IMG/VR virus record: IMGVR_UViG_3300020395_000055
Location: 1 to 31,934 of that record
From: a virus
DNA length: 31,934 bases
Strand: one strand, 5' to 3'
In this document: positions 1-31,934 of the stretch, one piece after another
How the letters are laid out: every line of letters starts with the position of its first letter
How positions within the stretch are numbered: position 1 is the stretch's first letter
Translations under genes and position numbers: made by a program
The notes under the pieces: generated by a model
What the model was told of the DNA's origin: nothing
What the model saw: the letters and a program-made list of their open reading frames with translations, nothing else
Database searches by the model: none

Positions 1-1454
1 AAGCCTTTAGATCGGAGAGAAGTGTTACCAAAGTTTGAGTTCGAGTTGGTAATCGAGAGGTCTCCTCCACTGTCAGCGAAGAAATGATCTCCGAATCCAA
101 CTGCGAAGACCGAGACGACTTGGATGAATGCATCGTTTGATGCCATGATGTGTCTGTGTCGCCAACCTTTTCGGTATTTTGCGAGTCCATTAATGTGAGC
201 ACCAGAGCCCGCAGCTTGGGCTTCATATGCTCCAGTACTCTGGTTGTAAAGAACGAATGCTCTGTCATCTTTCTGTAGCGATATACCCGTAAACTGGGCA
301 ACAACCATAGATTTAAAACCAGTTGCTTTGGCACCATCTGCATGCATGCCATTGATTCCCCATACAGAGCGAAGAGAATTGTTAAAGACGTATGGTGAAG
401 CACTATCAACTGTATCAATCTCGACTTTAACGAGTATGTTGTTACCTAGTGCATTACCAGATGGCTCAGCAGACATCTGATATGTAAATTGGTTTCCTTG
501 TGCAGAGGTTACCAGGAAACTACCATTATAGAGGAGAGCGTCTTGGTCAGTAGGACCAGTAACCCCAGATATATTAACAGCGACACCCACGGAGAATCCA
601 TGGTTCTTCGGATTACCGAGCTCATCGACTGTAAATGCTGTTGCAGTTTGTCCATTTCTAATAATCTGTGATACAGCGAATTCATCAGAAATAGGACCAA
701 CGATTCTGTTTTCCTCAACCCTCGCCTGCATTTGGTCTTGTGCAGGAACTCCAGAGGTATCAGGAATAACAGCGTATCCTTTTGATATCTTTTGGTAATA
801 TAATTCTAGATCTGGGATATCAGCAAACTCATAACATGTGAGTTTGTGGTGTGAGAAGTTTGGTGCAATCTGTGATAGGTCATCACGATAGTATACACCT
901 GTGCTATCACCATCAAAGAATGACATCTGCCAGAAATAGCAACCACCAGTGAGTTTAAATATAGCAGACTCAAGTGGTTCGTTAGCAGCAGTTATTCCCA
1001 GACTTCCTTGTACCGTAGGATAAGGTACATACTTAGGTACAATTTTCGTTCTTCTAAGGTCTGATCCAACAACTGAACAACCTCTGGGGACGACAACGCC
1101 ACCAGTAGACGAATTGAATTTATATAATTCGTTTGCAGCTGATGTAAGGTCAAAGTTTGTATTCTCATTAAATGGTTGAATCTGGTTATAATCTGACAAA
1201 CCTGGTCGGTTGTCGATTACATACTCAGAGGGATAGAGGTAGATACTGAATGCGTCAAATTCGTCATTACTTAATCCAACTCTATATGAAAATCTTGCTA
1301 CTTCTAGGAAAGCACGTTGCAACGTCTTAAACGGACGTAACGCTGAGTTACCTCTATTGTCGTAAGCATCCGATGCATCAAAATCGTCAGGGTTGACGTA
1401 AATAATACGACCAGTCCTTGACGTTATGATATTTTTAAGACGAGTAAGTGCCAT
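1..1454 (-). CDS. Large virion structural protein, tail-fibre or beta-helix type (partial, C-terminus outside window)
   Basis: The reading frame starts at the ATG at 1454-1452 and stays open to the window edge (484 codons), so the C-terminus is missing. The N-terminus (MALTRLKNIITSR, then a VNPDDFDASDAYDNRGNS-like stretch and RPFKTLQRAFLEVA at about residues 40-54) resembles the cap of right-handed beta-helix proteins such as pectate-lyase-like tailspikes, where a DG/N...PFKTLQxA motif is common. The rest is rich in Gly, Asn, Thr and short beta-prone segments. It is the third of three consecutive large structural genes downstream of a late-type promoter, so it probably belongs to the tail fibre or distal tail. 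A late-like AATAAATA element lies just upstream. Whether it contacts the host is inference. Confidence 0.75.
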   Translation of the reverse strand, partial: MALTRLKNIITSRTGRIIYVNPDDFDASDAYDNRGNSALRPFKTLQRAFLEVARFSYRVGLSNDEFDAFSIYLYPSEYVIDNRPGLSDYNQIQPFNENTNFDLTSAANELYKFNSSTGGVVVPRGCSVVGSDLRRTKIVPKYVPYPTVQGSLGITAANEPLESAIFKLTGGCYFWQMSFFDGDSTGVYYRDDLSQIAPNFSHHKLTCYEFADIPDLELYYQKISKGYAVIPDTSGVPAQDQMQARVEENRIVGPISDEFAVSQIIRNGQTATAFTVDELGNPKNHGFSVGVAVNISGVTGPTDQDALLYNGSFLVTSAQGNQFTYQMSAEPSGNALGNNILVKVEIDTVDSASPYVFNNSLRSVWGINGMHADGAKATGFKSMVVAQFTGISLQKDDRAFVLYNQSTGAYEAQAAGSGAHINGLAKYRKGWRHRHIMASNDAFIQVVSVFAVGFGDHFFADSGGDLSITNSNSNFGNTSLRSKG

Positions 1455-1475
1455 TGATGGATGATCCTTCTGATA

Positions 1476-1483
1476 TATTTATT
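1476..1483 (-). promoter_or_regulatory. Candidate late promoter (AATAAATA)
   Basis: On the minus strand the short gap between two structural genes reads CAATAAATATATC, close to the T4 late element TATAAATA. It lies about 22 bases upstream of the ATG at 1454. The position before a structural gene supports late use, but the element is not an exact match. Confidence 0.4.
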
Positions 1484-1491
1484 GGGTGGAA

Positions 1492-3675
1492 TTATCCTCC
1501 GATATTTACCTTGGACTGGTTTAATACAAGGAAATCTTCGGACTTCGTTTCGAACCCGTTTACAACATAACTAATATTCGCTGATGAAGAATACACCAAA
1601 ATATTCTCTCCAGGACCAACAACAATACTACTATTCTTGTCAGTTACCTTAGAATCTATGGCATTATCATAAAACATCCACTCAGCATCAGAGTATACAG
1701 ATGTTTGGTCAGTATGAATTGCTGTGCTGACTGTTGAAACATCAACTGTTAAGTTAGCACCACCTCCACCACCAAGTTGAGCATCATTAATTGTTAAGGT
1801 ATCAGATCCAGCATGTCCAAACCCACCATTAAGTAGGGTAATAGTTGCTGCACCAGATCCATCAACAACTACAGTTACCTTAGTAGTTGTAAGGTCTCCA
1901 GACCCACCTGTTGCGTTAGGTGAAATATTTGTGTAAGTACCAGCAGAGCGAGAAGCGTCAGCAGCACTGGGACTACCCAATGTCAATGCTTTACCAGTCA
2001 CTGCCTTAACCATGGTACGGTCACCATTATTAAGTGTAGGAGTATCATAGAATTCATCATTCGCTGCGAATGCTGAGGATCCTTCTCCTAATGAAACCAT
2101 TAAGTGACATAGTGATGCATCAAATGCTTGGACATATCCGTAAGGTCCTTCTGTAACACCACTTGGTTGAACTGTTTGAGTAACACCGTTGATAGTAAAT
2201 GTGTCACCAGCTACGAGTTGCTCACCAGCTACGTCATAGATATAAACCTCAGAATATACTGGGTCAAACTGTACCTGTACACCGAAACCATATCCAGTAG
2301 ATCCTTCTGCCAATGCTGTATCAGCATAAGCGAATAGGGAAACTTCAGTAGATGAAGTAACTGCAATAGAAGTATAAGCACCACTACTACCTGCGGTACC
2401 TACCTTACTAACACCAGCAGTATATTCAGTACCTGACCCATTAGGACCTTCAGCGTCATCAGATGACAGTTTCAGAGGATAGTTAGTATTACTATTATCT
2501 TCTAGGTTCCAGATATATGTCCTTCCTTGAGTCAACTGAATTGAAGTAGGAAGTATATGGTCAGTAGCACCAACACTTGTGCTGGATGAAATATATTTGG
2601 TTGTAATCAATGCCTCTGTGCTAACAGGGAAATCTACAGTAGCAGATGCGTTTGAAGTACCACCTTGAATAGTCTCACCTTCTGTCCAATAGTTTACAAG
2701 GTAAACACCGTTGTCAGTAAGTAGAGTAACGTTAACACCATTATTATGGTCAACGTCAGCAGTACCATATCTACCACGTTGCACTGTTAGGTCATTACCG
2801 TTAACAGCATCAATGGTTACAATCTCGTTATCAATCAGGGCTTTACCACCAGAAATAAATCCAGTAGAATCAGCAACCGTTAAAGTAGCATCTGAAGCAG
2901 CATAAGTACCACCCTCATCAATGGTTGTTACTGTTGCGGAAGCAGACCAGGCGTTTGATGCAAGACCAGCAGGAATAGACCTTGCAGTTGTCGCTAGTTG
3001 TCCTCTTGTAACAGTAAGAGTATTGGTTGAAGTGTTGATACCACTAGCATCAATCGTGACGACTTCTGTATCAGCAGATGCTTCTTGACCTAAGGTCAGA
3101 TACATTCCGTCACCAAGACCAGTGTTACGAGATACCTTAAATGTTGTTGCACCAGATGCTACTTCTGTATACTGTGCAGTCAAAGCGGTACCACTACCCT
3201 CAATTCCTCTAAAAGTTGCAGTAAATCCTGAAGTGCCACCAGTAAGGGTTTCACCTCCTGAAAATGTACCTGCAAGTGAGTCAGATCCCAATGAAAGTTG
3301 ACTGACAGGTGCTACCTTTAGATAATAGGTAACGTCAGACGTTGCTTTAAAGATATCAAGAATCTTACCACTCGCTGCATTAGTGGTTGTAAACTCGGTA
3401 CCTGGAATAGCAGCACTATACTGCAAACCTGGTAGGAGATCTAGTTTATAAGCACTAATGGGGTTACCTTTAGCAAACTTATATGCAGACGTATTAAGTC
3501 CATCCAAGTGTAATACTTGGTCATAATTACGCATTGCTATACGGTATGTACCAGCACTGCTATCTTGGTTACACACGTTAACAACTGTGCTACCAGTTAC
3601 AGTAGTTGGACACCTATAAAGCACCGTATTTGTAGTTGCCCCTGGTTTTGCCGAGGCTAGTTTTCCTGCTGTCAT
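1492..3675 (-). CDS. Virion structural protein, 727 aa, repeat-containing fibre-like
   Basis: This 727-residue protein is rich in Thr, Ser, Gly, Ala and Val with very few Cys, as in phage fibre and appendage proteins. It holds internal repeats. One unit pairs a D/N-x-E-V/I-VTIDA segment with a following LTV-x-RG segment, and occurs twice (roughly residues 200-230 and 285-305). Another short unit, GGETLTGGTSGFTATF, recurs as GETIQGGTSNASATV. The C-terminus carries a Gly-rich stretch (LGGGGGANLTVDVS) and ends in VNGFETKS-type beta-rich sequence. Only 7 bases separate its start from the upstream fibre gene, so the two are probably cotranscribed. I see no enzyme motif. Its likely place is the tail fibre or whiskers; the exact role is unknown. 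Confidence 0.75.
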   Translation of the reverse strand: MTAGKLASAKPGATTNTVLYRCPTTVTGSTVVNVCNQDSSAGTYRIAMRNYDQVLHLDGLNTSAYKFAKGNPISAYKLDLLPGLQYSAAIPGTEFTTTNAASGKILDIFKATSDVTYYLKVAPVSQLSLGSDSLAGTFSGGETLTGGTSGFTATFRGIEGSGTALTAQYTEVASGATTFKVSRNTGLGDGMYLTLGQEASADTEVVTIDASGINTSTNTLTVTRGQLATTARSIPAGLASNAWSASATVTTIDEGGTYAASDATLTVADSTGFISGGKALIDNEIVTIDAVNGNDLTVQRGRYGTADVDHNNGVNVTLLTDNGVYLVNYWTEGETIQGGTSNASATVDFPVSTEALITTKYISSSTSVGATDHILPTSIQLTQGRTYIWNLEDNSNTNYPLKLSSDDAEGPNGSGTEYTAGVSKVGTAGSSGAYTSIAVTSSTEVSLFAYADTALAEGSTGYGFGVQVQFDPVYSEVYIYDVAGEQLVAGDTFTINGVTQTVQPSGVTEGPYGYVQAFDASLCHLMVSLGEGSSAFAANDEFYDTPTLNNGDRTMVKAVTGKALTLGSPSAADASRSAGTYTNISPNATGGSGDLTTTKVTVVVDGSGAATITLLNGGFGHAGSDTLTINDAQLGGGGGANLTVDVSTVSTAIHTDQTSVYSDAEWMFYDNAIDSKVTDKNSSIVVGPGENILVYSSSANISYVVNGFETKSEDFLVLNQSKVNIGG

Positions 3676-3682
3676 TGTTTAT

Positions 3683-5026
3683 TTACCAACCTGATTGGAA
3701 GAATGATTGTAGTCTAAGTTGTCCTCCTAGGACAGGAGCTGCGATTGCACCACCAAAACTAATAGACACATCACTTATGTTATTAGTAGATAGAAGAGTT
3801 GCGTCTGCATCAGGGAACTGAATGTTTCGAGCACCCGTGATGTTCGTCATCTCAAACGTAATGATTCCATTAACGTCATTAGGGTTATTTATCTTAGCAT
3901 ATTCTAGGGTTTTATTGTATAGAGTCTGAGTTTTTCTCTCTGATACTAAGATATTTGTGGCGTTATTTGAATTAAGAGGTGCAGCAGGGTCGTTATCTGG
4001 GAAACCAAAGTCATATGTCTGGTTATCTTCAATATTTGATAGATCGAATCTAATCTTTCTACCCAATCCTTCTGCTGGATCAGTATCACAAAATACTGCT
4101 CCTTTGTAAACTTTATTCGTAATAGTTTGAGAGGAATCTTCTCCCACCACTGTGATATTTAGGTCTGGCCATACCACACTTCTATCCTGAGTGATTTGTG
4201 ATTGATCAAACAGTATGTAATTAGTAGGTGTGTTAGGGTCATTACTTGGTGTATTCGAGAATGTGGGGTTAACCATATTCTTGTTGAATAGATTCTGCTC
4301 AGTAATATCGTCAATCAATGTTGATTGAGTCTGTGCAGCACCAAAGTCAGGTAATTTGTAAGTATGGTCGCCTGGTGATTCCCATGCGTCAACCTCAAAT
4401 TTAGCAATCTTAGAAGTATCCGTAGAACCTGTAATCTGAAGCTCTGCGTCCTTAATAAGAAGCGTCTTGTTAGTTATAGTCTGGAATGTGTCATTTGCTA
4501 CCAATGTGGTGCTTGAAGCAGTTCCAACATTTGGTAAATCAAAACGACGTGTACCTGACTGTGTACTAATAGTATCTACATTGAAGTGTGCCCTCTTACC
4601 TGTGTTTTGGTCACCTTCAAGATAGAATTGCACGTCTGTCTGGATAATAGGTCCAGCAACTGTAAAGAATCCACTTCCTTGAGGTTGAAGCTCAATCGAA
4701 GAAGATGCTGATGCAGTATCTATTGCTTTTACGAGGAGAGTTGAAGATCCATCCGTGTTAGCTCTCCTACTATTATACAGTGCAGCAGTACCAAAAGTAA
4801 GTCCAATCTCATCGACTGCACTCTGGTACATGCCTGAATCTCGGTCGAGGTCGAAAGCTAATCCTGGTGCAGTCTGTGATCCAGCACTCACACCACGGAA
4901 AAGTTGATTAACCTTTGATTTCCTGTTGGGTATAAGAGGATCTGAGATAACAATAGGAAGAATAGCTTCACCAGTGACCAATGCATCTGCAATCGTTTCT
5001 AACTGGGATATTCTTTTAGTTGCCAC
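3683..5026 (-). CDS. Tail-fibre-like virion structural protein with about five imperfect repeats, 447 aa
   Basis: This 447-residue structural protein begins MATKRISQLETI. Its centre and C-terminal half are built from about five imperfect units of some 50-70 residues. Each has an [IR]xF[ED]-type strand, an R-x-[FI]-x-[LF]P[DN] segment, a TL[VIL] turn and a QT[IL][TY]NK[TV][LY] motif (for example FQTITNKTLLIKDA, SQTITNKVYKGAV, TQTLYNKTLEYAK). Such units are common in phage tail fibres, where they trimerise along a shaft. It is the first gene after the terminator at 5069-5095 and has an exact TATAAATA late element 28 bases upstream of its ATG, so it heads the late fibre operon with the two genes downstream. 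No receptor-binding tip is obvious. Confidence 0.75.
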   Translation of the reverse strand: MATKRISQLETIADALVTGEAILPIVISDPLIPNRKSKVNQLFRGVSAGSQTAPGLAFDLDRDSGMYQSAVDEIGLTFGTAALYNSRRANTDGSSTLLVKAIDTASASSSIELQPQGSGFFTVAGPIIQTDVQFYLEGDQNTGKRAHFNVDTISTQSGTRRFDLPNVGTASSTTLVANDTFQTITNKTLLIKDAELQITGSTDTSKIAKFEVDAWESPGDHTYKLPDFGAAQTQSTLIDDITEQNLFNKNMVNPTFSNTPSNDPNTPTNYILFDQSQITQDRSVVWPDLNITVVGEDSSQTITNKVYKGAVFCDTDPAEGLGRKIRFDLSNIEDNQTYDFGFPDNDPAAPLNSNNATNILVSERKTQTLYNKTLEYAKINNPNDVNGIITFEMTNITGARNIQFPDADATLLSTNNISDVSISFGGAIAAPVLGGQLRLQSFFQSGW

Positions 5027-5053
5027 TAGAATTCAGTACAATTCTTACAGTTT

Positions 5054-5061
5054 TATTTATA
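5054..5061 (-). promoter_or_regulatory. T4-type late promoter (TATAAATA)
   Basis: The minus strand reads CGTATAAATAAAAC, an exact match to the T4 late consensus TATAAATA, 28 bases upstream of the ATG of the fibre gene that starts at 5026. It lies just downstream of an intrinsic terminator, so it would restart transcription for the fibre genes. In T4, such elements are read by the gp55 sigma factor with gp33 as coactivator; a gp33 homologue is present in this window. Confidence 0.75.
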
Positions 5062-5068
5062 CGGGTAC

Positions 5069-5095
5069 AAAAAAAGAGAGGGCATAAATGCCCCC
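5069..5095 (-). terminator. Intrinsic terminator ending the talC-region operon
   Basis: On the minus strand GGGCA-TTTA-TGCCC forms a five-pair GC-rich stem with a four-base loop (5080-5093). It is followed by TCTC and a run of seven T (5075-5069). It lies downstream of the 52-residue gene ending at 5134 and upstream of the late promoter for the fibre operon, so it separates the two transcription units. Confidence 0.75.
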
Positions 5096-5133
5096 TTGTA
5101 CTATAACGTTGTGATTGGAAAAGATGAAAACAC

Positions 5134-5292
5134 TTATTCTAGCAACTTACTACACTGTCTTTCTGCTTGTCGGTCACCTGAATTCTCGATTATACAACTA
5201 TAGTATTCTGATTCTTTAGTTGGACTTCCAGGTGTCTGCTCTTCTAAGTGCTTCCACTCAGCTAACTGGTTATACGCTACAAGGTTATGCAT
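5134..5292 (-). CDS. Small conserved-type hypothetical protein, 52 aa
   Basis: I place the start at the ATG at 5292 because a strong ribosome binding site, GGAGG, lies 6 bases upstream. An in-frame GTG at 5367 would add 25 residues, but it sits only 2 bases after a TATAAATA late promoter, leaving no room for a leader. The 52-residue product (MHNLVAYNQLAEWKHLEEQ...) is hydrophilic and probably helical, with two Cys in the C-terminal half (YSCII and RQCSKLLE). There is no signal peptide or membrane segment. It is the last gene before the terminator. I do not recognise a family and propose no function. Confidence 0.7.
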   Translation of the reverse strand: MHNLVAYNQLAEWKHLEEQTPGSPTKESEYYSCIIENSGDRQAERQCSKLLE

Positions 5293-5367
5293 TTGTGTCC
5301 TCCAGGGTGTGCTACATGATAATTTTGGGTTTTCAGTGCATCTTGGTTTTTCCTCTCTTTCTGTCAC

Positions 5368-5375
5368 TATTTATA
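5368..5375 (-). promoter_or_regulatory. T4-type late promoter (TATAAATA) before the 52-aa gene
   Basis: The minus strand reads CTTATAAATAGTGAC, an exact late consensus, about 76 bases upstream of the ATG at 5292. It would allow late expression of this small gene independently of the sigma70-type promoter at the head of the region. Confidence 0.65.
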
Positions 5376-5419
5376 AGTCAAATGTGCTGAAATGACTACA
5401 TTTTAAGAAAAATAAATGC

Positions 5420-5668
5420 CTACGAGTTTATACCTAGAAACATTACATCAGGTGGTGCTGTCATTGGTTTCCTTGGTGCTGGTGCTTCAATTAGAATACC
5501 AAACCTATCGAGTCTATCAATACACTCCTCGACTGCTTCGGCCATTCGTTTGAATCCATTGCCAACGAAAATCTGTCCTGCAAAGACTGATACAGTGGCT
5601 GCACCCCAAAAGATGTAATACCACCTACTCTTTACTTGGTGTCTCTGTTTTTTCTTGCTCATCATCAT
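5420..5668 (-). CDS. Small single-span membrane protein, 82 aa
   Basis: The protein opens MMMSKKKQRHQVKSR, a strongly basic N-terminus, then a hydrophobic segment of about 20 residues (WYYIFWGAATVSVFAGQIFV, residues 16-35), then an acidic amphipathic helix and a Pro-rich tail (EAPAPRKPMTAPPD). The positive-inside rule suggests the N-terminus stays in the cytoplasm. Three consecutive ATG codons leave the start uncertain by up to six bases. It overlaps the end of the upstream 54-residue gene by 44 bases and runs toward the terminator. It could act at the host cytoplasmic or thylakoid membrane, but nothing in the sequence gives a specific function. Confidence 0.75.
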   Translation of the reverse strand: MMMSKKKQRHQVKSRWYYIFWGAATVSVFAGQIFVGNGFKRMAEAVEECIDRLDRFGILIEAPAPRKPMTAPPDVMFLGINS

Positions 5669-5789
5669 CTTTAATCTTCCCGACTATTCTATCATAATCT
5701 GACGCACTGTCAAGTATTGACTGTTTTAATTCTTCCAGACTCCATTGGTCTGCGATTTCTTCTTCTGGCCTTGGGTTTGAATCTGTCAT
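5625..5789 (-). CDS. Small acidic hypothetical protein, 54 aa
   Basis: This frame begins at the ATG at 5789, which overlaps the stop of the upstream cupin gene in an ATGA junction, and ends at TAG 5625. The predicted product (MTDSNPRPEEEIADQWSLEE...) is 54 residues, strongly acidic, Lys/Glu-rich at the C-terminus and probably helical. It fills what would otherwise be a gap of about 120 bases between two genes. The ATGA coupling and lack of other explanation support it as a real gene. No family is recognised. Confidence 0.65.
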   Translation of the reverse strand: MTDSNPRPEEEIADQWSLEELKQSILDSASDYDRIVGKIKDDDEQEKTETPSKE

Positions 5790-6259
5790 GAAAAACTTAA
5801 TGTGATACGTGGACCATGAACTATAGGGTCGTGGTACTCACCTTCTGGTATAAAAACTGCATCACCAGGACGTAGTTTTATAATCGCATCATCAAATCTA
5901 TATGTAACCTTACCCATTGCTTGAACGATTAAGACATCCATTGTGTCATTGTGTCTACCAAATGTGGATGTCTTCTTTGACATGGAGACATAAGTATGAA
6001 ACTCAGTCATTCCCCAATCCTTTTGCACCTTCTGACATACTGGTAGAAATGTATTAGGTACATATGATGACTCACATACTATGGTAGGGATTTCACCCCT
6101 AACCACCATCAACTTATCTTTAGTGTGTAGTGTGTAATTCTCATCATTATGTCTAATGCATATAAACTTATCCTCTTGCACATCAGCATCTATCTTCAGC
6201 ATGGCATCTTGCCATGTGATTTTACCTACCTCTGGTGCATATCCTTGGATAACTCTCAT
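5786..6259 (-). CDS. Cupin/JmjC-like Fe(II) dioxygenase-fold protein, 157 aa
   Basis: The C-terminal half is a cupin-type double-stranded beta-helix: GRHNDTMDVLIVQAMGK (residues 101-117), then LRPGDAVFIPEGEYHD (129-144) and GPRITLSF. His103-x-Asp105 with distal His143 forms the facial triad expected of cupin_8/JmjC 2-oxoglutarate oxygenases, and the PGDxxxIPxGxxH turn is characteristic. At 157 residues it is short for that family, so it may be a minimal domain. It overlaps talC upstream and the 54-residue gene downstream by ATGA junctions, so it is cotranscribed with talC. Substrate is unknown. A non-catalytic sugar- or metabolite-binding cupin is the main alternative. Confidence 0.7.
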   Translation of the reverse strand: MRVIQGYAPEVGKITWQDAMLKIDADVQEDKFICIRHNDENYTLHTKDKLMVVRGEIPTIVCESSYVPNTFLPVCQKVQKDWGMTEFHTYVSMSKKTSTFGRHNDTMDVLIVQAMGKVTYRFDDAIIKLRPGDAVFIPEGEYHDPIVHGPRITLSFS

Positions 6260-6939
6260 AATGCATCTAAATCACCACCATGTTTACCTATAGTAGCTTG
6301 TGCTTCTGCCCAATCTCTATCAAAAATGTCTAACCCTTTGTCTGTAAGGACGTGGCTATACATCTGGTCAAATACTTTGACAGGTATAGTGCATATCTGA
6401 GCACCATTATACCAACATCTTACTGCACGGTTGACCTCACGAATTGATGCTGCCAATACATGTGTAGTGAAATGTCCTTGTGCTCTATAAACATCTACGA
6501 TTGATCGGACAACCTCCAACCCAGCAATGCTATTGTCGTCCAACCTCCCAACAAAAGGACTGACGTAAGTAGCACCTGCCTTTGCAGATAGGATAGCTTG
6601 AGCAGCATTAAAGATAAGCGTAACATTTACTCGGATTCCCTCTGATGATAAAATTTTACATGCTGCGAGTCCACCTCGTGTGCATGGTACTTTAATTGTA
6701 GCGATGTCTTTGTATTTGTCAAAGAGTCGTCTACCTTCTGTAACCATCTCATCACCTGTGCCAACAACTTCCATACTAATGTCATGGAGACCCATACGGG
6801 CTAAGTCAGAGTATACATCCTCTGGTTGTCTTCCACTCTTAAGAATGAGGCTAGGGTTGGTGGTTACTCCATCCACTAAACCTGTCTTGAAGCATTTTTC
6901 GATTGCTCCAACATCTGCACTATCAATAAAAATTTTCAT
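6256..6939 (-). CDS. talC: Transaldolase, short fructose-6-phosphate-aldolase-like type (TalC)
   Basis: The protein is 227 residues and collinear with the small TalC/FSA transaldolases: MKIFIDSADVGAIEK (Asp6), DGVTTNPSL (residues 23-31, Asn28), TIKVPCTRGG (81-90) with the Schiff-base lysine at Lys83, VNVTLIFNAAQA, and VSPFVGRLDD. These are the catalytic loops of class I aldolases. Transaldolase moves a dihydroxyacetone unit between sugar phosphates in the pentose phosphate pathway. In cyanophages talC is a well-known auxiliary metabolic gene thought to push host carbon flow from the Calvin cycle toward NADPH and ribose for nucleotide synthesis. It is coupled by ATGA to the cupin gene and preceded by an overlapping 56-residue gene. 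The cp12 gene in the same window would act in the same direction. Confidence 0.95.
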   Translation of the reverse strand: MKIFIDSADVGAIEKCFKTGLVDGVTTNPSLILKSGRQPEDVYSDLARMGLHDISMEVVGTGDEMVTEGRRLFDKYKDIATIKVPCTRGGLAACKILSSEGIRVNVTLIFNAAQAILSAKAGATYVSPFVGRLDDNSIAGLEVVRSIVDVYRAQGHFTTHVLAASIREVNRAVRCWYNGAQICTIPVKVFDQMYSHVLTDKGLDIFDRDWAEAQATIGKHGGDLDAL

Positions 6940-7106
6940 GGATCAAATGGTCTGTAGGTTAATCTTTCCCAGATTCCTCTGGCACTAAGGTTATGCTCAC
7001 ATAATTTATGAGCCCATATTCTATCTTCTAAACTGACATCCCTATTAAGACGAGTCTGACACGCAATAATAGAGAGTCTCAGTCTATAGTCCCTACTCAA
7101 GGACAT
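6936..7106 (-). CDS. Small hypothetical protein, 56 aa, upstream of talC
   Basis: An ATG at 7106, overlapping the end of the 67-residue gene by 14 bases, opens a 56-codon frame ending at TGA 6936-6938, which overlaps the talC start in an ATGA junction. The product (MSLSRDYRLRLSIIAC...) is basic, with a likely helix, and ends RGIWERLTYRPFDP. The tight coupling at both ends and the absence of any other gene in this 150-base interval support it. No family is recognised. It contains two Cys and has no membrane segment or signal peptide. Confidence 0.7.
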   Translation of the reverse strand: MSLSRDYRLRLSIIACQTRLNRDVSLEDRIWAHKLCEHNLSARGIWERLTYRPFDP

Positions 7107-7296
7107 CTCGTTCTCTTACCCCATCTAGTGTATCCAAAATTGGTACTATTGAGATAATATTATCAATTTGTGACAACATATCTGCAATATGTTTTGATAT
7201 GTAAGGTTTTTCAGTTCTTGCACTAAATGATAACGCATTGCGTAAATCCTCTTGTGCTTCAATTAAACTTTCTTCTACTTGTTTACTTAGTGCCAT
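7093..7296 (-). CDS. Small helical hypothetical protein, 67 aa
   Basis: A longer frame reaches back to 7407. I choose the ATG at 7296, which overlaps the end of the upstream gene by only 14 bases and gives a compact protein (MALSKQVEESLIEAQEDLRN...). The 67 residues look almost wholly helical, with heptad-like spacing of Leu and Ile (ADMLSQIDNIISIVPILDTL). They could form a small coiled coil or helical bundle. It sits in a run of small genes leading to talC. No catalytic motif or known family is apparent. Confidence 0.7.
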   Translation of the reverse strand: MALSKQVEESLIEAQEDLRNALSFSARTEKPYISKHIADMLSQIDNIISIVPILDTLDGVRERDVLE

Positions 7297-7450
7297 CTTT
7301 AGTGTCCTCATGTAATTGCTGCGTTGCTTGTCGTTGAATGAAAGCACGTAGCTCAGGTGTCTCCTCCCACTCCCATAGTTGGTTGTGTTGTGGATTCTTT
7401 TTCTCAATCAAGTGAGTCTTCTTCACGTTTTCACTGCTCCGTAATTTCAT
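7283..7450 (-). CDS. Small hypothetical protein, 55 aa
   Basis: The start is set at the ATG at 7450, which overlaps the stop codon of the upstream oxygenase in an ATGA junction. An in-frame ATG five codons earlier is also possible. The product (MKLRSSENVKKTHLIEKKNP...) is hydrophilic and charged, with NQLWEWEETPELRAFI in the middle, and ends DTKDGTK. Its end overlaps the start of the 67-residue gene. Context suggests translational coupling with the oxygenase. The function is unknown. Confidence 0.6.
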   Translation of the reverse strand: MKLRSSENVKKTHLIEKKNPQHNQLWEWEETPELRAFIQRQATQQLHEDTKDGTK

Positions 7451-7989
7451 TGTGTTCGTATCCAAAGATTACAGGAGAAAGTCTTACGAATGGTTTCATT
7501 CCTATTAGGTGTTACACCATGCAACATATGTGCAGGGAAAAATATAATATCTCCCTTCTTGACCTTCATATACTGTCTATCTGGTTGTCTCCAGATAGTT
7601 CCAAGATTTGCATTCCTATTATGGAAATAGAAATGGTCATCATTTTGGAGAAAGAATACTGATGCTATGTCAGCATCCTTATGGTCATGTATCTCTTGGA
7701 ATCCTCCCTTTTTATATAGATTCATCCAAGGGTCGCATAAACTATACTCGATATTATCTATACCTATCTTATCACTAATGTCTTTACTTAGCAACTGAAG
7801 TGAGGGAGTCAAGAAATTATACCATTTCTCCCACTCTAATCTAATGACATCAACATCACAGTCCCTAACCCAAGGGAAGTCTGAGTTTGATATCATCCAT
7901 GTACCACAACCATCAAGTCGCTCCATAAACTCATCTGCATTAGGAGCTGTGTAGTGAAAATAATAATGGTCAGGAAATATAATCTCCAT
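7447..7989 (-). CDS. 2-oxoglutarate/Fe(II)-dependent oxygenase family protein, 180 aa
   Basis: A double-stranded beta-helix oxygenase pattern is visible in the second half: GFQEIHDHKDADIASVFFL (residues 96-114) with His101/His103 and Asp105, then KKGDIIFFPAHMLHGVTPN (144-162) with distal His157, and NETIRKTFSCNLWI with Arg168 placed to bind the 2-oxoglutarate carboxylate. This order (iron ligands, FPxxxxH turn, terminal Arg) is the signature of small phage 2OG-Fe(II) oxygenases that are frequent in cyanophages. Substrate is not known; protein, lipid or nucleic-acid hydroxylation are all possible. It starts at the TAATG junction with the Phd-like gene, so both are in one operon. Confidence 0.85.
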   Translation of the reverse strand: MEIIFPDHYYFHYTAPNADEFMERLDGCGTWMISNSDFPWVRDCDVDVIRLEWEKWYNFLTPSLQLLSKDISDKIGIDNIEYSLCDPWMNLYKKGGFQEIHDHKDADIASVFFLQNDDHFYFHNRNANLGTIWRQPDRQYMKVKKGDIIFFPAHMLHGVTPNRNETIRKTFSCNLWIRTQ

Positions 7990-8237
7990 TAAAAGTCATT
8001 CGTCATGTCACCTAATGCTTCATCAACAAACTGACGAGTCCCAACAGGGTCAGGTACAAACTCCTCTGGAGTTGGTATCTTAACTTCACCCTCTGGTAAC
8101 TGTGTTGCTACTGGTGATACCAATAAGACCTTACCATTATCAGTTGTTACTTTAAGTGTGTGTCCTTTTTCTGCCAAAGTAAAAGCGAAGTCTACATTTG
8201 ATGCAAACTCCGCATGTGATAGTGAAATAATATTCAT
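7989..8237 (-). CDS. Small protein resembling Phd/YefM antitoxins, 82 aa
   Basis: The first 45 residues (MNIISLSHAEFASNVDFAF, then LAEKGHTLKVTTDNGKVLLV) follow the Phd/YefM antitoxin pattern: a short beta strand, an xxEFxxN helix, an EKG turn, then a beta hairpin with a GK turn ending in a hydrophobic LLVSP strand. The C-terminal 35 residues are acidic and Pro-rich, ending in an amphipathic helix, as in the toxin-binding tails of such antitoxins. No toxin gene is apparent next to it: the neighbours are a 66-residue acidic protein and an oxygenase. It could be an orphan antitoxin against host toxins, a DNA-binding autoregulator, or a structural look-alike. The resemblance is by eye only. Confidence 0.55.
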   Translation of the reverse strand: MNIISLSHAEFASNVDFAFTLAEKGHTLKVTTDNGKVLLVSPVATQLPEGEVKIPTPEEFVPDPVGTRQFVDEALGDMTNDF

Positions 8238-8434
8238 CTTCCAGGTAAATAAGTAATCATATCATCAGGAATAAATTCCCGAAAGTGTGCCACTGTCTCG
8301 GTGAAACCCTCTGCACCTTCATCGTCAAATTTCCAGGTTATAATTTCATCATAACCCTCGTCGTCCATAATCTTGACCTGTCTCTTTGGGATATCCACCC
8401 AGACATGCTCAAGATAGGTGTCGTCATCAATCAT
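8234..8434 (-). CDS. Small acidic hypothetical protein, 66 aa
   Basis: This is the first gene after the strong sigma70-type promoter overlapping the end of gp5. The product (MIDDDTYLEHVWVDIPKRQV...) is 66 residues, acidic and beta-rich in its first half (VWVDIPKRQVKIMDDEGYDE), then helical. It ends on YLPGR. Its stop overlaps the start of the Phd-like gene in an ATGA junction, so the two are translationally coupled. No clear ribosome binding site lies immediately upstream. No family is recognised; a small regulatory or host-takeover protein is possible given its position, but this is inference. Confidence 0.75.
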   Translation of the reverse strand: MIDDDTYLEHVWVDIPKRQVKIMDDEGYDEIITWKFDDEGAEGFTETVAHFREFIPDDMITYLPGR

Positions 8435-8460
8435 AGATACAGAGGTTTCACTACCTCCGT

Positions 8461-8489
8461 ATTATACACTAGTTCAGCAGTAATGGCAA
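8461..8489 (-). promoter_or_regulatory. Strong sigma70-type promoter for the talC region (TTGCCA-17-TATAAT)
   Basis: The minus strand carries TTGCCA (8489-8484), a 17-base spacer and a perfect TATAAT (8466-8461). The -35 lies in the last codons of gp5 and the -10 straddles the gap after its stop. Expected initiation is near 8454, about 20 bases before the ATG at 8434. This is near the host consensus, so the unmodified host polymerase should read it early in infection, in contrast to the late elements before the structural genes. Confidence 0.75.
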
Positions 8490-11192
8490 GCCATAGACCT
8501 GATGGGGTCCGAAACCACACCCAGTTGCCATGTAACCTGCTGCCACTGAGTAGGATGAAAGTCCTGTCACCACTTGGTTTACGATGCTTCCCTGAGGGAC
8601 AAACTCACCGATAACACCAGTAGGTGCAGCAATAAATTCTGCGTGTGCTCCTGCTGTGGATCCTGCAATGATATCCACCTGTGATGCAGGTACCATAGTA
8701 CCAATAGCAATCCTAACATGAGATGGTGGTGCTACTGATGGGAATGGTAGGTCACATGTAATATCAATGATACTACCCTTAACAATAGTAAACTGTCCAG
8801 TTAATGCAGCGAATGGATTGAAGAGTCCAATAAACTCAAATCTACCTGCATTTAGGAATGATGTAATCCAGTTGGCCTGGTTGACTATCTCACCGTCAGC
8901 GATGTTTTCAATAGTATTACCCTCAATCTTAACGTTTTGAGAGTTAATCATTAGTGATTCAATAGCAGCGATACTAACCTTAGCACCCTGTATCTTAACC
9001 TCACCAGTGTATGCTATATCATGGTCACCTTCCTTTCTCTGAGCAGACTTCTGCTCTTTATCATCCTTCAACTCTGCTGATAACTGAGGACCTGTTGGTG
9101 TCCTACCCATGAAATCAGCACCAGGTGCGAATGGAATATCTTCTACTGGATAGAAACCACCCAAGTTATTCAACCTGAGTAACTCAGTCCTATCAATATC
9201 TCTTTGGTGACGATACATATCAGCGGATCCAGTGTCATCAGATGATGCTCCACCACTTAGTGATGATGCGTCAGCAACTACTGTATATCCACCAGTATTC
9301 TCTCCAGTTACATTAGTATCTACGTCAGAAGTAGCTCCACCTGTAGTATCAAGGTTAGGTGATTCAGTGCTACCACTAGACTCTGACTGAGGTCCTTGTG
9401 AGCTATGCTCATTCTTAGCACCTGTCACTTCTTCATGGATATTACCCATGACTTTAATATAGAAGTCACCTTCTACTGTCAATGCATAGTTACCTTTAAT
9501 AGTCTGTGCTAAATCCTTAGCAATAATAGCAGTCCTATTATTAGGTACATTCTCGTGTATATTACCAAATCCATCTTCAAATGTACTTACACCACCAGGT
9601 CCTGAGACAATTCTCTTCTCTTTACCTGGAGTTGCATCATTAATAATCTTAGCACCGTTAAGGAATGTCTGTGCATGCATCAAGTAAGGATTAATATTCT
9701 CAAACATCCTATCGATGAATGATCCTTTACCTGTATCAGCAGCACTACCATCATATAGATGATCTATATTCTGGTAAGGAGTACCCACTAACGCATCGTG
9801 GATATTATCGCATTCCGTGGTACCTATTAGCGGATACCACGCTTTCGACTTCGGTCGTTTTATCTTCCTATTACACGACTTCTTAAAGAGTAGACCAAGG
9901 ATAGCAATAAGAATCTGAATGAGACTACCCCAGTTGAGAGAGGTAAAATCAAATTCAAAAATCATCTTAACTGTTTCACCCAGTTTCCTCGCTGCTGCTG
10001 CCATACCTTTAGCAGCATTAACCGCAGCAATAACATCACCAGCAACGTCTCTTACACGATTCATTGCAGCAGTGATACCACCAAGGATACGATTTGTAAC
10101 ACCCTTAACAGCAGAGTCAAGACCTGCTAATGCTTCAGTCACCTTGTTCATTGCAAGGCTCGCCATTTGGTTAGCGAAGTTCGCAGTGTCACTCAGGGCT
10201 GCTTGCACCAGTCCAAACCACATGGGTGTATCCATACAGAAGATCTTAAAGATCTGCTCAAGGAATTTCATCACAGTAGTGATGACAACGATAGGTACAA
10301 ACTGAGATATAATCTTGACTAGCATACCCACAATCTCTGCAATGAGTTTTGCTAGTAATTCTTTTAGTGGTGCCAAGATACCTGCGATACCACCAGAAAG
10401 GAAGTTAGTAATCCTACCTAGATGTTGTTGTACCTTATCACCTGCAATCTTATTACCTGTTACCACAGATATAAAACCACCTGGACTAGATGCCAACGTC
10501 GCTGTCATTTCTCCCAGCTCAGTAAGCATTCTCTCTAAGTCAGTTGCGAATCCATTACCTGCTGGACCAGCAACACCATCAGCAATACCCTCTGCAATAA
10601 CAGGTGGTTTGATAGGGTTAGTAACTACGTTACCTGGTAATGTTTTCTCTCCTACACTGATAGCACCCCGTGCTTCTTCTGTCGCTCCCGTCTCTGAACC
10701 AGGTGTGCTTGATTGATCCTTAACAAATGAGTTACCACTCATGTTAAGTTTATTCTGCATGTCCTGTTGGAAAGGAGTGTTTGTCTTATTTAATTCTGCA
10801 TTCTCACCATCTGCAATAGTGGTGCGTTTCGCATCATCCTCCTTATACTGCATTCCTCTGAATGCACCTAGCACACAAGGTAACTGTGCCTCTTCACCAT
10901 CTAGGAAGAAACCTATAACCCATGCACCACACTGTAATTCTGAAGTAGAACCCGTTCCTTTAGTCTGTGCTTTATCACATGGAAGCAGAACAGTTGCCCA
11001 AGGTAAAATCTCACTGGGTAAATCTGTTAAGTATGCTTGCTTCTCTTTATGTCCAGTATACCAACCAAGAATACGAACACGTACACGACCAAGTTGGAGA
11101 GGGTCGTTGATGTTTTCAACTTCTCCTACCCACCAAGTGTACCCATCTTTTCCTAAGTAATCAGTCCTTGCAGGACCTTGTACAGAACTCAT
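8469..11192 (-). CDS. 5: Baseplate central hub, gp5-like (OB fold, no lysozyme domain), 907 aa
   Basis: Residues 15-115 look like the gp5/VgrG OB fold (YTWWVGEVENINDPLQLGRV, then VRVRILGWYTGH, SEILPWATVLLPC, CGAWVIGFFLDG and VLGAFRG). A long stretch of about 260 residues (roughly 205-460) is hydrophobic and Ala/Gly/Ile-rich. It includes near-membrane-like segments such as LLAKLIAEIVGMLVKIISQF. The next part (NYALTVEGDFYIKVMGNIHEEV, in fragments) and the C-terminus resemble the triple-stranded beta-helix of the cell-puncturing needle. No T4-type lysozyme domain is visible between OB fold and needle. It follows gp27 and the cp12-cpeT cassette, as gp27 and gp5 form the hub in T4. Gene number is by homology to T4. 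Confidence 0.85.
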   Translation of the reverse strand: MSSVQGPARTDYLGKDGYTWWVGEVENINDPLQLGRVRVRILGWYTGHKEKQAYLTDLPSEILPWATVLLPCDKAQTKGTGSTSELQCGAWVIGFFLDGEEAQLPCVLGAFRGMQYKEDDAKRTTIADGENAELNKTNTPFQQDMQNKLNMSGNSFVKDQSSTPGSETGATEEARGAISVGEKTLPGNVVTNPIKPPVIAEGIADGVAGPAGNGFATDLERMLTELGEMTATLASSPGGFISVVTGNKIAGDKVQQHLGRITNFLSGGIAGILAPLKELLAKLIAEIVGMLVKIISQFVPIVVITTVMKFLEQIFKIFCMDTPMWFGLVQAALSDTANFANQMASLAMNKVTEALAGLDSAVKGVTNRILGGITAAMNRVRDVAGDVIAAVNAAKGMAAAARKLGETVKMIFEFDFTSLNWGSLIQILIAILGLLFKKSCNRKIKRPKSKAWYPLIGTTECDNIHDALVGTPYQNIDHLYDGSAADTGKGSFIDRMFENINPYLMHAQTFLNGAKIINDATPGKEKRIVSGPGGVSTFEDGFGNIHENVPNNRTAIIAKDLAQTIKGNYALTVEGDFYIKVMGNIHEEVTGAKNEHSSQGPQSESSGSTESPNLDTTGGATSDVDTNVTGENTGGYTVVADASSLSGGASSDDTGSADMYRHQRDIDRTELLRLNNLGGFYPVEDIPFAPGADFMGRTPTGPQLSAELKDDKEQKSAQRKEGDHDIAYTGEVKIQGAKVSIAAIESLMINSQNVKIEGNTIENIADGEIVNQANWITSFLNAGRFEFIGLFNPFAALTGQFTIVKGSIIDITCDLPFPSVAPPSHVRIAIGTMVPASQVDIIAGSTAGAHAEFIAAPTGVIGEFVPQGSIVNQVVTGLSSYSVAAGYMATGCGFGPHQVYGLPLLLN

Positions 11193-11210
11193 AATTATAG
11201 TGTTTTCTTT

Positions 11211-11217
11211 TATTTAG
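11211..11217 (-). promoter_or_regulatory. Candidate late promoter for gp5 (CTAAATA)
   Basis: The minus strand reads GACTAAATAAAAG, overlapping the stop codon of cpeT and lying about 18 bases upstream of the gp5 ATG at 11192. CTAAATA is a one-base-short variant of the T4 late element and recurs in this window before gp26 and gp32. Confidence 0.45.
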
Positions 11218-11672
11218 TCGAGCAACTGGAAGAAAAATTCTCCCTCTGCTGGATCCTTACCATAAACTTGGTTACCAGTCTCTACATCATACCCAACGTC
11301 CTTGACACGATATTCTATACCATTAAATCTAATGCTATTCTCTATTCGTGTTGACCCTTGAATACATTCTCCATCAGGACACCCATTCCACCAAACTCCA
11401 TCCCAGTTCCAAATGAAAGGACAGGAAGGATGATCATGAATAAGATTATGAGTTTTACAATAGATGATGTTTTCATCTACAGACTCCCAATTATATCGTA
11501 TGTGGTTATATGGATTATCTTCACCCTTATACTTATACCAAGACTTGACCTCTATTATATCACGTTGAGGTGTAGTTATTTCAATATCAATCTGAGGCCA
11601 CTTACTCGGATTCGAGAATGCCTGTCTCTGATTCCGATAGTGACCCCTCATAAGTGTTGCGAACGTTATCAT
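11214..11672 (-). CDS. cpeT: CpeT-like phycobiliprotein lyase family protein, 152 aa
   Basis: The family pattern is clear. Near the N-terminus is LMRGHYRNQRQAFSNPSKWP (residues 7-26), matching the CpeT/CpcT (L)xxGxxSNxxQAxxxPxxxx signature. Toward the C-terminus are WNGCPDGEC, RFNGIEYRVKDVGYDVETG (115-133) and QVYGKDPAEGEFFFQ, matching the 'DRGxDxETxxxVWGxxxGPFxF' region. CpeT-type lyases attach or handle bilin chromophores on phycoerythrin. Phage versions bind bilin but may act as chaperones in host light-harvesting, and are common in marine cyanophages. I choose the ATG at 11672 because this keeps the first family motif; a frame continues 40 codons upstream but lacks similarity. It overlaps the preceding small gene by 71 bases. 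Confidence 0.85.
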   Translation of the reverse strand: MITFATLMRGHYRNQRQAFSNPSKWPQIDIEITTPQRDIIEVKSWYKYKGEDNPYNHIRYNWESVDENIIYCKTHNLIHDHPSCPFIWNWDGVWWNGCPDGECIQGSTRIENSIRFNGIEYRVKDVGYDVETGNQVYGKDPAEGEFFFQLLD

Positions 11673-11862
11673 TCCACTCTTTAAATGACGATGAGCAATC
11701 AGGGGGTTCAGGATCTTTGATACCCTTGATTCTTTTCCATTTATTATGTAGGGCTTGTAGCACCCAACTCTGAGATAGACTCTTTGGACCATTCTCCAAG
11801 AGGTCTAACTCATATTTGTTGGATGTGTATCCCTTGTATTCTTCTCTCCAATCAGTCGTCAT
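11602..11862 (-). CDS. Small hypothetical protein between cp12 and cpeT, 86 aa
   Basis: The ATG at 11862 overlaps the end of cp12 by 11 bases. The product (MTTDWREEYKGYTSNKYELD...) is 86 residues, acidic and mixed helical, with a central Pro-Cys turn (KDPEPPDCSSSFKEWNDNV) and a Ser/Glu-rich tail. The last 23 codons lie over the first codons of cpeT in another frame, an unusually long overlap for this genome. It has no motif I can name. Its place between two photosynthesis-related genes suggests coexpression with them, nothing more. Confidence 0.7.
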   Translation of the reverse strand: MTTDWREEYKGYTSNKYELDLLENGPKSLSQSWVLQALHNKWKRIKGIKDPEPPDCSSSFKEWNDNVRNTYEGSLSESETGILESE

Positions 11863-12070
11863 ACATTAAACATTCAGGTTCATCAGGATTCATTTCGCAG
11901 AATAGTTCAATACAATTTGGGTCGTGATGATCCTCAGGATGATGGTCATGAAAAACTTCTAATTCATGTAGCTCCTGTTTAGTGTGGCGACGTGCTTGCG
12001 GTGAGGTCTCAGGATTTTCAAGGATTGCCTTGTCTGCTGAGATGTGATCCTCTATGGTTGCGAATGCCAT
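11852..12070 (-). CDS. cp12: CP12-like Calvin cycle regulator, 72 aa
   Basis: The C-terminus is diagnostic of CP12: IELFCEMNPDEPECLMYDD (residues 54-72) has the C-x8-C loop (Cys58, Cys67) with an ENPD-like core and the acidic YDD end that docks into GAPDH. The N-terminal 50 residues (IEDHISADKAILENPETSPQ, then a charged helix and HHPEDHHDP) replace the usual AWDxVEE motif and lack the N-terminal cysteine pair, as in short cyanobacterial forms. CP12 ties GAPDH and phosphoribulokinase into an inactive complex in darkness. Phage CP12 is thought to shut off carbon fixation during infection so that carbon flows to the pentose phosphate pathway, together with talC. An additional Cys53 next to the motif is unusual. 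It lies between gp27 and gp5 with its own promoter elements. Confidence 0.9.
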   Translation of the reverse strand: MAFATIEDHISADKAILENPETSPQARRHTKQELHELEVFHDHHPEDHHDPNCIELFCEMNPDEPECLMYDD

Positions 12071-12092
12071 AACTTATTTGATCGTGTATAGT

Positions 12093-12106
12093 TATTTATT
12101 ATAGCA
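12093..12106 (-). promoter_or_regulatory. Overlapping extended -10 and late-type elements before cp12
   Basis: The minus strand reads TTGCTATAATAAATAACT. TGCTATAAT (12106-12098) is an extended -10 of the sigma70 type, which needs no strong -35; none is obvious. AATAAATA (12100-12093) resembles the late element. Both lie in the 47-base gap after gp27 and 23-36 bases before the cp12 ATG at 12070. The overlap could let cp12 and cpeT be read both early and late. Confidence 0.5.
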
Positions 12107-12117
12107 AGTATTAAAAG

Positions 12118-13689
12118 CTATACCTTTTTCTTTGTTGAATCCCTGACCAACTGAAGTCTGGTAGTTAATCCACTCTGTTTCCAGATATGTGTTAGACCTG
12201 CAATGAGATACTTACCACTATATCTAAAGTCTTCTTGGACATCATCACCTTCCTCCCGTGCAGACGGGAGATTAACAGTTATCACTTGACCTGCCATCAG
12301 TGCAGTATTACCTGGCACTGTAATATTCAATTGAACTGCTCGTAATAGATTATACCTCCCAGCAGCGTATTGTGCAACTGCCACAGTATTACGGTTTTCC
12401 TCCTTACCACTTGTAGCATCAGTGGGTTTGTTACCATTCAAGTTATCTTGATTGAAATATTCTGTAACACTAGAGGATGATGAAGATACTGTGCTTGACC
12501 CACTAGATGAATCACTACCAGAAGTATTAGTTGTAGTAGTGGTCATAGAAGTCATCAACGAGTTTGTTGATTGTATATTCTTTAGACCAGGCAAAGCTCT
12601 AATCTTTGTTCTGGTTGGTGGTGTCTTAGGATCATCCAGATCACCAATGTCCTTAGGTGGGATGAAAGGTGGCACCTTCTCCAAGGTAGATGCCTTTGAA
12701 AATATAGACTTAAAGGTGGATGTCTTGGGTCCTATAACAGTACCACTTGGTGCAGTACTAGTACCACCATTTACTTTGACACCTGTCTCTTTATCACCAC
12801 CTGAATCCTGAGTAGTTACAGTATCTTGTTGTCCTGAAGATTTACCAGACTGTTGAATATTACTATCAGTTGGAGCTGGAATACTAATAGAGATAACACT
12901 TGTCTTATAGGTACCCATCCTCATGTTAGCGAGATGGTTTGCTCTATCTGGATATTGAATACTCTCAATAGTATAGTTGGCAGCATCCTCATCCTCTTCC
13001 ATATTACCTGACATAGCATATGAATACTTCCATTGAGTTGCAGAAGTTTCACATAGTTTATCAATAGATTTAAAATTAAATCCTTCCTTAGTCTCAAAGA
13101 ATAAGAATCCACTCTGTTTCTCTGATGACTTGCTAGTGTTAGTCCTAGTTACTTTATCTGAGAGATAGGTAATGACATCTGCTGGTCTCCAGCTGGGAGA
13201 AATGAATGTGAGTTTACTATGATTCTCAAAGTTTTCCTTCTTAATCTTCTTAACATCTGCCTTGAGAAACTCCTTACAGATATACTTGGGGACATTCTCA
13301 ACGTCTTTCTTACTCCCTGGTCCGAATGCTTTGAATACTTTATTAATCTCATTGAAGTACATCTCAGGAGATACACAATGTAAGATATATGCTGCCTGTC
13401 TCTCCTGTTTCAGGATACTACCAATTTTATATACCTTTAACTTAACCTTAAGTGGGTCTTCCTTTGAGCTCTCAGTTACCAGATCAATCTCTACATTCTC
13501 TCCACCTACTAGACCTAAGTTAAAGTCAACAGCGTCAAGGATACTAAAATCGCAACGTAAAAAGGATGCATCAATAGCCTCATGGTATGTAAAATCCATG
13601 ACAATATTCTTAATATTATATGTCTTGTCATTAGACATAGTAATATCAAGTTTCTTTAATTCGTATTTTCTTGATTCCGAATTTGCCAT
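12118..13689 (-). CDS. 27: Baseplate hub subunit, gp27-like, 523 aa
   Basis: Position directly after the tape-measure-like genes and before gp5, and the beta-rich opening (YELKKLDITMSNDKTYNIKN, then DASFLRCDFSILDAVDFN and GGENVEIDLVT), match the gp27/gpD-type hub domain of contractile tails. FISPSWRPADVITYL and FETKEGFNFKSIDKLCE are typical of its second domain. The T4 protein is 391 residues; this one is 523, extended by a Ser/Thr-rich linker near residues 375-407 (runs of Thr, then Ser) before the last beta domain (GNTALMAGQVITVNLPSAR). gp27 forms the trimeric torus that joins gp5 to the tail tube. It starts on the TAATG of the upstream gene. Confidence 0.8.
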   Translation of the reverse strand: MANSESRKYELKKLDITMSNDKTYNIKNIVMDFTYHEAIDASFLRCDFSILDAVDFNLGLVGGENVEIDLVTESSKEDPLKVKLKVYKIGSILKQERQAAYILHCVSPEMYFNEINKVFKAFGPGSKKDVENVPKYICKEFLKADVKKIKKENFENHSKLTFISPSWRPADVITYLSDKVTRTNTSKSSEKQSGFLFFETKEGFNFKSIDKLCETSATQWKYSYAMSGNMEEDEDAANYTIESIQYPDRANHLANMRMGTYKTSVISISIPAPTDSNIQQSGKSSGQQDTVTTQDSGGDKETGVKVNGGTSTAPSGTVIGPKTSTFKSIFSKASTLEKVPPFIPPKDIGDLDDPKTPPTRTKIRALPGLKNIQSTNSLMTSMTTTTTNTSGSDSSSGSSTVSSSSSSVTEYFNQDNLNGNKPTDATSGKEENRNTVAVAQYAAGRYNLLRAVQLNITVPGNTALMAGQVITVNLPSAREEGDDVQEDFRYSGKYLIAGLTHIWKQSGLTTRLQLVRDSTKKKV

Positions 13690-16661
13690 TACATCATGTT
13701 AGCGACATCAGTTGTGAATTCAGGTACCAAACCAAACTTAGGCATTAGATATGGATCCGCATCCAATCTATTCTCTGTAGGAATTATAACCTCAGAGTCA
13801 CCACCACCGCCACCAACGACAGTAGGTTTAGTATTAACTTCCTCTTTTATGACTGTACCTGCTGTACTTGCTATCTCTTCTTGCTTCCTAGTTAACTCCT
13901 CATTCTCCTTAAGTTGTGCTTCATCTAATACTTCACCAGACATAGCACCTGTCTTAAGCTCTCCCATCTTAGCACCAAACTCCATAAGAGTTTTCTCTAA
14001 GTCATCTATAGGTTTCTGCCTCGCTTCTGCCTCTGCTTCTAATTTCTTTCTCTCTTCCCTTGGAGTAGTCTTCCACTGGAAGAATTCTGCTGCCTTTGGA
14101 TCTGCGACAATACTATCAATAAGAGAAGGATCCACCTTCTTACCATGTCCTCTCCTATTACCACCAGACTTGAGCCCAGCATGTTTAGCAAGTGCGTATG
14201 CCAACTCAGGTGACTTAAGTACCTTCTTAAACTCAGAACCACTAGGTGATAGATGAGGTTTCTTCTGTCCCCATCCAAACCATCCACCTTTGTCATCTAC
14301 ACGTTGAAGACTCTTAATAGTAAAGTCATTAGCAGTCCTAGTATAACTTGCACCATAATCAGTATCCCCGATCTTGAAGTGATTGGTATGCTTCTGTCCA
14401 CTTCTATATGTCTTTGCTTCATCATCCTTAAGCATACCACCTTCACTAAACATTTTGAGTGTAGGTTTGAAATGTCCACCCTCAGAGAATGGTAATGCAT
14501 ATCCACCAGCTGCTGCTTGACGCATCCTTAAGCTGGTAAGTCCACCATTCTTCTTAGTAGCAGGAGTATTAAATGGTACAACATAAGCACCACCTGCTGC
14601 ATACTGTTTATATCCTACCCACTCAGTGCCATGACCAATAAAGGATGTGCTTCTACCACCATCAAGTGATACAGGATATCCAGACATAGGACCGTTAATC
14701 CATCCACCTTTAGCGAAACCAAAGAAACTCTTAACCTTATCAAATCCTGACGTAATCATATTCTTAACGCCAGATGCTCCTGCAATTCCCTTATTCATAA
14801 GGTTCATAGCAGCAAGCACATCAACCATCTTAGTGAAGTTACCAACAATACCATCTTCACCGATGAATACCTTTAATAACTCTACCCTAAAGTTAAACTC
14901 ACTCTCTTTCTTTTCTTGCTCTGCTTTATCTCTACCAGCTCCACCACCTACATCAGCACCTAACATTGATAGAGGTACACCAAATGCATTAGCAATAGGT
15001 GCTAGTGCATTACCTAATAGACTCTTCAGTGGTGCAGGTAAAAACTTACCAAACATTCTACCTACCATACCAATAGCAGATATAATACCAATACCGATTG
15101 CTTTAAATGGTAACAGCATTACTTCTCCAATGCCCTTGCCCATCTCTCCAACTCTCTTCAGAGAAGTAGCAACAAGTTTAATTGGACCTGCTGTCATCTC
15201 ACCACCACCTGCCATCTGAGGTATTGGGGATGGTACCACAACAGGACCTCCCATTGCTCTCTGGGTGGCTTCTGCCATTCCTCCCTGGTCCCCACTCTTA
15301 TCCTTAGGTGCGAAGAATTTAAGTACCTTAGTAAGTGTCTGTAATACAAATAAGAATGGTGACAACATCATCTTCAGTCCACCACCAACCCACTTAGCGA
15401 TCTGTGGTAGATAAGGTTCTACAATATCAAGGAGAGTATTAAAGACATCTGCCATGCCCTGAAAAAATTCAGTCATGGGTTCCTTGATTGCACCAATAAC
15501 AGCGTTAAAGGTGTCACTAACTTGACCAATAAATCTCTGTACAGGTTCAATAAGTGGTTCTAGCATGCCACCTATCGCTTTACCTACAGGTGCTCCTACC
15601 ATACCACCGAGAGCACCACCAACCATACCTAATCCAGGTATACCAGTTGCATTACCAAGCATGTCACCTAGTTTAGCACCTGCCATCTGACCAACAGCAG
15701 CACCACCACCTGCTCCAATAGACTCTGCCATACCAGCACCATCTAACTGAGCACCAGTAAATGCCATAGTTGCAGCACCAAGACTACCAACCATCCTCGC
15801 CATACGAGTTGATTTGAATGCCTTGAGCTTATTCATAAGCTTTCCTTGCTTATGCATATTCATAATGCCCTTACCTAGGGACATTACTACCCAAGCAAGT
15901 GCCTTAACTGTATTGACTGGACTCTTTAAGAATGCCAGACCAATAAACAATGGTGCAGCAGATGCTACAAACTGTATAGCACCAAAGAATCCCTTCAATG
16001 ATAGGGGATTCTCCATAAATTTAGTGAATCCATCAAGACCTGACCCCACCAGCATCGTGGTGACTTTGAATACAAACTTACCTAATGCAAATAGTCCCTT
16101 AGCAAGTTTCTCAATCTTTCCAGGATTATTAGCAATCCAATCCAGTGCTTTGTACATGACAAAGAACTTGAGGAAGAAGGTTGCAAACTTTACAAGTGCT
16201 CCCCAAATACCACTAAATGCTTTCTTAGTACTCTGTGCAAACGTTTCTCTTATCTTCTTAAACAGAGGAGCTTCTGCTCCCTTCTCTGCTGCATCTCTCT
16301 TTGCTTTTTCATCTGCCTTCTTTCTTTCCCGTGCTGCTTGCTTATCCCGTGCGTCTTTCTCTTTCTTTAATTGCTTCTCTCTCTTTATAAGTTCTTGATT
16401 GTCCTTAATCTGCTCAGATACAGATGCCTTAAGAGATGACACCATTGCTGCTGAGTTAGCAGATATACTATTAAGTACTGACCCAAGTGAGTTGATACCA
16501 GATACAACTGATGCCATACCCACTGTCATACTATTTTCAATTTCTCCTAACCGCTTGGCAGCAGTCATAGGAGTATATTTCTTTGCAGCACCAGACGTGC
16601 CTTTATAAGATATCATCTTATAGAGACCTGCCTTTTCTATCTTAACTTGTGGTGCTGCCAT
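13689..16661 (-). CDS. Tape-measure-like tail/baseplate hub protein, 990 aa (paralogue of the next gene upstream)
   Basis: This protein has tape-measure features: an N-terminal charged coiled coil (about residues 75-130, Lys/Glu/Arg-rich), a hydrophobic helical block (about 145-260, containing FFVMYKALDWIANNPGKIEK), and a Gly/Ala-rich block (about 285-370). Later stretches are hydrophobic and alternate with KGG and AGG turns (AAGGAYVVPF, AAGGYALPFSEGGHFKP). The first 450 residues align by eye with the upstream 999-residue protein, so the two are tandem paralogues. The C-terminal part is different: it lacks the M15 peptidase and ends in an acidic tail. Its likely role is tail length control or hub assembly, the position of T4 gp29. 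An enzyme is not evident. Confidence 0.7.
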   Translation of the reverse strand: MAAPQVKIEKAGLYKMISYKGTSGAAKKYTPMTAAKRLGEIENSMTVGMASVVSGINSLGSVLNSISANSAAMVSSLKASVSEQIKDNQELIKREKQLKKEKDARDKQAARERKKADEKAKRDAAEKGAEAPLFKKIRETFAQSTKKAFSGIWGALVKFATFFLKFFVMYKALDWIANNPGKIEKLAKGLFALGKFVFKVTTMLVGSGLDGFTKFMENPLSLKGFFGAIQFVASAAPLFIGLAFLKSPVNTVKALAWVVMSLGKGIMNMHKQGKLMNKLKAFKSTRMARMVGSLGAATMAFTGAQLDGAGMAESIGAGGGAAVGQMAGAKLGDMLGNATGIPGLGMVGGALGGMVGAPVGKAIGGMLEPLIEPVQRFIGQVSDTFNAVIGAIKEPMTEFFQGMADVFNTLLDIVEPYLPQIAKWVGGGLKMMLSPFLFVLQTLTKVLKFFAPKDKSGDQGGMAEATQRAMGGPVVVPSPIPQMAGGGEMTAGPIKLVATSLKRVGEMGKGIGEVMLLPFKAIGIGIISAIGMVGRMFGKFLPAPLKSLLGNALAPIANAFGVPLSMLGADVGGGAGRDKAEQEKKESEFNFRVELLKVFIGEDGIVGNFTKMVDVLAAMNLMNKGIAGASGVKNMITSGFDKVKSFFGFAKGGWINGPMSGYPVSLDGGRSTSFIGHGTEWVGYKQYAAGGAYVVPFNTPATKKNGGLTSLRMRQAAAGGYALPFSEGGHFKPTLKMFSEGGMLKDDEAKTYRSGQKHTNHFKIGDTDYGASYTRTANDFTIKSLQRVDDKGGWFGWGQKKPHLSPSGSEFKKVLKSPELAYALAKHAGLKSGGNRRGHGKKVDPSLIDSIVADPKAAEFFQWKTTPREERKKLEAEAEARQKPIDDLEKTLMEFGAKMGELKTGAMSGEVLDEAQLKENEELTRKQEEIASTAGTVIKEEVNTKPTVVGGGGGDSEVIIPTENRLDADPYLMPKFGLVPEFTTDVANMM

Positions 16662-16664
16662 TTA

Positions 16665-19664
16665 TTAACAGAGTGTCAACGATGGGGATGGTTTAGTGTA
16701 GGTAACCACAGTATTTCCTCCACCACCATTATTTATTACCGTATCCGTAACTTGCTGATGGAAAATGGTAGGTGGTGTAATGAAGTTACTGCGATCCTTG
16801 TCGCTCCTTGCTTTGAGCATCATCTGCTCAACTTGATGTTGCTGCTCATCTCTCCTCTTTGTCATCTGAGAGACATTAATTGCTGCAATATTATCACGAC
16901 TTTCTGGTGGATTACCTAGATTAAAACCTGCATTATTACTACCAAAGACACCACTCTCACCAAACTTACCTAATGTCTCTTCAAGTTTGGATAGTGTCTC
17001 CTGTCCAGTCGCAGGTTTCTCCTTAGGAGTAATATCTTCTGCTTCCTCACCTGCTGGTGGTTTAACTGTCTTAACTGGTGTAGTCTCACCTTTACCTGAG
17101 AGATTCTCCCAGTGCCATGCTTCATGTCCATCTGGATTATCAGTCTCATATCCTGGAATCTGACCGAATCCAAACTTCTTAGCATTCTGTCTCAACCACT
17201 TATAAGCACCATCTGTATACCACAAGTCAACTGCACGACCAAGACCATGATTAGAGGTGCCTGGTGCTGCTGCTGTTCCTGGTCCCAACTCATTATAAAG
17301 TTCCTGCTGTCTTCCATAAGACCTATATGAAGAGTTAATCCTAAAGTGAGTACCTAACTTAAATCCATCCTTTGCTGCTGCATCCATCATTGCTTTGAAT
17401 TGTGGTGCAATAGCATTAGACAAACTATGTCCATACCCAATAGATGTTAGTGCCTCAGGTGGTAAGTAACCATTCTGATATTCACCACCAGCAGCAAACT
17501 TCTGCCAATCTTTATTTGGATCCTGAGCCCAATCCCTATTCATAATAACAGGGTCTACATATTTCTTTGCCTTTCTATTATGCTCAGATACACCACCACC
17601 TGATGCTTTAGGTTCTACAACTTCAACAGGTTCTGGTGCATTCCAACTCTTAAAGATATCAATGGTCTTAATGACCATCTTATTAAAGATGTTGCCAGTC
17701 TCTAGTAATTGTTTTTGTAGCTCCTCATTTCTAAGCTCTTCTTCTGTCTTACTATTCTTTAAATCTCCTGTATTAATAGCCTTAACTGACGCAGCAGCAC
17801 TTCCTAATCCTTTACCTGCAATAACTGCACTACCACCTGTACCAAATAATTGTGCAAGTCTACCAATATCTCCACCGATGAATGCCATTGCTGGTGCAGC
17901 AGCAAATCCTAACATGGATATACCACCTACTACACCACCAAGCATCGCTCCACCGATTGCTTGCATAATACTCAACTGAGGACCTACAAGTCCTCCTCCT
18001 GCTGCCATCTCTGGGGGCTTAGCATCAACTTCTCCACCTTTTGCTCTACTCATACCATCAACATCCGTTAGTCCGAACGTTAAGAAGTCTACCACACCTC
18101 CAGCGATACTGCCAGGGTTCATTAACCTTTTTGCATTATTAACTATCCAACCTACGGTCTCACCTATAATTTTAAATGATGCTCCCGTAACAAACTTAAT
18201 AAAGTCCCACATTATCTTCAGTCCAGGCTGAAGTATAGTCCAGAGTGTAGAGAATAACTCACCTATCTCACTTAACCATTCTCCTCCACCAGCTGATTGC
18301 CAAACAGTCTTTATATAATCTCCTAGTAATGAGAAGTACCTCCCAATAGGTTCAAATAATGGTTTAAGTACTGGTGCAAATGTCTTACCTACCCACTCAC
18401 CTAAGAAACTACCAATAGCATTACCAACCATAGGTGCAAAAGGACCTAGGAATGGACCTAGTAGTGCAGTACCAGCAGCAGCACCTAAAATACCACCTGC
18501 TGCCATACCTGCACCTGCACCAACTGCTGAAGTTGGATCCTCTCCTGATGCTAATCCACCTAGTGCTCTAGTAACACCACCTATACCTGCTAATCCCTTC
18601 TGGAATCCAGGTTTCATGAAATTCTTCTGTAATCCTTTGGCACCCTTCTTAAACCCAATCTTTCCTCTCTGGGCTAATTTCTGGAGACCTGTCTTACTTC
18701 TTGGTTTATATTGGGTCTGGAATCGACCCTTCATCTCAGATTCATACAGGTTAGAGGACATCCCCTTACCTGCTCTCTTACCTCTCTTCCTGTCTGCTCT
18801 CTGAGCAGCTTTCATATTAGATTCGTATTCTTCCTTCGTGTATATTACACCCGTCCTTCTATCCCTATACCCGTTAATACGTGTCTTGCGGTCAACTGCT
18901 TGCTCCGCTTGCATTGTACCATGAGTATCAAAGACATTGCGTAGTCTCTGAATATCATTAATTGCCTTCCAAGGCATGAGTAGGTACTGTGCAAACCTAA
19001 GTGCAGCAATACCACCTATTAATTGGAAAGCACCAAGTAATCCTCTTAATGACCTCTTAACTGGACCTTCACCAAAATCTCTACCTACTAGATTAGTAAG
19101 ACCAGTAAGTACTCCGTTCACACCAAACCCTATGATCTTGGCAATAAACTTACCAATCATAAAGATTGCTTTAAAAGTCTTAGTAATCTTCTCAGGATCT
19201 GCTTTGGATAACCAATCTAATGCTCCATAAGCAACAAAGAAAGTCAATATATTGGTCAATAGTTTACCAATACCCTCTAAGAATGATTTAATCGGACCCT
19301 TAGCTGCTGACTTAGCAGCATCTATTCCCTCTTTCTGTGCTTCTTTCGTACCTGCTTCAGCAGCATCCTCTGCTTTAGTTCTTTTCTGTTTCTTAAACTT
19401 TTTCTTTAGAGAATTTAACATGGACTTGAAGGTTTTCTTCTCCTCCTTATTCTCGTCCTCTAATTTATTTACTTGTTGTCGCCCCTTATTTGCTAACCAT
19501 TCACGCTCAAACTTAATAAGCTCATGTGCTTGCGAGAAATTCTTAGCAACACTTTCAGTAGTTGTACCAAGACTATTGATACCTTTGCCGATCGATGCAA
19601 ACCCTGCGTCAAGAGGATTCTTAACTGCTACAGGTTTGATTTTGACAAAACTACGAATTGCCAT
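16665..19664 (-). CDS. Tape-measure-like hub protein with a C-terminal M15 (VanY-type) peptidase domain, 999 aa
   Basis: The N-terminal part (coiled coil at about 50-110; hydrophobic block with FFVAYGALDWLSKADPEKIT; Gly/Ala-rich block) matches the tandem 990-residue paralogue. Residues about 765-855 form a peptidase domain of the M15 D,D-/L,D-carboxypeptidase family. It has an SSYRSYGRQQELYN motif (near 780), SNHGLGRAVDLW (near 805) with the zinc ligands His and Asp of SxHxxGxAxD, and HEAWHWEN (near 850) with the last zinc ligand His. This would cut peptidoglycan cross-links as the tail penetrates the host wall, a role done in T4 by the gp5 lysozyme. It begins on the TAATG after gp51. Confidence 0.8.
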   Translation of the reverse strand: MAIRSFVKIKPVAVKNPLDAGFASIGKGINSLGTTTESVAKNFSQAHELIKFEREWLANKGRQQVNKLEDENKEEKKTFKSMLNSLKKKFKKQKRTKAEDAAEAGTKEAQKEGIDAAKSAAKGPIKSFLEGIGKLLTNILTFFVAYGALDWLSKADPEKITKTFKAIFMIGKFIAKIIGFGVNGVLTGLTNLVGRDFGEGPVKRSLRGLLGAFQLIGGIAALRFAQYLLMPWKAINDIQRLRNVFDTHGTMQAEQAVDRKTRINGYRDRRTGVIYTKEEYESNMKAAQRADRKRGKRAGKGMSSNLYESEMKGRFQTQYKPRSKTGLQKLAQRGKIGFKKGAKGLQKNFMKPGFQKGLAGIGGVTRALGGLASGEDPTSAVGAGAGMAAGGILGAAAGTALLGPFLGPFAPMVGNAIGSFLGEWVGKTFAPVLKPLFEPIGRYFSLLGDYIKTVWQSAGGGEWLSEIGELFSTLWTILQPGLKIMWDFIKFVTGASFKIIGETVGWIVNNAKRLMNPGSIAGGVVDFLTFGLTDVDGMSRAKGGEVDAKPPEMAAGGGLVGPQLSIMQAIGGAMLGGVVGGISMLGFAAAPAMAFIGGDIGRLAQLFGTGGSAVIAGKGLGSAAASVKAINTGDLKNSKTEEELRNEELQKQLLETGNIFNKMVIKTIDIFKSWNAPEPVEVVEPKASGGGVSEHNRKAKKYVDPVIMNRDWAQDPNKDWQKFAAGGEYQNGYLPPEALTSIGYGHSLSNAIAPQFKAMMDAAAKDGFKLGTHFRINSSYRSYGRQQELYNELGPGTAAAPGTSNHGLGRAVDLWYTDGAYKWLRQNAKKFGFGQIPGYETDNPDGHEAWHWENLSGKGETTPVKTVKPPAGEEAEDITPKEKPATGQETLSKLEETLGKFGESGVFGSNNAGFNLGNPPESRDNIAAINVSQMTKRRDEQQHQVEQMMLKARSDKDRSNFITPPTIFHQQVTDTVINNGGGGNTVVTYTKPSPSLTLC

Positions 19665-19849
19665 TATAGCGACATTCCAGATTGAGCTTGACTATTCCGT
19701 CTTTCCTCCTCAGCTATGTGTGCCATAAGTAAACCGACATAAACGTCACGTTCCCAAGGCATCATATTTTCTAAGTCTTCAAGAGAATATTTGTGATGTT
19801 GCATTAATGCAAAGTTAGTCTTGTAGTAATTCTCAAGACTATTGTGCAT
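19664..19849 (-). CDS. 51: Baseplate hub assembly protein, gp51-like, 61 aa
   Basis: The 61-residue protein (MHNSLENYYKTNFALMQHHK...) has the NYYxxxFxLMxHHKYSLEDLEN... MPWERDVYVGLLMAHIAEEE pattern seen in small gp51 proteins of T4-like cyanophages. It lies directly after gp26, as expected for the hub-assembly pair (T4 gp51 is a catalytic assembly factor, not in the virion). It ends on the TAATG that starts the 999-residue tape-measure-like gene. The assignment depends mostly on gene order and short motif similarity. Confidence 0.75.
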   Translation of the reverse strand: MHNSLENYYKTNFALMQHHKYSLEDLENMMPWERDVYVGLLMAHIAEEERRNSQAQSGMSL

Positions 19850-19854
19850 AAGGG

Positions 19855-20559
19855 CTACTCGAAAAAAGATGCTAGTCCTTCTAATACTAAATCACTGGTC
19901 ACCTTAGTCTTAGGGTTATATACAGGAATTGTATGAGAGAGTTTAGGCATAGTTTCAAAGAAGTTTTGAATCTTTGCAAACTGCTCACTATTCAAATTCT
20001 CTAGGAAGTCTAATGCTTCTGCTGGAGTGAAATCATCATATACTTCTTCCTTGTCATAAACCTGCTCAATACAATTAGCAGCAAGTTTAAAGATATCCTC
20101 TAATCCAGGTGTTTCAGACATATTCTGTGAAATGAATACATCGATTGACGGATATTTCATAATAATACCGACCCCATCACCTACTTCAATCTTAGTAGTG
20201 TGACCTTCTGGGATTACAACTTCAACATCTTCTAGGGGGATTTGAATTTCCACCTTAGTTTTCTCATCATCTGGTGCGATAATTGTAAATTCACTAACTT
20301 CACCAACTGCCTTAGAACGAATCTTAAGGAAGATATACTCAATCTCAAAGGTTGCAAGTTCTTCAACTTTTCCCTTCAAATTGGTACAATTCTTGATGAT
20401 AGTCTTCACTGCTTTCATCATTTGCTTGTCGTCTTTCGACTCCATTGCAAGATAAAGCAATTTCTCTTCTTTTACAAGAAAAGGTCGATAATGTACTTTT
20501 TTGCCTGTAATAGGCAACTCCATCTCATACTCAGGGATGGCTAATTTAGGTAAAGGCAT
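19855..20559 (-). CDS. 26: Baseplate hub subunit, gp26-like, 234 aa
   Basis: The start (MPLPKLAIPEYEMELPITGK, followed by KVHYRPFLVKEEKLLYLAME) matches the T4 gp26 family, whose N-terminal domain has this P-x-Y-x-x-x-LP-x-x-G...YRPFLVKEEK pattern. The C-terminal half (DVFISQNMSETPGLEDIFKL, AANCIEQVYDKEE, TPAEALDFLENLNSEQFAKI) fits the helical part of the same family. Length (234) is near T4 gp26 (208). It is a baseplate hub component. A CTAAATA element lies upstream, and gp51 follows after 5 bases. Confidence 0.85.
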   Translation of the reverse strand: MPLPKLAIPEYEMELPITGKKVHYRPFLVKEEKLLYLAMESKDDKQMMKAVKTIIKNCTNLKGKVEELATFEIEYIFLKIRSKAVGEVSEFTIIAPDDEKTKVEIQIPLEDVEVVIPEGHTTKIEVGDGVGIIMKYPSIDVFISQNMSETPGLEDIFKLAANCIEQVYDKEEVYDDFTPAEALDFLENLNSEQFAKIQNFFETMPKLSHTIPVYNPKTKVTSDLVLEGLASFFE

Positions 20560-20580
20560 AACGAATGCATTAATATAAGT

Positions 20581-20587
20581 TATTTAG
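20581..20587 (-). promoter_or_regulatory. Candidate late promoter before gp26 (CTAAATA)
   Basis: The minus strand reads TAGCTAAATAACTTATA, immediately after the stop codon of the gp54-like gene and 22 bases before the gp26 ATG at 20559. It is the same CTAAATA variant seen before gp5. Confidence 0.45.
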
Positions 20588-21316
20588 CTAGCTAAATCCA
20601 GCTACTTCTCCTTGGTCGATATTTAGTCCAAGTATGTCACTAACAGTGCCAAATGGGTTAACTACCTTATCTTTAGTATCTGCTTTCCAAGGAAGTAAGT
20701 CATTTTGAATGGTATCAAACCTATGTCTCTCATATGCAAAGGTAACATCCAACTTAATTAGATCTGCTTGAGCATTATTAAACTGGTGTCCAGACATATC
20801 TATAGGAAATGCTCCAAACATCTGCCATACAGCAGAAGACCTATTCATTCTACTCTCATATTTAACATCATTTATATATCCTTCCATCTTTACAGGTGCT
20901 GCTAATTCCCACTTAGCAACAATAATATTACTTACATATTCATCATAGAATGTGACTCTATTCTCTTGATCAGCAGCAGTTAACATCATCCATTGGTCAA
21001 ATAACTGCCTATGAATCATATCTTTAGTAACAATGAATGAACAGGTAAATTCACTAACTGCTTGACCAGTTGCATACTTGTGTTGGACACCGACTGCTTT
21101 AATAGATGATGTAGTAACCCTTCTACCAGGTACTGATACATCATCAGCAAACATATCTATTGCTTGTGCTAGTTCAGTCTGCCTTGACCTGAGGTCAGGA
21201 TTTCTTGTCCAAACTACAGCAGGAATTGGAATTCTAACTTCATACAGGTTACTCCGAGATGGCTCTTTATTGCCACTCATAACCGTGTCTAGGAAGACAT
21301 TAAATCCTGTTCTCAT
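20588..21316 (-). CDS. Tail-tube-fold protein, probably gp54-like baseplate tail tube initiator, 242 aa
   Basis: The sequence follows the pattern of contractile-tail tube folds (gp19/gp48/gp54): an N-terminal segment that binds the tube (SNLYEVRIPIPAVV), then ADDVSVPGRRVTTSSIKAVG, then a long beta-sheet core (QAVSEFTCSFIVTKDMIHRQ, FDQWMMLT, NRVTFYDEYVSNIIVAKWEL) and MFGAFPIDMSGHQF...LDVTFAYERH. This is typical of tube-like proteins. It sits among hub genes next to gp26. In T4 gp54 caps the baseplate with gp48; here gp48 is divergently located. The tube-fold assignment is firmer than the gp54 name. Its start overlaps the previous gene by ATGA. Confidence 0.65.
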   Translation of the reverse strand: MRTGFNVFLDTVMSGNKEPSRSNLYEVRIPIPAVVWTRNPDLRSRQTELAQAIDMFADDVSVPGRRVTTSSIKAVGVQHKYATGQAVSEFTCSFIVTKDMIHRQLFDQWMMLTAADQENRVTFYDEYVSNIIVAKWELAAPVKMEGYINDVKYESRMNRSSAVWQMFGAFPIDMSGHQFNNAQADLIKLDVTFAYERHRFDTIQNDLLPWKADTKDKVVNPFGTVSDILGLNIDQGEVAGFS

Positions 21317-21792
21317 TTTAGTCTACTCCATATAACTCGACTTGGAACCTCCAAGATCTTTTTAAGACCCTTAGGTCTCATAACGAACTGCTCCACTGGT
21401 ATAGGAGTCATATCTTCAAAGTTATCACGTGGTACTTCGTACACACTTGTACAACTATTCATAAAGTATTTATGGTGGCAACGCATAGGATATGAAATAC
21501 TACCAGCTGCCCAGCTGGCACCTACTGATTTACGTGTACTAGGACGTAAATAGTGTATATTACCACCAGAGAATTGCTTCTTATCATAGTCTACATCAGT
21601 TATTTGTACCATTGGGAAGGTATCCCAGAATAGTAAATCTGGTGTCTGAGCACTATAATTGAAGAAAATAATATCACCCACGGTAAAAGCACCAGTATAA
21701 GACTGTAGTCCAAACTGGAGTTGCTCACGGTACCACGACTTACTACGAAAGGCACCACCTGCTAAATCTTTTACGTCTGCGAAAATGCTCAT
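21313..21792 (-). CDS. Conserved-type structural or assembly protein of unknown function, 159 aa
   Basis: The product (MSIFADVKDLAGGAFRSKSW...) lies between gp4 and the gp54-like gene with ATGA junctions on both sides, so it is part of the late structural operon. It is beta-rich: VGDIIFFNYSAQTPDLLFWD, then TFPMVQITDVDYDKKQF and GNIHYLRPSTRK. This Y-x-x-x-x-x-D-x-L-x-x-W-D-x-FP-x-V motif followed by G-N-x-HYLRP reminds me of small proteins in other large phages, but I cannot name the family with certainty. It has a Cys-containing segment (MRCHHKYFMNSCTSV). A head-completion, neck or baseplate role is possible. Confidence 0.65.
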   Translation of the reverse strand: MSIFADVKDLAGGAFRSKSWYREQLQFGLQSYTGAFTVGDIIFFNYSAQTPDLLFWDTFPMVQITDVDYDKKQFSGGNIHYLRPSTRKSVGASWAAGSISYPMRCHHKYFMNSCTSVYEVPRDNFEDMTPIPVEQFVMRPKGLKKILEVPSRVIWSRLK

Positions 21793-22226
21793 TTAATATT
21801 TAAGTGATTTTCAGTTAATATAAGAAATGTCATCCCCCTATCCATACACCAAGACCTAGCTGCCTTCCATTTAGCAGCATTCACGTTATATGTCTTAACT
21901 TCACTTAGAAACGTCCGAGACTTCTGTTTCCTCCGTTTCGGTGGTTTAGTCTGTACATAAGGTTTAATTTCAATGATTGATTTCGCAAGTCGTCCGTTCT
22001 TCGTGATTGCTTTAACATAGAAATCGGGATAATAGCGATGCACACGATTATCCAAGGGACTACGATAAGGTATAACGTATTCTTCACTTCCCCACTCCAA
22101 AACATTTGCGTTACCATCACACCATAGCATAAATTTGCGTTCCCACAAACTCCTATAAATAATATTGGTAGGATCACCCTTATACTTATGTTTGTTTGAT
22201 GGTTTGTAGCGTCCTTTATAACTCAT
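21789..22226 (-). CDS. 4: Head completion protein, gp4-like, with nuclease-type motif, 145 aa
   Basis: The start is set at the ATG at 22226 (MSYKGRYKPSNKHKYKGD...), which matches the S/GYKGxYKPxNxxKYxGD opening of T4-type gp4. An in-frame ATG at 22265 would add 13 residues and run into the divergent gp48. A PD-(D/E)XK-like motif set is visible: Glu30 in SLWERKF, Asp68 in RYYPDFYV and Glu86-x-Lys88 in SIIEIKPY, followed by a helix. This fits the nuclease-like fold of gp4, which acts in head completion before tail joining. It overlaps the next gene by ATGA. The plus-strand late promoter for gp48 lies within its 5' end. Confidence 0.85.
   Translation of the reverse strand: MSYKGRYKPSNKHKYKGDPTNIIYRSLWERKFMLWCDGNANVLEWGSEEYVIPYRSPLDNRVHRYYPDFYVKAITKNGRLAKSIIEIKPYVQTKPPKRRKQKSRTFLSEVKTYNVNAAKWKAARSWCMDRGMTFLILTENHLNIK
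22154..22161 (+). promoter_or_regulatory. T4-type late promoter for gp48-gp53, inside gp4
   Basis: The plus strand reads TCCTATAAATAATAT, an exact TATAAATA. It lies 111 bases upstream of the gp48 ATG at 22273, within and antisense to the 5' end of gp4. It is the only good plus-strand late element found ahead of the two plus-strand genes. Initiation here would run antisense through the gp4 start codon. Confidence 0.65.
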
Positions 22227-22272
22227 GCCATTAGTATATCCCAGAAGTAAACCGTTAGGTGTCAATAGTAGA

Positions 22273-23133
22273 ATGAGTCAGGAAGCAATCAGCGAAGATG
22301 CTGGCTTTCCGACAAAAGTGATTGATTATCTAAAATTTGATATATTTGACCACAAAACTGGTGCAGGTATCGATAACGGAACTATTTATTTGTATCTCCC
22401 TCAAGCTTTAAGCGAAGGTTATGGAGTTACTTATAATACTGTTCGTTTAGGTGCTGTAGGTGCTGCTGGTATTAATGCTGCTAGAAACTTCGGTCCAGAA
22501 GGTCCAGGTGAAGGGTTTGGAGAACAGATGAAAGCTGCTGCCCAAGCAGGTAAGTCAGGAATTGTATTTAAAGCAGGATCATCTCTTATTAATACTGCCA
22601 TTGGTATGAGTGGTATGGGTGATGGTAACCTTACTGCTAATGACCTCGCTGCATTATCAACAGGTCAGGTATTCAACCCATATGAAGAAGCAGTATTTAA
22701 AGGTCAAGATAAATTCAGAGACCATAAATTCTCATTTAAACTGGTACCAAAGAATGCCAGTGATGTAAGAGAAATATACGATATCATAAATGTACTCAGA
22801 AATTCAATGCTACCTGGTAAAGGTCCAGAGCACTGGTTGAGTATTCCAGAATTCTTTAGAATCTCTATTGTTAGACATGTTGACAGTGGAATGAGTGAAA
22901 CAGTTTCAAATCCTGGAACTGGGGCTAAAATGGGTGTGCTTAACAAATTGATGCAATTCCCAACTAAATTAGTCCTAACCAACATGGCACTTAACTTCTC
23001 ACCTGAAGGAGGTTATTCATCACTACAAACGCACAATCCTGGTGGCGATGAACTAGATTATGGTCCTGCTGCATATCAAATGGATTTAAGTTTCCAAGAG
23101 ACTGCATTCATCACCAAGGAGTCCTTCAAATAA
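22273..23133 (+). CDS. 48: Baseplate tail tube cap, gp48-like, 286 aa
   Basis: The ATG at 22273 gives MSQEAISEDAGFPTKVIDYL. An upstream in-frame ATG at 22225 would overlap the gp4 start and adds unlikely residues. The middle is Gly/Ala-rich (GAVGAAGINAARNFGPEGPG), and the C-terminal part has the tube-like core (FSFKLVPKNASDVREIYDII, NVLRNSMLPG, LSIPEFFRISIVRHV, PTKLVLTNMALNFSPEGGYS, YQMDLSFQETAFITKES). This matches gp48 of T4-like phages, which joins the tail tube to the hub. It is 286 residues against 364 in T4. It overlaps gp53 by one base (TAATG). It is on the opposite strand from all other structural genes. Confidence 0.85.
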   Translation: MSQEAISEDAGFPTKVIDYLKFDIFDHKTGAGIDNGTIYLYLPQALSEGYGVTYNTVRLGAVGAAGINAARNFGPEGPGEGFGEQMKAAAQAGKSGIVFKAGSSLINTAIGMSGMGDGNLTANDLAALSTGQVFNPYEEAVFKGQDKFRDHKFSFKLVPKNASDVREIYDIINVLRNSMLPGKGPEHWLSIPEFFRISIVRHVDSGMSETVSNPGTGAKMGVLNKLMQFPTKLVLTNMALNFSPEGGYSSLQTHNPGGDELDYGPAAYQMDLSFQETAFITKESFK

Positions 23134-23999
23134 TGTCAAAATATTTTTCCTACTTACCAGATGTCTATGTAAGGACTTCCTCCTATAGGACTAATAACGT
23201 GGATCCACACGTTTTAGCGAAAAACCTCTTTAGGAGAATTAAAATTCGTGAAGACCTAGATGACGCTATTTTGGGTTTTACCCAATATACCATTGGTAAC
23301 AATGAAAGACCTGACCAAGTAGCATCCAAATTCTACGGAAATCAGAATTATGACTGGGTAATCCTCATATGTAACAATATCATAAACACTTATATGGAGT
23401 GGCCTATGACAGAGGATGAATTGTATAAAATGTGTGCGGAGAAGTATGGAGAGACCAAAGTCGAAGATACCCATCATTGGGAAACTCAAGAAATTAAGGA
23501 TGTGCGAAGAAGGACAGTCGTTAGAGGAGGAATGGAAGTACCTGAAGATTGGACATACAGACGATATGATGGCACATGGGTCGAAAAAGACGATTTGGTC
23601 GTTCCTATCACTAACTACGAATACGAATCAAAGCTTAATGACCAAAAAAGAAACATTTACCTTTTAAGGGAAGCTTACGTTTCTGACTTTATTGACGAAT
23701 ATCAGCAATTAGTCTCATATCTACCAAATGAGGAAACTGACCCAGATTCGCAAGCTAAGAGATCTGACAAAGTTAACCAAGAAGCGTTTGCTGCGGTAAA
23801 ACCAACATATTCTACAAATATCGGATTAACGAGTTCTATCGAATTTGCTTCAGAAGCAGATTACTCATCTAGGGAGTTTGACACCTCTGCTGCAACTATC
23901 GGAGAAGGACAGCAATTAGCGGATGGTACCACAACAGTAACTACCTCTACAACGTCAGATAGCAATACAACCACTTCTAACCAATATGGGTCTTCCTAG
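23133..23999 (+). CDS. 53: Baseplate wedge protein, gp53-like, 288 aa
   Basis: The opening (MSKYFSYLPDVYVRTSSYRT, then LFRRIKIREDLDDAILGFTQ and YTIGNNERPDQVASKFYGNQ) matches gp53 of T4-like phages, which has a LysM-like segment around the NERPDxVAxKxYGNxxYDWVILxxN motif (about residues 54-76). T4 gp53 is 196 residues; here 288, with a Ser/Thr-rich C-terminal tail after about residue 240 (TTTVTTSTTSDSNTTTSNQY). gp53 joins the wedges into the baseplate ring. A bidirectional terminator follows 37 bases after its stop. Confidence 0.9.
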   Translation: MSKYFSYLPDVYVRTSSYRTNNVDPHVLAKNLFRRIKIREDLDDAILGFTQYTIGNNERPDQVASKFYGNQNYDWVILICNNIINTYMEWPMTEDELYKMCAEKYGETKVEDTHHWETQEIKDVRRRTVVRGGMEVPEDWTYRRYDGTWVEKDDLVVPITNYEYESKLNDQKRNIYLLREAYVSDFIDEYQQLVSYLPNEETDPDSQAKRSDKVNQEAFAAVKPTYSTNIGLTSSIEFASEADYSSREFDTSAATIGEGQQLADGTTTVTTSTTSDSNTTTSNQYGSS

Positions 24000-24036
24000 G
24001 TATTTTTACTTAGCGACCCCTACAGACAAAAAAATA

Positions 24037-24060
24037 CCCCCGATTTTTTCGGGGGTTTTG
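24037..24060. terminator. Bidirectional intrinsic terminator between gp53 and the gp32 operon
   Basis: CCCCCGA-TTTTT-TCGGGGG (24037-24055) forms a seven-pair stem. It is followed on the plus strand by TTTTG. On the minus strand it is followed by a T run, the complement of the A tract at 24028-24034. It lies between two converging units (gp53 on plus, the histidine-rich gene on minus), so it probably stops both. Confidence 0.85.
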
Positions 24061-24085
24061 CTTGAACAGAAAGTCGAATTATATA

Positions 24086-24463
24086 TCAACATTCGTGCCA
24101 CTCTAAGTTTTTCCAATACTTGTAGCGTCCACCGTGATGATGGTCACCATACCTCCACTTCCTATACTCAACCCATGTCTCACACCTTCTAACTACACCA
24201 TTGTATCTTTCAGAGTCAGACATGAAGTGATGATGTTTGTGAGGAGAGTGCCATCCCATACCACCAGATGATTTGGGATGATAGTGCTCCTTCCTACCCC
24301 ATCTAACAGGGTGGTCGTTATAATTAAAACCACTATGATGATGATTATAGTGGTAATGATGGTCTTCTGTAAATGGCTCCCAAAACTCTGCCCATGTAAG
24401 AGCAGATGCTGGTTGAGAGATGAGTCCCAGAGCAAGGATGGGTGCCATTAACAGTTTTTTCAT
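24086..24463 (-). CDS. Histidine-rich exported protein, 125 aa
   Basis: Residues 1-21 are a clear signal peptide (MKKLLMAPILALGLISQPASA), with a likely cut after ASA. The mature part of about 104 residues contains 18 His in clusters (HHYHYNHHH near 36-44, HSPHKHHH near 73-80, DHHHGG near 106-111), many Tyr, Trp and Arg, and two Cys. It has no further membrane segment. Such composition suggests metal binding or a pH-sensitive surface, but no family is recognised. It starts on the TAATG of gp32, so it is translated with the ssDNA-binding protein. An exported protein in a replication operon is unexpected. The periplasm of the host is the likely location. Confidence 0.8.
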   Translation of the reverse strand: MKKLLMAPILALGLISQPASALTWAEFWEPFTEDHHYHYNHHHSGFNYNDHPVRWGRKEHYHPKSSGGMGWHSPHKHHHFMSDSERYNGVVRRCETWVEYRKWRYGDHHHGGRYKYWKNLEWHEC

Positions 24464-25377
24464 TAGTCTTCTGAAGCAAGAGATGCGAAGTAACTAAGGT
24501 CAGGTGATTCCCCTCCCTCGATTTCTTCTACTCTAGCACCAAACCCACTCTTTTGGGGTGGGGTAGGGTCCTCTTTTACAACTGGACTACTAAGAGGTAC
24601 CAATTCCTCTTCTTCTTCGTTTGTCCTGACCTTAGCACGTGATGTCTTACCTAGGACTAAGTTAAGACGTGCTTCCAACTCTTCAAATGATTTGAAATTC
24701 TTGGCATCAGTAAACTCTTTAAGAGAGTATTCTTTCTTCCAAGTATCTTCGAGTTGCTCATCACTAAGTCCACCTGCTACAGATGGGACATCAAATTCGC
24801 TCTTATCATAATTCCAAAAACCACCGATAGTTTGAATCTTAATCTTAAAGTTTGCACCCTTCCATAGGTCAAATGGATTGATGGGTTGCTCATCTTCAAA
24901 CTGTGGTTGCATCGCTGAGGCAATCTTGTCGTGAATCTTCTTACCGTATTTGTATAGGAAGACTTTACCTTCATTCTCTGGATGCAACTGGTCTTTGATA
25001 ACCAAGATGTTACTGTAGTAGGAGAGTTTCCTCTTCTGCTTACGAGCAGTATCTTTGTCTGCATCTAGTCCACTATTCCATAGAGTCCTGTTAAGGTCTC
25101 CGACTGGATCCTTTTGGTTAAGGGTAGTGAGAGAATTCTCAATGTACCAACCGCCTGGTCCTTGGAATGCGTGACTCCATACCTGTGCCCAAGGGAGATC
25201 TTCTCCATCTGGCTCTGGAAGGAATCGAATTACGGCATAACCGTTACCTGACTTGTCCACCTCAGGTTTCCAGAGTCTCTCATCAGGACCTGCACCTTGG
25301 GGTTTGGACATCTTCTCAATCTGTTGTGTAAGCTTGCCAAATTGACCAGACTTACTCTTGAGGCTTGCGAATGACAT
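24463..25377 (-). CDS. 32: Single-stranded DNA-binding protein, gp32-like, 304 aa
   Basis: The protein matches gp32 of T4-like phages. It has a basic N-terminal arm (MSFASLKSKSGQFGKLTQQI), then the OB-fold core (GYAVIRFLPEPDGEDLPWAQ, WYIENSLTTL, KLSYYSNILVIKDQLHPENE, GKVFLYKYGKKIHDKI, PFDLWKGANFKIKIQTIGGF) and an acidic tail (EEEEEL..., SFASLASED-like end) that contacts partner proteins. It has no Cys at all: where T4 has the CPVC zinc ligands, this protein has DPVG (residues 90-93), so the zinc site is absent. It protects and organises ssDNA in replication and recombination. It has GGAG at 7 bases before the ATG, and both sigma70-like and late-like elements upstream. Confidence 0.95.
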   Translation of the reverse strand: MSFASLKSKSGQFGKLTQQIEKMSKPQGAGPDERLWKPEVDKSGNGYAVIRFLPEPDGEDLPWAQVWSHAFQGPGGWYIENSLTTLNQKDPVGDLNRTLWNSGLDADKDTARKQKRKLSYYSNILVIKDQLHPENEGKVFLYKYGKKIHDKIASAMQPQFEDEQPINPFDLWKGANFKIKIQTIGGFWNYDKSEFDVPSVAGGLSDEQLEDTWKKEYSLKEFTDAKNFKSFEELEARLNLVLGKTSRAKVRTNEEEEELVPLSSPVVKEDPTPPQKSGFGARVEEIEGGESPDLSYFASLASED

Positions 25378-25389
25378 GTGTTTCTCCGT

Positions 25390-25397
25390 TATTTATT
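25390..25397 (-). promoter_or_regulatory. Candidate late promoter before gp32 (AATAAATA)
   Basis: The minus strand reads CACAATAAATAACGG, 12 bases before the gp32 ATG, which is close for a promoter. A second element, CTAAATA, lies further upstream at 25431-25437 and overlaps the stop of the DUF1825 gene. Either could serve late expression; the evidence is weak compared with the sigma70-type pair here. Confidence 0.3.
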
Positions 25398-25419
25398 GTG
25401 TGATATTTACTACTGGATA

Positions 25420-25448
25420 ATAGTAGCATACTATTTAGGCAGTGTCAA
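25420..25448 (-). promoter_or_regulatory. Sigma70-type promoter for gp32 (TTGACA-17-TACTAT)
   Basis: The minus strand has a perfect -35, TTGACA (25448-25443), inside the last codons of the DUF1825 gene, then a 17-base spacer and TACTAT (25425-25420; 4 of 6 matches to TATAAT). Expected initiation is near 25412, about 35 bases before the gp32 ATG. A short CTACT/AGTAG inverted repeat overlaps the -10. It would give gp32 extra early or middle expression separate from the upstream operon. Confidence 0.6.
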
Positions 25449-25794
25449 CACCCTGTTTTATCTGTTCTCTCCAGAATCTCAACTTCTCTTCCATAGTGTC
25501 TAGGATAACAGTAAGGTTGAGACCAGGTGCATAAGCACCACTCATCTCCTCAATCCTATCCTTAATTTCTTTAGCAGTCTCATCATCGTTGACACTGTGT
25601 GCTGCTAGTTGTAGTCTTGCGTAGAATACTTTCTGTTTAGCAATCAACTCTAGTGTCTTCTCGATGTGGTCAAGTCTTTCCTTTGGAGAGAAATCTTTAA
25701 GTCCAGAGGACATCTTTAACAGTTGAGTATAACAGTCCTGTATCTCTTCTAACTCTTCCTTTACTATTTCAGATTTAAAAAAGTCGTCCTTCAT
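25435..25794 (-). CDS. DUF1825-family protein, 119 aa
   Basis: The sequence MKDDFFKSEIVKEELEEIQD, then HIEKTLELIAKQKVFYARLQ and AKEIKDRIEEMSG, follows the pattern of the DUF1825 family, found in cyanobacteria and their phages (FFxSExVxEEL...LxLLxKQKxxYxRLxLSxDPEAxxMK). It is almost wholly helical. The role is unknown; conservation in both host and phage suggests it modifies a host process or was taken from the host. It overlaps gp33 upstream by ATGA, and the gp32 promoter lies in its 3' end. Confidence 0.8.
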   Translation of the reverse strand: MKDDFFKSEIVKEELEEIQDCYTQLLKMSSGLKDFSPKERLDHIEKTLELIAKQKVFYARLQLAAHSVNDDETAKEIKDRIEEMSGAYAPGLNLTVILDTMEEKLRFWREQIKQGVDTA

Positions 25795-26036
25795 AGGTTT
25801 AAAACTCCTCGTGATGTTCTCTTAATATAATTTAGTTGCTGTGCATCCCACTTAATCTTATCCTTGAGTGGTTTAGAGACTAACTTGTTGACAGTTTCAA
25901 CTTCAATCTCAAACTCTTCACATACTGATGCGACAGCTTCAATATAGTTAATTAGGCCGTTGGAATCTTTCACACGCTCCTCTACAAGTGCGGTAAACTT
26001 CCCTTGTGTCATAAATTTTTCTTCAATTTCCTTCAT
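25791..26036 (-). CDS. 33: Late transcription accessory protein, gp33-like, 81 aa
   Basis: This small protein (after MKEIEEKFMTQG) has FTALVEERVKDSNGLINYIE (residues 14-33), then AVASVCEEFEIEVETVNKLV (34-53) and KPLKDKIKWDAQQLNYIKRT. This fits gp33 of T4-like cyanophages, typically about 80-100 residues, and the T4 gene order near gp32. T4 gp33 binds the RNA polymerase flap and couples it to the sliding clamp for late transcription from TATAAATA promoters, several of which occur in this window. It is linked to the oxygenase upstream and DUF1825 downstream by ATGA junctions. The gp55 and gp45 partners are not in the window. Confidence 0.75.
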   Translation of the reverse strand: MKEIEEKFMTQGKFTALVEERVKDSNGLINYIEAVASVCEEFEIEVETVNKLVSKPLKDKIKWDAQQLNYIKRTSRGVLNL

Positions 26037-26656
26037 TGTATAACGTCCAACTTAAGGTGAGATACACCAGCAGCATTGATGTTGCCTGTAGGAAACCAAT
26101 TAGCTGCAATCGTTATCCTATCCTCGTCTGATGTGTTAGGCCATGCCCTGTGTCGTATCATGGGTGGAAATACAAGAAACTTACCAGGTTCTGTGGGTTC
26201 CTTAAAGGTAAGCATGTATTTGTCTTCCTCAAAATCACCTAAAGGATAGATGTTTGTGTAATGGAAGTATGGATTGGGGTAAAACCACTGAGTCATATCG
26301 TCAGCATGTCCAGTGCAATAGTAATTGCTACTAAACATACAATTATAATGAGTGTGGTCGTAAAAGAATTCGTGTGGTTTGTTTAGGTGTGACCATGCTG
26401 CATTGCATACCAATTTGTTAGGAATTTTTAAGTCCTCTGCAACTTCGGCCATGCAGTCTTGCAACCATGCGAAAAGATCACCGAAGCCTTCGTAGTTATA
26501 AAGGTCACTTCCACCTACACCATCATCATGCACACCTTCCCAGATGTGATTAGTGTTGTTAGGTTTATAGTTTAACTTCTTAACTGCTTCAACTATCTCT
26601 TCATTCTTATCGTAGTAAAACCTGTAGAATGGTACACCTAATACGTCCTCACGCAT
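26033..26656 (-). CDS. 2-oxoglutarate/Fe(II)-dependent oxygenase family protein, 207 aa
   Basis: The ATG at 26656 overlaps the stop of the nuclease gene; a further in-frame ATG 12 codons upstream is less likely. The pattern is of the phage oxygenase family: HEFFYDHTHYNCMFSSNYYC (residues 95-114, His101 and His103), GKFLVFPPMIRHRAWPN (158-174) with distal His169, and DEDRITIAANWFP with Arg180 for the 2-oxoglutarate carboxylate. The Asp of a canonical HxD is replaced by Tyr/Asn here, so iron ligation is unclear. Members of this family in cyanophages have unknown substrates. It is embedded in the gp33-nuclease part of the replication operon. Confidence 0.8.
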   Translation of the reverse strand: MREDVLGVPFYRFYYDKNEEIVEAVKKLNYKPNNTNHIWEGVHDDGVGGSDLYNYEGFGDLFAWLQDCMAEVAEDLKIPNKLVCNAAWSHLNKPHEFFYDHTHYNCMFSSNYYCTGHADDMTQWFYPNPYFHYTNIYPLGDFEEDKYMLTFKEPTEPGKFLVFPPMIRHRAWPNTSDEDRITIAANWFPTGNINAAGVSHLKLDVIQ

Positions 26657-27320
26657 TCTTAATGTCCTCGTGGTACTCCTTAATCCAATCAATCAGGAGG
26701 TTTATGTATGGTATTTTATCATACTTTTGGACAACTTGCATCGTACCGTCTTCAGCGACTGACATAGTAACAAGCTTGTCTACCTCTACACCAGTCATCT
26801 CATAGTACATGTATGCATACGCTGCTTCTTGTACGAAATACTTCTCTAAGTATTCCTCTTTCTTGAGAGTCTTAGTAGTCTTGAAGTCAATTATAGCAAG
26901 CTCATTATCAAACTCAGCAATGCAATCAACACGCCCAGCGATGCATAGATTGCGAGAATAAAGAGGGGCCTCAATAGCATGAATATTAGTAATCCTATCA
27001 AGAGTCTCACGAGCAGCCCTAAAAAGGTATGTGGGAAGACCCTTGCTCTCCTCAACTTTTTCCAATTCATTTTTAAGATAACACTCCACTAAGTTATGAT
27101 ATTGTGTCCCTCTCCATGCGGAGGAACGTCTAATCTCTTCTGCTTTTGTAAAACCTACACGGTTTTGCCATGCAAGTATACCTGCCTTAGATTGGTGTGA
27201 TACCACAGTGGTAACACTGGGCATCCAAGTGTCGTCAATCTTATAGAAGCGACCTTGGTCAAGAGTCCTACTTGTAACCTCCTCAAGAGGTTTAGCAGGA
27301 CCAACATAATTAAACATCAA
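26649..27320 (-). CDS. PD-(D/E)XK exonuclease, RecB/Cas4-like, 223 aa
   Basis: The RecB-family motifs appear in order: GTQYHNLVE (residues 71-79, His75), Glu117 in HAIEAPLYS, GRVDCIAEFDNE (129-140, Asp132), IIDFKTTK (143-150, Asp145-x-Lys147) and QEAAYAYMYY (164-173, Gln164 and Tyr168). It lacks the Cys ligands of Cas4 iron-sulphur clusters. Such phage exonucleases process DNA ends for recombination or degrade host DNA. It follows phoH with an ATGA overlap and precedes an oxygenase and gp33. The T4 gp59 helicase loader is found at this kind of site in T4, but this protein has no similarity to it that I can see. Confidence 0.85.
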   Translation of the reverse strand: MMFNYVGPAKPLEEVTSRTLDQGRFYKIDDTWMPSVTTVVSHQSKAGILAWQNRVGFTKAEEIRRSSAWRGTQYHNLVECYLKNELEKVEESKGLPTYLFRAARETLDRITNIHAIEAPLYSRNLCIAGRVDCIAEFDNELAIIDFKTTKTLKKEEYLEKYFVQEAAYAYMYYEMTGVEVDKLVTMSVAEDGTMQVVQKYDKIPYINLLIDWIKEYHEDIKNA

Positions 27321-28084
27321 GTAATTCCTAGATTGATTTTGCTAATAAGATATTCCTTTATGAAACCAGACCTTACAATGTCTGGTATCTCAAACTCAAC
27401 CATCGAGAATGATGGCATCTGTTTGCATATCTTCATGAATTCTAGCACACCAGTCCTCTCATTGGTCTTAACTAGGTCAGACTGGGAGTAGTCTCCACAG
27501 AATATAATCCTAGAGTCATTACCAACACGAGTGATGATACTATCTAATTCGTGGAAGTTTAAATTACTAAACTCATCCACAATTATAATTGCTCTGTCAA
27601 GCGTGACACCACGTAAGAATGACGTAGACCAGAAGGAAATAGAATCCTGGCCACGTAGGTTGTCATACAGCCCGTTAAATGTGACCTCATCTGGCATATT
27701 AAACATGTATTTCACCATGTTACGGTATGGTATTTGATAGAGGTCACTCTTATCCTCATGGTCTCCAGGTAGGAAACCAATCTCTCGTGTAGGCACAAGA
27801 GACCGCACCATATAGATCTTGTCATATGGTGTGGCAGGGTCAAGTACTTGACGTAGTGCTAGGTATAGACTGATAAATGTCTTACCAGTACCAGCACAAC
27901 CATGCAATATTAAATTCTTACCTTCACCAAACGCATCAAATACTTTGGTTTGATTGTCTGTCAACGGCTCGATCGTCCTGAGATGATCGATGTTGATAGG
28001 TTTGCGTTTCATCTGTCTCTTAGATAAAGTGCTCCCATTAGGGGTGCCACCGTTACCATTCTTCCTCTTACGTGCAACTGCCAT
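27317..28084 (-). CDS. phoH: PhoH-like P-loop ATPase, 255 aa
   Basis: Walker A is at residues 62-69 (GCAGTGKT) and Walker B at 165-171 (AIIIVDEF), with the PhoH-type segments LTDNQTKVFDAFGEGKNLIL, RSLVPTREIGFLPGDHEDK and SRIIFCGDYSQSDL (191-204) in the right order. This covers the full core of the PhoH family. In bacteria PhoH is linked to phosphate starvation and RNA metabolism; it is one of the most frequent cyanophage genes, though its phage role is not settled. The N-terminus is basic (MAVARKRKNGNGG). It overlaps the nuclease gene by ATGA. I see no Pho box in its short upstream gap. Confidence 0.95.
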   Translation of the reverse strand: MAVARKRKNGNGGTPNGSTLSKRQMKRKPINIDHLRTIEPLTDNQTKVFDAFGEGKNLILHGCAGTGKTFISLYLALRQVLDPATPYDKIYMVRSLVPTREIGFLPGDHEDKSDLYQIPYRNMVKYMFNMPDEVTFNGLYDNLRGQDSISFWSTSFLRGVTLDRAIIIVDEFSNLNFHELDSIITRVGNDSRIIFCGDYSQSDLVKTNERTGVLEFMKICKQMPSFSMVEFEIPDIVRSGFIKEYLISKINLGIT

Positions 28085-28085
28085 A

Positions 28086-28316
28086 CTATAAGAACCTCGA
28101 AAGGTTGGCAGTTGGATGCTTCTCTTGCACCTTACTCATTACTTCTTTGAATCCGTCTGATTGTTTGGGGTCACCATAGGTTACTCCACCAGTACCTTGA
28201 CTCCAGTCCTTATCCCAGTCGGGATTTTCTTCTTTCCACTTATCATAAGCGGCCATAGACATGGAGAGTTCTTTAGTTTCGCCTGTAGATTTATTTATAA
28301 CTGGGTATGTTGGCAT
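28086..28316 (-). CDS. FmdB-like small protein without zinc cysteines, 76 aa
   Basis: I set the start at the ATG at 28316, which overlaps the thyX stop as TAATG; a frame extends 12 codons upstream but inside thyX. The product (MPTYPVINKSTGETKELSMS..., then MAAYDKWKEENPDWDKDW) resembles the short cyanophage proteins annotated as FmdB-like, where the PTYxxxxxxxGxxxxxxxSM pattern remains. FmdB proteins have four Cys forming a zinc ribbon; this one has none. The function is unknown. It is cotranscribed with thyX and phoH. Confidence 0.65.
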   Translation of the reverse strand: MPTYPVINKSTGETKELSMSMAAYDKWKEENPDWDKDWSQGTGGVTYGDPKQSDGFKEVMSKVQEKHPTANLSRFL

Positions 28317-29023
28317 TAGTCTATTCGTAAACAGGGTTGAGTGTCTTCCCATCCGTCATTGTAGTTACAATCACAGTCATCAACGTCTGGGCACCATCCT
28401 AATGCTTTAGAGATGGTTGGGAAGTTGCATATGAAATGGTCACGACATAAATTTGCCACGTCCATGTGCTCCTTCTGGGTGCCATTGGCAGTGCGTAATT
28501 GTATATAGTGCATCCAACTCCTTACAGAACCAGACATATAAACACGAGTAGGAGTAGCCAAGGGGAGAACAAATCTCGCAGACTCTTTTGCAACCCCAGC
28601 AGAAAGTAATTCGGTGTAGAGGGCTTGTCCTTCGGAGAAGTATTGTTTAATTCGGCCTTGTAAAAAGGCTCGCTCGGTTTCTGGGATGTCATCGATACTA
28701 TTCTGTCTGTTTTTTAAATCTTGTCTCCTTAGTTCTGGTACCACTGCTGGCTCAAGGAGGTTAGTGTCTGCATACCTTTGAGAGAACTCTTGGAATGTGA
28801 ATGACCTGTGTCTCAGTATCTGTGCAGCAATAGCACGAGTGGTATTAATCTCTAAGGTCATGTGTGCTTGCTCAAAGATAGACCAGTGTCCATGCTTGAT
28901 GCAATACTTAAGTAACCCCTCAACCTTTGGATTGTCTTGGTTGTTAGGGTTAGATACTCTTGCGATGTATCCTATAGTTTTTTCAGCGTCAGGTGTTACC
29001 GTGACTAGACATACTTTAGTCAT
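28316..29023 (-). CDS. thyX: Flavin-dependent thymidylate synthase (ThyX), 235 aa
   Basis: The ThyX signature RHR-x7-S is at residues 71-81 (RHRSFTFQEFS), followed by QRYAD. Later come ESARFVLPLATPTRVYMSGS and VRSWMHYIQLR, which carry Arg residues that bind dUMP and FAD. It makes dTMP from dUMP with methylenetetrahydrofolate and reduced flavin. In many cyanophages thyX replaces host thymidylate synthase for DNA synthesis. The C-terminus is Cys-rich (LGWCPDVDDCDCNYNDG), which is unusual. A Ser replaces the Asn common before the R-x-W/L-x-H segment. It begins 8 bases inside the upstream membrane-protein gene. Confidence 0.95.
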   Translation of the reverse strand: MTKVCLVTVTPDAEKTIGYIARVSNPNNQDNPKVEGLLKYCIKHGHWSIFEQAHMTLEINTTRAIAAQILRHRSFTFQEFSQRYADTNLLEPAVVPELRRQDLKNRQNSIDDIPETERAFLQGRIKQYFSEGQALYTELLSAGVAKESARFVLPLATPTRVYMSGSVRSWMHYIQLRTANGTQKEHMDVANLCRDHFICNFPTISKALGWCPDVDDCDCNYNDGWEDTQPCLRID

Positions 29024-29288
29024 TTAGACCTCCTTGATTACCGAATAGGATTTTACACAAGACATAGAGTCCTAGTGCAGTAAAGTAAGTCAATGTAGGT
29101 AGTCCAAACAGACCAGGAATAATCCAATTCCAAATCCACATGATAAGCAGAGGTGATACAGTAAGATTAGCGAATGTTTGCACTACTTTCAGTCCCAACT
29201 CTTCATTCTTTTTCTTCTCTAGTTCTTCTGGTGTCATTTCATTACTAGGTGTCTCAACTTTACGTCGAGGGTCAATGTAGACTGTCAT
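29016..29288 (-). CDS. Small membrane protein, two predicted spans, 90 aa
   Basis: Residues 1-35 are hydrophilic (MTVYIDPRRKVETPSNEM, then a Glu/Lys-rich helix), followed by two hydrophobic segments at about 38-60 (FANLTVSPLLIMWIWNWIIP) and 65-83 (LTYFTALGLYVLCKILF). This looks like a helical hairpin with the N-terminus and C-terminus on the same side. It overlaps pyrE upstream (ATGA) and thyX downstream. No family or function is recognised; a holin or inner-membrane anchor would be possible from topology alone, but nothing specific supports it. Confidence 0.8.
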   Translation of the reverse strand: MTVYIDPRRKVETPSNEMTPEELEKKKNEELGLKVVQTFANLTVSPLLIMWIWNWIIPGLFGLPTLTYFTALGLYVLCKILFGNQGGLND

Positions 29289-29830
29289 TCAATGATGTCC
29301 TCCAACTTAAACAGTGATAAAAATTCTATCTTATTATGATCCCAAATCTCATGGTCTTCCATCCTATCAACGATAGCAACCACACGATTGACAGTGTAAC
29401 CTGCACCACGTAGCACGTTAACTGCCTTCATAGCACTACCACCTGTAGTAGTAACATCTTCCAACACAGTAACGACAGCACCCTTCTCAGGTTTGTTACC
29501 TTCAATCACTTCCTTGGTGCCATATCCTTTAGGATTCTTCCTAATAATAAGAGCATCGATGTGTCCACCCTTATAGAATGCTCTCTGTGCAACACCACAT
29601 ACCAGTGGGTCTCCTCCCAGTGTTAGTCCACCGACTGCTACTGACTTAGGAGCTAGCATCTTTACCATCAGAGATGATACACATGCATTACCTTCACACG
29701 ATAGTGTTACAGGTTTGCAATTAATATAATGCTCTGATTCCTTACCAGATGATAGTGTATAGTTGCCCTTTTTATATGCTCTCTCCTTTAGCAGTGAGAG
29801 AAGCGTCGCTTTGTGCATTGTATCTGTCAT
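29285..29830 (-). CDS. pyrE: Orotate phosphoribosyltransferase (PyrE), 181 aa
   Basis: The PRPP-binding motif is VVTVLEDVTTTGGSA (residues 119-133), preceded by IIRKNPKGYGTKEVIEG (95-111), the flexible catalytic loop of OPRTases. The N-terminal YTLSSGKESEHYINCKP (24-40) is the orotate-binding segment. It converts orotate and PRPP to OMP in pyrimidine synthesis. Length (181) is near that of the short bacterial enzyme. Its stop and start overlap both neighbours by ATGA. Together with thyX and glutaredoxin in this operon it supports nucleotide supply. A second ATG four codons in is a possible start. Confidence 0.93.
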   Translation of the reverse strand: MTDTMHKATLLSLLKERAYKKGNYTLSSGKESEHYINCKPVTLSCEGNACVSSLMVKMLAPKSVAVGGLTLGGDPLVCGVAQRAFYKGGHIDALIIRKNPKGYGTKEVIEGNKPEKGAVVTVLEDVTTTGGSAMKAVNVLRGAGYTVNRVVAIVDRMEDHEIWDHNKIEFLSLFKLEDIIE

Positions 29831-30141
29831 TTCTTAGGCTGCTTCTTAGGTGGTTGCTTAGGTTTGTTAGTTTTATACATGGCAGGTTGTCGAGTACCCT
29901 TAGTCCATAACATCCTGACCATACAGTTACCGAGATAGTCATAGTATTTGTCAAAGATAGAGACAGCATCTCCCATCACTAAATCAAACCAAGTCTTACC
30001 ATCCTTCTTGAGTTCAAGTAGATAAGCATTGGTTGGGAGTGTCTTATCTTCTGCCTTATCAGGTGTCACGTTAGTGTATAAGATTAACACTCCATGACCT
30101 GCGTCATTAATCTCTGTTACTTGCTCTTTAGTAAGCATCAT
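29827..30141 (-). CDS. Hypothetical protein with basic Pro/Lys tail, 104 aa
   Basis: The product (MMLTKEQVTEINDAGHGVLI...) appears beta-rich in its centre (GHGVLILYTNVTPD, NAYLLELKKDGKTWFDLVMG), with FDKYYDYLGNCMVRMLW after it. The C-terminal 15 residues are Lys, Pro and Gln only (KPKQPPKKQPKK), which may bind nucleic acid. It overlaps both the DUF6433-like gene and pyrE by ATGA junctions. No known family is recognised. Confidence 0.75.
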   Translation of the reverse strand: MMLTKEQVTEINDAGHGVLILYTNVTPDKAEDKTLPTNAYLLELKKDGKTWFDLVMGDAVSIFDKYYDYLGNCMVRMLWTKGTRQPAMYKTNKPKQPPKKQPKK

Positions 30142-30578
30142 GGACGACCTCGATTACCCCACTTAATACTAGGAAATGCTTCCTTAACAACTGCATGGGT
30201 AATACGATACCTCTTGTGTAAATTCTTGTTGATTGCTTTAACAACTACATCTGCTTCACTCTCATGAAGTCCTTCCAGTAGTTGAATAAACATACTTTCA
30301 ATCTTCATGGTTGCTACGTTATCAGCACCACCTTTGAAGTAATAGTATAGTTTATTTGCTTCCTTCTCAAGGAGGGTATGCTCTGTGCCCTTGGGTGCTT
30401 CATTAGGTCGGTAAGGAACCTCACCTAGTGGGACACGTGGCACTAAAGTATCATCAAAGTTAGCAACAAAGATCATCCTAAGTCCAGGAGTATTGTTATC
30501 CTGTAGGATTTTAATCTTCTGTGCTTTGGTCTTTGCATTATGTGCTTTCTGAAGCACTTCAGATATCATCAGTTTCAT
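30138..30578 (-). CDS. Conserved cyanophage-type protein, DUF6433-like, 146 aa
   Basis: The protein begins MKLMISEVLQKAHNAKTKAQ, then KIKILQDNNTPGLRMIFVAN (residues 22-41), PYRPNEAPKGTEHTLLEKEA and KIESMFIQLLEGLHESEADV. This L-x-x-NxTxxLRxIxxANFDxxxxxxLPxGxxPYxxNxxPxGxxHTxLxxExxxLYxF pattern is found in many T4-like marine phages, in a family I recall as DUF6433. The C-terminus (KEAFPSIKWGNRGRP) is basic. It is probably helical. The role is not known; a clamp-loader or transcription role is possible from its place near replication genes but is not shown. The 15-base gap upstream holds no clear signal. Confidence 0.7.
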   Translation of the reverse strand: MKLMISEVLQKAHNAKTKAQKIKILQDNNTPGLRMIFVANFDDTLVPRVPLGEVPYRPNEAPKGTEHTLLEKEANKLYYYFKGGADNVATMKIESMFIQLLEGLHESEADVVVKAINKNLHKRYRITHAVVKEAFPSIKWGNRGRP

Positions 30579-30593
30579 TTTAAAAACACGTGG

Positions 30594-30830
30594 TTATTCT
30601 TCGTCTTCAACTATTGTATCATCTTCTTCCGTAATACGCAAGTACAATAGTTCTGTGGGGTCAACTGGACCATCGGCATCTTGCATCTCAGGGTGCATAA
30701 CAAGTTGAGCATAGTCTGCTCTTGCTCTCCACTCATCAAATACATGCTTAAGATTCCATGCTACTACAAATCCTAGCAGAAAACTCCCGATTGTCAAGAA
30801 GAAACTGGTGTATAAAAAAGTTAACTCCAT
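30594..30830 (-). CDS. Small single-span membrane protein, 78 aa
   Basis: A hydrophobic segment at residues 5-25 (FLYTSFFLTIGSFLLGFVVA) is followed by a cytoplasmic-type tail that is acidic at the end (EEDDTIVEDEE). It has a very strong ribosome binding site, AAGGAGG, 6 bases before the ATG, the best in the window, so it may be made at high level. It lies in the replication operon between two hydrophilic proteins. No family is recognised. Confidence 0.8.
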   Translation of the reverse strand: MELTFLYTSFFLTIGSFLLGFVVAWNLKHVFDEWRARADYAQLVMHPEMQDADGPVDPTELLYLRITEEDDTIVEDEE

Positions 30831-30857
30831 CTGTTTCCTCCTTAGGTATGTCTGATC

Positions 30858-31208
30858 TTATTTAGAGGACTTGCGAGGTCTTCCTGGTTTCCTTGTATCA
30901 TAGTATGATTGTGCATCATCAATAAGTTTCTGAAGATAGTTTCTAACCTTCCTTGCTTGAGGTTTAGGCATGTTACTGTATGCTTCAGTCATATACTTAT
31001 CTCGTGCAATGTATTGACTCAATTCATTGACTGCCTGTGTCAACTCATCCATCGATGAGGACTCAATCAATTCTCCTGTTTGCTTTCTAGTCCATCCATT
31101 AGATGTAAGATACATCTTCATGTCAAATAAAAATCGACCATTCATCATAGCTTCATCTATGCTGCGGTCGATTAGTGTGTAAATTTCATTAGGATCTTGA
31201 AGCTTCAT
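30858..31208 (-). CDS. Hypothetical helical protein with AT-hook-like C-terminus, 116 aa
   Basis: The protein is helical (IYTLIDRSIDEAMMNGRFLF, then WTRKQTGELIESSSMDELTQ and ARKVRNYLQKLIDDAQSYYD). The last residues are RKPGRPRKSSK, close to the AT-hook core PRGRP/PGRPRK that binds the minor groove of A+T-rich DNA. A DNA-binding role would fit its replication-operon context, but a single short basic motif is weak evidence. It starts on the TAATG of the glutaredoxin gene and ends 27 bases before the strong ribosome binding site of the next gene. Confidence 0.75.
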   Translation of the reverse strand: MKLQDPNEIYTLIDRSIDEAMMNGRFLFDMKMYLTSNGWTRKQTGELIESSSMDELTQAVNELSQYIARDKYMTEAYSNMPKPQARKVRNYLQKLIDDAQSYYDTRKPGRPRKSSK

Positions 31209-31459
31209 TACAGATACTGGTTTTCTCGAAGGTATTTAACAGTTTCGGTGCAACCACCCATCTTGTGTCCAGCAATGATAACTTGCGGAAAGGTGGCACC
31301 TTGTCCAAATTCTTGTTGGAACTGCTGCCTAGTAAAGTTAACATCTAATTTGTATTCTGCAAAGCCCCAACCCTTACTTTTGTAAACTTCCTTAATCTTT
31401 GTACAGAATGCACATCCATTTCTGGTATAGATTGCGGTGTTACCTATAGTTTTGGCCAT
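31208..31459 (-). CDS. nrdC: Glutaredoxin (NrdC-like), 83 aa
   Basis: The active site is CAFC (Cys16 and Cys19) in IYTRNGCAFC, with the cis-Pro motif TFPQVI (residues 56-61, Pro58) and GGCTET at 68-73, the glutathione-binding turn. Length (83) is right for a monothiol/dithiol glutaredoxin. It likely supplies electrons to ribonucleotide reductase, as T4 NrdC does, for dNTP synthesis. The ribosome binding site is poor (upstream is A/T-rich). A terminator for the upstream gene and a CTAAATA element lie just before it. Confidence 0.93.
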   Translation of the reverse strand: MAKTIGNTAIYTRNGCAFCTKIKEVYKSKGWGFAEYKLDVNFTRQQFQQEFGQGATFPQVIIAGHKMGGCTETVKYLRENQYL

Positions 31460-31476
31460 TTTTTAATAAAGGGGAG

Positions 31477-31502
31477 AAAAAAAGGTCACCCTTAGGTGAC
31501 CC
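31477..31502 (-). terminator. Intrinsic terminator after the outer-membrane-like gene
   Basis: On the minus strand GGTCACC-TAAG-GGTGACC forms a seven-pair stem with a four-base loop, followed by a run of seven T (31483-31477). It lies in the gap between the gene ending at 31531 and nrdC, so the outer-membrane-like gene would form its own transcript. Confidence 0.85.
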
Positions 31503-31504
31503 TT

Positions 31505-31511
31505 TATTTAG
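31505..31511 (-). promoter_or_regulatory. Candidate late-type element (CTAAATA) before the terminator
   Basis: The minus strand reads TACTAAATAAAGG, just upstream of the terminator stem. As a promoter it would start inside or next to the hairpin, which would then be less stable and let transcription continue into nrdC. The match is to the CTAAATA variant only, and the site may be chance. Confidence 0.3.
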
Positions 31512-31530
31512 TATGATATTAACCTAGCAC

Positions 31531-31920
31531 TTAGAAAGTGAACTTAACACCTGCTTTTGCTCCCCAGTTAACTAGAGACTCACCAGCAGAATCTTCATCA
31601 GTAGCACCAGAGATCTCTCCGTATACAGATGTAGCATCAGCGATTGCATAAGATGCACCAACCTTACCAGAGAAGTCAAGGTCTGTATCATCAGTAGACT
31701 CAGCATGATTCAATGCAGGACCACCTTGGATGTAGTAAGCAACCTTACCTGTTTCGTTTACTCCCTCATAACCTACATGAACGTCTGTAGAGGCAGAAGA
31801 ATAGCTTCCATCAGGATAGCTCAAGTTTGACTCGACATTCACATAAGGACCAGCAAAAGCTGCACCAGCGAGTAGGAATGGAGATGCTGCAACAGCAGCG
31901 ATTGTTGATTTAATAGACAT
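31531..31920 (-). CDS. Secreted beta-barrel-like outer membrane protein, 129 aa
   Basis: Residues 1-23 are a signal peptide (MSIKSTIAAVAASPFLLAGA, cut after AFA). The mature protein of 106 residues alternates hydrophobic and polar residues in short strands (YVNVESNLSYPDGSYS, STDVHVGYEG, KVAYYIQGGPALN, FSGKVGASYAIAD, TSVYGEISGA) and ends on GAKAGVKFTF. The terminal Phe and strand pattern are the usual outer membrane barrel signal. Six to eight strands would fit. A phage-made outer membrane protein might alter receptors or prevent superinfection, but this is inference. It has its own terminator and is not part of the replication operon. The promoter would lie at the edge or beyond the window. 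Confidence 0.8.
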   Translation of the reverse strand: MSIKSTIAAVAASPFLLAGAAFAGPYVNVESNLSYPDGSYSSASTDVHVGYEGVNETGKVAYYIQGGPALNHAESTDDTDLDFSGKVGASYAIADATSVYGEISGATDEDSAGESLVNWGAKAGVKFTF

Positions 31921-31934
31921 GTTTTTGTTTAAGT

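Follow-up and report, generated by a model that had tools for sequence, protein, structure and literature searches.

The window analyzed here is a 31,934-nucleotide stretch of viral DNA in which an array of small same-strand genes, including talC, is placed among late genes; all features described below lie on the minus strand. The array occupies a slot of variable genes directly 3′ of gp5, between a gp5-like baseplate hub/tail lysozyme (8469–11192; phrog_694) and a virion structural protein (3683–5026; phrog_692), which form its late flanks. It opens with DUF7294 (8234–8434; PF23966, phrog_662), the fixed first gene of the slot, and the usual second gene, which encodes a Phd-like antitoxin family protein (7989–8237; phrog_31964 and, weakly, phrog_375, with an antitoxin family match at E 9e-6). 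Behind this pair follow a 2OG-Fe(II) oxygenase (7447–7989; PF13759), small ORFs at 7283–7450 (phrog_558), 7093–7296 (phrog_1179), and 6936–7106 (phrog_19028/507), the transaldolase gene talC (6256–6939; PF00923, phrog_440), a cupin/JmjC-like protein (5786–6259; PF08007, phrog_4992), an open reading frame (5625–5789) that contains a second promoter, P2, and phrog_2000, a small ORF of unknown function (5420–5668). The TAL_FSA domain (PF00923, E 2e-51) covers residues 3–213 of the 227 in TalC and is thus nearly full length. The initial annotation counted eleven coupled genes; the ten from DUF7294 through phrog_2000 do overlap head to tail, by 1–44 nt, but the eleventh, phrog_665, lies about 130 nt from the tenth and has a late promoter of its own.

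This stretch forms a cargo slot whose place in Kyanoviridae genomes is fixed. Variable genes directly 3′ of gp5, as in the near-gp5 hot-spot, are found in the window and in 14 named DUF7294-bearing relatives, and the length of the slot ranges from 737 to 5,564 bp (median 2,508) over 64 non-redundant slots. In P-HM2, the gene order differs from that of the window, and a DNA-level search with the window returned two phage records only, with a 386-bp match. The existence of a cargo hotspot near gp5 in this family is already known; the present analysis adds its fixed promoter architecture and its reorienting cassette. Sullivan et al. 2010 (PMC3037559) described a cyanomyovirus hot-spot “near gp5 with tRNAs,” which is the same place with flexible genes, and already recorded talC and cp12 near gp5 as well as elsewhere. 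The accessible part of that account describes no fixed promoter at the head, no fixed late promoter at the tail, and no reversing cassette. Unlike that hot-spot, the window has no tRNA genes anywhere along its length, although several relatives carry them within their cargo. No Rfam families were found in the whole window or in six relatives.

At the head of the slot lies P1, a sigma-70-type promoter (8461–8489; TTGCCA-17-TATAAT, 11/12), which bears out the near-perfect promoter reported over the end of gp5. Its −35 element, TTGCCA (8489–8484), falls in the final gp5 codons, and a 17-nt spacer separates it from the −10, TATAAT (8466–8461), so that the promoter overlaps the gp5 stop at 8469. 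The window has 4 sites of at least 11/12, where 1.1 ± 1.1 are expected, and 3 of the 4 lie on the minus strand within the slot. Raw promoter-like matches are not enriched (38 versus 45.9 ± 6.7 expected in the window), and the weight of the case for P1 therefore rests on conservation. In 55 of 64 non-redundant slots, DUF7294 as the first gene is preceded by a promoter of at least 9/12, whether or not talC is present. This conservation is far beyond chance: at least 9/12 is reached by 46 of 53 non-redundant DUF7294 upstreams versus 5.4% of shuffles, and at least 10/12 by 39 of 53 versus 1.2%, while each of the control starts (phd, cupin, vsp692, fibre, and gp5) has at most one upstream at 10/12. 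Among the named phages, 10 of 14 score at least 9/12 at P1, with Syn9 and Syn10 at 12/12, and P1 is also found in P-TIM40; infections by Syn9 and P-TIM40 have been profiled (PMC7238727). P1 is missing at its usual place in 9 of 64 slots. In a group to which S-SZBM1, P-RSM6, and S-WAM1 belong, gp5 continues directly into DUF7294; 5 of 7 non-redundant exceptions carry a candidate TTGAC(A/T)-17-TACAAT within coding sequence, some 255 nt beyond. In ACG-2014d, P1 is missed when the annotated start codon is used.

The codons that P1 shares with gp5 bear on whether the promoter could be a by-product of the protein. The Leu-Pro pair is written TTG-CCA, forming the −35, in 28 of 37 non-redundant gp5 ends, against a background codon usage of 0.158 × 0.412. 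Of these ends, 28 have both TTGCCA and a −10 beyond the stop, 7 have neither, 2 have the −10 alone, and 0 have TTGCCA alone (Fisher p 3e-6, not corrected for relatedness). We consider it very improbable that P1 is merely a by-product of codons conserved in gp5 and that late read-through from gp5 expresses the cargo. Such an account would fit a −35 that lies in coding sequence and the lack of a terminator between gp5 and the slot, but the synonymous codons are fixed only where a −10 follows, and other relatives have TTGACA-17-TATACT or TATAAT within the non-coding gap.

Between gp5 and P1, no terminator was found in the window, and one with a T-tract is present in only 1 of 67 relatives; late gp5 transcripts can therefore read into the slot, and the description of the unit as “self-contained” and “insulated” is not supported on this side. 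What does lie here is an inverted repeat with a 10-bp stem (8437–8462) that straddles the predicted P1 start and lacks a T-tract in the window, a candidate read-through hairpin or operator whose signal is weak in a looser control. In single-sequence folding, 20 of 45 P1 leaders reach z ≤ −2 versus 0–2 of 24–63 at seven gene starts used as controls; with a looser hairpin count, the contrast is smaller (30/50 leaders versus 109/326 coding controls). Folding of the single strand 8456–8420, which cuts inside the stem, gave nothing (z 0.26), and RNAalifold returned 0 consensus pairs for 18 hand-picked stem-bearing leaders (of 45), perhaps because their loop lengths differ.

P1 is present in all 25 talC-bearing slots and also in 30 of the 39 slots without talC, which ties it to the fixed head genes, DUF7294 and the Phd-like gene, and not to the metabolic cargo. 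Of the idea of an early operon for metabolic cargo, the early-type promoter at the head of the array is supported, but a tie of P1 to the cargo is not. The second of these counts raises the alternative that P1 serves this pair alone, as an early host-takeover or toxin–antitoxin-type module, the metabolic genes being passengers with mostly their own or late promoters. The antitoxin family match, the Phd-like label that the gene bears in 8 of 14 named relatives, and a 10/12 promoter at 14 of 63 non-redundant talC upstreams speak for it. Yet DUF7294 has no toxin-like match (its Pfam label is a domain of unknown function), the overlaps between the genes run on from the pair through phrog_2000 in the window, and P1 is kept in every talC-bearing slot. 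The only terminator-like stem among the first genes (8213–8185, in the Phd-like gene) is also not conserved: only 5 of 51 non-redundant copies, the window's among them, show an equivalent, and the candidate was rejected. On balance, we regard this alternative as unlikely. A promoter candidate inside talC (6722–6695, 11/12) was likewise set aside, as it is absent from the 11 relatives compared.

Within the array, P2 (5686–5713; TTGACA-16-TAGAAT with an extended −10) lies inside the small ORF that precedes the phrog_2000 gene. It is a strong promoter that the initial annotation does not mention. All 24 upstreams score at least 10/12, and the codons that it overlaps are constrained, with Asp encoded by GAC in 40 of 40 ORFs (29% background) and ATA used in 39 of 40 (34% background for Ile).

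The far edge of the slot is marked by late promoters. An exact TATAAATA (5054–5061) precedes the downstream virion gene phrog_692, and the motif is found at −32 to −37 before that gene in 64 of 64 slots. Late elements had been claimed on both sides; on the gp5 side, the window has no NATAAATA directly upstream of gp5, only CTAAATA. Of 55 non-redundant relatives, 29 have NATAAATA ahead of gp5. The raw count of NATAAATA in the window is not enriched (11 versus 8.6 ± 2.4).

A second exact TATAAATA (5368–5375) belongs to phrog_665 (5134–5292; 52 aa), for which a listed 77-aa GTG frame takes in the leader. This leader folds no better than shuffles in the window and contains a two-codon upstream ORF, ATG-CAC-TGA (5333–5341), with its own SD. 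Past the gene, the intrinsic terminator proposed for the end of the array is confirmed as a stem-loop followed by a T-tract (5096–5077; −12.5 kcal/mol, z −2.8). Most relatives with this cassette in the slot have it reversed, and gene, leader, and terminator turn together as one block. A forward terminator is found in 3 of the 4 slots whose cassette is oriented as in the window, in 3 of the 17 with the opposite orientation, and in 1 of the 43 without phrog_665. The terminator therefore goes with the cassette and is not a feature of the slot. As phrog_665 and the terminator form a separate late-gene cassette, this last gene stands outside the early unit, and its promoter is not one “added” to the unit. 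An insulated operon with its own terminator, and a late promoter at 5368 supplied for its last gene, matches the order of promoter, genes, terminator, and late promoter exactly in one genome, the window; the scarcity of forward terminators elsewhere, their near absence on the gp5 side, and the reversal of the block make this reading improbable. We also considered a site-specific invertible element, but found 0 inverted repeats of at least 10 nt in window positions 4950–5560. On the virion-gene tree, 2 changes of cassette orientation are needed, of which the starred branches force only 1.

Taken together, these observations are probably best explained by a cargo slot with P1-driven early or middle transcription, a boost from P2, and late promoters for the virion gene and phrog_665. 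Host RNA polymerase with its primary sigma factor would start at P1 soon after DNA entry, and the transcript would carry DUF7294, the Phd-like gene, and whatever follows, here the 2OG oxygenase, talC, the cupin protein, and small ORFs. P2 would boost the last small gene, phrog_2000. Later, a gp55-type polymerase would take over, transcribing the virion gene from its TATAAATA at 5061 and phrog_665, a separate promoter–leader–gene–terminator cassette at the far edge of the slot, from the one at 5375. Judged from sequence, P1 is likely active, with early or middle timing, and talC is likely made from it: because the host-type promoter in the gp5 end is kept in most of the relatives examined, the exchangeable metabolic genes of the slot are probably on early. 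Cyanomyoviruses lack T4 alt/mod and motA/asiA, for which reason unmodified host polymerase is thought to drive their early genes (PMC2984593). In the cultured relative P-HM2, talC-type and metabolic genes fall in a middle cluster, neither late nor early (PMC5082946).

A stronger version, which we put forward only tentatively, is that the slot is a built-in expression dock with P1, a stem that blocks read-through, and a reorientable phrog_665 cassette with a decoy start. The final gp5 sense codons would at the same time form the −35 of a host-type promoter, and any gene landing behind the DUF7294/Phd pair would become an early gene. The stem at the start site would stop translation of late gp5 read-through, and the conserved decoy start in the phrog_665 leader, often a one- or two-codon ORF, would set protein yield.

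Through the metabolic genes that they carry, phages of the marine cyanobacteria Prochlorococcus and Synechococcus redirect the carbon flow of the cells they infect. To the question of how a new gene is timed when it lands among late virion genes, P1, at a fixed docking point, offers a simple and testable answer; if the slot reading holds, timing would be a property of the slot and not of the gene landing there. In the literature searched, where most subscription papers were out of reach, we found no description of a P1-type arrangement. The PeSL cassettes of T4-type phages (PMC4503421, PMC3950731) have an early promoter next to a stem-loop where exchangeable genes begin or end, an arrangement that the slot may share, and the S-PM2 ORFanage is described as having a host-like early promoter at its head. 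The slot differs from them in that gp5 codons supply part of its promoter and its P1 stem is without a T-tract. Two-codon ORFs in the leaders of small genes are also known, as in axe-txe (PMC8708949), for which measurements show how the main gene is affected; for phrog_665, the ORF is seen in the sequence. Finally, the regulation of psbA in cyanomyoviruses (PMC5931967) likewise combines, for a metabolic gene, sigma-70 −35/−10 elements with a gp55 late site; as described there, both elements sit on one gene, whereas here P1 would serve the cargo and the late site the next virion gene.

The window, a virus contig of 31,934 bp, comes from a T4-like cyanophage whose virion genes have their nearest counterparts in P-TIM40, S-SZBM1, P-RSM6 and S-WAM1, all Kyanoviridae. 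On the minus strand, gp5 (8469-11192) heads a gene order that runs through DUF7294, a Phd-like gene, a 2OG-Fe(II) oxygenase gene, three small ORFs, talC, a cupin/JmjC-like gene, two small ORFs and phrog_665 to a virion gene (phrog_692) and a tail fibre gene; we call the array between gp5 and phrog_692 the slot. One contig of the same collection (L002) is nearly identical to the window across 7.3 kb, with protein identity of 96-100%, and another (L003) shows 62-96% identity in the common genes and a nearly unchanged gene order. A gene hot-spot near gp5 and the location of talC near gp5 have already been published (in part of PMC3037559), as have exchangeable genes edged by host-like early promoters and stem-loops (passages of PMC4503421). 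In the literature searched, with the Syn9 transcriptome and two PeSL papers outside its scope, no account was found of a conserved promoter heading the slot.

That promoter, P1 (8489-8461, TTGCCA-17-TATAAT), is of the sigma-70 type and precedes DUF7294. Promoter-like sites are not commoner than in shuffles in the first half of the window (38 vs 45.9 +/- 6.7) or the second (35 vs 42.7 +/- 6.2); those with at least 11/12 matches to the -35 and -10 consensus are somewhat over-represented (4 vs 1.1 +/- 1.1 expected, 3 of the 4 on the slot's coding strand), and site counts by themselves are unconvincing. We gathered relatives via DUF7294, the downstream virion protein and talC, added named phages and removed near-copies. 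Upstream of DUF7294, 46/53 non-redundant regions hold a promoter of at least 9/12 (5.4% in shuffles) and 39/53 one of at least 10/12 (1.2%). At the latter threshold, control starts (phd, cupin, vsp692, fibre, gp5) give 0-1 each, and talC starts 14/63. Among non-redundant slots with both ends, P1 occurs in 55 of 64, including 25/25 that bear talC and 30/39 that do not; it is present in 10 of 14 named phages, and the Syn9 site is perfect (12/12). In ACG-2014d (L243), the annotated DUF7294 start looks too far upstream, and related environmental copies have TTGCTA-TATACT and a start codon located further down.

In the window's group, the -35 box of P1, TTGCCA, is also a Leu-Pro codon pair within the conserved gp5 ending. 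TTG-CCA is found in 28/37 non-redundant gp5 ends, all 28 of which have a -10-like box just past the stop; 7 of the 9 ends with other codons have no -10 box. In some other relatives, a broader non-coding gap holds TTGACA together with either TATACT or TATAAT instead. Protein coding constraint does not account for this pattern; the p values ignore shared ancestry. In a P1-less group including S-SZBM1, P-RSM6 and S-WAM1, gp5 passes directly into DUF7294. The gp5 stop adjoins or overlaps the DUF7294 start in L083, L084, L085, L229, L231 and L238 of this group. Five of the seven non-redundant P1-less exceptions carry TTGAC(A/T)-17-TACAAT about 255 nt downstream, in the second gene's coding sequence, a candidate moved promoter.

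An inverted repeat (8462-8437) spans the predicted P1 start. About half of the P1-bearing relatives have a stem just past the -10 box (20/45 at z <= -2), with 0-2 of 24-63 at each of seven control gene starts; its sequence varies among relatives while the stem itself is retained in about half. Since its 5' arm starts upstream of the likely start point, the full stem would exist only in read-through RNA, or would act as DNA. We keep either role as a lead because a looser hairpin test separates less well (30/50 vs 109/326 controls) and an alignment-based fold of P1 leaders found no structure.

A second promoter, P2 (5713-5686, minus strand), is an 11/12 site inside the ORF at 5625-5789, ahead of the phrog_2000 gene, and reaches at least 10/12 in 24/24 non-redundant upstream regions of that gene. 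Across 40 ORFs, with weaker de-duplication, the codons spelling its boxes are nearly invariant: GAC 40/40 (background 29%), ATA 39/40 (34%) and AGA 38/40 (51%).

The initial annotation had described a self-contained, insulated early operon of eleven coupled genes. Every element it named was found in place, and ten of the genes overlap by 1-44 nt; the eleventh, phrog_665 (start 5292, 52 aa), stands apart, about 130 nt past the end of the tenth, with its own T4-type late promoter element, TATAAATA, at 5375-5368. Insulation on the gp5 side does not hold: a terminator-like structure lies between the gp5 end and DUF7294 in only 1/67 relatives, and therefore late gp5 transcripts can enter the slot. 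In most relatives the proposed bracket recurs at its P1 end, but a forward terminator is rare in slots that lack phrog_665.

At the far edge, TATAAATA lies 32-37 nt upstream of the downstream virion gene in 64/64 slots, and precedes it in 14/14 named phages. A forward stem-loop/T-tract before this gene occurs in 3/4 slots with phrog_665 in the window's orientation, 3/17 with it reversed and 1/43 without it; 13/17 slots with the reversed gene have an opposite-facing terminator. When window 5470-5015 was aligned with seven reversed-gene relatives (L094, L099, L104, L166, L007, L091, L110), scores were 146-218 in reversed vs 44-78 in the same orientation, with promoter, leader and gene collinear and, in most, the stretch past the gene too. 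Thus, promoter, leader, phrog_665 and terminator are best read as a single cassette lying in either orientation. The cassette, at window 5440-5077, lies reversed in 17/21 non-redundant slots carrying it here. The virion-protein tree (27 reversed, 6 forward, 15 of 61 without the cassette) requires two changes of orientation; no inverted repeats flank the cassette in the window, and there is hence no sign of an active switch. The gene occurs in 192 named cyanophage records, and its position varies among six fetched. In Syn33, for example, it follows gp23 with an intervening HNH gene; in Syn10 it follows a gp23-like gene and in P-TIM40 psbA, and in ACG-2014d it lies close to gp32.

Among 64 phrog_665 leaders, close copies removed, 60 have a Shine-Dalgarno sequence followed by an upstream ATG, mostly 40-56 nt ahead of the main start. 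This ATG opens a two-codon frame in 31 leaders, a one-codon frame in 8 and a longer one in 21, giving a one- or two-codon ORF with start and stop kept in 39/64; a two-codon frame is expected by chance in about 7%. In the window it reads ATG-CAC-TGA (5341-5333, minus strand, ahead of phrog_665). Among the two-codon frames, the second codon varies (AAG 14, CAC 6, AGT 3, ATC 3, ACC 2, AAT 2, ATG 1). Elsewhere, two-codon leader ORFs are described as tuning downstream genes (part of PMC8708949).

The anatomy of the slot and the conservation of its elements are established at the level of sequence; activity and timing are predicted from published talC behaviour in P-HM2 and from T4-type functions absent in cyanomyoviruses. 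Host polymerase would start early at P1 and transcribe DUF7294, the Phd-like gene and the cargo, P2 would add expression to the last small gene, and afterwards the late machinery would start at both TATAAATA sites, giving phrog_665 and the virion genes. Since P-HM2 metabolic genes including talC fall in a middle expression cluster (a section of PMC5082946), and cyanomyoviruses are described as being without T4's alt/mod and motA/asiA functions (passages of PMC2984593), "early" here means early or middle.

Elsewhere in the window, upstream of a cpeT-like gene and gp5, AATAAATA lies 22-23 nt ahead of the phrog_627 start (11852-12100). By our own reading, the C-terminus of its protein looks like CP12, which is annotated nearby in relatives; it may be another gene of carbon metabolism, placed on the late side of gp5. 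A stem-loop at 24036-24056 (ACCCCCGA...TCGGGGGT), strong and symmetrical and with a T-tract on either strand, is likely a bidirectional terminator between convergent genes.
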